DNA of 58,521 nt from Phycisphaeraceae bacterium (GTDB lineage Bacteria > Planctomycetota > Phycisphaerae > Phycisphaerales > UBA1924): NCBI GenBank assembly GCA_021297895.1, contig JAJTHN010000006.1, positions 1 to 58,521 on the forward strand, written 5' to 3'. Below are positions 1-58,521 of the stretch, piece by piece. A program made the position numbers and the translations under genes. Below the pieces are notes generated by a model, which made no database searches, was not told where the DNA came from, and saw nothing but the letters and a program-made list of their open reading frames with translations. How positions within the stretch are numbered: position 1 is the stretch's first letter; every line of letters starts with the position of its first letter.

Positions 1-2
1 CC

Positions 3-140
3 AAGCTGGAGCGAGCCGCACTGGACTACCTCGACGCCCGCAACGAAGACGCCAGGCCGTTCGTCTGGACCGCCGACGCCAACACCATCCTCGGTCGCGT
101 TGCCAAGAATCGTGCGGCTATCTCGCGGTCAGGACACTAG
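3..140 (+). mobile_element. IS630-family transposase, C-terminal end (partial)
   Basis: The frame is open from the left edge of the window to a TAG stop and encodes 45 residues; the start lies outside. The segment PFVWTADANTIL followed by the terminal ISRSGH resembles the extreme C-terminus of IS630/Tc1-type DDE transposases, which commonly end in FVWTxxAxxIL...ISxTGH. Only the tail is visible, so I cannot tell whether the element is intact upstream. I did not identify its terminal inverted repeat in the following bases. It marks the start of a stretch with several mobile-DNA signs. Confidence 0.65.
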
Positions 141-208
141 CCCAAGGCGACGCCTCGGATGACGATTCTCTGGAGCGACTCAATGGTGCATCAATCCTAA
201 TCTACACA

Positions 209-514
209 ATGACCAGAGGCGCTGGCGAAAGGGCTAAAAGGATAATCCTTGTCATCGCTCCGCGCGCCAGAGTAACGTTATCCAACGACACCGTTGCTAC
301 CCAGCGGCTCAAGGAAGCCGCCGCTCAGGCGCAATATGTGGTGCTCACATCCAAGTCTGCTACACATGCAGCGACCGACGCCATCAAGGCTGCGATCAGC
401 GGTTCAGATCGCCTCGTCTACTCCCTCGGCAAGGGTTGTGCCAGCATTGTCGCGGCCTTGCGCGAGAGGGTCGCAAAGCGCCCCGCCGAACATCGCCCTG
501 TCGCTGGTTCATGA
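209..514 (+). CDS. Hypothetical protein, possibly DUF2325-like or a gene fragment
   Basis: An ATG-started frame of 101 codons. The first 25 residues are basic. The part with predicted alternating strand/helix (RIILVIAP, then QYVVLTSKSATHAA and LVYSLGKGCASIVAAL) resembles the C-terminal half of small Rossmann-like DUF2325 proteins, where a short strand, a Ser/His-containing loop and a final helix occur in that order. The resemblance is by eye and weak. No convincing ribosome binding site precedes the ATG. It lies between the IS630 remnant and the recombinase element, so it may be a degraded remnant rather than a working gene. Confidence 0.35.
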   Translation: MTRGAGERAKRIILVIAPRARVTLSNDTVATQRLKEAAAQAQYVVLTSKSATHAATDAIKAAISGSDRLVYSLGKGCASIVAALRERVAKRPAEHRPVAGS

Positions 515-742
515 GCCTCACTTGGTTGCCTAGCCAATAGCCAGTCATGCCTCGACCCGGACGTCCAGCAAACGTCGCCAAGGTTTGCGCTCGAATGAGG
601 ACATCACGCTCGGGTGCTGGTGCTGGGAAAGACGTCCCCACGTCGGGCGTGTGGTCTTTCGGTCGCTTCACGGTTCAGAATCCCGGCCGCAGGCGGTTAG
701 CCCGAGCCAAACTGCGCGTAAACGAGCCGACGCCGTGAAACA
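515..742. other. Intergenic, no feature recognised
   Basis: This stretch between the small hypothetical ORF and the left copy of the diverged direct repeat has several short overlapping frames on both strands. None has a recognisable product or a good start context. I see no RNA gene in it. Confidence 0.4.
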
Positions 743-932
743 GAGACTTCGAGAGTTCGAGAGTCTCTGGGCCATATCCGATCCGAACGGCGTGGTGTTC
801 TGATCCGCCCCCTGACCCCTGTCCAGGAACCGAGAACCGTGGTCTGACCGGCGTGCTGCCAAGATCCCCGCCAATCCCGCGAGTTTCGACGACCTGGTCG
901 GCCACCAATGGCTCTCGCCTTCCAAAACGAAA

Positions 933-956
933 ACCGGCCCGCTTTCGCGGGCCGGT
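933..956 (-). terminator. Rho-independent terminator after the serine recombinase
   Basis: A perfect 10-bp inverted repeat (ACCGGCCCGC / GCGGGCCGGT) with a TTTC loop. Read on the minus strand it is followed by a T-rich tract (TTTCGTTTT). It lies about 40 bases past the recombinase stop codon on the same strand, so it fits as that gene's terminator. It also occupies the position equivalent to the tRNA-Asn terminator in the right-hand repeat copy. Confidence 0.7.
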
Positions 957-987
957 CAGAAGCTCTAAATCGCCCTGACTCACAGCA

Positions 988-1004
988 AACCTGCCGGTTA
1001 ACAG
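988..1004. repeat. Candidate attachment-site core, distal copy (17-bp direct repeat)
   Basis: Seventeen bases identical to 3593-3609. On the minus strand the sequence starts at the tRNA-Asn anticodon loop (CTGTTAA) and continues through the 3' side of the anticodon stem. Here it overlaps the 3' end of the serine recombinase gene, whose TAA stop is at 998-1000. An exact 17-base match only 2.6 kb away, one copy inside a tRNA gene and the other at an integrase gene, is what an att pair looks like. Recombination has not been shown. Confidence 0.6.
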
Positions 1005-2320
1005 TCGCCTTCGGAAGTGCCTGCAAAGCAGGCACTTCCGACTCCTGAAGCGTCCGGCGACAGGACGATGATCAGCTCCTCGCGGGCCTCATCGAACTCC
1101 AGCCGTTCGATCAGTCGGGGCATCAATCGGGCTCTGGCCGCGTAATCCAGAGAGGTCCATCCCCGGGCGAGGTCTTCGGCGGCACACCCCTGGCTCGGCG
1201 TCGGCCGAAGGTTCAAAGCCCTCAGCCACGGCTCCGCCTGCTGCAGCGCCGACGACACGGCCTGTTCGATCCGAAACGCCTGCACCTGCCGGCCACGACA
1301 AGGCGGTCGCCCCCCGGACGTCGCCCGGCAGCGGTAGTAGTTGTAGACGCGCCCGCTCCGGGGACCCAGTTTGCGGGTCACCATGTAGCTGCTCATCGGG
1401 CGGGCGCAGCCCGGGCAGATGACCTTGCCCCGAAGGGGGAAGCGGTTCGAGCTTCGCTTCCCCGGCGGCGTTCGCGTCCTCGCGTCGAGGTGGGACTTGG
1501 CGCGGACGAACATGTCCAGCCCGATGATCGGAGCGTGCACGCCGCTGCGGAGCTTGCCCTTGTCGGCGAAGACCCCCAGGCACACGGGGTTCCGGAGGAC
1601 ATCGACAATCTGTCGCGCCGTCCACGCTCCGCCGCCGATCAGGCGGCCGGACCGTGTGGAGAGGCGTTTCTTGGTCGTCCAACGTTTCTTGTTGATCCGG
1701 CGAGCGATCTCGCTCGGCCGCACGCCGGAGGCGGCCATCTCGAAGATGGCTCGCAGCCGCCTGGCTTCGCCGGCGTTGGGCACGAGTTGTTTGGACTTCG
1801 GGTCGGCGTCATACCCGTACGGCGGCGGCCCCGCCAGCCTCCGGCCGTGCGCCTTGAGAGACATTCTCGTATCGGACAAGCGAGCGGCGATCAGCTCTCG
1901 CTCGAACTCGGCGAACGACGCGATGATGTGCCGGAGGAATCGCCCCTCGGCGGAGGTGCCGACCCCGGGCTGGTGGACCAGACGCAATTCGACGCCCGCA
2001 GCTTCCAACTCGTCGAGGATGACGACGGCATCCCGCATCGTCCGCGACAGACGGTCCAGCGCCACCGCGTATACATGGCGGACGCGTCCCTCGCGGACAG
2101 CCTGCCGCAGTCGCTTGAGCGCTGGCCGATCGACGCTGCTGCCCGACCAGCCCTGATCGTCGAACCGCTCGCCGATCCAATCGGCATCGCGATCGCCGAA
2201 GGCGCGGGCGCAGTCGAGGCACGTCTGGAACTGGGCATCGCAGGACGAGAAGTCCTTCGCCGTGTCCACCGACTGGCGGGTGTAGATGGCGAAGCCCGAT
2301 GGGGATGCGGCGGGGGGCAC
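998..2320 (-). CDS. Large serine recombinase (resolvase/integrase family)
   Basis: A site-specific DNA recombinase of 440 residues. The N-terminal resolvase domain (about residues 8-155) has the catalytic serine in YTRQS, the arginine-bearing segment LDRLSRTMRDA and the helix ending FAEFERELIAARL. The recombinase domain (about 160-265) starts PPYGYD and includes the typical WTARQIVDVLRNPVCLGVF. A zinc ribbon follows, with CPGC near residue 313 and later cysteines. This order defines large serine integrases. The start is GTG at 2320. The stop codon falls inside the 17-bp repeat, which supports a role in moving the 988-3609 segment. The closest alternative would be a transposon resolvase, but that is shorter and lacks the zinc ribbon. 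Confidence 0.9.
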   Translation of the reverse strand: MPPAASPSGFAIYTRQSVDTAKDFSSCDAQFQTCLDCARAFGDRDADWIGERFDDQGWSGSSVDRPALKRLRQAVREGRVRHVYAVALDRLSRTMRDAVVILDELEAAGVELRLVHQPGVGTSAEGRFLRHIIASFAEFERELIAARLSDTRMSLKAHGRRLAGPPPYGYDADPKSKQLVPNAGEARRLRAIFEMAASGVRPSEIARRINKKRWTTKKRLSTRSGRLIGGGAWTARQIVDVLRNPVCLGVFADKGKLRSGVHAPIIGLDMFVRAKSHLDARTRTPPGKRSSNRFPLRGKVICPGCARPMSSYMVTRKLGPRSGRVYNYYRCRATSGGRPPCRGRQVQAFRIEQAVSSALQQAEPWLRALNLRPTPSQGCAAEDLARGWTSLDYAARARLMPRLIERLEFDEAREELIIVLSPDASGVGSACFAGTSEGDC

Positions 2321-2455
2321 GACTGGGAATCATCGGACTCTTCATCTCCCGGGGCCGGTTCCCGGTGCCCGGATCACGGGACGACACCTCGGTTTGGCTT
2401 GGGTCTGGGCCGAGAACCGTCCTCTGAGCGGAATCCGTGGCGAATCCTGAACCCG

Positions 2456-2474
2456 ATACGGCATTGTGCCGTAT
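2456..2474. promoter_or_regulatory. Palindromic operator and promoter of the toxin-antitoxin operon
   Basis: A perfect 8-bp inverted repeat, ATACGGCA-TTG-TGCCGTAT, lies 19 bases before the antitoxin start codon. Its right arm overlaps TATACT (2472-2477), a good -10 hexamer. Ribbon-helix-helix antitoxins of DUF1778/GNAT modules repress their own promoter through short palindromes, so this is the expected autoregulatory operator. A -35 box is not clear. Confidence 0.6.
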
Positions 2475-2493
2475 ACTTCGGGAGAGGTACGCC

Positions 2494-2769
2494 ATGAGCA
2501 CTATCCGGTACAGCAAGATCACCATCCGTCAGCCCGAACCCCTTAAGTCCAAGGTGGAGAAAGCCGCCGCGCTCCGCGGCATGACGGTGACGAGCTTCAT
2601 CAACGGGATTCTCGAGTTGGCCGCCGACAAGACGCTGAGCCGCATCCAGGCCCGTGAGCTTTCGGAGCGCGATAGCACCGCATTGCTCGCGATGCTCAGC
2701 AAGCCGGCTCGCCCGAACGCGGCGCTCCGTCGAGCGGCCAAGCGGCACCGGGAGATCACCGGTGGCTGA
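2494..2769 (+). CDS. DUF1778 (TacA-type) ribbon-helix-helix antitoxin
   Basis: A 91-residue protein. The N-terminal half (YSKITIRQPEPLKSKVEKAA, then MTVTSFINGIL) is a ribbon-helix-helix DNA-binding fold of the DUF1778 family. The C-terminal half is helical and basic and would wrap the toxin. I chose the ATG at 2494 because GGAGAGG lies seven bases upstream. The longer frame from 2437 would run through the operator palindrome. The gene overlaps the downstream acetyltransferase by eight bases, the usual antitoxin-first order. It should both neutralise the toxin and repress the operon. Confidence 0.85.
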   Translation: MSTIRYSKITIRQPEPLKSKVEKAAALRGMTVTSFINGILELAADKTLSRIQARELSERDSTALLAMLSKPARPNAALRRAAKRHREITGG

Positions 2770-3277
2770 CGCGCTCCGGTTCGAACCGTTCGACAAGGCC
2801 AGACACGACCGAGACAGCTTCGACTGCGGCGTCCCCGCGCTCAACGACTACCTCAAGACCAAGCTGGGGCAGCACAGCAAGAAGAGCCTCACGCGCGGCT
2901 ACGTGCTCGCCTCGCACGATGGGAAGATCGCCGGGTACTTCACGCTCGCCGCGAGTCGCATCACGGTGAGCGTGATCCCCGATGGTCATGGGTTCCCTGC
3001 CAAGATGCCGCTTCCGACCACGCTCATTGGTCGGCTCGCGGTGGACCTGAAGTTCCGTGGACAGGGACTTGGGGGTGCGCTGCTCGTCGAAGCGCTCAGG
3101 GTCGCGGTGAAGGTCTCTGAGACGATCGCGTCGGCCGCGATTGAGGTCGATGCGAAAGACGAGCAATCACGCGCGTTCTACGCGAAGTACGGGTTCGAGA
3201 GCCTGACCGACGACCGCCTCCACATGTACCTGCCGATGGCGACCGCTCGCGAACTTGTCCAGCAGCAGGGCGGTTGA
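2762..3277 (+). CDS. GNAT-family toxin (TacT/AtaT-like acetyltransferase)
   Basis: A 171-residue GCN5-related N-acetyltransferase, GTG-started at 2762, overlapping the antitoxin gene. It has the acetyl-CoA pyrophosphate-binding loop (LKFRGQGLGGALL, about residues 98-110) and the C-terminal SRAFYAKYGFES with the conserved tyrosine. Residues FDCGVPALNDYL near the start are typical of toxins paired with DUF1778 antitoxins. Known members block translation by acetylating the amino group of charged tRNAs; which tRNA this one would attack cannot be read from sequence. A longer frame begins upstream, but it would run through most of the antitoxin gene and spoil the family-typical N-terminus. Confidence 0.88.
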   Translation: MADALRFEPFDKARHDRDSFDCGVPALNDYLKTKLGQHSKKSLTRGYVLASHDGKIAGYFTLAASRITVSVIPDGHGFPAKMPLPTTLIGRLAVDLKFRGQGLGGALLVEALRVAVKVSETIASAAIEVDAKDEQSRAFYAKYGFESLTDDRLHMYLPMATARELVQQQGG

Positions 3278-3537
3278 CCGGTGCGCTCGATGACCAAGAT
3301 CGAGCGCTCTCGTCTCGCCTGTTAACCCCTCTGCCCGTCAACCCGAGACTCCGAGAGTTCGAGAGGATTTCGCCGCACCCATGACGAGACACCCGGTGTC
3401 CTGACCGGTTGGCTCTGAATCGGTCTCGAACCGAGAGCGCAGCGGCAAAGGTGCCCGAATCGCCAAACCGCCCGGATTCTGCGGGCTTTCTGGCCAACCT
3501 GCCGCGAAGGGCAAAACGGGCCGCCTGTAAACCAAAC

Positions 3538-3558
3538 GACCCCGCCGTGAGCGGGGTC
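3538..3558 (-). terminator. Terminator of tRNA-Asn
   Basis: A perfect 8-bp stem (GACCCCGC / GCGGGGTC) with a five-base loop, about 10 bases past the tRNA 3' end on the minus strand. It is followed there by GTTTGGTTT. Confidence 0.65.
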
Positions 3559-3567
3559 GGAAGGAAG

Positions 3568-3639
3568 CTCCCCGAATAGGACTCGAACCGATAACCTGCC
3601 GGTTAACAGCCGGCCGCTCTACCATTGAGCTATCGGGGA
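3568..3639 (-). tRNA. tRNA-Asn (GTT)
   Basis: A 72-base cloverleaf with acceptor TCCCCGA pairing with TCGGGGA and discriminator G. The D-arm is AGCTCAATGGTAGAGC. The anticodon arm is GCCGG-CTGTTAA-CCGGC with anticodon GTT, and the T-arm contains GGTTCGAGTCC. CCA is not encoded. The anticodon loop and 3' anticodon stem coincide with the 17-bp repeat that also occurs at 988-1004, making this tRNA the likely integration site of the neighbouring element. Confidence 0.95.
3593..3609. repeat. Candidate attachment-site core, tRNA copy (17-bp direct repeat)
   Basis: Identical to 988-1004 and lying within tRNA-Asn from the anticodon loop to the variable region. If this is the crossover region, the element supplies the 3' half of the tRNA now in use. 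Confidence 0.6.
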
Positions 3640-4073
3640 CCGAGTTGGCATGGACGGCACGATGGGGACACCGCCGGGTCGTCCGTGGACGATGAGGGTA
3701 GGCCAAGTTTGTCTTCGGTCAACTCTGGCCCGGCATTCAATTCTCCTCAGCCGCTGGATGCTCGCGTCCGGTCCGGGAGCCATCCTGGCCGAATTCTCGG
3801 CACAATCCGGAGGCCTTCCCATCGCCCCATCTTCAATTTCCGTGGTTTCCAAAAAGTTCTGCCGCCAGTTGCCCGCCGGGCCCTCGACCCCTCGCCTGAT
3901 CGCACGGTCGGGTGGGGCTCTGTTCGTCGCCGCGCGACCGCGGCAGTCAGGGGCTTATCCAACCGGCCCCCGCCGCGAACCGCTCTCCGCTGGGCACAAC
4001 TTTCGCCGAACGCTTCACCCCGGCGTTCGACGCGGATATAGTCCCCACCCTGTCGGAGAGACATCCGGCAAAT
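3640..4073. other. Intergenic, no gene recognised
   Basis: About 430 bases between the oppositely oriented tRNA-Asn and tRNA-Ala. The open frames across it overlap one another on both strands and have no recognisable motifs. Promoters for both tRNAs must lie here, but I could not place convincing boxes. Confidence 0.4.
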
Positions 4074-4146
4074 GGGGCGGTAGCTCAGTTGGTAGAGCGC
4101 GTCGTTCGCAATGACGAGGTCGAGGGTTCGACTCCCTTCCGCTCCA
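4074..4146 (+). tRNA. tRNA-Ala (CGC)
   Basis: A 73-base cloverleaf with acceptor GGGGCGG pairing with CCGCTCC, including the G3-U70 wobble that identifies alanine tRNAs. The D-arm is AGCTCAGTTGGTAGAGC. The anticodon arm is CGTCG-TTCGCAA-TGACG with anticodon CGC, and the T-arm contains GGTTCGACTCC. Discriminator A; CCA is not encoded. It reads GCG codons. Confidence 0.93.
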
Positions 4147-4318
4147 CTCCCCCACTCGCTCGCTCGCCTGGACGCGGCGGCTCTCGGCTTTGCCGCGGTC
4201 GCACAAGGGCGCAGCGAGCAGGCCGGGCACATCGACCAACCTCTTCAGTCAACGGCACCGACCGGCCGGCGTTCGCGGCGATCATGCCGGCCGAAGCGAT
4301 CGCGTCAGTGGCCCAAGG

Positions 4319-5896
4319 TCATACGTGCGTGCGGAAGCCCGTACTCGGGTTGCCGACAAAGTGGACCGCCAGCGTATTGGCGGCACCCTGCACGCCCAGA
4401 GGCCGGCCCGCTACCAGCACGATCGGATCGCCCGGCCGCGCCCAGCCGAGCGCCACCAGATCCTCATCAACACGCCGGTTCCACTCCGCCAATGCGCTGC
4501 GCTCATCGCCGGGAACATCGCACCGAAGGGCTCGCACGCCCTTGAGCAGGCCCATTCGTCGCGTTTCTCGTGCGCTGCTCGAGTAGGCCACGATCGGGAT
4601 CCGGAACCCCGTCTGACTGAGGTAGCGGGCCGCACCGCCGCGCTGGCTCCAGCACACAACCAGACGTGCGCCGATATCCCGGGCGACATGCCATGCGCCG
4701 TGGGCAAGAGCGGCCGTTCGGTATCCCGTCTGCACGACGCGTCGCGGCGGGCTCGGCGCGATGCTGCTCTCGAGCATTCGCCCCTCCGCGGCCTCGACGA
4801 TCCGTCGCATGGTCTCGACCGTGACGAGCGGGTACTTACCCACCGCCGTCTCGCCGCTGAGCATCACGCAGTCCGCACCGTCAAAAACCGCGTTGGCCAC
4901 ATCGCTGGCCTCCGCACGCGTCGGTGTCATGCTCTGGATCATCGTCTCGAGCATCTGCGTTGCGACGATGCACGGCTTGCCCCAGCTGTCCGCGGTCGCG
5001 ATCAACTGCTTCTGCACCACCGGAACGTGCGCAAGGTCCATCTCCACGCCGAGATCGCCGCGCGCGACCATGATCGCGTCCGCAGCCTCGACGATCGACT
5101 CCATCTGCGCCACCGCCTGCGGCTTCTCGATCTTCGCGATGACCGGAATCATCGAGCCCTCGCCGGTCTGATCGGTCCCGAACTCCACGGCACACATACC
5201 GGCAAGTATCCGCTTGAGCTCCCGCACCTCGTCCGCGGTGCGGACGAACGACAGCGCGAGAAAGTCGATCCCCTGGCCAACCGCCCACTGCACACACTCC
5301 AGATCACGCTGCGTAATCGCGGGGATCTTCAGATCTGTGTCGGGGAGATTGATCCCCTTGCTCGAGGTGACCACCCCGCCCGTCGTCACCGCGCAACGCA
5401 GCACCGCGGCACCATCGTGCACCTCCGAGGCAACGACAAGCATGCGGATCACGCCATCGTTGATCAGAACACGCTGCCCCGGCAGCGCATCGCGCACAAT
5501 GCCGCCATAGGTGCACCCGAGCATCGGAATGCCGCGATCGATCCTCGCGGGCACATTGCTCGCCTCGATCAGAACCTCCTGGCCCGTGCCCAGCCGGAGC
5601 CCGCCGCTGCCATCAAGGTCGTCGACCCTGCCCGTGCGGATCTTGGGCCCGGGCAAGTCACCCAGCACGGCAACGGGGAGCCCCATGCTCGAAGCGACCG
5701 AGCGGATCACGCGCAGCCGCCCCTCGTGCTGATCGAACGAGCCGTGCGAGAAGTTCAGACGGAACACGCCGACACCCGCGCTGATCAGCCGCGCGACCAT
5801 CTCCGGCGTATCGCACGCGGGGCCGATGGTCGCGACGATCTTGACGAGGGTCGGGACCGCAGCGGTGGGCTGCGCCGGGTTGGTCGCGAGGGTCAT
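4319..5896 (-). CDS. pyk: Pyruvate kinase
   Basis: Catalyses phosphoenolpyruvate + ADP to pyruvate + ATP, the last step of glycolysis. The 525-residue product has TLVKIVATIGPA and GVGVFRLNFSHG at the N-terminus and GDLPGPKIRTG before the B domain. The active-site run MVARGDLGVE is followed by CIVATQMLETMI, and SGETAVGKYP closes the barrel. I chose the ATG at 5896 because pyruvate-kinase homology begins a few residues later; the frame upstream of it overlaps the divergent exporter. Length is somewhat above the usual 470-480 residues. It is divergent from the MFS gene, with only about 50 bases between starts, so the promoters must overlap. Confidence 0.95.
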   Translation of the reverse strand: MTLATNPAQPTAAVPTLVKIVATIGPACDTPEMVARLISAGVGVFRLNFSHGSFDQHEGRLRVIRSVASSMGLPVAVLGDLPGPKIRTGRVDDLDGSGGLRLGTGQEVLIEASNVPARIDRGIPMLGCTYGGIVRDALPGQRVLINDGVIRMLVVASEVHDGAAVLRCAVTTGGVVTSSKGINLPDTDLKIPAITQRDLECVQWAVGQGIDFLALSFVRTADEVRELKRILAGMCAVEFGTDQTGEGSMIPVIAKIEKPQAVAQMESIVEAADAIMVARGDLGVEMDLAHVPVVQKQLIATADSWGKPCIVATQMLETMIQSMTPTRAEASDVANAVFDGADCVMLSGETAVGKYPLVTVETMRRIVEAAEGRMLESSIAPSPPRRVVQTGYRTAALAHGAWHVARDIGARLVVCWSQRGGAARYLSQTGFRIPIVAYSSSARETRRMGLLKGVRALRCDVPGDERSALAEWNRRVDEDLVALGWARPGDPIVLVAGRPLGVQGAANTLAVHFVGNPSTGFRTHV

Positions 5897-5945
5897 GTGG
5901 CGATGGTAGATCCCGCCCGCCGCGCTACGCTGGACCGAGGTCCGC

Positions 5946-7238
5946 GTGCCCACCGATCCCGCGTCAAACCCCCAGCCGCCAGAGAGCACCATCGCCGAGC
6001 GCTCGGCGTTTGAGGCGTGGCACCACCGCAACTTCCGGCTGTACGCCCCGGGATTCCTCACCTCCGCGACCTCGCTGCAGATGCTCAGCACCGGTGTCGC
6101 GTGGGAAGTCTGGGAACGCACCCGCGATCCGATCCTGCTCGGGCTCGTCGGGCTCGCCCGCGCGATGCCCGTCGTCCTGCTCGCGCTGATCGCCGGCCAC
6201 GCCGCAGACAACCACGACCGTCGCCGACTCCTCTGCATCACCCAACTCGGCTTTGCGCTCTGCGCCGTGGCCATCGCGTGGGCATCGTTCACGGGTCAAT
6301 CCTACTGGCTCCTGATCGTGCTGCTCATGCTCTCGGGCTGCTGCCGGGCGTTTAACGGCCCATCCCGCAACAGCCTCGTCCCGCTACTGGTCCCGCGCGA
6401 AGCCTTCCAGAACACCGTTACCTGGAACGCGAGCGTCTTTCAGTTCAGCGCCATTGTCGGCCCCCTCCTGGCCGGCGGCATCGACAGGCTCACCGGCCAC
6501 GCATGGCCCATCTACATCGCCACCGCCATCGGCACCGCGACCTTCGCGCTCAGCGTCCTCTTCACATCCCCGCGCCCGCAGCCCTCAGCCGGCACCAACC
6601 TCAACGCACGCGACCTGCTCGCCGGGGCCGTGCACATCTACCGCGAGCGCACGATCTTCGGCACGATCCTGCTCGATCTTTTGGCCGTGCTCCTCGGCGG
6701 CGCGACCGCGCTCCTGCCCATCTTTGCCGATGAGATTCTCGATGCCGGACCGGTCATGCACGGCGTGCTGCGCGCCGCACCATTCGTTGGTGCGCTGCTC
6801 ATGGGCCTGGCCCTGACCCGCCACCACGACTTCCGCAAGGCCGGGCCCATACTCCTCTGGTCCGTCTTCGCCTTCGGCCTGTGCATGATCGTCTTCGGCC
6901 TTTCCCGCAACGCCTGGCTTTCCGTCGCAGCGTTGGCGATCTCCGGCGCGGTCGACCAGGTGAGTGTCGTCGTCCGCCACGTTCTGGTCCAGATGCGCAC
7001 ACCCGACCATCTCCGCGGCCGGGTCGCCGCGATCAACAGCGTCTTCGTCGAATGCAGCAACGAACTAGGCGCGTTCGAGAGCGGCCTCGTGGCGAAGCTC
7101 TTCACGCCCGTCATCAGCGTCGTTTCCGGCGGCATCGGCACGATCCTCGTCGTCTGGGGCGTGGCCTGGGCCGTGCCGGAGGTCCGCAAACTCGATCGAC
7201 TGCACGACTCCGACAACGACACGCCCACGAAGCACTGA
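5946..7238 (+). CDS. MFS transporter, EntS-like exporter
   Basis: A 430-residue integral inner-membrane protein of the major facilitator superfamily with about twelve hydrophobic segments. After a 25-residue cytoplasmic start, FRLYAPGFLTSATSLQM is TM1, and HAADNHDRRRLL is the conserved loop between TM2 and TM3. The segment RAFNGPSRNSLVPLLVPRE is typical of the enterobactin-exporter (EntS/DHA3) group. Likely a proton-driven efflux pump; the substrate is unknown. The start is GTG at 5946. The comB-like gene follows 48 bases after its stop on the same strand. Confidence 0.85.
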   Translation: MPTDPASNPQPPESTIAERSAFEAWHHRNFRLYAPGFLTSATSLQMLSTGVAWEVWERTRDPILLGLVGLARAMPVVLLALIAGHAADNHDRRRLLCITQLGFALCAVAIAWASFTGQSYWLLIVLLMLSGCCRAFNGPSRNSLVPLLVPREAFQNTVTWNASVFQFSAIVGPLLAGGIDRLTGHAWPIYIATAIGTATFALSVLFTSPRPQPSAGTNLNARDLLAGAVHIYRERTIFGTILLDLLAVLLGGATALLPIFADEILDAGPVMHGVLRAAPFVGALLMGLALTRHHDFRKAGPILLWSVFAFGLCMIVFGLSRNAWLSVAALAISGAVDQVSVVVRHVLVQMRTPDHLRGRVAAINSVFVECSNELGAFESGLVAKLFTPVISVVSGGIGTILVVWGVAWAVPEVRKLDRLHDSDNDTPTKH

Positions 7239-7286
7239 TCCAGTCCGCAAGTCCAACTCGTGTGAGAACCCGAGAGAACCGACCAC

Positions 7287-8114
7287 ATGCCAGCACCCGA
7301 TGCCGCACCCGTTCCCGATGCCCCCCGCCTCTCGCGTCCGCTCGCGGTCCATCTCCTGCCCGCGATGATCGACCCCGCCGCGCTCGCCGGCGGCATCGTC
7401 ATCATGATCGACGCACTGCGTGCCAGCGTCACCATCGCCCACGCCCTTGCCCACGGTTGCCCCGTCGTGCATCCCACCGCCACCGTCGATGAGGCCCGCG
7501 CTCTGGCCGACACGCTCCGAGCCGCGGGCCAGCACCCGCTCCTCGGCGGCGAACGAGCGGGCGTGCTCATCGACGGGTTCGACCTCGATAACTCCCCGTG
7601 GCGATACACCCGCGACGCCATCGCTTCCCGCCCCCTGGTCTTCACGACGACCAACGGCACGGCCGCGCTGCTTCACGCGCGACACGCCGATCTCATTCTC
7701 GTCGGCTCCTTCGTGAACCTCAGCGCTGTCTGCTCCGCGGTCGCGAGCGACCGTCGTCCCGTGCACATCCTCTGCGCGGGCACACGGGGCGAAGTCTCAC
7801 TCGACGACTGCCTCCCCGCGGGCGCCATCGCCGACCAACTCGTGCTTGCCGGCCGAGAACTGGCTACCGACGATTCCGCACGCCTGTGTATCGAGGCCTT
7901 CCGACACGCCCGCCAGCGCGCCGCCGATCCCGACACCGGGATCCTGCAGGCCATGCGCGAATCTCGCGGCGGCCGCAACCTCATCCGCCTGAGCCTCAAC
8001 GATGACATCGTGCAGTGCTCTCGCCGCGACACCCTGAACATCATCCCGGTCTTCAACCCAGCCGACCGCACCATCCGCACGCTGGCGGAACCGGCCACGG
8101 AAATCGCCCCATGA
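7287..8114 (+). CDS. comB: 2-phosphosulfolactate phosphatase family protein (ComB-like)
   Basis: A 275-residue protein of the ComB family (EC 3.1.3.71 in the founding members), which removes phosphate from 2-phosphosulfolactate to give sulfolactate. Family landmarks are MIDALRASVTI near residue 33, the central GGERAGVLIDGFDLDNSP, TTTNGTAAL and the glycine/acid segment CAGTRGEVSLDDCLPAGAI. In methanogens the step belongs to coenzyme M synthesis. In bacteria the family is found without that pathway and its role is often unknown. The stop overlaps the next start as ATGA, so it is translationally coupled to the PLP enzyme that follows. Family confidence is high; the exact substrate is inference. 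Confidence 0.85.
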   Translation: MPAPDAAPVPDAPRLSRPLAVHLLPAMIDPAALAGGIVIMIDALRASVTIAHALAHGCPVVHPTATVDEARALADTLRAAGQHPLLGGERAGVLIDGFDLDNSPWRYTRDAIASRPLVFTTTNGTAALLHARHADLILVGSFVNLSAVCSAVASDRRPVHILCAGTRGEVSLDDCLPAGAIADQLVLAGRELATDDSARLCIEAFRHARQRAADPDTGILQAMRESRGGRNLIRLSLNDDIVQCSRRDTLNIIPVFNPADRTIRTLAEPATEIAP

Positions 8115-9121
8115 ACCACGAGACACGCGTCTACGACTCCATCCTTGAGATGCTCCCCAGTGAAGAGAACCCCTCCCCTCTGGTCCGCATCAACCGCCTC
8201 CTCCCACCCGAACTGGCACGAGCAAACTTCCGCCTCTTCGCCAAACTCGAGTGGCTGAATCCCTTCGGCTCGGTTAAGGATCGCGCCGCGGCGAGCATGA
8301 TCGCCGATCTCGAAGCACGAAACGAGCTTGGCCCGTCACGCCCCGGCCGCGGCATCGTCGAGCCGACCAGCGGCAACACCGGCCTCTCCCTTGCCGCGAT
8401 CTGCGGCGTTCGCGGCTACCCCATGCGGGCGGTCACGCCGAGCAAAGTCCCGGCCGAAAAGCGCATGCTTCTGAAGCTCTTCGGCGCCGACCTCGACGTG
8501 ACGAACGATGCGATGTGCCCCCTCCCCGGCGCAGAAGACGGCACCATCGGGCTGGCACGCACCCATGCTCGCGCATCCTCCGACCGCTACGTCATGCCCA
8601 ATCAGTACGAGAATCAAGCCAACGTCAACGCCCACATTCGCACCACCGGCCCCGAAATCTGGCGACAGACCGACGCCAAGGTCACCCACGTCTTCACGTC
8701 ACTGGGAACCTGCGGCACCGTCACCGGTCTGGCCCGCGTCCTCAAGGCTCGCGCCGCCGAGGTCGGGCGAACCGTCCGCATCATCGCCGTGCAGCCCTCT
8801 CCGGGCCACGATGTCCCCGGCATCCGCAACACGAGCGAACTGGATGTCAGCCGCCTGTACGACCGGACGCTCATCGACGAGATCATCGAAGTACCGTTTG
8901 ACACCGCCTACGACCGCGTGCTCGACCTCTGCCGAGTCGAAGGTCTGATGGCCGGCCCGAGCTCCGGCCTGATTTTCCAGGGTGCTCGCACCGTTCTGGA
9001 ACGCGATGCCAACGCCGGCACGTTGCCCGAGAACGGCGTCGGTGTCATGATTTTCTGCGACAGCATCCTCAAGTACGCGAGCAGCATGCTCAAGCACCAC
9101 CCTGAGCTCGCGGGCGAGTAG
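8111..9121 (+). CDS. Cysteine synthase-like PLP-dependent enzyme
   Basis: A 336-residue fold-type II PLP enzyme of the CysK/CysM group. It shows KLEWLNPFGSVKDRAA with the PLP-binding lysine, EPTSGNTGLSLAA, and NQYENQANVNAHIRTTGPEIW. The PLP phosphate-binding loop usually reads GTGGT; here it is SLGTCGTVTG, so one glycine is replaced by cysteine. PSSGLIFQGA near the C-terminus is also conserved. Likely forms cysteine or a related beta-substituted alanine from an activated serine; with a ComB-like gene in front, a sulfonate such as cysteate is conceivable but unproven. The ATG at 8111 overlaps the comB stop. Confidence 0.85.
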   Translation: MNHETRVYDSILEMLPSEENPSPLVRINRLLPPELARANFRLFAKLEWLNPFGSVKDRAAASMIADLEARNELGPSRPGRGIVEPTSGNTGLSLAAICGVRGYPMRAVTPSKVPAEKRMLLKLFGADLDVTNDAMCPLPGAEDGTIGLARTHARASSDRYVMPNQYENQANVNAHIRTTGPEIWRQTDAKVTHVFTSLGTCGTVTGLARVLKARAAEVGRTVRIIAVQPSPGHDVPGIRNTSELDVSRLYDRTLIDEIIEVPFDTAYDRVLDLCRVEGLMAGPSSGLIFQGARTVLERDANAGTLPENGVGVMIFCDSILKYASSMLKHHPELAGE

Positions 9122-9176
9122 TCCGGGTCTCCGGCGCCGATGCCGCGTCGTCGCAACCCGCGGCCCATTAGGCGGG

Positions 9177-9182
9177 TATACT
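9177..9182 (+). promoter_or_regulatory. -10 promoter element for a leaderless transcript
   Basis: TATACT ends five bases before the ATG at 9188, so transcription starting the usual 6-7 bases after the -10 box would begin at or next to the A of the start codon. No good -35 box is visible 17 bases upstream. No Shine-Dalgarno sequence could fit, which also points to leaderless translation of the short ORF. Confidence 0.5.
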
Positions 9183-9187
9183 TCGTC

Positions 9188-9295
9188 ATGCTCACGTTCT
9201 ATACGAGCAATTCGTCAACGGCCGGCCGCTCACCGAACGCTCGTTTGGTGTGGTGCTGTTGCTGCTGTTGCCGCCATGCCTGCTGTTGTCGCTGA
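9188..9295 (+). CDS. Polycysteine leader peptide (35 codons), candidate cysteine-responsive attenuator ORF
   Basis: ATG to TGA encodes 35 residues. After an unremarkable first 22 residues ending RLVW come six consecutive cysteine codons (9254-9271), then Arg-His-Ala, three more cysteine codons (9281-9289), Arg and stop. Nine of the last thirteen codons are Cys. In mycobacteria, leaderless short ORFs with consecutive Cys codons lie ahead of cysA2-type thiosulfate sulfurtransferase operons. There, ribosome stalling at the Cys codons when cysteine is low raises downstream expression. The next gene here is that same type of enzyme, about 250 bases on, and the -10 box is placed for a leaderless start. 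The peptide itself probably has no function. Confidence 0.6.
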   Translation: MLTFYTSNSSTAGRSPNARLVWCCCCCCRHACCCR

Positions 9296-9543
9296 TCAAG
9301 CCACACGGTCAGGCCCACTGCCGCCCCGCGGCGAAGAGAACCAGCTCCAAATCGCCTGATTACTGTCGTATTTCGCGGCCGTTTTACGGCTTGCTTGAGT
9401 CCGCGTGCGTCTCTCGCAGGCACGTCGCGATCCGGGCCCCCCCGCGTGCGAGCCGGTGCCCGCACCCGGGGAACCGTTCCGCGACCGAGTCCCATCAAAC
9501 GTTCGCCCGACTTCCGGGCCCAATTTTGCAAGGAGTTCATGCA
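9296..9543 (+). promoter_or_regulatory. Leader between the polycysteine ORF and the sulfurtransferase gene
   Basis: A 248-base untranslated region. Just before the gene there is a 5-bp hairpin (GCCCG-ACTTC-CGGGC, 9505-9519) followed by CCAATTTT. The Shine-Dalgarno AAGGAG (9530-9535) then sits in the loop of a second small inverted repeat, TTGCA (9526-9530) and TGCAA (9540-9544), whose right arm reaches the start codon. Such structures could hide the ribosome binding site unless upstream ribosomes rearrange the RNA. I could not fold the whole leader, so the switching partners are unknown. Confidence 0.4.
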
Positions 9544-10449
9544 ATGTCTGCACCGTCAACCGTCCCGCACCAGTTCAAGGTCGACATCGACCCCGCTATT
9601 CCCCGCGGCTACGCCCATCCGGAGGCTCTTGTGAGCACAGATTGGGTCCAGCGGAACCTCAACACGCCCGGCGTGCGCATCGTCGAGGTCGATGTCGACC
9701 CGAAGCTCTACGACGCTGGCCACATCCCCGGCGCCGTCGGCTGGAACTGGAACACACAGCTGCAGGACCCGATTCGACGCGACATCCCCACCAAGGAGTC
9801 ATGGGAAAAGCTCCTGAGCGAGTCCGGCATCAGTCCTTCGGACACCATCGTGTTTTACGGTGATGCGAGCAACTGGTTCGCCGCGTATGCCTTCTGGGTC
9901 GCCCGCATCTACGGCCACGCCGACGTCCGCCTCATGAACGGCGGCCGCGTCCGATGGCTCAACGAGGAGTCGCGTCCACTCACACCCGCCCGCCCCACGC
10001 CCACGCCCACCGCCTACAAGGCACCCGGCGTCAACCTCGACCTCCGCGCACGCCTGCTCGATGTCGTGGCGATCGCACAAACCCACGCTTCCAACCTCGT
10101 CGATGTTCGCAGCCCCGATGAGTTCTCCGGGAAGATCATCGCCCCGCCGGGCATGACCGAAACGGCCCAGCGCGCGGGGCACGTCCCTGGCGCCCGCAGC
10201 ATCCCGTGGGCCTCGGCGGTGAACACCGACGGCACCTTCAAGTCTGCCGATGAACTGCGGGAGCTCTACATCAATCAGAAGGGCATCGACCCCGCACGCG
10301 ACACCGTCGCCTACTGCCGCATCGGCGAGCGCTCGAGCCACACCTGGTTCGTGCTCAAGTACCTTCTTGGTCTCAAGAACGTGCGCAACTACGACGGCTC
10401 GTGGACCGAGTACGGCTCGGTCATCGGCGTGCCGATCGAACGCGACTGA
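9544..10449 (+). CDS. Thiosulfate sulfurtransferase (two-domain rhodanese)
   Basis: Transfers sulfane sulfur from thiosulfate to an acceptor such as cyanide or a thiol. The 301-residue protein has two rhodanese domains: an inactive N-terminal one (about 25-150, DAGHIPGAVGWNWN) and a catalytic C-terminal one (about 165-295, VDVRSPDEFSGK then GHVPGARSIPW). The active-site loop is YCRIGERSSHTW, with the cysteine in the CRIGERS form usual for CysA/SseA-type enzymes of actinobacteria and relatives. The ATG at 9544 has AAGGAG eight bases upstream. It is preceded by the polycysteine short ORF, so expression is probably tied to cysteine supply. Its stop directly abuts the stop of the convergent UbiD gene. 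Confidence 0.92.
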   Translation: MSAPSTVPHQFKVDIDPAIPRGYAHPEALVSTDWVQRNLNTPGVRIVEVDVDPKLYDAGHIPGAVGWNWNTQLQDPIRRDIPTKESWEKLLSESGISPSDTIVFYGDASNWFAAYAFWVARIYGHADVRLMNGGRVRWLNEESRPLTPARPTPTPTAYKAPGVNLDLRARLLDVVAIAQTHASNLVDVRSPDEFSGKIIAPPGMTETAQRAGHVPGARSIPWASAVNTDGTFKSADELRELYINQKGIDPARDTVAYCRIGERSSHTWFVLKYLLGLKNVRNYDGSWTEYGSVIGVPIERD

Positions 10450-12576
10450 TCACAACCGCTCCATCCGACCCAGAATCGGCGGCCACCGCCGAACAGGCTG
10501 GCCGTGCCGCTCATCGCCCGCAACCTTCGCCGTCGCGTCGAAGGCCAGGCGGTGGGCGGCACGCGCCGGTTCGGGCTCGCTGCTCCAGCGGTACATGTCC
10601 CGCGAAGAGTCGCTGTGCGCCAGCCACGCGAAGAACACCGCGTCAACATTCGTCACATCCACATCCTCTCCCACCACGATCACAAACCGCGGCAGCGTTG
10701 CCACATCCACGCCCGCGGGCCTGACCCGCCACAGCGCAGGCATGAACGCCTTGCCCATGCCCCCCGCGGCCTTTCGGACACTCACCAACAGCCACCCCGG
10801 CGCCTCCGACGGCACACTCGCCGCGACCACACCCTCAAGCCGCGCGACCTCCGCGACGTACCGATCCATCGCCTCGCGGCCGGCCAGCGTCGGCAACGCT
10901 CGCTCTTCCACTGCGACGCCCCCCACCTCTTCCCCCGCCACCTTCCGCGTGCAGTCAAAGCCGATCTTCATCCCCGCCGCCAACCTCGGCGCGGCGTGAT
11001 CCAAAATGTCCAGCGGACCATTCACCAACTCAACATCCCGCAACGGGTGACACTGCTCACCCGCCAACCGCAGCACCTTCATCGTGTCGTGGACATCCAC
11101 ATCATCATCCACCACGAAGATGCTCTTGGTCCAAGCCATCTGCCCCGCGCCCCACACACTGTGCATCACCCGCCGCCCTTGCAGCGGATACGCCTTGCGA
11201 ATCCGGATCATCGCACAATTATGGAACGTCCCGAACATCGGCAGGTCATAGTCCTCGATGTCGTGGATCAGCGTCCGCAGAAGCGGCAGGAAAATCCGCT
11301 CCGTGGCCTTGCCGAGGAAGTAGTCCTCCTGCGGCGGCAAACCGACCACGGTCGTCGGATAGATCGCATCTTTCCGCCGCGTGATCGCCGTCACGTTGAG
11401 CAGCGGATACCGATCCGGCAGCGAGTAGAACCCCGTGTGATCGCCGAACGGCCCCTCGAACACCGCGCCCGGTCCGAGTTCGCCGGCTCCAGGCTCCCCG
11501 GGAACCCAGCCGATTCCCCCCGCCTCCGCCGATACATATCCCTCGATCACGATCTCCGCGTTCGCCGGCACCCACAGCGGCACGGTCTTGGCCCGCACCA
11601 TCGGTATCCCGCCGCGATTGAGGAACCCCGCGAGCAGCAACTCGCTGATCCCCGGCGGCAGGGGCGCCGTCGCCGCGTATGGCATCACGCTCTCTCCGCC
11701 CAGGACAATCGCCACGGGCATCGGCTTGCCCAGCTTCTTCCACGATCGCCAGTGCCGCGCCCCGTCGTGATGCATGTGCCAGTGCATCGCCAGCGTCCGC
11801 CGACCGAGCAGTTGCACCCTGTACATCCCGATGTTGTGGCTCGACGGCTTGGCGCTGTCGCGATCATCCGCGTGCACCGTGTGAATCCCTGCCAGCGTGA
11901 TGTACCGCCCGCGAAACTCCGCGTTCCATTCCTCCTTCGACCCTTGGTGCCCGAGCCCGACGATCCCATCATTCAGCCCCGCCGGATACCCCAGCGACGC
12001 GAAGTCGCCGTCCAGCGGCCAGCACCGGATGATCGGCAGATCGAACAGATTCACCGCGTCGCTGGTCTGTACGACCTCCTGACTCGGCCCATCTCCGCCG
12101 CGTCTCCGCGGCGGGATCCGCAGCAATGGCAGAAACAGCCGCGCCTTGCGAACCAGATCCCCCAGCGACTTGGGTGGCTCGGGCTTGACAAGCTCGCCGA
12201 TCTTCGCGCCGAGCCCGTCGAACCCCCCGGGCGTGTGTCCGCCCCGAACGCCGGGCACTGCCTCATGGCACCCCAGCGCCATCTCCATCCGCCGGTAACT
12301 GCCCCAAACGTTGATCGCGATCGGAATGTCGTACGTCCCGCCGCCGAGCGCCGCCGGCCGCGCAGGGCGTTCGATCAGCAGCGCCTGTCCGCCACGGTCG
12401 CCCAGCCGCGGATCGACCCTCCGCGCGCTGTTCGTCGGCCCGCCGGGGCAGCGTTTCTTGGATTCGGCATCCGCCAGACGGGCGACCTCGAGCACCGGAT
12501 CCACAGGCTCGCGGATGCGTCGCAGTTCTCCCGCCGCCTCCAGCGCCTGTACGAATGAACGCAGGTTCGGATACAT
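10450..12576 (-). CDS. UbiD-family (de)carboxylase
   Basis: A 708-residue member of the UbiD family, prenylated-FMN-dependent enzymes that decarboxylate aromatic or unsaturated acids, as in ubiquinone or menaquinone synthesis. It begins with the typical LRSFVQALEAAGELRRIREPVDPVLEVA. The middle has FEGPFGDHTGFYS, then NVTAITRRKDAIYPTTVVGLPPQEDYFLGKA, and FVVDDDVDVHD follows. Family members are commonly 450-620 residues; the extra length here is mostly C-terminal. Substrate not assignable; a menaquinone-pathway role is possible. It ends exactly where the rhodanese gene ends on the other strand and starts 12 bases from the divergent methyltransferase gene. Confidence 0.85.
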   Translation of the reverse strand: MYPNLRSFVQALEAAGELRRIREPVDPVLEVARLADAESKKRCPGGPTNSARRVDPRLGDRGGQALLIERPARPAALGGGTYDIPIAINVWGSYRRMEMALGCHEAVPGVRGGHTPGGFDGLGAKIGELVKPEPPKSLGDLVRKARLFLPLLRIPPRRRGGDGPSQEVVQTSDAVNLFDLPIIRCWPLDGDFASLGYPAGLNDGIVGLGHQGSKEEWNAEFRGRYITLAGIHTVHADDRDSAKPSSHNIGMYRVQLLGRRTLAMHWHMHHDGARHWRSWKKLGKPMPVAIVLGGESVMPYAATAPLPPGISELLLAGFLNRGGIPMVRAKTVPLWVPANAEIVIEGYVSAEAGGIGWVPGEPGAGELGPGAVFEGPFGDHTGFYSLPDRYPLLNVTAITRRKDAIYPTTVVGLPPQEDYFLGKATERIFLPLLRTLIHDIEDYDLPMFGTFHNCAMIRIRKAYPLQGRRVMHSVWGAGQMAWTKSIFVVDDDVDVHDTMKVLRLAGEQCHPLRDVELVNGPLDILDHAAPRLAAGMKIGFDCTRKVAGEEVGGVAVEERALPTLAGREAMDRYVAEVARLEGVVAASVPSEAPGWLLVSVRKAAGGMGKAFMPALWRVRPAGVDVATLPRFVIVVGEDVDVTNVDAVFFAWLAHSDSSRDMYRWSSEPEPARAAHRLAFDATAKVAGDERHGQPVRRWPPILGRMERL

Positions 12577-12588
12577 TGTTCAGAGCGT

Positions 12589-13311
12589 ATGTCCCCCGAC
12601 CCCGCCCATCGCACGATGCCCATGCCGGCGCACTTTTACGCCCAGCAGCGCGACTGGCCGGGCTACTTCGCCGCCGTCGCCGGAAAGGGCCCGCGAGAGA
12701 CGCTCGTCATGGCTCTGAAGCATCACGCCGAGCACTTTGGCAAGCCGCCGTCGGGCGAATCTTCCGAGGATCCCGGCCGCGAGCCGCCGCTGGCCATCGA
12801 CCTCGCCGCGGGGGAAGGTCGGGACACTGCCGAGATCCTCCGCCGCGGCTGGCGCGTCCTGGCCATCGATGCGCACCCCGACGCGATCGCGCGCCTGTCC
12901 TCTCGCTCAGACCTTGTACCCCGCTCCCGCCTGACAATTCGCCAGGAAAGCATGGAGGAGGCCCATCTGCCCTCCTGCTCGCTCCTGAACGCCAGTTTCG
13001 CACTGCCCTTCTGCTCTCCGGACAACTTCAGCGACCTCTGGGCCCGCATCGCTCACGCCCTGCGTCCCGACGGGCTCTTCGCCGGGCAGTTCTTTGGCGA
13101 TCGCGACTCCTGGGCATCTCTCCCCGATCGCACGCACCACACCACCAGTCAGGTCCGTGCTCTGCTCCGAATCGCCGGCCTCTCGCCGATACACCTCGCC
13201 GAGGAGGAGCGCGACGCAACCGACTGCGCCGATGCCCTCAAACACTGGCACGTCTTCCACGTCGTAGCCCGCAAAGCCGCGACGCACACGCCTCATCGGA
13301 CCGCCCCATGA
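12589..13311 (+). CDS. Class I SAM-dependent methyltransferase
   Basis: A 240-residue protein. AIDLAAGEGRDTAEILRRGW (about 69-88) is the glycine-rich SAM loop (motif I), VLAIDAHPDA is motif II with its acidic ribose-binding residue, and LRPDGLFAGQFFGDRDSW is the post-motif strand. The arrangement resembles small TehB-like thiol/tellurite methyltransferases, but the substrate is not predictable. MPMPAHFY, nine residues in, is an alternative start. Its stop overlaps the ABC ATPase start as ATGA, so it is the first gene of a three-gene coupled operon. Confidence 0.8.
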   Translation: MSPDPAHRTMPMPAHFYAQQRDWPGYFAAVAGKGPRETLVMALKHHAEHFGKPPSGESSEDPGREPPLAIDLAAGEGRDTAEILRRGWRVLAIDAHPDAIARLSSRSDLVPRSRLTIRQESMEEAHLPSCSLLNASFALPFCSPDNFSDLWARIAHALRPDGLFAGQFFGDRDSWASLPDRTHHTTSQVRALLRIAGLSPIHLAEEERDATDCADALKHWHVFHVVARKAATHTPHRTAP

Positions 13312-14369
13312 CAACGCCCCAAGCCGCCACACCGTCAGCCGCGCTCGACCCCGCGATGCCAAGCCACTCCGGCGATCTCGCGCTGGATATCCGCCGGGTT
13401 TCCAAGACCTACGGCCGATCCGTCCACGCACTTCAGAACGTCGCACTCTCCATCCGCCGCGGCGAGGTCTTTGGGCTTCTCGGCCCCAACGGCGCGGGCA
13501 AGTCGACGCTCGTCAAAATCCTCATGACCGTCATCCGCCCCTCGCTCTGCGAGGGCTCGCTCCTGGGCAAGCCCATCGGCGACAAGCCCACGCTCGCCCG
13601 CATCGGCTATCTGCCCGAGCACCATCGCTTCCCGGAGTATCTCACCGCCGCACAGGTCGTCGACTTCTTCGGCGCCATGGCCGGCGTCGACCGGAGCACC
13701 CGCAAGGCCCGCGCGAACCAGTTGCTCGACTTCGTCGGGCTCTCCAATTGGAAGAACTCCCGCGTCCGCACCTTCTCCAAGGGCATGCGTCAACGATTGG
13801 GCATCGCCCAGGCGCTGATCAACGATCCCGACTTGGTCCTCCTCGATGAGCCCACCGACGGCGTCGATCCGGTCGGCCGACGCGACATCCGCGAAATCGT
13901 CGCCCGCGAACGCGAACGCGGCCGCACGATCCTGCTCAACTCCCACCTGCTTTCAGAACTGGAGATGATCTGCGACCGTGTGGCCATCATGGTTCAGGGC
14001 ACAGTCCGTATGGAGGGCACGCTCGCCGACCTGACGCGCGACAGCCGCTGCTACGACATCGAACTTGATCCGGAGCGAGCGGGCGACGCCTCGGCCGCAC
14101 TCGCGTCGCTCTTGGCTCCGCCGCTCGCGTCCGACACCGATGCGCTCGGCACGCTTCATCCGGACATCGCCATCCGCCGCATCGGGGGAACGCTTCGGAT
14201 CCAGTCCGACGATCCGAGCGTCGTTCAGCCCATCATCGATGCCCTCCGAGCCGCGGGCATCACGATCCGCGCGGTCCGCCCGATCCGCGACAGTCTCGAA
14301 GACCTGTTCATGAAGGCCGTTCTCGACCCAACCACCGGAAAGCCCCTCGCCCCCGGAGCTCAGCGATGA
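13308..14369 (+). CDS. ABC transporter ATP-binding protein (ABC-2 type)
   Basis: A 353-residue ATPase. Walker A is GLLGPNGAGKST (about 58-69), the Q-loop region is IGYLPEHHRFPEYLT, and the signature is FSKGMRQRLGIAQAL in place of LSGGQ, usual for ABC-2/NodI-type exporters. Walker B is LVLLDEPTDGVDP and the H-loop is LNSHLLSE. About 110 residues follow the core domain. It pairs with the membrane protein encoded directly downstream, again through an ATGA overlap, to form an efflux or gliding/Nos-type transporter of unknown substrate. Confidence 0.92.
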   Translation: MTTPQAATPSAALDPAMPSHSGDLALDIRRVSKTYGRSVHALQNVALSIRRGEVFGLLGPNGAGKSTLVKILMTVIRPSLCEGSLLGKPIGDKPTLARIGYLPEHHRFPEYLTAAQVVDFFGAMAGVDRSTRKARANQLLDFVGLSNWKNSRVRTFSKGMRQRLGIAQALINDPDLVLLDEPTDGVDPVGRRDIREIVARERERGRTILLNSHLLSELEMICDRVAIMVQGTVRMEGTLADLTRDSRCYDIELDPERAGDASAALASLLAPPLASDTDALGTLHPDIAIRRIGGTLRIQSDDPSVVQPIIDALRAAGITIRAVRPIRDSLEDLFMKAVLDPTTGKPLAPGAQR

Positions 14370-15499
14370 TCGCACGCCAGACCCTCGCAATGCTGCTCGA
14401 CGCATATCGCGAGCTCAACGCCCGAAAGCTCTTCTGGATCAGCCTTGCCCTCTCGGGCTTCCTCGTCGCCGCGCTGGCGACGCTCGGCATCAACGAGCAA
14501 GGACTGACGTTCTTCCACTGGTCCATCCCCATCGACGTCGTCGGCCAGCTCTACAGCGGCGGTCTGCTCGACGAGTCCACCTTCTACAAGTTCCTCTTCT
14601 TCTCCATCGGCATCAACATCTGGCTCGCCTGGGGCTCGCTCATCCTCGCGATCATCTCCACCGCCAGCCTGATGCCGGACTTTGTCACCTCCGGCGCAAT
14701 CGAACTGACCCTGAGCAAACCCGTCGGCCGGCTCCGCCTGTTCCTGACCAAGTACGGCACCGCGCTGCTCTTTGTCGGGCTTCAGGCCCTGATCTTCAGC
14801 GTCGCCGCGATCCTCGTCATCGGGCTCCGCGGCGGCGAGTGGGTCTTCACGCTCCTGCTCACCGCGCCGCTGCTCATGCTCGTCTTCTCGTTCCTCTACT
14901 GCATCTCCGCAATCGTCGGCATGCTCACGCGCTCGGCCATCGCGGCGATCCTCACCGTTCTGGTCGTCTGGGCCTGCATCTGGGCCGTCAACACCACCGA
15001 GCGTGTCGTGCTCTTTGCTCGCGTTCGGCAGGAGGTCGTCCTGGACCTGCAGACCCAGCAGCGGAAGCTCGCCGAGGCCAAGGTCGCCGAGGCCGCAAGT
15101 GATGCGCCGAACCTCTCAGAACTCCGCGCCAAGGTCGACCAGTGGAACGAGCGAATCACCAACACCGACTCAACGCTGACGACGCTCAAACGCGTTCACG
15201 CCGTGTCATTCGCCGTCAAGAGTCTTCTGCCCAAGACCGGCGAGAGCATGGAGCTGCTCGGCCGCGCCATCATCACCGGCCCCGAGATCGAGCGATTCCG
15301 TGCCGGCCAGGAAGCCGGCACCAACTTCAGGGGCGACCCTGAAACCGAGGGCGTTCGCGTCTCACCTCGCATGGTCGAGCGCGAACTGGACAAGGTTCTC
15401 GAATCCCGCGGCGTGCTCTGGACCCTTGGCACATCGATCGCCTTCGAATTCGTCGTGCTGGCCATCGCCGCGTGGCTGTTCCGCCGACGGGATTTCTGA
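14366..15499 (+). CDS. ABC-2 type transporter permease
   Basis: A 377-residue integral membrane protein. Hydrophobic segments lie near residues 20-40, 75-105, 130-155, 165-195 and 200-220, with a last one at 350-370. A large extracytoplasmic or cytoplasmic loop between about 225 and 350 contains a helical, probably coiled-coil stretch (LQTQQRKLAEAKVAEAA). It is translationally coupled to the ATP-binding subunit, whose membrane partner it must be. TLSKPVGRLRLFLTKY is typical of permeases in the ABC-2 group. Last gene of its operon, followed by the hairpin at 15542-15570. Confidence 0.85.
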   Translation: MIARQTLAMLLDAYRELNARKLFWISLALSGFLVAALATLGINEQGLTFFHWSIPIDVVGQLYSGGLLDESTFYKFLFFSIGINIWLAWGSLILAIISTASLMPDFVTSGAIELTLSKPVGRLRLFLTKYGTALLFVGLQALIFSVAAILVIGLRGGEWVFTLLLTAPLLMLVFSFLYCISAIVGMLTRSAIAAILTVLVVWACIWAVNTTERVVLFARVRQEVVLDLQTQQRKLAEAKVAEAASDAPNLSELRAKVDQWNERITNTDSTLTTLKRVHAVSFAVKSLLPKTGESMELLGRAIITGPEIERFRAGQEAGTNFRGDPETEGVRVSPRMVERELDKVLESRGVLWTLGTSIAFEFVVLAIAAWLFRRRDF

Positions 15500-15541
15500 C
15501 GGTCCTCAGACTGCCCGGACCCTCGATCTCCCGAAATGAAA

Positions 15542-15570
15542 CGCGGGGTCGGCTTCGTGCCGACCCCGCG
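15542..15570. terminator. Bidirectional terminator between convergent genes
   Basis: A perfect 12-bp stem (CGCGGGGTCGGC / GCCGACCCCGCG) with a five-base loop. It lies between the ABC permease stop (15499) and the stop of the convergent PAD-fold gene (15596). On the minus strand the hairpin is followed by TTTCATTTC; on the plus strand there is no T tract. Confidence 0.65.
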
Positions 15571-15595
15571 CGAGTTCCTGGGTTCGTGCCGCTGC

Positions 15596-18250
15596 TCAGT
15601 TGCAGCTGAAGAACGACGAGAAGAACAGCGTAAAGTCGCCGTTATCCACGGTCCCGTCCGGGAATGCGTCCGCATCCGTGTTGGCGATGTCCGCCATGAG
15701 CGCGTTGCTGGACTGCGAGTCGAAGAACGCGGCGAAGAACAGCGTGAAGTCGCCGTTATCGACCGAGCCGTCCGATCCAGGCTCGCCGTCCGTGTTGGCG
15801 ATGTCGGCCAGGCATCCGGTGCCAGGCTGCGCACACGCCGCGGGAATCAGCGGACGGATGACCAGCGAAATGTTCCGCAGCGTGCCGGTATCCACCGAGA
15901 TCAGGTCCACCAGCCGCACCGTCCACGCGCCGTTGGGTTCGATCCCGTTGAGCGTGGCCAGATTGCCCATGGGCCGGAACGAGCCCGACCACGGATTGCC
16001 GGTTGCCGTGATGTTCTGGATGCTGTTCGTCGCGCTGTCATCGAAGAACGTGTTGCAGAAGTTGTTCCCTCCGTTGAAGTTGGCCCCTCCGGGCATGCTC
16101 AGCAACTGAACGGGAACCGACGCCGGCGCGGGCGAATTGAGCGTCACGATCAGATCGCTCACGAAGGAGTGCGTGAGGCCGACGGTCGCGGCGCCTGCTG
16201 TTGCGCTGCAGGTCGTTCCGAGGATGCGGGCATCGATGTCGCCGATGACTTGCCCCGGCGCGAATCCGCTGACATTGATCGTCGCGGTCGTACCAACGGC
16301 ATTGCCATCGGGGATCGCCAGAGTCCCGTTGAACGTGAACGTCTGTGCCGCGCCGAGCCCCGGCGCAGTGCCCGTTGCGATCTCCAGTTCGACGCTCTGC
16401 TCGGGTGCAACGCCGCCACCCGCAAGATCCAGCCTCAGCCGCACCGGCTCGCCGCAGACATGAGCGGGCGAAATCCGCAGCACGAACGACGACAAGTTCG
16501 AGCTGATGGCACCGGGCCCCGCATCTCCGAAAGACGCGTTGGTCGCCGTCACGGTCGCGGTGGGCGTGAGGCTCGTCAGCGTCCCGACCACGCCGCTCGC
16601 GGCCCCGTTGCCGACGTTTGTCGTTTGCACGCTCAGCTTCAACTGCGTCTCGCCCGGGTCGGCGATCCCGTTGCCGTTGCCCGTGCCGCCGGTGTCGTTC
16701 AGCGTCACGCTCGCGCTGGCGAACCGTGCCGCGGGCGCGTTGAGCGAGAAGACGCGGTCGCTGTCGTCCTGCCCGGTACGGCCATCGCCGTCGCGAGCCA
16801 CGACGCGGATCTTCGCGTTGGTCGTCGACACGCCCGTTGGCACGTTCCACACGAACGAACCCGTGTCGGCAATCGCGGAAGCAATCGTCGTCGGATACGT
16901 CGCCCCGCCATCGGTCGAGAGCAGAAGGTCCACGTTGGACACGCTTACATCGTCATCGGTCGACCAGCGAATCGTCACCGGCGACGCGGAGGCGAGCACT
17001 TCTCCACCGGCGGGTGACCGCACCAGCGCACCGGGATTCTCGCCATTCTTGTTCACCGGCACGTGCATCACGATGCAGTGCATCACACCGGCGAGCGATG
17101 CCAGACCGTCGCAGGGAATCTGCACCACCGTCTTGCCCGGCAACGCGGCCTGCACCGCGGCGAGCGCCGTCGCGTTGCTCGGCGAGACCGTCGCGTTGGT
17201 GTACGACGGCATCATCACCAGGTCGTTGACCATCACCATGTTCGTGTAGGTGTAGTGGACGTTGTTTACGAAGCGCGCGGGCACGCGCGTCACCGTCCAC
17301 CCATCCGCGGCCAGCACCGACGCGACATAGTCGCACACGCGGTCCTGCGTCGAGCCGACATCATTCGGCCAGTCCGAGATGATGACGCTGTTGTCACCGA
17401 TGATCTGCATCCACATGTCGATGTGCTGCGTCCCATCGACGAACTCCGGCAGCGGATCCCACAGCTTCAGGTCCACGCCCTGAAACGAGCGATAGGTCGA
17501 GAGCACCCCCGCCTCCGTGAACCCGGGGTTCTCGTACGTCAGCAGACGCGTCGCAAAGGCCCGCCCGTCGCTGGAAAGATGGAAGTTCCCGCCGCCATGA
17601 AGCAGCGGCAGCGAGTACAGCGTGTGGCGATTGAACGCGGAGAAGAACGGCGGAAACGCATCATCGTTCACGCGCGACACCACGTTGTACGGATGATCAA
17701 CGATCGACCGCACATCACCCTCGTAGATGTACCTCGGGCCGTAGTCGCGAATCCAGATCGCATCCGTCGTGCGAATCAGCGGCACCACCCGCGACATGTT
17801 CGCCCCGGCGGCGCTGAGCGTCGGCAGCACCGTGTCGCGCTCCGTGGTCGTGTCGAACGAGATGAACGCCTTGGCGTTTCCTTGGGTCGTTGTCCGCCGA
17901 ACCATTTCCGTCAGAATCGTCGTGAGCGCCGTGCTCGACGGCTCCCACGCGAAGAGCAGCCCTTCCGTCGGGGCATACTCGCCGGGACACACCACCGGGC
18001 CTGACGGCGTAGCCGGCGGCGTAATCCCGTCCTCTCGCACGATCGTCGCCGCGTGAGCCTTCTCAGCCGCCGTCGCGCCCTTGGGAACAGCAGCCCCCTC
18101 CGGATACGTCGGCGCGGGCACGAGCACGGGCTCAATCGGCGTGACCTTGCCCTGCCCCATCGCGGGCGTCAGGCTCCCGGCAATCATCGCGAGCACAACC
18201 ACCGACAACGCAGCCGCCGACACGCCCGTCACTGAAGAGTTCCGCTTCAT
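15596..18250 (-). CDS. Secreted agmatine deiminase/PAD-fold protein with P-domain and dockerin-like repeats
   Basis: An exported 884-residue multidomain protein. A signal peptide (about 1-33, ending SLTPAMGQ) precedes a peptidyl-arginine deiminase/agmatine deiminase domain (about 60-400). The guanidine-enzyme residues are in place: WIRDYGP, GTQHIDMW and the cysteine in GVMHCIVMHVP. An Ig-like segment follows, then a proprotein-convertase P-domain (about 655-805). The end holds two related repeats, each ADIANTD...DGxVDNGDFTLFF, resembling calcium-binding dockerin halves. ATG 18250 has GGGAGAA six bases upstream. Likely hydrolyses agmatine or peptidyl arginine outside the cytoplasm. The local T2SS is a plausible export route, by inference only. 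Confidence 0.8.
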   Translation of the reverse strand: MKRNSSVTGVSAAALSVVVLAMIAGSLTPAMGQGKVTPIEPVLVPAPTYPEGAAVPKGATAAEKAHAATIVREDGITPPATPSGPVVCPGEYAPTEGLLFAWEPSSTALTTILTEMVRRTTTQGNAKAFISFDTTTERDTVLPTLSAAGANMSRVVPLIRTTDAIWIRDYGPRYIYEGDVRSIVDHPYNVVSRVNDDAFPPFFSAFNRHTLYSLPLLHGGGNFHLSSDGRAFATRLLTYENPGFTEAGVLSTYRSFQGVDLKLWDPLPEFVDGTQHIDMWMQIIGDNSVIISDWPNDVGSTQDRVCDYVASVLAADGWTVTRVPARFVNNVHYTYTNMVMVNDLVMMPSYTNATVSPSNATALAAVQAALPGKTVVQIPCDGLASLAGVMHCIVMHVPVNKNGENPGALVRSPAGGEVLASASPVTIRWSTDDDVSVSNVDLLLSTDGGATYPTTIASAIADTGSFVWNVPTGVSTTNAKIRVVARDGDGRTGQDDSDRVFSLNAPAARFASASVTLNDTGGTGNGNGIADPGETQLKLSVQTTNVGNGAASGVVGTLTSLTPTATVTATNASFGDAGPGAISSNLSSFVLRISPAHVCGEPVRLRLDLAGGGVAPEQSVELEIATGTAPGLGAAQTFTFNGTLAIPDGNAVGTTATINVSGFAPGQVIGDIDARILGTTCSATAGAATVGLTHSFVSDLIVTLNSPAPASVPVQLLSMPGGANFNGGNNFCNTFFDDSATNSIQNITATGNPWSGSFRPMGNLATLNGIEPNGAWTVRLVDLISVDTGTLRNISLVIRPLIPAACAQPGTGCLADIANTDGEPGSDGSVDNGDFTLFFAAFFDSQSSNALMADIANTDADAFPDGTVDNGDFTLFFSSFFSCN

Positions 18251-18380
18251 CACTTCTCCCTTGTGGAATCGCCCCGATCACCCGGATCGGCATGCATGTT
18301 GACAATACGCCCCGTAACGCCGCCGGAACCGGCTGCGCACACAGACACCGACCCCCCTTCGTGGCATGTCTATTCGTGTG

Positions 18381-19313
18381 TCAGGCTCCCCGCGGTTCCA
18401 TCGGCATCCTGAATTCTACCACCGCCCCAGCCTCATCCGCCGCGGCCTTGCCCCGGCGCCCAGCAACCGCCCCCCCCGAACGCCCCCCGGCCTCGCCAAG
18501 ATCCTTCACGTTGCCCAGGAAAACGGTCCCGCCGTGCGCATCGATGATCCGGTGCACAATCGCGAGCCCAAGCCCCGTACCGGTCTCCCGGGTAGTAAAA
18601 AACGGATTGAACAGCCGCGGCAGAACATCAGCCGGCACACCCGGACCCGTGTCGCGTACCGACAACACCACCGCCTCCAGCGATCGCCCGTCTGCCCCGA
18701 CCACGCGTCGCTTCGCGCCGCCGAGCCTCAGCACACGCACCGGCGAGCCCGCCTCCTGCATCGCCTGCACCGCGTTGCGGATCACGTTCACCAGCGCTTG
18801 CTGCAGCAGACCCGGATCGGCCAGCACCTCCAGCGAATCCGGCACGTCCACCTCAACCTGAACCCCCACCCACATCGCGTCCTCGGACCGCGACGCCTCG
18901 ATCGCGCTGCGCAGCGCTTCGCCCGCGTCGATCATCATCGGGCGAACACTCACTTCGCGCGAGAACGCCAGCACGTCCGTCACCACGGCGTCAAGCCTGC
19001 GCACCGCCTCGGCGATCTTCCTGGCCGTGGTCTGCTGCGCGGGCATCGCCCCCAGATCCTCCACGAGCATCCGCGCGTACAAACCGATCGACCCGAGGGG
19101 GTTCCGCACCTCGTGCGCGATGCCCGCGGCCATCTCCCCGAGCATCGCCAGGTGCTTGCTCCGCTGCACCTGCCGATTCGCCTCGCTCAGCTCGCCCTTG
19201 AGCCTCGCCACCTCGCCCGTAAGTTGCTCGTGCGTCCGCGTCAGGCGCGAGGTCACCTCGTTCACCGCGCCGAGCAGTTGCTCAAGATCAGTCTGCGACA
19301 TCGATTCGGGCAT
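18381..19313 (-). CDS. Soluble sensor histidine kinase
   Basis: A 310-residue two-component kinase. An N-terminal coiled coil (about 10-45) leads to the H-box AGIAHEVRNPLGSI with its phospho-accepting histidine. The ATP-binding domain follows: N-box NVIRNAVQAM, G1 VRDTGPGVP, F-box LFNPFFTT and G2 GTGLGLAIV. There is no transmembrane segment, so it must sense a cytoplasmic signal. H-boxes of this form are common in the NtrB/AtoS/FlgS group. The upstream gene looks like a FlgN chaperone, which makes a FlgS-like flagellar role possible. I chose ATG 19313 because GGAGGG lies just upstream. No response regulator lies next to it. Confidence 0.85.
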   Translation of the reverse strand: MPESMSQTDLEQLLGAVNEVTSRLTRTHEQLTGEVARLKGELSEANRQVQRSKHLAMLGEMAAGIAHEVRNPLGSIGLYARMLVEDLGAMPAQQTTARKIAEAVRRLDAVVTDVLAFSREVSVRPMMIDAGEALRSAIEASRSEDAMWVGVQVEVDVPDSLEVLADPGLLQQALVNVIRNAVQAMQEAGSPVRVLRLGGAKRRVVGADGRSLEAVVLSVRDTGPGVPADVLPRLFNPFFTTRETGTGLGLAIVHRIIDAHGGTVFLGNVKDLGEAGGRSGGAVAGRRGKAAADEAGAVVEFRMPMEPRGA

Positions 19314-19398
19314 GCGCCCTCCGAACCCCTCTAGCCACACAGTACATCACTGGACACGCCCACCCCACCCGTTGGAACCTGACAGCGACCCCGCACGC

Positions 19399-19932
19399 TC
19401 AGGCCTTGAAGTCCTGCATGGCCGGCCCGCCGGGTAACGGCTGCGCATACGCACCGATCGCGCCGCGCGTCGAGACCGTCTGCGCCAGTTCCTGAGAGAT
19501 CTCCTCGCGCCTGTGGGCCAGCAGCCGCTGGTCGAACTCGTCACGCTCCGTGACGTTTCTCAGGTGTTCATCGATCAACTCGATCTGCCCGCGCAGTACC
19601 TCACGCTCCGAGGTCGAGAGCTTCATGGCGACGCCCACACCGGAGCGCAATTCGCCGAAGTACCGCAGAAACGGCTCGAGCTCGGCGGACAACTCCACCA
19701 GTCGCCGCACCCGAGGCTCGCGCTGGGCCAGAATCGCCAGAACCCGGTTCATCTCGCCCGAGCCCAGCGCCTCGCTCTGCGTCCGGCTCAGCTCGTCCAG
19801 CAGGCGGACAACTTCGAGCTGCTCACCCAGGCATCGCTTGAGTCTGGGCACCCAGCGCGCCGGGTCTTCATGCGTGATCGCGCCCGCTCCCTCGCCCCGC
19901 CCCGCTCCGTCTCCCGACTTCTGGTCGCTCAT
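19399..19932 (-). CDS. FlgN-like helical protein (putative flagellar export chaperone)
   Basis: A 177-residue, almost entirely helical acidic protein. The pattern LLDELSRTQSEALGSGEMNRVLAILAQREPRVRRLVELSAEL, with bulky residues at heptad spacing and a REP turn, is like FlgN, the chaperone that holds hook-junction proteins FlgK and FlgL before export. The match is to a low-complexity coiled-coil family, so it is tentative. ATG 19932 is preceded by the strong Shine-Dalgarno AAGGAGGG. The histidine kinase follows 85 bases downstream on the same strand. No other flagellar gene is in the window. Confidence 0.5.
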   Translation of the reverse strand: MSDQKSGDGAGRGEGAGAITHEDPARWVPRLKRCLGEQLEVVRLLDELSRTQSEALGSGEMNRVLAILAQREPRVRRLVELSAELEPFLRYFGELRSGVGVAMKLSTSEREVLRGQIELIDEHLRNVTERDEFDQRLLAHRREEISQELAQTVSTRGAIGAYAQPLPGGPAMQDFKA

Positions 19933-19997
19933 TGCTGTGCCCTCCTTGGCTTGTGCTCCCGCGCTCACGCGGAATGTACCGCGAACTCCGTCGCTCA

Positions 19998-22625
19998 CTA
20001 TTGCTCCGCCGCGTTCCCCGCCCCGGCCGTTGCGCTCGTGTCGTCGAGCCTCCGCTGATCCTCGATGGCCATCGACGCCTCGAACCACTTCTCCCAGTGG
20101 CGACGCTCCATCGGCAGCAGCGGGTCGTTGAACGCATCCTCGGGCATCGCCGCGAGCTGCCGCTTGGCCCGCTCGTTGGCCGTCGCCGCCTCGCTCCACT
20201 GTTTCTGCGCCGCGTACGCCGCGACGATCTGCGTCAGCGCCACCAGCGACGCGGGCTGGTTCGCGTAGCGCTGGGCCGCGGTGTCGTACGCCGCGATCGC
20301 CCCGGCGTAATCCTCCCGCTCCATCGCGATGTCACCCTTGAAGAACATCGCGTTGCGCTGCTGCACGATCTCCAGCTCGCTCATCCCGCTTCGATCCCGC
20401 GCTTCGAGATCCTCCAGCACCCGCTCGAGCAGCGAGGCGCCGTCGCTCAGGCGTTGCGCTCGCATCTGCACCAGAGCCTGCCGCTCACCCTGCGGCATCG
20501 CGCTGAGCAACGTCTGACGAATCGCCGCCGCCTCGAGCCGATTCGCGTCCGCCAGCTTGTACATCAGCGTCGTCCGCCGCGGCACGGCCGGATACCGCTC
20601 CAGCACCTCCGCCAACCGCGAAATCGCCTCCGGATAACGCCCCTGGCGATGGTACAACTCGCCCAGTTCCACCAGCGCATCGCGGAACTCGATCGACTCC
20701 GGCGACAGCAGCGTGCCGTCGACCATCTCCCGAAGCAGTCCCTCGGCCTGCTCATCATTGCTCTCGTCGCTGTCTAGCAACAGACACCGCGACAGCGGCA
20801 CCACGGCACGGTCCGCCCACAGCGTCGCCCCCGGCGGGCCCTGCCTGCCGCTCGGTCCCGCGGCGTCATCCCGGATCACCGCGGCACGAAGCTGCCGATA
20901 CAGCGACGCCGCCGTCACATAATCCCGATCCGCCTGAAAGTTCTGCGCAAGCCGGAACCTCGCCTCGCTCTTGCGAGCGTCATCGTCGGCAGCGCCGTCG
21001 ATGTACGACTGGAACGCCTCTTTCGCCGAAGGCCGATCTCCGGCCTTGTCGAACGCTTCCGCGGCATTCCAGAGCGACTGCATGTACGCCGGGTTGTCGT
21101 TGACAACCACCGCACGGGCGTGCTCGCGGAAGTAGGCACCCGCGTCGAGCAGGTGCCGCTTGAGCTGCGACGCCGAGACGCTCGTCTGCCCGCCATCGCT
21201 CGAGCCATCTCCAACCACCGCCTCGGCCTCATCGGCCATCCGCAGGTGCGCCTGCGCCATCGCCAGAAGCACATCCGCCGGGCGATCCGCCGGTTCGGCA
21301 CCCGCGGTGCCGCTGCGCTCCTGCGCGAGCGTCCACGCACGCTCGGCCAACTGGGCATACTGCAGGGCCCGCGCCGGCTCGCGTTCGAAGCGGTCGGTGT
21401 GCAGCGTCATCAGTTCCGCACGCACCATTTCCGGCGCAAGGTCGCGACGAGCGTCACGCTCGCTCGCACGCGTCGCGCCAGCTTCCTTGCTCATCTCGTC
21501 GAGGACCTTCTGGAAGTTCTCCAGTGCGCCGTCATCATCGCCGAGCGCCGCGTTCGCCTGAGCGAGGCCGAACAGCGCGGGCATCAGCACCGACGTGCCC
21601 TGATACTCATCCCGCACTTGCGCGTACTTCTCGCGAGCCTCTTCCAGCTGCCCCGTCGCACGCAGGATCTGTGCCTGCAGCAGACGCGTCTCCCCCGCCA
21701 TGGGCGAAACGCCCTGCATCAACCGCAGCGCCGAGTCGAGTTGCCGCTGGGCCTGCGGATACTGCTGCACGCCCGCGTACGCCTTGCCCAACAGGAACTG
21801 CAGTTCCGCCTTGCGATCATCGCGTAGCGATGCGGACGCATCAAGCCTGGGCAGCGACCGCAGAAGCACCGCGATCGCCTCGTCGTAGTAGTCGCCGCTG
21901 AGCCGGAGCTCGGTCTGCCGCGCCAGTGCCCAGGCGCGATCGTCAACGCTCGCGCCGGGGTTGTCCATCAGTTCGTTGAGCAGATTCAGCGTCATGTCGC
22001 CGCGGAGATCGCCCGACTTGAGATTCGTCTCCACGACGCGCATGTAAAGCCGCATCCGCCGATCACGCTCGGTCTCGGGCAGGGACTTGGCGATCGACAC
22101 CGCCTCATCAACGTTCCCGATGCCGAGTTTGGACTCGGCGATCGCGACTCGGTCGGCGTTGGTCAGCTTGGCCCCGAGTTCCTCCGCGCGGGCATAGTCG
22201 GCCACGACCGCGCGATGGTTCTCCTCGCGGTTGATGCCCAGCCGCTGCTGACCCTGAGCGATCGAGCGGGCACGCAGCAGGTGGAACTCCATCAACTGCT
22301 GCTCGCCGAGCATCCCCGCCTCGATCGCCGGCGCGACCTTGCTGTTGAGCGTCTCGATGACCGCCTCGTACTCCGTCGCCTCAAACTGCTCCTGCGCCAA
22401 CCGCATCGGTGCCAGCGGATCAGCCTTGGGTGCCCGCACCACGGCCATCGCCACACCGCCGACAAGCAACCCCGTCGCCAGCAGCATCACGGGAATCGGC
22501 CAGACCGCTCTCCAGTCAACGCTCGGCCGAAGACTCGCCGCGAGCGCATCGCCACCACCCGACGCCGCACCGGCTCCGCCCCCGGGAGTGCCCGTCGTCC
22601 CTGGCTTGGCTGTCGGCTCGCTCAC
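19998..22625 (-). CDS. Membrane-anchored TPR-repeat protein
   Basis: An 875-residue protein. A Gly/Ala-rich N-terminus of about 40 residues precedes one transmembrane segment (WPIPVMLLATGLLVGGVAMAVV). The rest is a long helical array of tetratricopeptide-like repeats, e.g. LQAQILRATGQLEEAREKYAQV, LAQANAALGDDDGALENFQKV and LGELYHRQGRYPEAISRLAEVL. Such repeats mediate protein-protein contacts; no enzymatic domain is seen. I prefer GTG 22625, which has GGGAG five bases upstream, over ATG 22682, which has none. Topology puts the repeats on the periplasmic side, by inference. Partner unknown. Confidence 0.75.
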   Translation of the reverse strand: MSEPTAKPGTTGTPGGGAGAASGGGDALAASLRPSVDWRAVWPIPVMLLATGLLVGGVAMAVVRAPKADPLAPMRLAQEQFEATEYEAVIETLNSKVAPAIEAGMLGEQQLMEFHLLRARSIAQGQQRLGINREENHRAVVADYARAEELGAKLTNADRVAIAESKLGIGNVDEAVSIAKSLPETERDRRMRLYMRVVETNLKSGDLRGDMTLNLLNELMDNPGASVDDRAWALARQTELRLSGDYYDEAIAVLLRSLPRLDASASLRDDRKAELQFLLGKAYAGVQQYPQAQRQLDSALRLMQGVSPMAGETRLLQAQILRATGQLEEAREKYAQVRDEYQGTSVLMPALFGLAQANAALGDDDGALENFQKVLDEMSKEAGATRASERDARRDLAPEMVRAELMTLHTDRFEREPARALQYAQLAERAWTLAQERSGTAGAEPADRPADVLLAMAQAHLRMADEAEAVVGDGSSDGGQTSVSASQLKRHLLDAGAYFREHARAVVVNDNPAYMQSLWNAAEAFDKAGDRPSAKEAFQSYIDGAADDDARKSEARFRLAQNFQADRDYVTAASLYRQLRAAVIRDDAAGPSGRQGPPGATLWADRAVVPLSRCLLLDSDESNDEQAEGLLREMVDGTLLSPESIEFRDALVELGELYHRQGRYPEAISRLAEVLERYPAVPRRTTLMYKLADANRLEAAAIRQTLLSAMPQGERQALVQMRAQRLSDGASLLERVLEDLEARDRSGMSELEIVQQRNAMFFKGDIAMEREDYAGAIAAYDTAAQRYANQPASLVALTQIVAAYAAQKQWSEAATANERAKRQLAAMPEDAFNDPLLPMERRHWEKWFEASMAIEDQRRLDDTSATAGAGNAAEQ

Positions 22626-22884
22626 GCACGCTCCCGTCGCATCGTCGTGCGACCATCCCGAAATCCGCGTCACGCGCCGCATCGGCCGCGCGCACCTTCC
22701 CCGCCACGCACCACCGCACTGCTCCCTTTATCGGGAAAAGCCCCCCAACCTCTGCACCCCCCTCGCATTCTGCTCGAAACCGCGGCCCGACCTGCCCCCT
22801 CCCCAGCCCCACCTATCGGCACTCAATGGCCTGATTTCGCCGATGACCACCGTCGCCGATGGGGTTATCGCCCCTGCCGCCCCC

Positions 22885-24960
22885 TCAGTCGCGGTCCTGT
22901 CCCTCGCGGCCATCGCCGCCACGCTGACCGCCCGGCTGCGGCTCAGGGGCATCCACGACCACCGCCGAACGCGTCAGAACATCGCCGACATGCCGCCCAT
23001 TCGCGTCGAAGAACATCACAAGCCCGAACGGTGGCGTCCACTTGAACACGTTCCGAACCACACACCGCAGCAGTCCGACCGGCTCGTAGCCGTCGCCGTC
23101 GGGCATCTGGGTACCCGCGTCATCTTGCGCCGGATCCTCGCCATCATCGGCCTCGTGAGCATCTCCGTCGCCGCTACGCACCAGCTTGCTCGCCGCCTTG
23201 TCGCCGCCCTTGAACACCGCCGTCACGACCAGCCCGCCGGTCACGAACTTGCCCAAAGACCGGCCCGTGCGCCACTCCAGCAGCGCATTCACGCCCATCG
23301 TGACCGTCAGCATCGTAAACAGCGGCCAGAGACCATCTTCCGACATCCCGCCCGGCCGCAACCCGAGAATGCCCAGCGGGGTTGTCCCGAACGCCAGGCA
23401 CGCCACGAGCATCCCCGGCACGATGTCAATCAGCGCGCCGTTGACCCGGACCGAAAGCGGCGCAAGCGCCATGCCCCGAGGAAGCCAGAACGTCTGCCGG
23501 CTCTCGCTCCGCAGCACAAACAGCAGCACCGCCACGATCATCACCGCCAGAATCGCCGAAAGCGCGAAGAACTCCCGCTGCGTGATCGGCCCCTCCCGCC
23601 GCGATGTGCCCTCGTAGAGATCCGCGCGGCCACTATGGACCGACACCTCGCGCACCTGCAGACCTCGCCCCGACGCATCCGCTCGGCCCGATGGAGCGAT
23701 AACCCCTTCGACACGCGCCGACTCTGTCGCCGCATCATCGCCAACGCCAACCGCGGCGGTCACACCGCCCGTCGGCGGGCTCCACATCACCACCACACGC
23801 CCCGCTCCATCCATCGGCACCACCGCGACCGGCAGCCCCACCCCGTCGACCGGCGAAAGCTCCACCTCTCCAGCGACACCGCTGCGAACAACGGACATCC
23901 GCACTTCGCCCCGCCCGCCGCCCGGGCCGGGCTCAACCCGTGTCCGCACGATCTGGCCATCGACGATCGACACCCGCTCGTACGGTCCCGCCGTCGTTGG
24001 CAGCGTGCCGATTCCCGCATCCTCCCACTTTGCGACACCATCAGAAATCGTCGCCGTCCCGGCCCCGCTCCCGCCCTGGGCCTCCGACCCGGGCGTTGAC
24101 GCCGCGGCATCAACGTCGACCAGCCGCATCGCCCGCTGACCCGCGAACGACAGCACGACACCGCGCGCCGTTCCAACGACCGTCCACGCGGCTCGCGATG
24201 ACGGTGCCCTGCCCGCCATCGACGACGGCAGGTCGATGCGCAGCCAGCGGGAACCGACCAGCGCGAACAGCTCGGGGCCGTTCTCACCCGAGAGCATGGC
24301 GATCAACTGCCCACCACCGCCCGCGGCGGCGATGAGCTCCCCATCGCCCGGCAACGAAGACACGGCCTCCGGCCCACCAACCGGGCGATACTCCCATCCA
24401 AACACGGTCGGGCTCACGTCGATCCGCGCCGCTTCCATCATCGATACGCGGCGATGCATCCGCGATTGTCCTGCTGGCGCAGCAAACGGCCCGCCCGGCT
24501 CCGGAGCAAAGAAGAAAAACACCCGGGCTCCATCGGCCGCGAGTGCTTCGGGCGGGCGATTGAGTTCCACGACGCGGCGGACCGTGCCGGGCTTGCCGCC
24601 GCTGCCTTGGCCTCTTGGCGGCAGATGCACGAGCGACCATGAATCGCCGCTGACACGCTGCGAAGGCAGCCGCATCACGGCCCAGCCGTGCCCGCTGCGT
24701 TCGCCGTTACCAGCCGACGCTTCCAGGGCAGCCCCAACCGCGAGCAACACTTTGGACTCCGGTGCCGTCGCCGCGCCGCCCGTCGCGGCCTGAACGGACT
24801 TCGCCGCGGAGGACGACGACTCTTCCGGCTGAGCCGCGGCTCCGCGGGCGACCGCGAGCACGCACAGCACCGCCGCGGCCAGCAGGCCGAACACACCGGC
24901 CACACGTCCCGCGGTCGCCGTCGATCGCCCACGATCACAACCACTCTTCATCGTGCTCAC
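22885..24960 (-). CDS. RDD-family membrane protein with large N-terminal extracytoplasmic domain
   Basis: A 691-residue protein. A signal or anchor sequence (about 20-44) is followed by some 420 residues of strand-rich, possibly beta-propeller-like sequence (e.g. FAALVGSRWLRIDLPSS-like blocks and MRLVDVDA). A transmembrane helix lies near 475-495. The RDD domain (about 505-620) has LAPLSVRVNGALIDIVPGML and the conserved NALLEWRTGRSLGKF. The role of RDD proteins is mostly unknown; transport has been proposed for some. GTG 24960 overlaps the TGA of the lipoprotein gene upstream, so the two are translationally coupled. Confidence 0.75.
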   Translation of the reverse strand: MSTMKSGCDRGRSTATAGRVAGVFGLLAAAVLCVLAVARGAAAQPEESSSSAAKSVQAATGGAATAPESKVLLAVGAALEASAGNGERSGHGWAVMRLPSQRVSGDSWSLVHLPPRGQGSGGKPGTVRRVVELNRPPEALAADGARVFFFFAPEPGGPFAAPAGQSRMHRRVSMMEAARIDVSPTVFGWEYRPVGGPEAVSSLPGDGELIAAAGGGGQLIAMLSGENGPELFALVGSRWLRIDLPSSMAGRAPSSRAAWTVVGTARGVVLSFAGQRAMRLVDVDAAASTPGSEAQGGSGAGTATISDGVAKWEDAGIGTLPTTAGPYERVSIVDGQIVRTRVEPGPGGGRGEVRMSVVRSGVAGEVELSPVDGVGLPVAVVPMDGAGRVVVMWSPPTGGVTAAVGVGDDAATESARVEGVIAPSGRADASGRGLQVREVSVHSGRADLYEGTSRREGPITQREFFALSAILAVMIVAVLLFVLRSESRQTFWLPRGMALAPLSVRVNGALIDIVPGMLVACLAFGTTPLGILGLRPGGMSEDGLWPLFTMLTVTMGVNALLEWRTGRSLGKFVTGGLVVTAVFKGGDKAASKLVRSGDGDAHEADDGEDPAQDDAGTQMPDGDGYEPVGLLRCVVRNVFKWTPPFGLVMFFDANGRHVGDVLTRSAVVVDAPEPQPGGQRGGDGREGQDRD

Positions 24961-26024
24961 TCTCCCGCCTCCCGCGTCGGCGCATCCAAGTCGATCACCC
25001 GCTCGGCACGCATCGTCTTCCGCACCGCCTCAAGGTCAAAGGCCCGCGGCGAAATCCGCGAGCGCCCGCCGCCCTCATCCCCATCCGACATTTCCGAAAA
25101 GCCAAGCCGCAGCTCCGATCCGCTCGGCACGTGCCGAATGAAGACCGACTGCGCCAGCCGCGGCCGCTCCGCGCCCGACGCACGGATATCCACCGGACCA
25201 TGGGCCGACAGTTCGCTCTCGACGATCACCACGCCCGCCCGGTCGAGCAGCTCGACCCGCGACGGCCAACCCGTCGTCGCGTCCATCGTGATGCGCTCGA
25301 ACGCGACACCTTCCGAGTCACCCGCTCCGTCGCCGCTCAGTTGATCATCCGTGGCCCGGTGTGGAATCGTCAGGATCGCGTTCTTGCCGTCGCTGCTCCA
25401 TCGGGCCTGCGGGGAGTCCGCTGTGCCGGAGCCATCGGCCGCGATCGGTACCGCACCAATGAGCCGGACGATATCCGTTGGTCTGATCCGCAGACCGACA
25501 GTCGGCCCGCGCTTAACCCGCCAGGCCAGCGAGTTCAGCCCCGTAGCGACAAACTTCTCGTCGCCGCTGACATCAACCCACCAGTACCGCTCCTGATTGC
25601 ACCCGAGCACGAAGAGCGTCTGGCTGAGTTTGCGGATGAAGATCGCCAGGTTCGACGGCGCGACCATCTGCATGCTGAACTCGGCCTGCTCCGTGCGTTC
25701 GGCCCCGTCGCTGCCGACGAGCCGAATCCGCACATCCCCCGCCGCGATAAACACCCGCGAAAGCCGCTCGGCGTTGCGGTTGTAGCGCTCGATCATCGTC
25801 GCCACGTCGGGCGCTGCACGCGCGGGCGAAACCCATGTTCGATCGCCCATTTGCGTCGCCTGACACCCCATGAGGGCCAGAACGCCCGCGAGCGCACCCG
25901 CGCACGCACCACCTCGGACGCACGTGCGGACCAAGGCTGGAACACTACCGGCAACCCGCCGCCGTGCACGTCGATGCGCCTGCTCCGCGCGAGCCGAGCG
26001 GCTGTTCACATCCGGTCGGTTCAC
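24957..26024 (-). CDS. LolA-like lipoprotein
   Basis: A 355-residue protein. After a basic start comes a hydrophobic stretch ending in the lipobox LALMGCQA, so it should be lipidated at that cysteine. The mature part starts with YNRNAERLSRVFIAAGDVRIRL and continues QMVAPSNLAIFIRKLSQTLFVLGCNQERYWW, resembling the unclosed beta-barrel of LolA/LolB-like lipoprotein carriers and DUF4292 relatives. It may carry or bind lipids or lipoproteins at the envelope. It is the middle gene of a three-gene overlapping operon. The family call is by fold-like pattern only. Confidence 0.65.
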   Translation of the reverse strand: MNRPDVNSRSARAEQAHRRARRRVAGSVPALVRTCVRGGACAGALAGVLALMGCQATQMGDRTWVSPARAAPDVATMIERYNRNAERLSRVFIAAGDVRIRLVGSDGAERTEQAEFSMQMVAPSNLAIFIRKLSQTLFVLGCNQERYWWVDVSGDEKFVATGLNSLAWRVKRGPTVGLRIRPTDIVRLIGAVPIAADGSGTADSPQARWSSDGKNAILTIPHRATDDQLSGDGAGDSEGVAFERITMDATTGWPSRVELLDRAGVVIVESELSAHGPVDIRASGAERPRLAQSVFIRHVPSGSELRLGFSEMSDGDEGGGRSRISPRAFDLEAVRKTMRAERVIDLDAPTREAGE

Positions 26025-26704
26025 GCCCCGCGTCCCGAACCGGCGGACACCGACGAGCCGGCAACGACCTTCACCTCGACCGTCGGCGATGCCGCGGCTT
26101 CGGTGCTTGCGGTGCCGCTGCCGCCCTCGCCCTCGAGTTCCGCCAGCACGTCGACGATCGTCGCCTCATCAAGCCCCGGGTCGTGGACCTCGGTCAACGG
26201 CGGCCCCTCGGGCGGCTTGGGCTCGCCCTTGCGCCGCAGCAGCATGGCACCGCGTCGCGTTACGCCCTCGAGCGTCAGCAGCTTCCGCCGAACCATCAGC
26301 AGCGCCACCACAAACCGCAGCGCCGCACGCTTCTCCGCCGCGCTCGATGCGCCGAGCGCCGAAGCATCATCCTGCGGGAGTTCGACGACCTCACCGGTTT
26401 GTTCGAACAGGTCCGTCAGCGCGGCGTCATCAAGGATGGGCTTGGCCTTGACGCTTCCTTCGTGAACGACAGCCCGCCAGAACCCGACGCGCATCCCCGG
26501 GCGCCGCTCACCCGCCTCCATCGTCGGCCGACGGCCGCCCGTGGCCTTCCACGCATCCAGCGAGTAGTCCACGCGCTGCAAGGGTTGGCCATCGCCAAGA
26601 TCCTCGAGCGTCGCGATGTACACCTCGCCCGATTCCAGCGCCCGCCCCGTAACGCAGCACCTGCGTGTCGGTTTGCCAACCGTAAATGACAGCAATCCGC
26701 TCAT
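26021..26704 (-). CDS. Conserved hypothetical protein
   Basis: A 227-residue protein with no signal peptide. The start (LLSFTVGKPTRRCCVTGRALESGEVYIATL) looks like a short zinc-binding or knuckle-like motif with Cys-Cys and GxxY. The middle is helical (AALRFVVALLMVRRKLLTLEG) and the C-terminus is Glu/Ser/Ala-rich. I do not recognise a family by name. It overlaps the lipoprotein gene as ATGA and heads the operon leading to the RDD protein. ATG 26704 was preferred over the ATG at 26731 because conserved-looking sequence starts there; neither has a clear ribosome binding site. Confidence 0.6.
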   Translation of the reverse strand: MSGLLSFTVGKPTRRCCVTGRALESGEVYIATLEDLGDGQPLQRVDYSLDAWKATGGRRPTMEAGERRPGMRVGFWRAVVHEGSVKAKPILDDAALTDLFEQTGEVVELPQDDASALGASSAAEKRAALRFVVALLMVRRKLLTLEGVTRRGAMLLRRKGEPKPPEGPPLTEVHDPGLDEATIVDVLAELEGEGGSGTASTEAAASPTVEVKVVAGSSVSAGSGRGA

Positions 26705-26737
26705 GGCAGGAGTGTACCCCGCGCCGATCATCGGCGG

Positions 26738-27019
26738 TCACTCGCTGCAGCTGACGGTGAAGAACCTCGCGCTCGATCCGCCCGGCCCGACGGCAAATCG
26801 CATCGTCTTGCCGCAGGTCGGACACCGCGCGTCGTACGCCGTTCCCGCCGCGTTGCGATACACACGGGTGTACTTGTTCGCGCAGCGGAAAAAGAGTCTC
26901 AGAAAGGGCCTGCCCAGAGGCGACGCGGCCGCCGTCTCGTCGCTTGCGGACGATGCGGGCCGGGAAACCGGCGACCCGGCGACGGACAGTTCGACAATGT
27001 CCTCAGGATCAGGGGGCAT
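26738..27019 (-). CDS. Small zinc-ribbon protein
   Basis: A 93-residue protein. The last 55 residues contain FRCANKYTRVYRN, then DARCPTCGKTMRF and a final SCSE, so four cysteines (C, CPxC, C) could hold one zinc ion. The first 35 residues are Ser/Ala-rich and disordered. No enzymatic motif. It lies directly upstream of the conserved hypothetical gene on the same strand and is divergent from lpxI. Function unknown; nucleic-acid or protein binding is typical for such ribbons. Confidence 0.6.
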   Translation of the reverse strand: MPPDPEDIVELSVAGSPVSRPASSASDETAAASPLGRPFLRLFFRCANKYTRVYRNAAGTAYDARCPTCGKTMRFAVGPGGSSARFFTVSCSE

Positions 27020-27070
27020 CTCAGACCCTTATCGGCGAAATTGGGATGCAGCCCCGAGACCCGAACAAGA

Positions 27071-27096
27071 AACAAACCGACTATCGGTTTGTTTTT
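27071..27096. promoter_or_regulatory. Perfect hairpin with U-tract in the lpxI leader
   Basis: AACAAACCGA-CTA-TCGGTTTGTT (10-bp perfect stem) is followed by TTT on the plus strand. It sits about 150 bases before the lpxI start and 50 bases before the divergent zinc-ribbon gene. It is AT-rich compared with its surroundings. It could be an attenuator/terminator in the lpxI leader or a dyad operator for the divergent genes. Confidence 0.4.
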
Positions 27097-27245
27097 CCCA
27101 CGGTCGGAATCGTTGCAATTTGCGCCCAATCGCCGATATGCTCCGAAGGAAGACATCCACGGTCGATCCGCATACAGTACGGACACGGTTCGGATTCCCC
27201 GATCTTCCCCAGTTTTACCCCATCCGGTCCGGTCATCTGCCCACA

Positions 27246-28136
27246 ATGACGCAGGCCACAGCGGTTACCATCCTGCCCGACCCCCCACCCCCGCCGACAC
27301 CCATCGGGTTGATCGCGGGCGCGGGGAGGCTCCCACTGATCATCGCGCAGGGCTTGCGCGAAAGTGGTCACCCGGTTCACGGTCTTGGGCTTCGTGACCA
27401 GTTTGACCCAACATTGCCCGGGATGTGCGACTCGTTCCAGCAAGCCGGCGTGTTGCGGGTTGGGTCTTGGGGACGTCTTCTGCGCGAACGTGGCGTCTCT
27501 CACGCGATCATGGTCGGCCGCGTCGATAAGGCCCGGCTGATGTTCGATCCGCTGCGGGTTCTCAAGAACCTGCCGGACCTGCGGACAATCAAGGCTTGGT
27601 ACGGCCAACTCCGTCACGATCGTCGATCGCACGCGATCTTGCGGGTTGTGGCTCAGGAACTCGAGCGAGAGGGCGTGAGCCTTCTGGACTCGACCGCGCC
27701 GATCGCCGGCGAGATGGCGCACGCGGGCGTGATGACGGCGCGGGAGCCCTCGGCGCGTGAGAATGCGGATATCTCGTTCGCCTGGCCGCTGATGCGTGAA
27801 TTGCTCCGGCTGGACATCGGGCAGTCCATCGCGGTGCGTGAACTGGACGTGATCGCGGTCGAGGGCATCGAGGGGTCCGACCGAATGATCGAGCGTGCGG
27901 GGCAGCTGTGCCGACGTGGCGGCTGGGTCATGTGCAAGGGCGCACGCGCCGGGCATGATCGCCGCAGCGATGTGCCGACGGTGGGCGTCAAGACGATCGA
28001 GAATCTGCACGCGGCAGGCGGCAGTTGCCTGGCACTGGCCGCCGGTGATGTGATCATGATCGACAAGGTCGAGATGCTCAACACCGCCGATCGGCTGGGC
28101 ATCTCGATCGTGGGCGTGCCCTCGGCGATCGCCTGA
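27246..28136 (+). CDS. lpxI: UDP-2,3-diacylglucosamine pyrophosphatase LpxI (DUF1009)
   Basis: A 296-residue LpxI-type hydrolase that cleaves UDP-2,3-diacylglucosamine to lipid X and UMP in lipid A synthesis. The N-terminal domain begins GLIAGAGRLPLIIAQGLRESG, the family hallmark. The C-terminal catalytic domain has SIAVRELDVIAVEGIEGSDRMI, then VMCKGARAGHDRRSDVPTVGVKTIENL and ALAAGDVIMID. The protein is about as long as other LpxI proteins. ATG 27246 was chosen because homology begins 18 residues later; the upstream extension lies in leader sequence. The TlyA-like gene follows 18 bases after the stop. Presence implies lipid A is made here. Confidence 0.9.
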   Translation: MTQATAVTILPDPPPPPTPIGLIAGAGRLPLIIAQGLRESGHPVHGLGLRDQFDPTLPGMCDSFQQAGVLRVGSWGRLLRERGVSHAIMVGRVDKARLMFDPLRVLKNLPDLRTIKAWYGQLRHDRRSHAILRVVAQELEREGVSLLDSTAPIAGEMAHAGVMTAREPSARENADISFAWPLMRELLRLDIGQSIAVRELDVIAVEGIEGSDRMIERAGQLCRRGGWVMCKGARAGHDRRSDVPTVGVKTIENLHAAGGSCLALAAGDVIMIDKVEMLNTADRLGISIVGVPSAIA

Positions 28137-28154
28137 GCCGCAGAAGCAGGCGAC

Positions 28155-28781
28155 ATGAACAGCGATGACGCGATCGCGAACGCCGGGCACGAGCAGTCGC
28201 CGCCGATGTCGTTTGTCTCCCGCGGCGGACTCAAGCTCCTGCACGCGATACGCACTTGGAATCTCGATGTTCGCGGCAGGATCTGTGCCGATCTCGGCTG
28301 CTCCACCGGCGGATTCACCGACTGCCTGCTCAGGCACGGTGCGGTGCGTGTGCACAGTGTCGATACCGGGTATGGCGTGATTGACTATCGCCTTCGCACG
28401 AACCCCGCGGTAAACGTCATGGAGCGCAGCAACGCTCTTCACGTTGCGCCCGCCGAACCCGTGGACATCGTGGTGTTCGATCTCTCTTGGACGCCGCAGA
28501 AGCTGGCGGTTCCGGCATCGCTGAGGTGGTTGAAGACCGAGCCCACCGCACGGATCGTCTCGCTCATCAAGCCGCACTACGAGGACAAGGCCATGGCGGC
28601 AATGCACCGAGGGCTGCTCCCCGATGCGGAGGCTGCACTCGTTGCCGAGCGCGTGGTGGGTCAGTTGCCCGCTCTTGGTGTCGAGGTGCTGGGTTGGACC
28701 GCGTCACCCATCCGCGGCGGCTCGCAGAAGAAGGCTACATCGGGCAACATGGAGTACCTGGCCCTGCTCAAGCGGGCGTGA
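28155..28781 (+). CDS. TlyA-like rRNA 2'-O-methyltransferase domain protein
   Basis: A 208-residue FtsJ/RrmJ-fold methyltransferase. FVSRGGLKLLHAI is the SRGxxKL lead-in of TlyA/hemolysin-A proteins, and ADLGCSTGGFTDCLL is the SAM-binding motif I. DIVVFDLSW carries the catalytic aspartate region and IVSLIKPHYE the catalytic lysine. TlyA methylates cytidines in 16S and 23S rRNA. Unlike usual TlyA proteins (about 270 residues), there is no N-terminal S4 RNA-binding domain, only 17 extra residues. It follows lpxI closely and may be co-transcribed. Confidence 0.82.
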   Translation: MNSDDAIANAGHEQSPPMSFVSRGGLKLLHAIRTWNLDVRGRICADLGCSTGGFTDCLLRHGAVRVHSVDTGYGVIDYRLRTNPAVNVMERSNALHVAPAEPVDIVVFDLSWTPQKLAVPASLRWLKTEPTARIVSLIKPHYEDKAMAAMHRGLLPDAEAALVAERVVGQLPALGVEVLGWTASPIRGGSQKKATSGNMEYLALLKRA

Positions 28782-28866
28782 GCGCTCGGGACGTCGAGCG
28801 AGGGCTCCGTGGAAAAGGCGGGCGGAAGAGGGAGCGCGACCGGACCGTCGACCTGCAGAAAGAAAA

Positions 28867-28890
28867 CAGCCCTTGCGGAAGCAAGGGCTG
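28867..28890 (-). terminator. Terminator of tRNA-Ser
   Basis: A perfect 10-bp stem (CAGCCCTTGC / GCAAGGGCTG) with a GGAA loop. It lies just beyond the tRNA-Ser 3' end on the minus strand and is followed there by TTTTCTTTC. Confidence 0.8.
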
Positions 28891-28897
28891 CTTGAAG

Positions 28898-28985
28898 CGG
28901 AGAGGGGGAGATTCGAACTCCCGATACAGACGAGCTGTATACTAGTTTTCGAGACTAGCCCATTCAACCGCTCTGGCACCTCTCC
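28898..28985 (-). tRNA. tRNA-Ser (CGA)
   Basis: An 88-base class II tRNA with acceptor GGAGAGG pairing with CCTCTCC, discriminator G. The anticodon arm is CTAGT-CTCGAAA-ACTAG with anticodon CGA (reads UCG). The long variable arm characteristic of serine tRNAs is TATACAGCTCGTCTGTAT. The T-arm contains AGTTCGAATCT. CCA is not encoded. Convergent with the TlyA-like gene. Confidence 0.95.
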
Positions 28986-29093
28986 GTGCAGAGTGCCGAG
29001 GGTTTCTCGGCAGAGCAGACGAGTATCTTTGCTCACCGGGGGGCAGGGGTCAACCTGCGGCGAGGAATCGGCACAATCTCTGGAGGATGCGTC

Positions 29094-30035
29094 ATGATCG
29101 GACCTGAACCGGTGATGAGGTTGCCGAACGTGCAGTCGCGATCCAAGAGGCGAAGCTCACGTGTTGAGCGGATGCTCGTCGCGGTCGCGGCCGCGGCCGC
29201 GGGGGTTGGCTTGACGACGATCGCCGCGGTTTGGGGGCAGTCCGGTCCTCCTGCCGCTCCGACGGTGCCACCCGCGCCTTCGGCCCCGGCGAATGGTTCG
29301 GGCGTGAACCCTGCCGTTGTACCCACGCGGGGCGGGAGCGACTTCTGGACCAAGCGGCAAGCGGTCCTGACGACCCGGCTCGATGAGGCCGGGACGAAGG
29401 TCGCCAGGGGCGAGGCTTCGCCGAGTTGGGTGCTAATCGGCGACTCGATCACTCAGGGATGGGAGGCGGCGGGCAAGGACGCCATCAAAGAACTGAACCG
29501 CTTCGGCGAGGTGCTGAACCTCGGCATCGGCGGTGACCGGACGCAGCATGTTCTCTACCGGATTGCCGACGGCTCGCGGCTTGCGAAGTTGTCGCACGCG
29601 GGCGAAAGCCCGACCGCCCCGACGTGGGTCGTGCTGCTGATCGGGACGAACAACCTCAACAGTGACTCGCCCGAACAGTCAAGCGAGGGGATCATCACCT
29701 GCGTGCGGGCGATTCGCGCGACACTGCCCACCTCTCGGGTGCTGATCGTGGGCATCCTGCCGCGGGCGCAGAAGAGCGACAAGCTCCGGACGCTCGCGGC
29801 GGAGACCAACGCGGCGCTGGAGCGGCAATTGAAGGACGGCGGCGAGAACTCTCTTCTGTCTGACCCGATGGTTCGTTTTGCAGACATCGGTCCGCGGTTT
29901 GTCGAGGCTGACGGCACAATCTCCAAGGATGTGATGCCGGACCTGCTGCACTTGTCCGGCGAGGGGTATCGGCGGTTCGCGGCGGCCATCATCGAAGCGA
30001 CGTGGGAGCGTGATCGCCAGCCCAACGGCAAGTGA
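29094..30035 (+). CDS. SGNH/GDSL hydrolase, exported
   Basis: A 313-residue lipase/acylhydrolase-fold protein. A basic start and hydrophobic segment (MLVAVAAAAAGVGLTTIAAVWG) form a signal anchor, then a Pro/Ala-rich linker. The catalytic domain has block I VLIGDSITQGW (serine), block II NLGIGGDRTQHVLYR, block III IGTNNL and block V DLLHLSGEGYRRF (Asp and His). It resembles PAF-acetylhydrolase-like and acetylxylan-esterase-like SGNH enzymes, so it probably deacylates a lipid or polysaccharide in the envelope. ATG 29094 has TGGAGG seven bases upstream. Confidence 0.85.
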   Translation: MIGPEPVMRLPNVQSRSKRRSSRVERMLVAVAAAAAGVGLTTIAAVWGQSGPPAAPTVPPAPSAPANGSGVNPAVVPTRGGSDFWTKRQAVLTTRLDEAGTKVARGEASPSWVLIGDSITQGWEAAGKDAIKELNRFGEVLNLGIGGDRTQHVLYRIADGSRLAKLSHAGESPTAPTWVVLLIGTNNLNSDSPEQSSEGIITCVRAIRATLPTSRVLIVGILPRAQKSDKLRTLAAETNAALERQLKDGGENSLLSDPMVRFADIGPRFVEADGTISKDVMPDLLHLSGEGYRRFAAAIIEATWERDRQPNGK

Positions 30036-30441
30036 TCAGGTGCTGACGCGAACGAGGGGACCGCGCAAAGCGCGTAAGCGTCGCGAGTTCTCGGGCGTTG
30101 GCGAGGGGTGATCGCTTCGCGGGTGAACGGAATGGCCTGAAGCGGCGAACCCTTCGCTTCATCGTGGAACGGCGGTCGTGCGCGCACGGAGTTCTGAGTC
30201 GCGAGGTATCGCGAGATATGGCCCGACACGTGGCCAAACGGACCTTCGCGTGCCGAAGGCTTCGCCCAGAGCGCACAGGCGGCCCCCAATTACCCCGCTT
30301 GAGCCTCGCACGCGAAGAAATCGAATGTCAAAGTCGATGATGCATTGTCGCGAGTGTACTTACGCACCGCGGGTAGGAAGTCCCAACGGTCGGCGACGCG
30401 TACACGCCGACCGCCACGCCAGGCTGGCAAGGAGTAGCAGT
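30036..30441. other. Leader/intergenic region before the pseudopilin-secretin gene set
   Basis: About 400 bases without a convincing gene. Near its end lies a perfect 9-bp hairpin (CGGTCGGCG at 30387-30395, CGCCGACCG at 30405-30413), 15 bases before the Shine-Dalgarno AAGGAG (30429-30434) of the first pseudopilin. The hairpin could modulate translation or stabilise the mRNA. I see no clear promoter boxes. Confidence 0.4.
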
Positions 30442-30915
30442 ATGATGACTCGTCGCGTTCGTAAGGCTTTCACGCTGGTTGAAATTCTGATCGTGGTCGT
30501 GATCCTCGGCATTCTTGCCGCGATCGTGATCCCCCAGTTCACTCGCGCCTCTGACGATGCCCAGGTCGGCAACGTCCAGACGCAGCTGCAGACGATCCGC
30601 AGCCAGATCGAGTTGTACCGCGTCCGCAACAACGGCGGCTACCCGGACTTCGGCGGCTCCGACAACGACGGCTGGGGCGTCCTGGCTGGCAACGACGCCG
30701 ATGGCAATCCCGGCAACTACATGAAGACCACGCCGGTGAACCCGCGAACGGGCACGTCGACGATCGCGACGGGCGCTGAGGGCTCGCACCTGGCGGCGGT
30801 GGTCCGCGGCGACACCGGCTGGATCTGGGACGGCACGAACGTTCACGCCAACGGCTTCGATGAGGCCGCCGCGAACGACGGCGATGCCGCGACGCCGGCT
30901 TGGGTTGCTCCGTAA
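30442..30915 (+). CDS. Type II secretion/type IV pilin-like pseudopilin (GspG-like)
   Basis: A 157-residue pseudopilin. The prepilin peptidase site is RKA^FTLVE, with Ala rather than Gly before the cleavage and the conserved Glu at +5. The hydrophobic helix ILIVVVILGILAAIVIPQF follows. The globular part has QLQTIRSQIELYRVRNNGGYPD, as in major pseudopilins, and ends GWIWDGTNVHANGFDE. ATG 30442 has AAGGAG eight bases upstream. It begins a plus-strand cluster with two more pseudopilins and a secretin but no ATPase or platform gene. Probably assembled by the T2SS encoded from 55 kb, which is inference. Confidence 0.88.
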   Translation: MMTRRVRKAFTLVEILIVVVILGILAAIVIPQFTRASDDAQVGNVQTQLQTIRSQIELYRVRNNGGYPDFGGSDNDGWGVLAGNDADGNPGNYMKTTPVNPRTGTSTIATGAEGSHLAAVVRGDTGWIWDGTNVHANGFDEAAANDGDAATPAWVAP

Positions 30916-31026
30916 GAGCACGCCCGAGTTCAGAATGATCTTCTCACGCGGATCCTTCGCAGGATTCGCGTGACTTGTTGGGTGCCGGGGTCGAAACGGC
31001 GAGGCGGAGCTTGCGGAGCAGCGGAC

Positions 31027-31497
31027 ATGACCGACGCCATCGTCACATCTCCGAGTGCGCGAACATCGGCCTGGGGGCATTGTCGCCGCGGCGCATTCAC
31101 GCTGGTTGAAATTCTCGTCGTTGTCGTCGTGCTGGGCATTCTCGCATCGGTCGTTGTGCCCGGACTGGCCAAAGCCGGCCAGGAAGCGAGCATCTCGGCG
31201 ACGTCGGCGGAACTGCAGCGTGCGCGTCAGTTCATCGAGGTGTTCCGCTCGCGAAACTCGGGTCGACTCCCGGCGATTCAGGAGGGCGATGGCCAATGGG
31301 GAGAGCTCGTGGGCGAGCGGTATCTCAGCAGTCCTCCCACGAATCAGCATGTGGATCGGGAGTTCTCGCAGGTTGTGCGCTTCGGGCTCGGGCCGGAGGC
31401 CACGCCGCGGCCGGAGTACGGCTGGATCTACAACCCGATGACCGGAGGTCTCTGGGCGGGCGGATTCGATGAGCGGGACCAGCCGATCCCGCGTTAG
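31027..31497 (+). CDS. Second pseudopilin, paralogous to the preceding gene
   Basis: A 156-residue protein with leader peptide site RRGA^FTLVEI (Glu at +5), then VVVVVLGILASVVVPGLAKAG. The helix AELQRARQFIEVFRSRNSGRLP corresponds to the same place in the previous pseudopilin. The end GWIYNPMTGGLWAGGFDE matches the GWIW...GFDE ending there, so the two are tandem paralogues that have diverged. It lacks the calcium-loop signature of GspG. The start was set at ATG 31027, giving a 23-residue leader. Confidence 0.85.
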   Translation: MTDAIVTSPSARTSAWGHCRRGAFTLVEILVVVVVLGILASVVVPGLAKAGQEASISATSAELQRARQFIEVFRSRNSGRLPAIQEGDGQWGELVGERYLSSPPTNQHVDREFSQVVRFGLGPEATPRPEYGWIYNPMTGGLWAGGFDERDQPIPR

Positions 31498-31618
31498 CGG
31501 ACCTTGGAGGTTCAGGAAGATGGGCCGGAACATCGGTTGGGGAGTGAACGGGCGTGGCTGATCGGTCGATGAACGGTGTGAGCCACCGCACGTTCGCGGG
31601 CGGACCCAGGAGCATCCC

Positions 31619-31918
31619 ATGCGACGCCGCGGCCATGAAGTGAAGTTGAGTGTTGTACTTGCCGGACTTCTCGCGATGAACATCGCGGTGCAGTTGGTTC
31701 AGCTGACGCAGGGCTCGATGGCGGTTGCTCAGCCCGCGTCTCAGACGCCGCCGCAGCCGTTCGGGAACAGCGCGGAGTTTCAGCGTCGCACCGCCGACGG
31801 GATCGGGCAACTGGTCGAACGGATGGGGCGGATCGAGGCTCGCCTCGAGAAGCCGTTCAACGTGAAGGTTCTGGAGATGCCTCCAATCCAGGTGAATCTG
31901 CCCAAGACGGCCAACTGA
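31619..31918 (+). CDS. Small signal-anchored protein of unknown function
   Basis: A 99-residue protein. A short basic start and one hydrophobic segment (LSVVLAGLLAMNIAVQLVQL) are followed by a Gln/Pro stretch, a short amphipathic helix (RTADGIGQLVERMGRIEARL) and a C-terminal strand-like end. I do not recognise a family. Being between pseudopilin genes on the same strand, it is probably an accessory envelope component of that system. Confidence 0.5.
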   Translation: MRRRGHEVKLSVVLAGLLAMNIAVQLVQLTQGSMAVAQPASQTPPQPFGNSAEFQRRTADGIGQLVERMGRIEARLEKPFNVKVLEMPPIQVNLPKTAN

Positions 31919-31951
31919 AGCAAAGACGGCGAAGTGCCGTCGGAGTGAAGC

Positions 31952-32575
31952 ATGATGCGCCTTGCCAACGATCGTCAGACCCGCGGAGCACTGCGGTGTC
32001 GGGCGCGCGGTGTGGTTCGCATGGTGCGCTCGGGCTTCACACTGATCGAGATGATCATCGTCATTGCGCTGCTGGGGATCGCGGGGATGCTTGTGATCCC
32101 GGCGATGGGGTCGGTGGGTGCACTGCGTTCGCAGGCCGCGGTACGGACGATCGTGGCGGACTTGACGTTCGCGCAGTCTGACGCGATCGCGTTTCAGCAG
32201 GGACGCGCGGTGGTGTTCGATCTCAACGCCCAGACGTACAGCGTCGTGCAGGTCATCGGCCGCGACGCCGACGCGACAACGAGCACGCTCTACGACCCGT
32301 CGCGTCCCGACGGTCGGTACATCGTCCGGCTGAACGAGGATCGCTTCGCGGGCGTGCGTGTGACGAGCGTCGCATTCAATGGCGATGACTCGAATCACAC
32401 ACTCGTTCTCGACGACATGGGAACCCCGGTCTCGGAAATCGGATCAAGCGAGCCGGGGACGGGCGGGGTGATCCGCGTAGAGGCAGGTCCGGCGGACAAT
32501 CCGACGCAGATCTTCGACATCATCGTCGAGCCGTTCACCGGGCGAGTGTCGATCAGGAAAATCAAGGACGAATGA
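31952..32575 (+). CDS. GspH-like minor pseudopilin
   Basis: A 207-residue protein. After a 27-residue leader, the site VRSG^FTLIEMIIVIALLGIAG has Gly at -1 and Glu at +5. The globular part starts AVRTIVADLTFAQSDAIAFQQGRAVVFDL, the GspH/FimT pattern (helix, then paired strands), and ends in strands EPFTGRVSIRKI. It would sit near the tip of a pseudopilus. Its stop overlaps the next start as ATGA. Confidence 0.82.
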   Translation: MMRLANDRQTRGALRCRARGVVRMVRSGFTLIEMIIVIALLGIAGMLVIPAMGSVGALRSQAAVRTIVADLTFAQSDAIAFQQGRAVVFDLNAQTYSVVQVIGRDADATTSTLYDPSRPDGRYIVRLNEDRFAGVRVTSVAFNGDDSNHTLVLDDMGTPVSEIGSSEPGTGGVIRVEAGPADNPTQIFDIIVEPFTGRVSIRKIKDE

Positions 32576-32871
32576 GCATGAAGACGAGTCAGGCTCACGG
32601 CAGGCGGTTGCGCGGCCCGGCGACGTTTGTCGCGGTGGTCGCGGTGGCGTTCGGGCTCCTGCTGTGGGCCAGGCTCATCCTCGTGACCGGGCACCCGCGC
32701 ACAGCGACGGCGGCGCCATCGCCGAAGGCGGTCGATCGCCAGGCCGGCGAGAACCAGACGCCCGACGCAACCCTTGGTGCGTCCACGACTCGCGGGACCG
32801 AGAACACGCCGGGCACAAGCGAAAGCGGAGATTCTTCCGCAACCGCGGCCGGTGATGCGACGCCGCGTTGA
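32572..32871 (+). CDS. Small single-pass membrane protein, unknown
   Basis: A 99-residue protein. The N-terminal basic segment is followed by one transmembrane helix (FVAVVAVAFGLLLWARLIL), then about 60 residues rich in Thr, Ala, Ser and Pro with no predicted fold. It is translationally coupled to the GspH-like gene. The layout (short cytoplasmic tail, one helix, flexible periplasmic tail) is like that of small inner-membrane linkers, but no homology to GspC is visible. Confidence 0.5.
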   Translation: MSMKTSQAHGRRLRGPATFVAVVAVAFGLLLWARLILVTGHPRTATAAPSPKAVDRQAGENQTPDATLGASTTRGTENTPGTSESGDSSATAAGDATPR

Positions 32872-33048
32872 TCTGTAACGGATGTGCGGTGCGGGACGAG
32901 TATGCCGGACATTGCGGGGAAGACCGTCATCTATCCGGCCAAGCGTGAAAGTCGTGCACAAGTCCGCAGTCACTCCAGACGAAACACATTGTCACGAGCA
33001 CCGCTCGCCCGGAGTTGAGGCGAGGCGTGATCGAAACTGGAGACCCGC

Positions 33049-35223
33049 ATGACTTCGCATCGCAACGCCGATCGTCCGATTCGTACGCATCGATCCGCCG
33101 CCCCACTGCTGATGTCGGCCGGCGCAGCGTTGCCGATCGCGGCGGCGCTGAGCATGAGCCTGACGAGCCCCGCGCTGGGCCAAGGGCAAGCCGAGGGCGA
33201 CAAGCCTCGCATCAGCGTGTCGGACCAGATGACCGTGGACATGCACGTGCGGAACGAGGAAGTGACCAATATTCTGGAGATGCTCGCGATCCAGAGCAAG
33301 CGGAACATCATCGCCAGCCGCAACGTGTCGGGCAAGATCTCGGCGGACCTGTACGGCGTGACGTTCTTCGAGGCGCTCGACGCGATTCTTCACGTCAACG
33401 GCTTCGGGTACATCCAGAAGGGCAACTTCATCTACGTTCACACGACCGAGGAACTGGAGAAGATCCAGCGCCAGATCAAGACCCGCTCGGCGAAGGTCAT
33501 CCGCCTGAACTATCTCACCGCGGCCGATGCCGCGGAGTTCGTCAAGCCGCTGCTGAGCGAGAAGGGCGGCGAGATCAAGACGAGTACGAAGACCGAGAGC
33601 TTCGCGCTGCCGACGGATGTTCCGGCGGGAAAGGATGACTTTGCGCTCGGTGCGACGATCGTGGTCATCGACTACGAGGAGAACATCGCGGCGATCGAGA
33701 AGCTGCTGGCCGAGCTCGACACCAAGCCCGCCCAGGTGCTGATCGAGTCGACGGTGCTGCAGACGAACCTGACCGAGGACAACGCCTTCGGCGTGGACTT
33801 CTCGATCATCGGGTCGGTGAACTTCTCCGACTTTGCGACAGTCGGCGGTCCGCGCGGCGTGGCCGAGGCCCTCGGCCGCGGCACCGGTGCGGGCACGAGC
33901 GGCGGCTTTTCGCCGGCCGACAACACCGGCACGGGCATTCAGGTCACGCCCGGCAAGAGCGGTGGTCCGTCGACGATGAAGATCGGCATCGTCTCCAACA
34001 ACGTCGCGGTCATCGCGCGGCTGCTGGATGAAGTCAGCGACACGACCATCGTCGCCAATCCGAAACTGCTGGTGCTCAACCGCCAACCGGCGCGCGTGGT
34101 CATCGGTCAGCGTCTCGCGTATCTCTCAACGACCGCAACCGAAACGAGCACCACACAGACCGTCGAGTTCCTCGATACCGGCGTGCAGCTGCACTTCCGC
34201 CCGTTCGTGACCAATCAGCGCGAGATCCGAATGGAACTCCGCCCGCAGATCTCCGAAGGTACGACGGCCGAGATCCGCGGCCTCGGCGGAGGCCTTGTCA
34301 CGGTGCCCAACGAGTTCCGCCAGGAGGTCACGACGAACGTGATCGTTCCCGACGGCATGACGGTGGTCATCGGCGGCATGTTCAAGGAGAAGACGGTCGC
34401 CAGCCGCTCGCAGGTCCCGCTGCTGGGCGACATCCCGCTCGTTGGCACGGCCTTCCGCGGGCATGAGGACAGCACCGACCGCGAGGAGTACATCTTCCTC
34501 GTCACGCCGACGATCGTCAGCGACACGGTGCTGCTGGATCAGGGCGAGCGTGCGGCGGTCAGCATCGATCGCGTCCGCACGGGCACCCGCCAGGGCCTGC
34601 TGCCCTGGTCTCGTGAGAAGATCACGTCAGCGCTCAACGTCGAGGCCGAGGAACTGGCCCGCAACGGCGACAACGAGTCGGCGCTCTGGAAGCTCAACCG
34701 TTCGCTCTCGCTCAACCCGCGTCAGACCGAGGCGCAGACGCTGCGAGAGAAGATTCTGGGCCAGCGTGAAGTCTGGCCGTCGCGTGAACTCTTCCGCGAG
34801 GTTGTTGACGACAAGGTGGCACGCCGACTCAAGGATGTCACCCCCACGCCCGATGCTCGCCAGCCCCGGCCGGTCTTTGACACGCCGATACCGCAGACGC
34901 CCGTTGACTTCAACAAGCCTCCGGCTCCGGAAAGCAAGCCGGTGAAGATCAATTCGGTCCGCCAGATCAAGCCTTCTCAGAGCGTGATGCTCCCGGCGAC
35001 ACAGAGCTCGCCGACGACGTTCTTCGACACGACGACGCAGCCGGCCGTGCCCGAAACGCTGGCGGCAACAGCCCAGAATGGCGCGACGGACTCGGGCTCG
35101 GAGCAGAGCAACGGCAACACGGCATCGCTTCGTCGTGACGCGGCCACGTTGCAGCCGGCGACCCAGTCCAACCCTCCGGCGACGCCGCAGACGGCCACCG
35201 TTCCGGTCGACGGCGGCAACTGA
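33049..35223 (+). CDS. Secretin (GspD/PilQ family), second copy in the window
   Basis: A 724-residue outer-membrane secretin. A signal peptide ends near SPALGQG (about 46). An STN/N0-like domain follows (MHVRNEEVTNILEMLAIQSKRNI), then an N1-like KH domain (IRLNYLTAADAAEFVKPLL). The secretin core (about 235-490) ends with VPLLGDIPLVGTAFRG and EEYIFLVTPTIV, the family hallmark. About 230 extra C-terminal residues contain one TPR-like unit (ELARNGDNESALWKLNRSLSLNP) and a Pro/Thr-rich tail. It differs from the other secretin gene at 41546-44320 in N-domain number. GGAG precedes ATG 33049. The TPR lipoprotein downstream may be its pilotin. Confidence 0.9.
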   Translation: MTSHRNADRPIRTHRSAAPLLMSAGAALPIAAALSMSLTSPALGQGQAEGDKPRISVSDQMTVDMHVRNEEVTNILEMLAIQSKRNIIASRNVSGKISADLYGVTFFEALDAILHVNGFGYIQKGNFIYVHTTEELEKIQRQIKTRSAKVIRLNYLTAADAAEFVKPLLSEKGGEIKTSTKTESFALPTDVPAGKDDFALGATIVVIDYEENIAAIEKLLAELDTKPAQVLIESTVLQTNLTEDNAFGVDFSIIGSVNFSDFATVGGPRGVAEALGRGTGAGTSGGFSPADNTGTGIQVTPGKSGGPSTMKIGIVSNNVAVIARLLDEVSDTTIVANPKLLVLNRQPARVVIGQRLAYLSTTATETSTTQTVEFLDTGVQLHFRPFVTNQREIRMELRPQISEGTTAEIRGLGGGLVTVPNEFRQEVTTNVIVPDGMTVVIGGMFKEKTVASRSQVPLLGDIPLVGTAFRGHEDSTDREEYIFLVTPTIVSDTVLLDQGERAAVSIDRVRTGTRQGLLPWSREKITSALNVEAEELARNGDNESALWKLNRSLSLNPRQTEAQTLREKILGQREVWPSRELFREVVDDKVARRLKDVTPTPDARQPRPVFDTPIPQTPVDFNKPPAPESKPVKINSVRQIKPSQSVMLPATQSSPTTFFDTTTQPAVPETLAATAQNGATDSGSEQSNGNTASLRRDAATLQPATQSNPPATPQTATVPVDGGN

Positions 35224-35249
35224 GCCCCCACCGACACACCAGGCGTCAA

Positions 35250-35290
35250 CGTCCCGGCGGGCACTCCGGCACAAGGTGCCCGTCGGGACG
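35250..35290 (+). terminator. Large hairpin after the secretin gene
   Basis: Fifteen-base arms CGTCCCGGCGGGCAC (35250-35264) and GTGCCCGTCGGGACG (35276-35290) pair fully except for one G-U wobble. It lies 27 bases past the secretin stop. No T tract follows, so it may be a weak or factor-assisted terminator, or a processing/stability hairpin separating secretin from lipoprotein mRNA. Confidence 0.5.
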
Positions 35291-35411
35291 AGACGATCCG
35301 CAGCTCAACTCGCTTCTGACTTCTTCATCGCAGCATCCCCGGGGCACGGACCGCTCGGGAAAACGCAAACACGGACCGATCACTCACGTTTCTCACTGCA
35401 AGGAAGCACGA

Positions 35412-36680
35412 ATGAACACGATTCAGACTCGCACCCGACTGATTCTCTCGCTGATCGCCGCGGCCGGACTGAGCATCGCCTCCGGGTGCGCAAGCCGGGG
35501 GTATACCAAGGAGGCATCGAACGCCGCTCAGCAGCGAGCGATCCAGTTCCGAGGCGGGGTTCAGTTGTCGATGGCCCAGCAGCAGTTCCTCGCGGGCGAC
35601 TTGGACAAGGCGCTCAAGACTGTTGACGGTGTGATCGCCGCGAATCCGCAGGTCGCCGCGGCGCACGTTCTTCGAGGCCGCGTGCTCAGCGAACGCGGCG
35701 CACTCGAGGAGTCGCGCCGGTCGTTCCTGACCGCCGAGAGCCTCGATCCCGCCAATGTCGAGGCGCAGTACTACCTCGGCATCGTGTACGAGCGCTTCAG
35801 CCAGCCCGACGAGGCGATGAACAGGTACAAGCGGGCGATGGATTTGGATCGGGCCAATCCGCAGTATGTCGTCGCCGCGGCGGAGATGCTCGTGGCCCAG
35901 AACAAGCTCGAGGAGGCCGACGCGCTCCTTGTCGAGCGTCGCGGCGACTTCGAAGCCAACGCGGGGATCCGCCAGTTGCAGGGCCAGATTGCGCTGCTTC
36001 GGTCGGATCCGGCCGCAGCGGCACGTGCGCTCCGCGAGGCGAGCATGCTCGCCCCGGACGATCACAACATCCGGGAGGACCTGGCTCGCGCCCAGTTGGT
36101 CGCGCAGCAGCACAGTGACGCCCTGATCACGCTCGATCGCCTGCTCAGCATCGAGGCTAACCGCCAGCGACGCGACCTGCGCTCCATGCGTGCTCAGGCG
36201 CTGATCGGGCTTGATCGTCTCGGCGATGCGCGGACGGAGCTCGTGAATCTGACCAGCGACCAGGCGGGCACCCGCGACGCCGCGGCGTGGTTCGAGCTGG
36301 GCAAGCTGTGCGCACGCATGAACGATCTGGACAGGCTGCGCTTCGCGGCCGGTCGCGTCGTGTCGCTGTGGCCCAATCGCTACGAGGGCTTCATGCTCCG
36401 CGGCATGCACGCATCGCTCTCGGGCGATACCAAGGCCGCGATTCAGCACCTGGATCGTGCGATCTCGCTGACGTCAACGGACGCCCGGCCGCTCATTCTC
36501 AAGGCCGTGCTGCTGGAGGAAACCGGCCGCACGCACGAAGCGGTCGAGGTGCTCAGCCGAGCGATCGAGCGCGACGGCGGGCGCGATCCGCGGCTGATGG
36601 AGTACTTGGCGGCGCTGCAACTGCGCGAGGGCACCGCGGCGATGCAGGCCGACCCGAACGCGGCCAACATCAATCCCTGA
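35412..36680 (+). CDS. TPR-repeat lipoprotein (candidate secretin pilotin)
   Basis: A 422-residue lipoprotein. The signal sequence ends in the lipobox SIASGCAS, lipidated at that cysteine. The remainder is about ten tetratricopeptide-like repeats, for example LRGRVLSERGALEESRRSFLTAESLDPANVEAQYYLG-type units and LRGMHASLSGDTKAAIQHLDRAI. Lipidated TPR proteins such as PilF/PilW and Tgl guide secretin assembly in type IV pilus systems, and this gene follows a secretin gene, so a pilotin role is a reasonable guess. It is larger than those pilotins. ATG 35412 follows AAGGAAG. Confidence 0.75.
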   Translation: MNTIQTRTRLILSLIAAAGLSIASGCASRGYTKEASNAAQQRAIQFRGGVQLSMAQQQFLAGDLDKALKTVDGVIAANPQVAAAHVLRGRVLSERGALEESRRSFLTAESLDPANVEAQYYLGIVYERFSQPDEAMNRYKRAMDLDRANPQYVVAAAEMLVAQNKLEEADALLVERRGDFEANAGIRQLQGQIALLRSDPAAAARALREASMLAPDDHNIREDLARAQLVAQQHSDALITLDRLLSIEANRQRRDLRSMRAQALIGLDRLGDARTELVNLTSDQAGTRDAAAWFELGKLCARMNDLDRLRFAAGRVVSLWPNRYEGFMLRGMHASLSGDTKAAIQHLDRAISLTSTDARPLILKAVLLEETGRTHEAVEVLSRAIERDGGRDPRLMEYLAALQLREGTAAMQADPNAANINP

Positions 36681-36712
36681 AAGCACAGGGACGAGAGCAC
36701 AACCTGCGACAC

Positions 36713-39100
36713 TCACCCGCCCGTGCCGAAAGGCGCGGGCGTTTCGTTTGTGCCGTCGACTTCGATCTCCACCTGGAGCTCGATGTGCATCGGCGCAAGG
36801 CAGTGCGTGTCGTTGCAGGGTTGAAGCGTGACAACAATGACCGGTTTCTGCGTGACCGCACCGACCTTCTCGATCACGACCGGCATCTCGATGATACCGG
36901 AGAGAACCCGATGGCTCGCCCCGGAGATCGCGGTACCGTCGGGACAGTCGCAGTAGATCTTGAGCCCGTCACCATCGCGCAGGCCGACGCGCAGCGGCAA
37001 CACCTTGCCGCCGGAGGCTTCGCCCGCGGCGGCATCGTTGATGTGGTACCCGTCGTCGAGTTCAATACGGATGGAGAACTGCGCGGGGGCGTCGTCGGCC
37101 ACGAGGACGCGTTCCTCGCTCGCGAGGATCGCCCGCACACCCGGCGCGGCCTGCGGCGCCGAGACGGGCCGCGCGCCGATGGCCGCAAGGGACTCTCGCA
37201 CCGCCGGACCAAGGCGGCGGAGCATCCGGAGCAGCACGCGCGTCGCGTTCGCCGTGGCGATGGACGACTCAGCGATCGAGGGCGAATGCGCCGCCAGTGC
37301 CCCGAGCAGGCGATCACGCCAGAGAGGCTGACCGGTGAGCTCGTGAACCTGATCGAGCGCATCGAGCATCATCGACGTGCTGGATGCGATCGCGCCGTCG
37401 TACGTGGAGCGAGCCCGAACGAAGAGGTCGGACCGATGATCCCGCGTGTCGAAGTACCCCTTGCCGCCCGAAGCATCATGGAACCGCTCGTGAGCCAAGT
37501 CGAGCAGCGCGATGGCGGTCGCCAGATCCTGTCGGCCCGGTGCCGAAACACGGTCGCCCACTCGGTGGAGCGCGAGGAACGCAAGCGCGAGAGATGCGTA
37601 GTCCTCAAGACCGGCCTCGCTCTCGGCAACAGCGCCACGACGGGCGCAGCGGGCGAGTGAGCCATCTGCGTGGCGCAGCCGGGTGTTCACTGCATCGGCG
37701 GCGCGGCGAGCCATGTCGATCCACGAGGGCTCATCGAGGCTCGCTCCCGCGAGCGCAAGGGCCTCGATCATCATCGCGTTCCAGCTCAGCACGATCTTGT
37801 CATCGAGCCTCGGCTGCTTTCGCTGCTGCCTCGCTTGGAGCAACTTGCCCCACACACTCGCGAGCGCTGAGGCGAAGTCCGCAGGCGTCATGCTCAGTCG
37901 GGATGCCATCACATCCGGCAGTGCTTCAAGCCGCAGGACGTTTCTGGCGGGTTCGTCGGGATGATGCGGGTCCTGGAAGTTCGCGCCCGCATCGAGCCCG
38001 AACACTCTCCCCGCGAACGCTGCGTCGGCATCACTCAACACGGCGGCGACATCATCTCGCGTCCAGACGTAGTTCAGCCCCTCCTTGCCGTCGACCTCGG
38101 CATCCTGTGCCGTGAAGAACATGCCGGTTTCGGGATCGGTCATCTCAACCTGAAGGTACCGGACGATGCGCCTCGCGACGTCTGCGTAGAACGGCTGCCC
38201 GAAGATCTTCGCGGCTTGCTCGTACACCGTGAGCAACTGGGCGTTGTCGTAGAGCATCTTCTCAAAGTGCGGCACGAGCCAAAGTGCGTCCACGCTATAG
38301 CGGTGAAAGCCACCGGCGAGCTGATCGAAGATGCCGCCGAGAGCCATTCGGTCCAGTGTTGTGCGGAGCGCGGTGTCGATCGCGGCCCGGGCCTCGGAGG
38401 CTGTCGTGCTGGTTCGGGCATCGAGCAGAAGCCGGAGGTAGACGGGCTGAGGGAACTTCGGCGCTCCGCCGAATCCGCCGTGCGTGCGGTCGAAAATGGT
38501 CAGCAGGGTGCTGACGGCGCGCTCAACTTCCGCCGGGCCGACGAGTGCGGGCGGTCCGACATCGGCGAGCTTCTCCCGAACAGCCGCGGCCACGGTCTGA
38601 GCCTGCGCACGCACCTCCTCCGGTCGTTCACGCCACGCCGCGCTCATCGCGAGACATACATCGGTGAACGACGGGCGGCCGAAGGCCGCACGCGGCGGGA
38701 AGTACGTGCCACCCCAGAATGGCGCGAGCGTGACAGGATCGAGAAAGACCGACATCGGCCAGCCGCCGGAACCCGTCAGCATCTGCACGGCGCTCATGTA
38801 GAGGTCGTCAACCTCGGGACGCTCCTCGCGGTCGACCTTGATGTTCACGAAGCACTCGTTCATCACCTTCGCCGTCGCGTCGTCCTCGAACGACTCGCGC
38901 TCCATCACGTGGCACCAGTAGCACGTCGAGTAGCCGACGCTCAGAAAGATCGGCACGTTGCGGCGGCGGGCCTCGCTGAAGGCCCCCTGACCCCACGGGA
39001 ACCAGTCCACGGGGTTGTGGGCGTGCTGCAACAGGTACGGGCTGCGTTCGCGGGCGAGACGATTGGCCGGATGGCGATGCGCTGCGGTCGTAAGGCTCAT
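36713..39100 (-). CDS. DUF255 thioredoxin-fold protein fused to a DsbD-alpha-like domain
   Basis: A 795-residue protein. The N-terminal DUF255/YyaL domain (about 1-165) begins [21 protein letters not shown] and has the redox site [16 protein letters not shown] and [12 protein letters not shown]. An alpha/alpha six-hairpin barrel follows (to about 610). The last 100 residues resemble the N-terminal domain of DsbD ([12 protein letters not shown], then [12 protein letters not shown] with its cysteine pair). Typical DUF255 proteins end after the barrel. No signal peptide is seen. Probably a thiol-disulfide or sugar-related enzyme. The start lies 23 bases after the upstream hypothetical gene, so it is the last gene of the T2SS operon. 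Confidence 0.82.
36718..36749 (+). terminator. Terminator of the TPR lipoprotein gene
   Basis: CGCCCGTGCC-GAAA-GGCGCGGGCG (10 bp including one wobble) is followed by TTTCGTTT on the plus strand, 37 bases past the lipoprotein stop. It lies inside the 3' end of the convergent DUF255 gene, so it does double duty as coding sequence. Confidence 0.6.
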
Positions 39101-39123
39101 AGGCAACGGTAGCAATCGACCGC

Positions 39124-40101
39124 TCAGCGGCCGGCGTGGCCCGCAAACCCAGGCCCGATGGACACGCCGCCCATGGGCGAGACAACCAGGGCGCGGACGA
39201 CGCCGTCGGTCGACACGGGCGCGACAGTGCGCGGCTCGGCCACGCCCGAGCGAGCACGGACCTGTCGCATGGCAACAACCGATGAGATCAGCGCCGCATC
39301 AACGGGCAGCAGACGCACCTGCACGTTGGCCATGCCCGCGCAGATACGCAGTCCGGTCTCATCGTCGTGTTCCAATCGATCGCGCGTGACGACCTCGAAC
39401 GCTCGGGCGTACTCACCGGCCGCGCGGCGAACATCGACGCTGCCGATGCCGGCGCTCTCTACGGCCGCGTGAATCGCCGTGCGCAACGTCGCGGCTTCTT
39501 GAGCGAGTTCGTCGCGGAGTGCAAGAATCACGCGGCCGGAAGCCTGCGTGAGAACGGGCAGCGCGAACGACACCAGCAGTCGGCCGAGGTGACCCTCGGC
39601 CCGTCCCGCGAGCGATCCGACGTTCTCCCTCGCGCCCGCGCGGACCGACCAGCAGCCGTGCCTCGCGGCGAACGCATCGAGCCCCGCAGCCATGGGCACG
39701 CTGATGCCCGGGTCCGGGCCGCCCTTGAGCAAGTCCGCGGGAAGTTGATCGAGCATGCCCGCATCGGACGAAAAGGTCTCCTCATGTGCGTATGGCCGCA
39801 GCGGCGACCACGCGGGTTCGGCACCGATGCGACCGGTGGATCGGCGAACATCGTCGATCGCGTCGCCGCCGTCGTGCAACGACTCGATGATGCCGAGGGA
39901 CCAGAGCGGGCTCATCCACCGCCATGATTCGATCAGGCGCAGGTACCGGGGGTGCCGGGAGAACGCTTCGTGGACCGCTGATCGGCTCACGCCCGCGAGG
40001 GGCGCGGGGAGGATCGTGACCATGCGCTCGCTGATCGACGCGGCGACCATGACGGCCAGTTCTCGACCGGCGAGGTGGTACGGGCTGACCGCGCAGATCA
40101 T
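39124..40101 (-). CDS. Hypothetical protein in T2SS operon
   Basis: A 325-residue protein I do not recognise. ATG 40101 overlaps the hydrolase stop as ATGA and gives [18 protein letters not shown] as the N-terminus. The sequence is mixed helix and strand with no signal peptide or transmembrane segment. A central helical run ([28 protein letters not shown]) is notable, and the C-terminus is Val/Gly-rich. It may be a planctomycete-specific partner of the neighbouring proteins. Confidence 0.55.
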
Positions 40102-41549
40102 TGCGCACCGCCGATCGGCAGCATCGGACGCGCAGGGGCCGTGACGCGGCCAGCGGACCGACGCTCGCCCGCGGCGTCGCGAAGCCAGGAGATCATGCGG
40201 TCGGTGTAGCCGGGCAGAAAGATGAACAGCCACTCGTGCCCGCCGGCGAAGGTCCAACGCTCCGGCCGCCCGGCCAGTTCCCACAGCTCATCGCCAAGAT
40301 CCGCCGGCACGGCCGTGTCACTCCTCGCGTGGATCATGAGCGTTGGCAACGACCGGAGCACCGCGGCGGTGCGGACCGGATCCAACGGTGATGTGGACCG
40401 ATAGAGCGCGATGGCCTCCCGACGCTGCACCTCGCTCGGCGCGGCGCCCAGCCACACGAAGCGGAGAGCATCGACCCAGCCCGCGTAACTGCTTCGGAGC
40501 GCGATCGACATGAAGTCCACGCCCCCGGCGATGAGAATCGCCGCATCGAAGGCATCGGGCTGGCGAGCGACGACAGTCGGGAGCACCATCGCCCCCGCGC
40601 TCAGCCCCATGACCACGCGCGGACGATCGGCCAGCGCAGGACGCTGCGACATGACGTATACCAGCGCCGCCTCGACCGCGTACGCGCATTCCACAGCGCG
40701 ATCGCCAAGCACGGCGGAGACCGCTGCGATTCCTTGGGCGGGATCGGTCGGGTCGATTCGGAACTCGCGGCGTTCGCTGAATCGCGACGGCTGCGCGAGC
40801 ATCCGCAGCACGCACCAGCCCTCGGCCCGCAGAGATCCGGCGATAGCGTCGATCGTTGGTTCAGGCGTACCGAACAGCCCGGGCAGCAGGACAATCAGCC
40901 CGCGTGCCGGTGTGCCGACCTCGGCGTCGGCATACGAGAACCATGTGCGTTGAAGGTCAACGAGCACACCACCCGGAGTGACATCGCCACTCGGAGTCGA
41001 GACTGAAGGCTGGCGGCCTCGCTCCGTGCCACTGATGAACTTGAAGAACAGTGAAGCGCCGCGAGCATCTCCCGGCTTGATGCCGCGATTGATGCTCGGC
41101 GAAACGAACACAAACGCCCCAGGGCCTTCGCCCTCAAAGCGGGCCAGACCGTCGCTGAACCACGGCGCACGCCGCCGAGCGAGCGTATTGGCATCCTCGC
41201 GCTGCTCTTCAGTGAGAAGCATGCGATCCGAGTCGGTCTTCCGAAACATCCGCGGCGGTCCTTCCAACGCGATGATCGTGCCCATGAGCCGACGCGAAAG
41301 GCCACCCGGCACAGTCCGCGGCAGGCCCGACCAGACGCGATAGCGAGCGCGCCATTCGCCCGGACCGACCAGCGGGTCCAGAGGCATGACAGGTGATGGC
41401 GCGGGGCCCTCGGCGAGTCTCGCGGGCTCGTAACTCATGCAGCCACCGACCAGCATGAGCGATGAGCTCAGCGCGGCAGCCAACAAAGCGCGGCGCCCGA
41501 AAACGCCAGCGGCCATTCCGACGCCGCGAATCGCCGAGGCTGCGTTCAC
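40098..41549 (-). CDS. Alpha/beta-hydrolase lipoprotein
   Basis: A 483-residue protein. The N-terminal signal ends in a lipobox (LMLVGGCMS), indicating membrane anchoring outside the cytoplasm. The hydrolase domain (about 215-460) begins LIVLLPGLFGTPEPTID, has the nucleophile elbow MGLSAGAMV, the acid in IHARSDTAVP and the histidine in GGHEWLF, so the Ser-Asp-His triad is complete. The first 200 residues are of unknown fold. Likely an esterase or peptidase acting at the envelope. Its start overlaps the gspD stop as ATGA, an unusual linkage of a hydrolase to a secretin. Confidence 0.75.
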   Translation of the reverse strand: MNAASAIRGVGMAAGVFGRRALLAAALSSSLMLVGGCMSYEPARLAEGPAPSPVMPLDPLVGPGEWRARYRVWSGLPRTVPGGLSRRLMGTIIALEGPPRMFRKTDSDRMLLTEEQREDANTLARRRAPWFSDGLARFEGEGPGAFVFVSPSINRGIKPGDARGASLFFKFISGTERGRQPSVSTPSGDVTPGGVLVDLQRTWFSYADAEVGTPARGLIVLLPGLFGTPEPTIDAIAGSLRAEGWCVLRMLAQPSRFSERREFRIDPTDPAQGIAAVSAVLGDRAVECAYAVEAALVYVMSQRPALADRPRVVMGLSAGAMVLPTVVARQPDAFDAAILIAGGVDFMSIALRSSYAGWVDALRFVWLGAAPSEVQRREAIALYRSTSPLDPVRTAAVLRSLPTLMIHARSDTAVPADLGDELWELAGRPERWTFAGGHEWLFIFLPGYTDRMISWLRDAAGERRSAGRVTAPARPMLPIGGAQ

Positions 41550-44320
41550 CGCTCCGGCTCACCACGATCCGGAACAGCGGATGGCTCACCCGCGGGCGCC
41601 GCACCGGACTTGTCCTGGAGGTGATCGCGAAGATCGCCCAGCCGCTTGCGGAGCGGATCGTTGAGACGATCGGACTCCTCGCGGTTGTTGACGACGACCG
41701 GCGTGATGAAGGCGACGAGCTCGGTGTTGGTCTTGCTGCGCTCGGTGCTGGTAAATGGCAGGCCGAGGATCGGGATGTCGCCAAGGAGCGGGATCTTCCG
41801 CTTGGTCTCGGTGTCTTCCGTGCGCATGATGCCCGAGATGACGACGGTTTGACCATCGCCGACGATGAGTTGCGTCGTGGTTTCCCGGCGATCGACGATG
41901 GCCCCGCCGAAGAGCGTCTGACCCGCGACTGTGTTCGAGAGCTGAAGGTTGACGCGCAGGTCAACATCGCGCTCCGGGGTGATCCGCGGGCGGACGCGGA
42001 GCTGGATACCGACGGCGCGATAGTCGAAGGACTGAACCAGCCCCGTAGTGCCCGTGGCGGTCTGGGTGTCGGTGATGAACGGGATGTCCTGCCCGTCGAA
42101 GAAGATGGCTTCCTGGTTGTCCGACGTGAAGATCCTCGGCTCGGAAAGGATGCGGACCTGCGTGTTCTGGGCCAGTGCCTGGAGTAGCACATTGACATTC
42201 ACGCCGACATTCAGCACGCTGGTGTCAAAGAGCGAGTTGGCCAGTTCGTTGTTGGTGCCGGTGAAGATCGGGCCGTTGTTCGACGACCCGATGCCGATCG
42301 CGTTGTCGGAGTTGGTGGGCGTGATGGCGCTGTTGCTGAAGCGGACGCCAAGTGCCGTCGCGTCTTCACCGGTGAGCTCGACGATGACCGCGGCGATGAG
42401 CACCTGCCGACCGGGCTTGTCGAGGCGTTCGATGATCTCGACGATCGAACGCTTGTACTCGAGCGGCGCGAGCACCATGACCGCGTTCTGCCGCGAGACG
42501 GGGACGATTCGTGCCTTGGAAATCAGGTTCGAGGATCCGGCACTGTCCGTCGGCGGACGGGCACGCTGCCACCAGAACTGGAGCGCATCGCCCGTCGTGG
42601 TCGTGTTCTGTTGGGCGTTCTCGCCTGTCGTCGTCGTGGCCGTGTCACTGGCAAACGGCGATGCGCCCGCGGCCGATGAAGCGGACAGCCCGGTTGTTGC
42701 GCGACGGACGCTGGCGAGCGTGCCCTCCTGTGCCAGCAGCGCGTTGAGCTGCTCGGCAAGGTCGTCCGCATTGGCGTGCTTGAGTTCAACGACCTCCGGC
42801 AGGCCCGCGGTCGTCGGCTGGTCAAGATCCTCGATGATCTTGTCGATCACGCTCATGTTGTCCGGACTCCGCGCGACGACGACCAGGCGGCCGGCCTCGG
42901 GAATAGCCTGGAACGAAAACTGCCCGGCGAGTCGGCCCACGCCCTGCTGCAGCGCGGTCGTGCGCTGGCCCTGCTGCGTGCCGACCGTTGTCTGCGTTCC
43001 CTGACCAAAGAGACCCTCGAGCGTTTCCTTCATCTTGACGGGGTCGGTGTTCCTGAGCTCGTAGACGCGGGGGATCACGGCTTCTTCGGGCAGCGGGCGG
43101 TCCCACTGCTCCAAAATCTGCTTGCGGACCTGATCGATGATCTGCTGCTCTCCCAGCACCGTGACGGAGTTCTGCTGCGTGTTGCTCGTCACGCGGAGGT
43201 TCACGCTCGTCGCGGCGTTCTGCCCGCCTTGTTGCTGCTGCTGCTGTTGCTGCTGTTGACGACCGCCGCCCTGCACGCCGAACTGACGCTGGGCCTGCTG
43301 GAGCGCGGCCTGTGCCGCGGTGTTGCCCGTCCGGCGGGCGCCCTGCGCGTTGGCGTCGGCGAACAGGTCGCGGATGTTCTGCGCGACAAGCTCCGCATCG
43401 GCGAAGCGGAGATGGAACGTCTCGGTCGCCAGCGCCGCCGCGGCGGGCTTGTCGAGCGCGACAATGACCTTCTCCAGCCGCTGAAGAAGAGCAACTGGTC
43501 CGGTGATGAGGATCTGGTTGCTGTCGGGATCGACGCTCATGCGCGCAAAGTCAGGAATCGACGGGCGGAGAACCTCGGCAACGTTCGCCGCCGTCGCTGA
43601 CTTGAGCGAGAAGACCTTCTGCAGCACCGAGCCGAGATCCGTGCGATCCGCGACGGGCTTCTCAGGGCCGAGCACCGGGATCGACTGACGGTCAACATCG
43701 GCCTGATCGCGCAGCAGGATGAGGTCCGGGTTCTCAACCACCGCCACGCCATTCTGCTGAAGCGCAAGGAACACCAGGTCCAGCGCCTGCTGCCGCGGGA
43801 TCGCCTTGTCGTTGAGCAGCGTGATGCGGCGGCTGAGCACGTCCTGCTGTGGCAGCACGACCTTTCCGGTGGATTCAACGATGAACGGAATGAGCTGCTC
43901 GACACTCACGCCGCGGAACGAGAGCTTGGTGGGCTCGTCCGGCGGCACGCGACGGCCGAGCGAGTCGATACCCATCGGCGTCGCGATTGGTGGCGTTGCG
44001 GGCGCAGTGGCCGAGCCGTTCTGCGTGGACGCTTGGGGGTCTTGAGCGACGGCGGGCTGCTCGGCTTGGGGCTGAGCCGGGGCCTGGCTCGCCTGTGTTT
44101 CGGGGGCTGCGGAGCCCGGCGCATCGGGCGGTGTTTGCGCAGCGGGTGTCGTCGGCTGCGTGCCCTGCTGCATCGCGGCGTTGGCCGCGAGCGCAACGAC
44201 AACGAGCGAGCCGGCGACGGCCACGAGCGCACGCGCTCGACCCGAGATGATCGAGAGCTGCTTTGCGGCGGGGGTATGGGCCGTTGTCTCGGCCGCGCTG
44301 CGGTTGGGTATCGTCTTCAA
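41546..44320 (-). CDS. gspD: Type II secretion outer-membrane secretin GspD
   Basis: The 924-residue outer-membrane channel of the T2SS. After an N-terminal membrane segment (VAVAGSLVVVALAANAAM) and a Pro/Gln/Ala-rich linker come N0 (LSFRGVSVEQLIPFIVEST) and three N1-N3 repeats (e.g. AELVAQNIRDLFADAN and VVELKHANADDLAEQLNALL). A run of ten glutamines lies inside N2 (about 43230-43260). The secretin core ends with KIPLLGDIPILGLPF and LVAFITPVVV. The frame opens with a TTG (44320) because no ATG is suitably placed; the true start is less certain. It lies in the T2SS operon. Confidence 0.92.
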   Translation of the reverse strand: MKTIPNRSAAETTAHTPAAKQLSIISGRARALVAVAGSLVVVALAANAAMQQGTQPTTPAAQTPPDAPGSAAPETQASQAPAQPQAEQPAVAQDPQASTQNGSATAPATPPIATPMGIDSLGRRVPPDEPTKLSFRGVSVEQLIPFIVESTGKVVLPQQDVLSRRITLLNDKAIPRQQALDLVFLALQQNGVAVVENPDLILLRDQADVDRQSIPVLGPEKPVADRTDLGSVLQKVFSLKSATAANVAEVLRPSIPDFARMSVDPDSNQILITGPVALLQRLEKVIVALDKPAAAALATETFHLRFADAELVAQNIRDLFADANAQGARRTGNTAAQAALQQAQRQFGVQGGGRQQQQQQQQQQGGQNAATSVNLRVTSNTQQNSVTVLGEQQIIDQVRKQILEQWDRPLPEEAVIPRVYELRNTDPVKMKETLEGLFGQGTQTTVGTQQGQRTTALQQGVGRLAGQFSFQAIPEAGRLVVVARSPDNMSVIDKIIEDLDQPTTAGLPEVVELKHANADDLAEQLNALLAQEGTLASVRRATTGLSASSAAGASPFASDTATTTTGENAQQNTTTTGDALQFWWQRARPPTDSAGSSNLISKARIVPVSRQNAVMVLAPLEYKRSIVEIIERLDKPGRQVLIAAVIVELTGEDATALGVRFSNSAITPTNSDNAIGIGSSNNGPIFTGTNNELANSLFDTSVLNVGVNVNVLLQALAQNTQVRILSEPRIFTSDNQEAIFFDGQDIPFITDTQTATGTTGLVQSFDYRAVGIQLRVRPRITPERDVDLRVNLQLSNTVAGQTLFGGAIVDRRETTTQLIVGDGQTVVISGIMRTEDTETKRKIPLLGDIPILGLPFTSTERSKTNTELVAFITPVVVNNREESDRLNDPLRKRLGDLRDHLQDKSGAAPAGEPSAVPDRGEPER

Positions 44321-44395
44321 GGTTTTCTCGCTCGGGACAGGATCGGCACCTTCGTGCGGTTTATCGATGGGTCGTTCGGAACACAGGCTCGGCGC

Positions 44396-45226
44396 TCACG
44401 GTGCGGCGTTCGGCGGCGGCGGGGGCGGTTCGGCCGGGGAAACATCCGGCGCCGCGGGTGCGGGCTCCGGAGCCGCCGCGGGGGAGCCAGCCGTCGCACT
44501 CGCTGCCGCACCAGCCGGGCCTGCGGGCGTCGCGCTCGGGCCTGACGCGGGCGACCCGGCGGGCGCTGAGCCCGGGGGCGATGATGGCGACGGCGGCGAG
44601 TCACCACCGCGCGGACGGGGTGGGCGATCCCCCGATCGCTCCGAGGCGCCCGGGCGAGACCCCGGCGGGTCCTGCGGCAATGGAGTCGGCGGCACGATTT
44701 CAACGCCGGGCGTCGGCTCGAGCGCCGCATCCGTCAGTGACACGGGCGAGCGCTCGAACAGACCAACGCTGAACTCGGCGCCCTGCCAACCCAACTTCGC
44801 GTACCACGGTTCGTGGAGTTCGAGAACCGCGAGTCCGTCATCGGCAGGAGCACCGACGCGAAGACGGCGACCATCCGCGAACCACGCCTCACCGTTGACC
44901 ATCGCAATCAGAGCCGGGCCGTTGTACCGAACGGGGACTGGCACGTCCTCGACCTTCGGCGGGATCGGATAGAACGGCGATCGACCGGTCGTCCGTTCCT
45001 TCGCCGCACGAAGGCCGGCCTCGAATCGCGCGGTGCGCTGTGCGCGCTGGGAGTCCGAGACTCCCTCGAGCGGCTCCGCTGGCCCAACGCGGGCCGCGGC
45101 TCGCACCGGCAGCATCGCCGAGACCACCGCCAGCGTTGCCCCTGCGAGAAGAGCAAGCGTGAGGACGCCTCGACGCAGAGCGTGAGCAGGATTGGTCAGG
45201 GCGGACATAGGAGCAGCGTCGCTCAT
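44396..45226 (-). CDS. Proline-rich T2SS protein in the GspC/PilP position
   Basis: A 276-residue protein. One transmembrane segment (GVLTLALLAGATLAVVSAML) is followed by a periplasmic stretch with a small strand-rich domain (about 75-165, VPVRYNGPALIAMVNGEAWFADGRRLRVG and a GWQGAEFSVGLF end). A Pro/Ala/Ser/Gly-rich tail of 100 residues completes it. The short domain is like the HR domain of GspC or PilP, the inner-membrane proteins that contact secretin N0. Position between the GspM-like and gspD genes agrees. ATG 45226 overlaps the upstream stop (ATGA). Assignment is by position and pattern. Confidence 0.6.
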   Translation of the reverse strand: MSDAAPMSALTNPAHALRRGVLTLALLAGATLAVVSAMLPVRAAARVGPAEPLEGVSDSQRAQRTARFEAGLRAAKERTTGRSPFYPIPPKVEDVPVPVRYNGPALIAMVNGEAWFADGRRLRVGAPADDGLAVLELHEPWYAKLGWQGAEFSVGLFERSPVSLTDAALEPTPGVEIVPPTPLPQDPPGSRPGASERSGDRPPRPRGGDSPPSPSSPPGSAPAGSPASGPSATPAGPAGAAASATAGSPAAAPEPAPAAPDVSPAEPPPPPPNAAP

Positions 45227-46116
45227 CGGCTTACTCCCGGTGATGCTGTGGGCTGAGCCGGCGAACCACCCGGCACAACCGGGGCCGGAACGGTCGCGGG
45301 TGCGGCGTCGGGAGTTCGTCCGGAATCGGGCGTGCTCGCTGGCGTGGTCGCTGGCGTGATCGCTGGCGTGGTCGCTGGGGCGCTCGCGGGATCGGTCGCC
45401 GGTGCGGGGCCGGCGTTCGATGCGGGCGGAGGACCTTCGGCGGGCTCGGGGGGAGTGGTCGAAGTCGGCACCGACGCGCCGCGAGCTCCGGCGACCGCCC
45501 ACGTCTCCGAAACCAGCGTGACACTGATCTGACCCGTCGTCGCGTCTCCGCCGCCCATGGCGCGCGGATTGGGCAGTCGACGGAGCTGGACGCTCGAAAC
45601 CGCATGCACCTCAGGGGCCTTCTCAAGGTCCGCCAGGACGCGCATGAGCGCGTCGGTTGTGCCCTCGAACTGCCATTCAATCGTGAATCGCTCAAGCGGC
45701 TGGCCATTGGCCAGACCGGAACCGACGAACCTCACGCCGTCTCGAGAGATCGGCTCGCCTCGCGTTGCCAGGCGACGCTGCCGCTCCTGAACGCTGTGAG
45801 CCGAGCGGATGGTCGAGAGCCGACGATCCAGCGCGGCCAGCGGATCACCGCCACGCACCGGTGCCTTGACCGGACCGAAGGCGATCATCGCCCGCTCAAG
45901 TTCGGCGCTGGTCGACTCAAGCGCGGCCTTCGCCGAAGCCCGATCTCGCAGCTCGGCTTCGAGCGCATCGGCCTGCGTGCGGAGGCGATCGGTCGCGAGC
46001 ATGACCGGCTCGACCAGACCGAAGTACGCGACCAGCACCACCACCAGCGCCGAGATCCACTTCCCGCTGCGGGGCAGCGAGCCCCAGCGCTGTCTGACTG
46101 TCGCAAGCACACTCAC
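45223..46116 (-). CDS. GspM/PilO-like T2SS protein
   Basis: A 297-residue protein. A short cytoplasmic tail and one transmembrane helix (WISALVVVLVAYFGLVEPVML) are followed by a coiled coil (LRTQADALEAELRDRASAKAALE) and a ferredoxin-like domain (about 125-210, FTIEWQFEGTTDALMRVLADLE), the layout of GspM and PilO. A low-complexity C-terminal tail has repeated ATTPA-type units encoded by a 12-bp tandem repeat (45338-45373). It partners GspL in the inner-membrane assembly platform. Stop and start overlap its neighbours on both sides. Confidence 0.75.
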   Translation of the reverse strand: MSVLATVRQRWGSLPRSGKWISALVVVLVAYFGLVEPVMLATDRLRTQADALEAELRDRASAKAALESTSAELERAMIAFGPVKAPVRGGDPLAALDRRLSTIRSAHSVQERQRRLATRGEPISRDGVRFVGSGLANGQPLERFTIEWQFEGTTDALMRVLADLEKAPEVHAVSSVQLRRLPNPRAMGGGDATTGQISVTLVSETWAVAGARGASVPTSTTPPEPAEGPPPASNAGPAPATDPASAPATTPAITPATTPASTPDSGRTPDAAPATVPAPVVPGGSPAQPTASPGVSR

Positions 46117-47948
46117 TTCGCACCCGCCTTTCCGGCCGGTGCCGTCAGCCTGTTTCGGAGTTTCTCGGCCTCGGCGTTCAGCCGACCCTTGGTCGCTTCA
46201 TCGAGCGACGGCTGCTGTGCCGCGCTGCGACGGCTGCCAAACTCACGCACGATACCGGCGCGGTCGAGCGCATCGATCTGCGCATCGGTCAGTGGTGGCG
46301 GAACGGCGACAATCGGACGATCATCCGCCGCGGCCGCTCGCGAGCCGCCCGAGTTCGCCGCCCGCGACGAGCCACCTTGACCTCCGCTGCTTCCCGCGCC
46401 CCCACCGCCGGACACCGTCCCGCTCCTTGCAGCACCGCCGCCTGCAGGTGCATCCGTGAAGCTGGCATTCCTCGCGGCGGCCTCGGTCCCCCGTCGGAGG
46501 GTCGCGGCATCTCCGGAAAGTGCCAGCAGCGGCTGCGCGACATCCGCACGAAGGGTGAACCGCACCGGCACGGATCCCGTCGCCAGTTCGGGTATCTGGG
46601 CATCCCGGAAGACCCGTCCGCCATTGATAGTTGATCGCCACTCGCTGACGACGTCGCCGTCGGTTGCGGAGCCGGTGATGGTCACCGGTTTGCCGCGTTC
46701 GAAGGACATGGTCTCGATCGTGATCCCCGCAGGAATGGTCCCAACCAACTCGCCGATCAGTCTGGTCATGGGCCAGCGACGCTCGCGCTGCAGGGCGAAG
46801 AGGTCGGCTTCATCCTTGACGCTTTGCGCCTGTCCTTGCGAGCCGGCCATGCTCGCGGCACGCTGTTCGAGCGTGGATTTGCGCATTGCCGCCGCGGCGA
46901 GCGGCCCGAACAGCACCGCCGAGGCCAGGAGCCCCGCCGCTGCGATGACCACCACCGGCGAACCCAGAACCGTCAGCACCCGCTGGACGATCTGACCGCC
47001 GACCCGCGGCGGCGCGAGACGCATCGACACCAATCCGGCCTCCGCCGGATCCGAGAGCAGGTAGGCCGCGCCCGCTCCGAGGCATGTGCCGAAGTTCGCG
47101 AGCCATTCCGGACGTTCATCCCGCGCGATGCCGGCCAGTGCGGAGGTTCCGCCGGAAAGACGGATCGAGCGGGCCACACCGTTGAGCGACGCGAGACTCG
47201 CGGGGACCTGCGCATCGATCGCTTCCGCGGCTTCCTCCATGGCGTCGCTCAGGGTCTGTGCGAACGCTTCGTGATCCTCTGGATCATCACGCACGGTCCG
47301 CAGCGACACGCCCTCGCGCCCGATACCGGCCATGACGATCCACCCGCTGTCGCGATCCGCGATCACACTCATGCCCGCGCCGCGCGAGCCGCTGAGCCGA
47401 TGCAGCCACGACAGCGCAACCTGCTCGGGAACCCACGCTTTCGCCATATTTCCAAGTCGCTCGACATCGCCCGCGCTTCCGGTCCACGTCGTGACCGCAT
47501 ACGCCGGCACGGCCTGATCGCCCGACATGACAAGCCGCCCCGCACCCCGGCGATGGGCGGGCGAGGATGGATACTGCGCTTCGGCCATGAGCGACAGCGG
47601 TCCGACCAGCGCATCAGCAGGGGCATCAACCGGGAGCTCGGCCCGCACCGTCCGCACCGCGGCAGCACTGGCCGGAATCACGCCCACAACATCGACCCCC
47701 GCGGGAACAAGTTTGGCCAGAGCCTGACGATCCGCCAGCACGCTCGCCGCGAGCACCTGCGACGACTCAACGACAACGGGGGGCTCCCCTGCGCGTCCCA
47801 GCCTCAGAGAGAGCACGAATGCCTGCCCCGCCCGAACCGCGACCGCCGCGACCCGTGCCGGGCCGGCTTTTCGCGGAGCACCCGCGGGCTGCCCCGCCGC
47901 CGGTGTCGGTTCGATCGGCTTGCCGGGTTGTTGCTGCGTCTGGGTCAT
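46113..47948 (-). CDS. GspL/PilM-PilN-like T2SS inner-membrane protein
   Basis: A 611-residue protein. The N-terminal half (about 25-320) is an actin-like cytoplasmic domain as in PilM/GspL (RVAAVAVRAGQAFVLSLRLG at the start). A transmembrane helix near residues 335-360 (VVVIAAAGLLASAVLFGPLAA) follows, then a PilN-like periplasmic ferredoxin fold (about 400-480). The Gly/Ser/Ala-rich tail ends in a helix (LNAEAEKLRNRL). GspL links the ATPase GspE to the membrane platform. ATG 47948 was chosen over a TTG nine bases upstream. It overlaps the GspM-like gene (ATGA). Confidence 0.78.
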   Translation of the reverse strand: MTQTQQQPGKPIEPTPAAGQPAGAPRKAGPARVAAVAVRAGQAFVLSLRLGRAGEPPVVVESSQVLAASVLADRQALAKLVPAGVDVVGVIPASAAAVRTVRAELPVDAPADALVGPLSLMAEAQYPSSPAHRRGAGRLVMSGDQAVPAYAVTTWTGSAGDVERLGNMAKAWVPEQVALSWLHRLSGSRGAGMSVIADRDSGWIVMAGIGREGVSLRTVRDDPEDHEAFAQTLSDAMEEAAEAIDAQVPASLASLNGVARSIRLSGGTSALAGIARDERPEWLANFGTCLGAGAAYLLSDPAEAGLVSMRLAPPRVGGQIVQRVLTVLGSPVVVIAAAGLLASAVLFGPLAAAAMRKSTLEQRAASMAGSQGQAQSVKDEADLFALQRERRWPMTRLIGELVGTIPAGITIETMSFERGKPVTITGSATDGDVVSEWRSTINGGRVFRDAQIPELATGSVPVRFTLRADVAQPLLALSGDAATLRRGTEAAARNASFTDAPAGGGAARSGTVSGGGGAGSSGGQGGSSRAANSGGSRAAAADDRPIVAVPPPLTDAQIDALDRAGIVREFGSRRSAAQQPSLDEATKGRLNAEAEKLRNRLTAPAGKAGAK

Positions 47949-47975
47949 CGTGGGCAATGCTCGCTCCGGTGCGCT

Positions 47976-49286
47976 TCAGCGCTGCACCATCGACCTTATC
48001 GTCACAGGAAGCGTCGAACGGTCAAGTTCGACGCGAAGTTCTACCGTCAGCCCCGTGGTCTCGTCGCGGCCCACGGAGGTGAACTCGAAGACATTCGACC
48101 GCACGTCGAACAGCAGCGAAAGCGTCGCGACCCGATTCCGCGTCATCCCTGCCACATCGAGCAGATCAGCGATGCTCTCGATCTGCCCTGCGCTCGAGTC
48201 CCGGAAGGCCACCAGGGCCTCGCGCGTCGTCGGGTCCAGCGCACTGATGTACTCGAACACTTCGCGCGGCGCCGTGTTGATGTTCAGCTTACCGGGCCAC
48301 GGCTGGGTCGGGTCGCCGATCCAGCACGTATCGAGCAACGACGCCAGTTGCGTCCGCGTGAGGTTGGCCGGAATCTGCGGACGATTGCGACCGGTGCGAC
48401 CCTCGGCGGTGAACGCACGCGTCGCGAGTGTCGACAGGTCGGCGCGGATGAAGTCCGCCATGTTCGCGTTGGGCTGCCGTCCCCACGAGACGATCCCCTC
48501 GGCCTGGGCCGCATCCACGCCCGCCGCGCTGGCAACATCGCCCGCGGACGCGGTCGCCAGGTCGATCCGCGCCTCGCCGGTCGGCGAGAGCCCGCCGGAA
48601 ACGCTCGACGCGGTCACGACACCGGACCAGCCGAGATCCGTCAGCGTGATCGTGCGCAGCGTTTCGCTGTCGGCTTCCGTCGCGTCCACCCAGCCGTCGA
48701 GATTCTCGTCAAGCCCGCGAACGAACGTGCGATCGACCTTGCTGACAAGCTCAAGTTCCGCCAGCCGTTGCACCGGGAAGTTCCGCGGCTCGTACGCGTA
48801 CGCCAGCGATGCATACACGTCCGCTTCCGCACCGTTGCTGCGGGTGTCCTCGTTGTCGTCGATCCAATCAAGAATCCCGGCGGCGATCTCCTCGGTCATG
48901 TTCGGCAGCAGCAGAAGATCCGCCTGCGTGAGCAGATTCACGTTCAACTTGGCGTGAGCATCGCCGACCCCCGGGACGGGGCGCCCGTTGTCGCCTGTCA
49001 GAACCGCGTACGACGCACTGAACACCGACCCCTCAGCACGCTGAGCAAAGCGCGAGAGCAGATCCTTCGTTGACACGGGCGTGCCCGTTCGCGTCGATGA
49101 TTGCAGCGTTGCGATCATCTGCTCCACACCCGCACGCGCGGCCCACTTTGCACGAATCTGCCCGAGCGTCTCGCGCCCGGACGCGGCCTGTCGCCACGCA
49201 GAAATCTGCGTCGCCGAGAGCACGATCGCCGTGATCGCGATGGCCCAGAGCACAATCGCCAATGCAAAGCCGCGAGCGGGCTTCAT
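47976..49286 (-). CDS. gspK: Minor pseudopilin GspK
   Basis: A 436-residue protein, the largest pseudopilin. The leader is very short, with cleavage at ARG^FALAIVLWAIAIT. Glu at +5 is absent (Ile), as is normal for GspK, which caps the pseudopilus with GspI and GspJ. The helical globular region has KLNVNLLTQADLLLLP, GILDWIDDNED and KLNINTAPREVFEYI, the SAM-like/helix-hairpin repeats of the family. ATG 49286 overlaps the gspJ stop. Confidence 0.88.
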   Translation of the reverse strand: MKPARGFALAIVLWAIAITAIVLSATQISAWRQAASGRETLGQIRAKWAARAGVEQMIATLQSSTRTGTPVSTKDLLSRFAQRAEGSVFSASYAVLTGDNGRPVPGVGDAHAKLNVNLLTQADLLLLPNMTEEIAAGILDWIDDNEDTRSNGAEADVYASLAYAYEPRNFPVQRLAELELVSKVDRTFVRGLDENLDGWVDATEADSETLRTITLTDLGWSGVVTASSVSGGLSPTGEARIDLATASAGDVASAAGVDAAQAEGIVSWGRQPNANMADFIRADLSTLATRAFTAEGRTGRNRPQIPANLTRTQLASLLDTCWIGDPTQPWPGKLNINTAPREVFEYISALDPTTREALVAFRDSSAGQIESIADLLDVAGMTRNRVATLSLLFDVRSNVFEFTSVGRDETTGLTVELRVELDRSTLPVTIRSMVQR

Positions 49287-50410
49287 GCTCCACCTCCGCC
49301 GCCGCCCGCACCCCCACCGCCTCCCCCGCCACCACCGCCTCCTCCGCCACCACCGCCTCCTCCACCTCCACCACCTCCACCTCCGCCGCCCGGCCGAACT
49401 CCGCCGGGGCCACCAGGACCGAGGTTGTCACCAGTCCCGGGCCCACCCGGTCCGCCTGGCCCACCCGGGCCGCCCGGTCCACCCGGCCCGCCACCGCCCG
49501 GACGACCCGGTCCGTCCGGCCCGCCAGGACGACCGGGACGCCCGGGGCCGCCCGGACCGATAGGAATCACAATCGGACCGCCGGCACCGCCGCGACCGCC
49601 CGCACCGCCTCCCGCTCCGCCAGCACCGCCGGTCGTCGGGAGTGCCGGCAGCGTCCGCGAAGGCGCAGCGACCGCGACCCGCGGCAGCGGCGGACGGTCG
49701 ATCGGCACCACCACGCGTCGGGTCGCCCGCGATGTCGCCTCATCGACATCCGCCGCCCGTCCGGCCACCGCGGTCACCGTAAAGCGCACCGCGTGCGGCA
49801 ACCCTTGAGCATCCGAGTCCCACTCCGTCGTCCACGTCTGGCCGTCCGTCGCTTCAACCCGCAGCCCGACAATTCCCGGAACAACGGGCTCGGCAACGCC
49901 ACCGGCGTCGATGTACGCATCGGGGTTCGGATCCACCCGACGCCACAGCGCCACCGCGCCGGTTCCATCCTCATCGCGGTCGATGCGGTACTGCACCTCG
50001 TGCACGCTCGACTCATTCTGCGATGGCACGCCGCGAACCGCCGACATGGACTGCGAGAGCATCGTGATGGTGCTCCGCGCACCATCGATCGGGTCGGGCG
50101 TGCCGGCGATGAGCAGTCGCACGTACTCGGCGTTCGCTTCGCGAGCGACATTCGCGGCATCGCGTGCGAGCCGCTCCGCCGCGGCCTGCGCCCGCGCCGC
50201 CGCCTGGAACTTGCTGTTGGACGCATCGCGCCCACGCACGGCCCGGGAGACCACGAGCGTGGTTGCTCCGGCGATCATGGCCACGATCACCGATGCGGCG
50301 ATGAGTTCGACCAGCGTGAACGCCGAACGCCGCGGCCTCGCCGCGTTCGCGCGATGACGCCCCGAGGCTTGCGGAGACGCCGCGGCAGCATGGACGGTGC
50401 GCGGCATCAT
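49283..50410 (-). CDS. gspJ: GspJ-like minor pseudopilin with collagen-like and poly-glycine tail
   Basis: A 375-residue protein. The leader ends RRSA^FTLVELIAASVIVAMI with Glu at +5. The pseudopilin domain (to about 255) includes VQYRIDRDEDGTGAVALWRRV, typical of GspJ. The last 115 or so residues (DNA 49286-49633) are extraordinary: Gly-Pro-Gly/Gly-Arg-Pro triplets, then a run of about 27 glycines interrupted once by alanine. GspJ normally has about 200 residues and no such tail. The tail would project from the pseudopilus tip. The repeat-rich DNA may cause length variation or assembly error. ATG 50410 overlaps the gspI stop. Confidence 0.85.
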   Translation of the reverse strand: MMPRTVHAAAASPQASGRHRANAARPRRSAFTLVELIAASVIVAMIAGATTLVVSRAVRGRDASNSKFQAAARAQAAAERLARDAANVAREANAEYVRLLIAGTPDPIDGARSTITMLSQSMSAVRGVPSQNESSVHEVQYRIDRDEDGTGAVALWRRVDPNPDAYIDAGGVAEPVVPGIVGLRVEATDGQTWTTEWDSDAQGLPHAVRFTVTAVAGRAADVDEATSRATRRVVVPIDRPPLPRVAVAAPSRTLPALPTTGGAGGAGGGAGGRGGAGGPIVIPIGPGGPGRPGRPGGPDGPGRPGGGGPGGPGGPGGPGGPGGPGTGDNLGPGGPGGVRPGGGGGGGGGGGGGGGGGGGGGGGGGGGAGGGGGGA

Positions 50411-50856
50411 TGCACGCGCTCCGGCGGGGTCTGGGGTCGGCGATCCGGGTCCGGATCGGTTCCCTCGCGGGTGGCCATGCGAGTCTCGACGACCACTTCC
50501 TGCGTGCCCGATGGCTCGGTCCATGTGATCGTGCACCGCACGACATACGGCTCGCTCGCGGTCGCCGCACTGAAGGTCAGCTTGAATCGGTACTCCCCGA
50601 AGGGCTCTTCGCAAGCGCCCTCGATCGGGAATGACTTTGCGTAGTTGTCCGGCCCACGCGCCAGCACGAGCGAGAGTTGCTCATCGGCCAGTGTCGCGGC
50701 GATCGCGATCCGATCGCCCATCGCCTGCGAACGAAGCGCCTGACCGCTCAGCCCGATGATCGTCGTCAGGGCCAGACCAAGGATCACCGCCCCGACGATC
50801 GCGTCAAGGAGCGCCACGCCCGCCCGCCGAACAGGGTTGGACCGGACGCGCTTCAC
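50407..50856 (-). CDS. gspI: GspI-like minor pseudopilin
   Basis: A 149-residue protein. The peptidase site is RRAG^VALLDAIVGAVILGLALT. The +5 residue is Asp instead of the nearly invariant Glu, and +1 is Val instead of Phe. The globular part DEQLSLVLARGPDNY...EYRFKLTFSA matches the small GspI fold. GTG 50856 overlaps the upstream gspH TGA as GTGA. Codons from 50859 would give one extra Val. GspI begins the pseudopilus tip complex with GspJ and GspK, which follow. Confidence 0.78.
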   Translation of the reverse strand: MKRVRSNPVRRAGVALLDAIVGAVILGLALTTIIGLSGQALRSQAMGDRIAIAATLADEQLSLVLARGPDNYAKSFPIEGACEEPFGEYRFKLTFSAATASEPYVVRCTITWTEPSGTQEVVVETRMATREGTDPDPDRRPQTPPERVQ

Positions 50857-51497
50857 CACGTCTTGGTCCTCCGGCCTGTTTCGTCGAGATCCACGCCGCG
50901 ACCGAGTGCCGGCGACCATGTCATGCCCTCGGCCAACGAACGCACCGAAGCCGACGATTCGCCCGAGGGCAGGTCCACCTGCCAGCGCGGAACGTTCTCG
51001 GCATCTCGATCGCCCGGCAACTTCAAAAGCACGGAGATGATCGGCCGCTCGCGTCCCGCGCCGAACTCAACCCTCCAGCCTGTTGCCGCATCGGCGACGC
51101 GCGCACCGATCAGCGTCGATTCGATCGCGGTGCTCGTGAGCGTCAGCGGTCGAACGGTCGCGGGCACGAGCCAGGTCACGACGCCCTCCTGGTCCTCTCT
51201 TGCGACCTGCGTCCGCAGGAGCCGCGTCGACGGGTCGTACTCAATGGCCACCCTGTCGCTCGACATGCTCGCCCGCGACGCCGCGGCCGAAAGCAGGGCC
51301 GCGACACCCTGTGCTTCGACCTCGGCCTGCCGCGACGCCGTCGCGATGAACCGCGGCACAACCAGCGTTGCCAGCAGGGCAACGATCACGATCGCGACCA
51401 GCGCCTCGATCATCGTGAAGGCGGTGCGTACGACCGCGCCCGCCGCGGCGTGCGGCGTGCGCGGGTCTGCGCGGCGTGTCGAGGCGATCGTCTTCAT
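50853..51497 (-). CDS. gspH: GspH-like minor pseudopilin
   Basis: A 214-residue protein. The leader is 25 residues and the processing site is VRTA^FTMIEALVAIVIVALLATLVVP, with Glu at +5. The globular part begins AEVEAQGVAALLSAAASRASMSSDRVAIEYD, the GspH/FimT layout of a helix followed by antiparallel strands. It follows gspG and overlaps gspI, the standard T2SS order. ATG 51497. Confidence 0.82.
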   Translation of the reverse strand: MKTIASTRRADPRTPHAAAGAVVRTAFTMIEALVAIVIVALLATLVVPRFIATASRQAEVEAQGVAALLSAAASRASMSSDRVAIEYDPSTRLLRTQVAREDQEGVVTWLVPATVRPLTLTSTAIESTLIGARVADAATGWRVEFGAGRERPIISVLLKLPGDRDAENVPRWQVDLPSGESSASVRSLAEGMTWSPALGRGVDLDETGRRTKTW

Positions 51498-51545
51498 GAA
51501 CTCGCTGCGGTTGTGTCGGCTCTCGCGGCGTTGATCGCCGCTCGG

Positions 51546-52004
51546 TCAGGGCTTGATGATGTCCGCGTCCTCGCCCTCGCCGCCGGGACGGCCGTCGTTG
51601 CCGTAGGAGACGATGTCGAAGTCCGCGTTCTTGGTTCCGGGAATGACGATCATGAACGGCCGGCCCCACGGGTCCTTGAGCTGGTCGGCGTTCTGCATGT
51701 ACGGGCCCTTCCACTTTGCCGCCGCGTCGCTGTCCGTGGGCCGCTGCATGAGAATCATCTCGAGCGAGGTACCACCGGCCGGGGCCCCGCAGTCGACCAT
51801 GTAGTTCGTCACCGCGCTGGCGATGGCCGCGGCATTGGCGCCCGCGACGCTCTGCTTGCTCTGACCGATGCGGCCCAGAAGGCGAGGCGCCACGAGCGTC
51901 GCCAGCACCGCGATGATCACGATGATGACGATGACTTCGATAATCGTAAAGCCGCGACGGGCGCGAACCTTCGTAAGACGCGAGCGAGTGTTCCCGACTT
52001 CCAT
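51546..52004 (-). CDS. gspG: Major pseudopilin GspG
   Basis: A 152-residue protein that builds the pseudopilus shaft. The cleavage site is RARRG^FTIIEVIVIIVIIAVLATLVAP with Glu at +5. The C-terminus has the GspG calcium-loop signature: LKDPWGRPFMIVIPG, then FDIVSYGNDGRPGGEGEDADI. ATG 52004 is preceded by GGGAGGAAG, a strong ribosome binding site, as expected for a highly made subunit. It is the only member of the operon with such a site. Confidence 0.93.
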   Translation of the reverse strand: MEVGNTRSRLTKVRARRGFTIIEVIVIIVIIAVLATLVAPRLLGRIGQSKQSVAGANAAAIASAVTNYMVDCGAPAGGTSLEMILMQRPTDSDAAAKWKGPYMQNADQLKDPWGRPFMIVIPGTKNADFDIVSYGNDGRPGGEGEDADIIKP

Positions 52005-52051
52005 GCTTCCTCCCGAGTGTGTCCGCGAATCCGCGGACGGTTGAGTATCGA

Positions 52052-53428
52052 TCACAACTGCCCCACCGCGTCCTGCATCTGCAGCAGCGCCAGCAGAATC
52101 GCGGCGATCACAAACCCGATCAGCACCGCCAGCACCACAACAAGCAGCGGCGGCAGAATCTGCGTAAAGACCTTCACACGCGACTCGGTCCGCGCATCCA
52201 GCGATGTCGCGGCCTGCTGGAGCAGTTCCGGCAGTTTGCCCGACCTCTCGCCGAGGCTGACAATCTGCACAAGCAGCGGCGGGAACAGCCCGCACTTCTC
52301 CAGCGGCTCGGCGATCGTTCGCCCCGCGGCGACCTGATCGCACACGTTCTCCATCGCCGAGCGCATCGCCGCGTTGGTCAGCGTCGCAGCGGTCAGTCGC
52401 AGCGCCGTCAGCACGGGCAGCCCCGCCCGCACGAGCGTGCCGAGCGTCCGCGTGAATCGAGCCACCGCCGCGTCCCGCAGCAGCGAACCGATCATCGGCA
52501 ACCGAAGCGCCGAGCGGTCGATGACAAACCTTGAAGCCGGGTTGGCCCACGCGCGCGACCAGGCGACAATCGCGACCGCCACGACCGCGAGGATCGCCCA
52601 CCAGAACGACAGAATCACATTCGTAACGCCCACAACGATTCGCGTGATCACGGGCAACTGGACATTGGCCGCTTCCATCGGCTTGATGATCGCCGGCACG
52701 ATGAACACCGTGACGATCACCAGCGCCGCCGCGCCAAGCACCGCGAGCATCGCGGGGTAGATCAGCGCTCCCGACAGCGAGCGACGCAGCGCGACCTCGC
52801 GTTCCAGCAGGTCGGACGCCTGGTGCAACACATCCCCCAGTCGGCCCGACGCCTCGCCGGCCTTGAGCAGATTCACCAGCAGCTCGCCGAACGGCTTGCC
52901 CCACGTGCGGCAGGCCTCGGCCAGGGGCTGGCCCTGCTCGACGCGCTCGATCATGTGCGCGAGCATCTTCTGCTGCGCTTCGGTGCGACCGGAACGCGCG
53001 AGCGTCCGCAGCGCGGGCACCAGCGGCAGGCCCGCCTGAACCGCCGTTGCCAGCTCACGCAGGAACGACGCTGTGTCGCCCAGCGACATGGAACTTCGCC
53101 CCCGACGGACCGACTTGCTCAGCGCCGCGAGCCCCGCGCCGCGCGAGGGCGCGGCCCCGGCCCCGTTCGCTCCCCCGCTCTTGTGCACCGCGCCGGATGC
53201 CGCATCGCCACGCGTCCCGTTCGTGCTCGCACCCCCGTTGCGATCACTCTTGCCGGCGTCATCACCGTTCCGCGCTGCCGCACGCGCTTCCTTCGCTCGC
53301 GCGGGCTCGAGCGTCGCGGGAACGACCCCGCCGGCCATGAGTTGACGCAGGGCCGTCGCGCGGTCGGGCGCATCGACGGTTCCGCCGGCACCGACGCTGC
53401 CCAGGATGGTGTACTTGAACGTTGCCAC
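52052..53428 (-). CDS. gspF: T2SS inner-membrane platform protein GspF
   Basis: A 458-residue polytopic protein. The N-terminal segment FKYTILGSVGAGGTVDAPDRATALRQLMAGG is the family start. A low-complexity linker of about 55 residues (Asn/Gly/Ala/Lys-rich) follows, longer than usual. Then come two T2SSF domains: LGDTASFLRELATAVQAGLPLVPALRTLA, and later VARFTRTLGTLVRAGLPVLTALRLTA. Transmembrane segments lie near 225-245, 275-300 and 430-450. It couples the GspE ATPase to pseudopilus growth. The start is GTG 53428. Confidence 0.92.
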   Translation of the reverse strand: MATFKYTILGSVGAGGTVDAPDRATALRQLMAGGVVPATLEPARAKEARAAARNGDDAGKSDRNGGASTNGTRGDAASGAVHKSGGANGAGAAPSRGAGLAALSKSVRRGRSSMSLGDTASFLRELATAVQAGLPLVPALRTLARSGRTEAQQKMLAHMIERVEQGQPLAEACRTWGKPFGELLVNLLKAGEASGRLGDVLHQASDLLEREVALRRSLSGALIYPAMLAVLGAAALVIVTVFIVPAIIKPMEAANVQLPVITRIVVGVTNVILSFWWAILAVVAVAIVAWSRAWANPASRFVIDRSALRLPMIGSLLRDAAVARFTRTLGTLVRAGLPVLTALRLTAATLTNAAMRSAMENVCDQVAAGRTIAEPLEKCGLFPPLLVQIVSLGERSGKLPELLQQAATSLDARTESRVKVFTQILPPLLVVVLAVLIGFVIAAILLALLQMQDAVGQL

Positions 53429-53473
53429 GAAGAACCTTCCCGCTCCCGAGAGTCCCGGCCGCCACGCGGCGAA

Positions 53474-55135
53474 TCACGCCTCCGCGATCACATCCTTGCG
53501 CACGCCCACGGGCGAGACCATGTCCTCCGAGTCCTGCGTCGCCCGCAGCACCTCATCGAGCGTGGTCATGCCCAGCGAGGCCTTCTCAAGCCCGTCGCGG
53601 CGCATCGTCTGGTGGGTCGCGTCGGCCACGGCGAGGATCTCCTTGCTGTTGCTGCGCCCTTGCGTGATGCTCGCACGCATGGGCGTGTTCATCGTCAGCA
53701 CCTCGTAGTACCCGACGCGTCCGCGATAGCCCGTCTGGTCGCACTTGTCGCAGCCGCGGCCCTTGAAGGCCATCCAGTTCGGGAACAGCGACTGCTCGCC
53801 GGGCAGGATCCTGTGCCGCACGGGCTCGGGGATGCTCGCAGGCGTCACGCAGTGCCTGCACGTCCGCCGCCCGAGCCGCTGGGCGATGACGCCCTCGACG
53901 ACGCTGGCAAGGAGGAACGGCTCGATGCCCATGTCCAGCAGACGCGAGATCGCGCTGGCCGCGTCGTTGGTGTGGAGCGTGCTGAGGACCAGGTGGCCGG
54001 TCAGCGCAGCGCGCACGGCGATCTCCGCCGTCTCGCCGTCGCGGATCTCGCCGACCATGATCACATCGGGGTCCTGACGGAGGATGCTCCGCAGCCCGCT
54101 GGCGAAGCTCAGGCCGCGCTCGGGGTTGACCGGGATCTGGTTCACGCCCGTCAGTTCGTACTCGACGGGGTCCTCGATCGTGATGATCTTCAGCGACGGG
54201 TCGTAGAGCTTGCTCAGCGCCGCGTACAGCGTCGTGGTCTTGCCGCTGCCGGTCGGACCGGTGACCAGCACCATGCCGTGCGGCAGGGCGACGAGCCGAT
54301 CCATCTCGGCAAGGTCCGCCGCCCGCATGCCCAGGCTCGACAAGTCCAGGCTGATGCTCTGCTTGTCGAGGATTCGCATGACCACGCTCTCGCCGTAGAT
54401 CGTCGGCACCGTGCTCACGCGGATATCGACCTTGCGGCTCTCGAAGCGCAGCATGATGTGCCCGTCCTGCGGCACGTAGCGCTCGGCGATGTCCATGCCG
54501 GCCATGATCTTGATGCGGCTGGTGATCGCCGCCTGCAGGGCTTTGGGCGGGGAGTTCTGCGGGCGGAGCTCGCCGTCGATGCGGTACTTGACGCTCAGCG
54601 CTCGGTCGAACGGCTCGACGTGCACGTCGCTGGCGCGGCCCTTGACGGCCTCGAGGATGATCAGGTTGACCAGGTTCACCACCGACGGCTCTTCGGCCAT
54701 GCGGTGGACGTCCTGCGCATCGACGGCCGTGAGGTTCGACAGCAGGTCGTCCTCTTCCTGCTCCCCGCCGCCGAGCCGCTGGGCCATCTGGCTGGCGGTC
54801 GCGCCGTAGGCGGCGCGGAGCAGCTCATCGAAGTGTTCCTGCTGAAGGCTCACGCGCGTGACCGACCGCCCGGTGAGCACGCCCAGCTCATCGGCGCCGG
54901 CGTAATCCGTCGGGTCGGCCATCGCCACCAGCAGCCGCGTGCGCTGCTCGCTCGCAAAGGCGTACGGCACGCACTTGAGCCGCGCGGCCTGCTCGGGGGT
55001 GATGAGCCTGGCCGCATCGGCGTCGATGGCGGGCTTTTCGGTGATGACGCGGACCGAGCGGGGGAGCTTCGGCGTCGCCGGGACGCCGTCGGCGGGCGGG
55101 CCGCCGGTGCCGGGGCTTGTCGTCTGGGTGCTCAC
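53474..55135 (-). CDS. gspE: T2SS assembly ATPase GspE
   Basis: A 553-residue cytoplasmic ATPase powering pseudopilus assembly. The N1E/MshEN domain covers about 30-160. The catalytic core has LVTGPTGSGKTTTLYAAL (Walker A, about 320), the Asp box TIEDPVEYELTGVNQIPV, Walker B DPDVIMVGEIRDGETAEIA and the His box GHLVLSTLHTNDA. A zinc-binding tetracysteine (CRHC, then CDKC) is present near the C-terminus. GTG 55135 has GGAG upstream. It is the first core T2SS gene in the operon and should also be able to serve the plus-strand pseudopilins, which lack their own ATPase. Confidence 0.95.
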   Translation of the reverse strand: MSTQTTSPGTGGPPADGVPATPKLPRSVRVITEKPAIDADAARLITPEQAARLKCVPYAFASEQRTRLLVAMADPTDYAGADELGVLTGRSVTRVSLQQEHFDELLRAAYGATASQMAQRLGGGEQEEDDLLSNLTAVDAQDVHRMAEEPSVVNLVNLIILEAVKGRASDVHVEPFDRALSVKYRIDGELRPQNSPPKALQAAITSRIKIMAGMDIAERYVPQDGHIMLRFESRKVDIRVSTVPTIYGESVVMRILDKQSISLDLSSLGMRAADLAEMDRLVALPHGMVLVTGPTGSGKTTTLYAALSKLYDPSLKIITIEDPVEYELTGVNQIPVNPERGLSFASGLRSILRQDPDVIMVGEIRDGETAEIAVRAALTGHLVLSTLHTNDAASAISRLLDMGIEPFLLASVVEGVIAQRLGRRTCRHCVTPASIPEPVRHRILPGEQSLFPNWMAFKGRGCDKCDQTGYRGRVGYYEVLTMNTPMRASITQGRSNSKEILAVADATHQTMRRDGLEKASLGMTTLDEVLRATQDSEDMVSPVGVRKDVIAEA

Positions 55136-55318
55136 GTGCGGTCTGCTCCGGCGAAAAGGAAACCGCCCGGCGAAGGCGGGCGGGGGGGCGGTGCCTCGGG
55201 GCGGGCGCACACGGCTCGGCCGCGATCGCGGGTGGAATACGCAACGGTACGGGCCGCGGCCCGCGCAGCGCGGCCGGAACTTCGGCCGGACGCTCCGAAC
55301 GGGCCGCGGCGCAAGGGC

Positions 55319-56716
55319 TCAGTTGTTCATCGGGCTGCCGCCGTTGCCGCGGTCGCCGCGCGGGCGACGCTCCCCGCCGCCTTCGCCGCGTCCCTCGCCG
55401 CGGCCGCCCTCGCGGCCCTGGGGGAGCTTGGCCCGCTGCTCCTCGGTCAGCACCCCCTCCAGGGCCCTGGTCGTGCGGTCCTCGACGGCCTGACGCTGCG
55501 TGCGGATTTCCTCCATCGCCGTGTCGTTCATGCCCATCGCGAAGAACATGCCGCCGCCGCGACCGCCGGGGCCGCCGCCCATCATGTTCTGGAACGTCAT
55601 GCTGTTGTCGCGTTCTTCCAGCGCCCGCTCGGCGCGCTCGTTGATCGCCGCGATCTCGCGGGTGTACGTCTCCTTGAGGGCCGCCAGCGCCTGCTTCTGC
55701 GACGCATCGAGTTCCATGCCTTCGGCCGCGGCGATCTGGCGGGCCGCTGCGCCCTGACGGCGGTACACGATCGGGTAGGCGGAGCGCTTGAACTCCTGCT
55801 CGAATCGAGCCGCTGTCTCGGGGTCCATCGCCCCGGCCAGTTCCTTGGCGTAGCGCTTGTTCAGGTCGCGGAGCCGCTGGCTGACCTCGAGCCCCTCCGT
55901 CAGGAGCTTCTCGATCTCGGCCGTGTCGCCGCCCTGACCGGTGAGGGCGCGTTGAATCGCCTCGCGCTGGCCGGTCGCGACTTCCATCTGTTCGGCCCGG
56001 CGGGCCAGCAGGGGGTCCATCTCCGTTTCGTAGCGTTCCAGCAGCGGATCGACCTTGGCCATGGCCTCTTCGCTCAGGCTCATGCGCTCGACGAGCTGGG
56101 TCAGGTCCACCCGTTCGCCGTTGATCGCCAGGGGGTTGCTGCCGAGCGTCTGCTCGCGGCGCTGCATCCGCTCGACCCGCGGCCAGACCGCCTGCTGCTC
56201 GGGGGTCAGGATCACCTGCAGGTCGGCCATGAACGCCTTGGTCTGCTTCTCGCGCAGGGCCTGGACTTCCAGCCTCTTTTCGCCCAGGGCCATCCAGACC
56301 GAGGGGTCGCGCGTCTCGCGGAACTCTTCGCGGGCCGCCTCCATCTCGCGTTCCATCTCCGCGCGCTTGATGTTGACCGGGGCCATGGCGCCCTCGAGCA
56401 GCGCTTTGGCGGCTTCCTTCTGGTCATCGGTCATCTTGAGCATGCTGGCGATGCGGTCCAGGTCCGAGGCGCTCATGACCTCCGCGCGGCCGCCGCCGAA
56501 CATCATCATGCCGCCGCCCATCCCCCCGCCCCCCCGTCCGCCGCGCTCACCACCGCCACCGCCGCCACCACCTCCGCCACCGCCGCCCCCACCTCCGCCG
56601 CCACCGCCACCACCTCCGCCGCCACCGCCCCCGCCCGGCTGGGCAAAGACCGGCGTACACAGACCGGCCGACAAAGTCACCGCCATCACCATCACGATCG
56701 CGTTCTTGAGATTCAT
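55319..56716 (-). CDS. Secreted Spy/CpxP-like LTxxQ protein with poly-glycine segment
   Basis: A 465-residue exported protein. The signal peptide (about 1-24, VMVMAVTLSAGLCTPVFAQ) is followed immediately by about 30 consecutive glycines, then a Gly/Arg/Met-rich patch. The rest is helical: repeated LTxxQ-like units (MTDDQKEAAKALLEG, LTPEQQAVWPRVERM, ELDASQKQALAALKETYT, LTEEQRAKLPQG) as in the periplasmic chaperones Spy and CpxP. The C-terminus is again Gly/Arg-rich. It may be a periplasmic chaperone or structural protein. It lies 183 bases before gspE on the same strand. ATG 56716 has GGAG eight bases upstream. Confidence 0.7.
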   Translation of the reverse strand: MNLKNAIVMVMAVTLSAGLCTPVFAQPGGGGGGGGGGGGGGGGGGGGGGGGGGGGGERGGRGGGGMGGGMMMFGGGRAEVMSASDLDRIASMLKMTDDQKEAAKALLEGAMAPVNIKRAEMEREMEAAREEFRETRDPSVWMALGEKRLEVQALREKQTKAFMADLQVILTPEQQAVWPRVERMQRREQTLGSNPLAINGERVDLTQLVERMSLSEEAMAKVDPLLERYETEMDPLLARRAEQMEVATGQREAIQRALTGQGGDTAEIEKLLTEGLEVSQRLRDLNKRYAKELAGAMDPETAARFEQEFKRSAYPIVYRRQGAAARQIAAAEGMELDASQKQALAALKETYTREIAAINERAERALEERDNSMTFQNMMGGGPGGRGGGMFFAMGMNDTAMEEIRTQRQAVEDRTTRALEGVLTEEQRAKLPQGREGGRGEGRGEGGGERRPRGDRGNGGSPMNN

Positions 56717-57079
56717 CCATCGCTCCATCTGAGGTGGTCCGACCGATCCAAGTCCATCCGCCGCGGCGGCGGGCGACTGGCCCGCACGCACCGGCACACT
56801 CGGGACAGGCTCAACGCCCTCCGGATGCGGTTCTTGCTTCTACCCGCGAAGTGTTCGGCGGTTGCGAGGGGGGGGCTGGCCGCAAGGGTGGCGGGCTGGC
56901 CGCATCGCCCCGCCGAACCCAAACAACCCCCACACGCCGCCCCACCCCAGCGCGCCGCACGCCCGCTCCGATCCCGCCCCGCCGGCCCCCGCCCCGCGTG
57001 CGCATGGCAGCGGGCCACGGGGCGCTACCGTGACGCCCTCGTGGCCCGTTCGCCTGGTGGTGGTTCTGTCGCGGCGGCC
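56717..57079. other. Intergenic region with a terminator-like hairpin
   Basis: About 360 bases of extremely GC-rich sequence between the Spy-like and the FN3-like genes. A hairpin at 57011-57048 (CGGGCCACGGGGCG pairing with CGCCCTCGTGGCCCG, one mismatch region) lies just downstream of the FN3-like gene and would end its transcript. No T tract. The promoter of the Spy-like gene should lie here; I cannot place it. Confidence 0.4.
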
Positions 57080-57790
57080 TTACGCGGCCAGCCGGGTGTT
57101 CTGATCATCGCTCAAACGCAACGTGGCGACGCCGTCAGCGCCGAACTGGACCACCAGCGCATCGCTGGCCGTCCCCGACCGCGTCCCGCGGAAGCCCTGA
57201 ACGATGTAATGCACCCCCGCCGAGGCCGCGCTGGCCGGGATTGTTGCATCGGTAAACGACGCCCGCCGCCGCTCCGTCGTCGTCCCCGGGCTGCCGCCCA
57301 CCGACACGTACCCGCTCTGGCCCGGCAGACGGCGGTAGACGGTATAGAACGTGCCGCGGCTGGCCGCCGAGCCCTGACCGGTCCACGAGAGCGTCACGCT
57401 GCCGTCGCTGTTGAGCGCGACGTTGAAGTCCTCCGGCTTGCCGGGCGGCGGCAGCGGGGCGGGGGGCGCCGGCGGGTTGATCTGGGCCAGCGCGTAGACG
57501 GCCTGCGGGTTGTTCTGCTGATCGGCGAAGGCCTTGATCTGCCGGACGAGCGTGGAGGCGAAGTCGCGGAGTTCCACCAGCCGATCATCGAGTGTCAGCG
57601 TCGCGGCCTTGGCGGTGTTGCGGGCCTTGATCGATGCATCCAGCGCGTTGCTGGCCTGCGTGGCCAGCGTGTTCAGGACCGTGACCTGCGTGGTCTCGAT
57701 CCCGATCTGCTCGGCCCCGCTGGTCCAGGCGGGGATCCGCGACACACAGAAGTTGATCAGGTCCGCACCGCGACGGGGCAATACGCTCAT
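57080..57790 (-). CDS. Hypothetical protein with coiled coil and FN3-like domain
   Basis: A 236-residue protein without signal peptide. The N-terminal half is helical (VLNTLATQASNALDASIKARNTAKAATLTLDD). A Pro-rich hinge (PPAPPAPLPPPGKP) leads to a fibronectin type III-like domain of about 95 residues (VTLSWTGQGSAASRGTFYTVYRRLPG, then VHYIVQGFRGTRSGTAS). I do not know a named family. The ATG at 57790 follows GGAG. Possibly a surface or structural protein; no link to the T2SS beyond strand and proximity. Confidence 0.6.
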   Translation of the reverse strand: MSVLPRRGADLINFCVSRIPAWTSGAEQIGIETTQVTVLNTLATQASNALDASIKARNTAKAATLTLDDRLVELRDFASTLVRQIKAFADQQNNPQAVYALAQINPPAPPAPLPPPGKPEDFNVALNSDGSVTLSWTGQGSAASRGTFYTVYRRLPGQSGYVSVGGSPGTTTERRRASFTDATIPASAASAGVHYIVQGFRGTRSGTASDALVVQFGADGVATLRLSDDQNTRLAA

Positions 57791-58054
57791 GACGAGTCTC
57801 CGGCTTGCTGTCCGCCGGAGCCCCGTTCACGCACGCTGCGCGAACCGGGGCCGGGCGTGGAAGGGGCATCGGCACAACCGGCCCCTCGCATCAGCCCCGC
57901 CGTCATCGATCCGGGGATTCCGCGATCAACGCGCCGGAATAAACGTTCCATCCCGCGTACCCCGACCGCGCGCCGGGGTTCTCGGGTGCGCAGGCTCTGC
58001 GCCGATGCGCACCGCACCCACGGGTTTTCCTTCCAACAACACGACGAAGCTGAA
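57791..58054. other. Intergenic, no gene recognised
   Basis: Between the FN3-like gene and the 21-bp tandem repeats. One moderate inverted repeat (CCCCGTTC and GAACCGGGG near 57825-57853) is present. No coding frame here has a plausible start or family motif. Confidence 0.35.
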
Positions 58055-58169
58055 CAGCATTTTCATTTTTGTGTTCAGCATTTTTGTTTTTGTGTTCAGC
58101 ATTTTTGTTTTTGTGTGCAGCATTTTCGTTTTTGTGTGCAGCATTTTTGTTTTTGTGTGCAGCATTTTC
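58055..58169. repeat. AT-rich 21-bp tandem repeat, five copies plus a partial
   Basis: Copies start at 58055, 58076, 58097, 58118 and 58139, each close to CAGCATTTTTGTTTTTGTGTK, with a 10-base partial from 58160. The repeats are T-rich on the plus strand in otherwise very GC-rich DNA. They abut one another without spacers, so this is not a CRISPR array. In one minus-strand frame they would encode MLHTKTK repeats, but nothing else about that frame looks coding. Confidence 0.9.
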
Positions 58170-58277
58170 CCTTTGCTGCGCGCCTTGGCGGCGTCGCGGC
58201 TCGCCCCCGCGGCGTCGCATCGCGGCAACCGCCCCCGGGTCTCCCCCCGGCCCCATCACCGCCTCGCCTCTGAAGGT

Positions 58278-58303
58278 CCTCCCCCGGTTCCTACCGGGGG
58301 AGG
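58278..58303. repeat. REP-like hairpin, first copy
   Basis: A perfect 11-bp stem (CCTCCCCCGGT / ACCGGGGGAGG) with a TCCT loop. It shares its CCTCCCCCG/CGGGGGAGG core with the hairpin at 58408-58433. Confidence 0.6.
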
Positions 58304-58407
58304 TGCTGGGGGGGCGCGTCCTCGCGGCGGAGGGGGCGCGGGGCCAGGTTTTGGTGAGATCTCCCCCTTTGCGGGGCGTTCTCCCCCTCCGGCTCGAAGA
58401 CTCGCCA

Positions 58408-58433
58408 CCTCCCCCGTTCGGAAACGGGGGAGG
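58408..58433. repeat. REP-like hairpin, second copy
   Basis: A perfect 11-bp stem (CCTCCCCCGTT / AACGGGGGAGG) with a CGGA loop, 105 bases after the first hairpin. The pair resembles dispersed intergenic palindromes found in pairs in many GC-rich genomes. Confidence 0.6.
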
Positions 58434-58454
58434 ATCTCTTGGATTTTGGAACTC

Positions 58455-58521
58455 TGCCACTGTGCCACTCTGCCACTCTGCCACTCTGCCACTCTGCCAC
58501 TCTGCCACTCTGCCACTCTGC
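58455..58521. repeat. Octanucleotide tandem array TGCCACTC, running off the window
   Basis: One variant copy (TGCCACTG, 58455-58462), then seven perfect copies of TGCCACTC from 58463 and three more bases at the edge. Because eight is not a multiple of three, the array is open in several frames and creates spurious Trp-Gln-Ser-Gly repeat ORFs on the minus strand. Confidence 0.95.

Follow-up and report, generated by a model that had tools for sequence, protein, structure and literature searches.

The closest described counterparts of the locus analysed here are the polycysteine leaderless sORFs of mycobacteria, which are reportedly the subject of Canestrari et al. 2020. The content of that work on the sORFs is taken here as relayed in the available parts of two citing papers (PMC9094748, PMC9031893), and these sORFs were first seen in Shell et al. 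2015 (PMC4633059). Cys leader peptides were predicted for Mycobacterium, for Propionibacterium acnes and for cbs of Bifidobacterium longum in Seliverstov et al. 2005 (PMC1262725), whose available portion suggests Rho-dependent termination for Actinobacteria, a prediction that its authors call rather weak. In Rhodobacterales, the uORFC-8-2 motif lies before cysS, and the Cys codons of its uORF are read, in the accessible part of PMC8632094, as ribosome-mediated attenuation, again by prediction. Among the matches listed in our literature search, with subscription journals and preprints outside its scope, we recognised no report that describes Cys leader ORFs from either Planctomycetota or Acidobacteriota. 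As far as searched, Cys-codon attenuation in print thus comprises the Actinobacteria and one alphaproteobacterial gene, the latter as a prediction.

We describe a planctomycete ORF at 9188-9295 of the window, by which we mean the whole stretch of DNA analysed (58,521 nucleotides). Like the mycobacterial sORFs, as the available sources present them, it has a start of predicted leaderless type, Cys codons near its stop and a CysA2-type sulfurtransferase gene behind it; unlike them, the planctomycete leader belongs to another phylum, is linked to cysK, mostly lies ahead of cysK and has a cysteine response that is predicted here. With the leaders in the accessible part of PMC1262725, the planctomycete leaders share Cys codon runs near the stop, the lack of a conserved terminator and the proposal of Rho, whereas those leaders are from Actinobacteria only and sit on cys operons and cbs. 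The uORFC-8-2 motif, in the portion of PMC8632094 at hand, has two tandem Cys codons, a structured RNA with an intrinsic terminator and cysS as its target; the planctomycete leader is without such a terminator, while the U-run at the end of the motif resembles that of the Acidobacteria version described below. We consider it likely that ORF 9188-9295 acts in cis as a leader ORF, gauging the supply of cysteinyl-tRNA and allowing rhodanese to be expressed once cysteine runs short. The data would extend Cys-codon attenuation to Planctomycetota and to a putative regulon in Acidobacteriota.

The polycysteine ORF and its surroundings

A sequence-only reading of the window had reported an ORF of 35 codons with six and then three consecutive Cys codons before its stop, and its coordinates (9188-9295, forward strand) were confirmed. 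The ORF opens with an ATG at 9188, closes with a stop codon at 9293-9295 and reads MLTFYTSNSSTAGRSPNARLVWCCCCCCRHACCCR. Both Cys runs fall inside its final 14 codons: Cys6 (9254-9271, +) is the proposed stall site, and Cys3 (9281-9289, +) is followed by one Arg codon and the stop. The TATACT described in the same reading, a -10-like hexamer, is likewise present, at 9177-9182 on the forward strand, five nucleotides (spacer TCGTC) ahead of the ATG. This is approximately the spacing expected if the A of the ATG were the first transcribed base, and because of it we regard the sORF as probably leaderless. A promoter scan around the sORF gave no -35/-10 pair and no -35.

The sORF is flanked by a cysteine synthase-like PLP gene of the cysK/cysM type on the 5′ side (8117-9121, +), which is itself preceded by a 2-phosphosulfolactate phosphatase-like gene (7287-8114, +), and by a CysA2-type rhodanese (thiosulfate sulfurtransferase) gene on the 3′ side (9544-10449, +). 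Between the sORF stop and the rhodanese ATG at 9544 lies a C-rich stretch of 248 nt (9296-9543, +), the proposed seat of the downstream switch; the rhodanese gene claimed about 250 bases downstream, with its CRIGERS active-site string, is therefore where it was said to be. Its Shine-Dalgarno (SD) sequence, AAGGAG, occupies 9530-9535 (+). The product matches Pfam PF00581 and, among PDB entries, 3aax (third match, E 2.1e-94), which we take to be CysA2/CysA3, and 3hzu (fifth match, E 5.3e-85). With this sulfurtransferase, the proposed regulated gene, directly 3′ of the sORF, the Pfam and PDB matches bear out a sulfur-assimilation context, and as judged by sequence similarity the enzyme belongs with the mycobacterial-type thiosulfate sulfurtransferases. 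CysE-like matches in the source genome were all below the cut-off. In the same genome, 97% complete, neither the sulfite reductase family (PF01077) nor the PAPS reductase family (PF01507) was matched, so that cysteine synthase and rhodanese are perhaps central to its cysteine supply and may be the chief way in which it obtains cysteine sulfur.

TGY runs by themselves are commonplace in the source genome, where 46 overlapping TGYx4 matches, against 32 for the reversed control pattern, merge to 34 distinct runs. As a detector of polycysteine ORFs, TGY patterns alone were rejected, with TGYx5 present in 192 of 201 genomes and the reversed control often equally frequent. A chance control is provided by the window itself, in which an ORF at 43137-43259 ends in nine Cys codons (run 43230-43256) and is antisense to the poly-Gln of a secretin gene (41546-44320, minus strand). 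The run at 9254 is the only one of the 34 TGY4+ runs that sits in a short ORF (70 codons or fewer) with a -10-like hexamer just before the start (spacing 3-9 nt for 32 runs and 4-8 nt for the two window runs). When both strands of the full 58,521 bases were scanned for ORFs of leaderless type (8-50 codons, ATG or GTG start) with at least three Cys, ORF 9188-9295 alone was returned. It is this combination of Cys run, short ORF and -10-like hexamer that is out of the ordinary, and the feature recurs before the same genes in relatives.

Cys-tailed ORFs in relatives from the Phycisphaerales

A search of 400 genomes of the order with a cut-off of E <= 1e-60 detected rhodanese homologues in 48. Upstream regions were taken for 49 of the 51 rhodanese places, two short ones (G281, G171) being left out and one (L207) ending at a contig end. 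The rhodanese gene is linked to cysK in 26 of these 49 loci, the window included, and has no cysK in the stretch in 23. We applied a strict filter that demands a -10 with 4/6 matches including A2 and T6, a distance of 4-8 nt to an ATG or GTG, and at least two Cys in the last 12 codons. The regions searched were the 500 nt before cysK in 23 loci and the 450 nt before rhodanese in three (L188, L189 and the window), for which the rhodanese side was used because the first examples were already known. With filter and regions fixed only after first examples had been seen, a leader was obtained in 8 of the 26 cysK-linked loci (L188, L193, L195, L208, L209, L212, L214 and the window, L236), as against 0 of 26 for the antisense strand and a mean of 0.30 (maximum 3, 300 runs) for Markov-1 sequences. 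The leaderless-like -10 spacing of the window is thus found in seven other loci, and TATACT itself stands 6 nt before the sORF start in L193 and L208.

Background rates were low for the same filter, with 3 ORFs per 255,246 strand-bases of other sulfur-gene loci compared with 8 per about 12.9 kb of leaders. Over all 49 loci (130,045 bases on each strand) there were 12 sense and 2 antisense ORFs; the sense ORFs are the eight leaders, three short GATGAT ORFs located 135-150 nt before rhodanese (L193, L195, L197), and one in L226. Cys accounts for 26.1% of the last-12 residues in 13 leaderless-type ORFs and for 2.9% in 3 antisense ones. When the -10 requirement was removed, no more than 1 of 40 shuffles equalled the best Cys tail in 11 of 26 leaders, and this held for 1 of 26 antisense regions; the antisense of L214 also scores in this test. 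Shuffles match the accepted leaders of L188, L190-L193, L195 and L204 in 7-38% of cases, which makes these unexceptional when taken singly.

Looser inspection, which admits a weaker -10 or none, added ten further Cys-tailed ORFs (L189, L190, L191, L192, L194, L201, L203, L204, L206 and L215; those of L201, L203, L204 and L206 are without a clear leaderless -10) and brought the total to 18 of the 26 cysK-linked loci. Examples from relatives are MARVAQQPRSGKRDSHAGLCCTQKVACCCCCC, MAAFRSISCCPCCRPGCGRTCCC and MKNGRHTSRVLSPLTRTRCCGRCCCR, each read up to its stop codon. No convincing leader was seen in the other eight cysK-linked loci (L196-L199, L202, L205, L210, L218), weak candidates in L197-L199 being left out of the counts. 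The leader lies before cysK in 15 of the 18 loci and between cysK and rhodanese in the window, L188 and L189. The last two represent the nearest relatives, which keep the order cysK-sORF-rhodanese and have Cys codons close to the sORF end. One (L018/L188) has a GTG start, 2 Cys and the tail DALCTC before the stop; the other (L003/L189) has 5 Cys, two of them adjacent (MKRCRFHLGCWGCQGCCSGH up to the stop), and a -10, TACCTT, that scores 3/6. The sequence-only reading had proposed comparing the intergenic regions of related genomes for a conserved Cys run and had named its loss, in close relatives with the same gene order, as evidence against a leader. The comparison yielded recurrence under both the strict and the looser count; in the two nearest relatives Cys codons are kept but the unbroken run of the window is not, a mixed outcome that we do not regard as refuting.

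Beyond the cysK-linked set, the 23 loci without cysK in the stretch yielded one ORF, 0.9 kb away. An additional cysK-rhodanese locus (L237, genome G197), whose rhodanese match narrowly misses the homology cut-off, carries a Cys5 leader before cysK that ends in ACERCCCCCACGPCAGTLNCR ahead of the stop. At the cysK of G010 (L238), which lies far from rhodanese, no Cys leader was found. With TAGCAT 6 nt ahead of the ATG of this cysK, the gene may itself be leaderless. Two shared nucleotide blocks were also observed: GATGCGCTGTGTACG over the Cys codons is common to L188, L193, L201 and L204 and may reflect common descent or RNA constraint, and CGGACTTCTGTT is common to L190, L191 and L192, about 19-20 nt past the sORF stop and before cysK.

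Terminator-type leaders in Acidobacteria

Acidobacterial genes of the same rhodanese family are preceded by a differently built leader. Many rows have a -10-like hexamer 6-7 nt before the ATG, the Cys cluster of the ORF is followed by about ten more codons that hold the antiterminator arm TTCTGGCG, and after these come CCCACCGCCAG...CTGGCAGGTGGG with a T-run, the SD and the gene. Twenty loci were aligned after candidates had been seen, and the removal of L054, L063 and L097 left 17-row alignments (A1/A2). These 17 loci (L043, L046, L048, L049, L051, L055, L056, L058-L060, L062, L067-L069, L077, L079 and L093) have the attenuator no more than about 250 nt before rhodanese; L093 was retained despite a reading frame that is broken before the Cys codons. 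Across the 17 loci, pairing of the antiterminator helix is kept in 95.6% of cells, and 4 rows show a double change from U-A to C-G; the entire antiterminator structure has 87.3% of cells paired as compared with 48.5% or less when slid. Of 500 shuffles, 4 attained the covariation score of this structure, but the count of pairs with a two-sided change is unexceptional (111 of 500 shuffles). The terminator is paired in 92.5% of cells and has no two-sided change, so that conservation rather than covariation supports it; all 17 loci carry an intrinsic terminator by the criterion used. In the modelled structures the antiterminator and the terminator share an arm and are mutually exclusive, which is the arrangement of a textbook attenuator. 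Rfam scanning of 8 loci at the gathering score returned only three tRNAs, all outside leaders, and Rfam gave no match over the leader in L048, L058, L059 and L062, the four scanned of the 17.

A covariance model of the attenuator produced 22 matches in 10 of 12 acidobacterial genomes; 7 of the 12 supplied model rows and so match by construction, and of the other five, three matched. The 15 matches that were read include rhodanese (1), CysD or CysD-like (2), sulfite/nitrite reductase (5), CysG (1), aspartokinase (2) and acetolactate synthase (2), besides two left unassigned, with the gene families of L246, L254 and L256 assigned by eye. All nine sulfur-gene matches carry Cys-rich leaders, those with terminators before CysD, sulfite/nitrite reductase and CysG genes being L247-L250, L252, L255, L258 and L259. 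Similar terminators occur in the aspartokinase and acetolactate synthase leaders (L253, L254 and L256, L260), of which the former is rich in Thr and Ile (ITMATSMSITSTKTKSTI) and the latter in Val (IVVVGLVC). This match of codon to pathway is the strongest reason to think that ORFs of this kind gauge charged tRNA, and we read the Cys-rich leaders on rhodanese, CysD, sulfite/nitrite reductase and CysG as a putative cysteine regulon in Acidobacteria.

A comparable wider regulon was not found on the sulfate-reduction genes of the Phycisphaerales. In 37 loci with PF01077 or PF01507 (127,623 bp, some overlapping) there were only 2 leaderless-type ORFs with at least three Cys, and the tail filter gave 3 ORFs (L279, L297, L292). 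Those of L279 and L297 have Cys near the end, but the former is antisense to its gene and the latter lies 3′ of the domain match.

Proposed switch, rival explanations and origin

The suggestion of a cysteine-responsive leader ORF in a planctomycete draws support from the recurrence in relatives and from the codon-to-pathway match in Acidobacteria. Transcription would start at or next to the sORF ATG, and the sORF would be translated leaderlessly. When cysteine is ample, the ribosome would pass the nine Cys codons, terminate and leave, and rhodanese output from the sORF promoter would be low. When Cys-tRNA is short, the ribosome would stall at the Cys codons beside the stop and let transcription of rhodanese (less likely, its translation) go on. 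The Cys codons of the window lie at the extreme end of the ORF, unlike those of the Acidobacteria leaders, and between leader ORF and gene we did not find the terminator hairpin and U-run of a classical attenuator: a terminator pattern scan of the window leader returned 0 terminator-like sites. A GCCCG-CGGGC hairpin before AATTTT (T4 run 9524-9527) was rejected as an intrinsic terminator for its weakness (-9.3 kcal/mol over the preceding 40 nt). Among other leaders of the order, T-runs occur in 4 of 17, none with a stronger hairpin, and the window leader folds no better than shuffles (z -0.82). Since neither a convincing intrinsic terminator nor an SD release was found, Rho-dependent termination is our default proposal, and we tentatively favour, as the most likely downstream step, a stalled ribosome that would shield the C-rich leader from it. 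The corresponding step of the Acidobacteria leaders is seen in their antiterminator/terminator pair. Rho is encoded in the genome (629 bits, above the cut-off). Ranked against local windows, the best 78-nt C/G bubble is at or above the 94th percentile in 12 of 18 leaders and at the 78th in the window, a result that is given little weight because taking the maximum over a leader biases the percentile upward.

The same cysteine sensing could instead work through translation, if the ribosome altered access to the rhodanese SD or if sORF translation were coupled to the rhodanese start. Besides the lack of a convincing intrinsic terminator, this would fit an inverted repeat, TTGCA-AGGAGTTCA-TGCAA (9526-9544), that holds the SD in its loop and had been put forward as a target of control. 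The repeat is, however, absent from the minimum-free-energy fold and from both nearest relatives, and SD access hardly depends on the sORF: the probability that the ribosome-binding site is unpaired is 0.45 when the sORF is free to pair and 0.47 when it is masked, on which ground SD sequestration was rejected. The repeat thus finds no support as a control target, and with 248 nt also separating the sORF stop from the rhodanese start, a translational switch appears rather unlikely.

Two further explanations dispense with Cys-tRNA shortage. Nine clustered cysteines could bind metal, and among the alternatives given for the mycobacterial sORFs in Shell et al. 2015 (PMC4633059) are cysteine homeostasis or redox status, so that arrest might act through a thiol- or metal-binding nascent peptide that senses copper, zinc or redox state. 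We hold this to be very unlikely: with the Cys codons coming last in the ORF, the cysteines would not yet have left the exit tunnel, relatives conserve Cys codons and mostly not the peptide sequence, the codons in the Acidobacteria leaders of two other pathways are those that suit the pathway concerned, and the gene neighbourhood is one of sulfur assimilation. The sORF could also be a by-product of an untranslated spacer, arising either by slippage as a (TGY)n tract or opposite a CAR/CAA repeat, as the frequency of TGY runs in the genome and the nine-Cys ORF opposite the secretin poly-Gln might suggest. Such an origin is highly improbable given that the leaderless set-up accompanies a single run of the 34, that it recurs before cysK or rhodanese in relatives with differing codon patterns, and that the opposite-strand ORF at 9199-9540 has no Pfam match.

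For the Cys-tRNA-gauging leader that we prefer, a rhodanese tree was used to compare the Planctomycetota and Acidobacteriota; it contains no Mycobacteria, and L064 and L091 were dropped for in-frame stops in the stretch. The window groups with L018, L003, L027, L033, L034, L035, L038, L040 and L041 (support 0.95), and 8 of the 10 members of this clade have a leader (L003, L027 and L040 by looser readings), none having been found in L035 and L041. The Acidobacteria leaders form a separate clade (support 0.94) of 18 marked and two unmarked members, and the two clades are divided by lineages in which no leader was found. The separate rhodanese clades and the different anatomy favour independent origins of the Planctomycetota and Acidobacteriota leaders and suggest that the same sulfurtransferase family has repeatedly been brought under Cys-leader control. 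On balance we lean towards the view that Cys-tRNA-sensing leader ORFs had repeated origins and are a main control on the assimilation of sulfur, in a terminator-less form on cysK and rhodanese in Phycisphaerales and in a classical terminator form in Acidobacteria, where a cysteine regulon of a few genes (rhodanese, CysD, sulfite/nitrite reductase, CysG) would be part of a wider attenuator set that also serves the Thr/Ile and branched-chain pathways. Counting Cys codons in short leaderless-type ORFs would then be a simple predictor of cysteine-controlled genes in uncultured lineages.

In 45 rhodanese loci scanned from other phyla, Cys-rich candidates were seen in L027, L066, L089 and L096, that of L089 not being convincing; the seven Verrucomicrobia/Opitutales loci among the 45 had no such candidate. 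The contig of L027 is titled Myxococcaceae, and its rhodanese falls inside the Planctomycetota clade with a Cys4 leader before cysK, a placement that probably reflects transfer or mis-binning.
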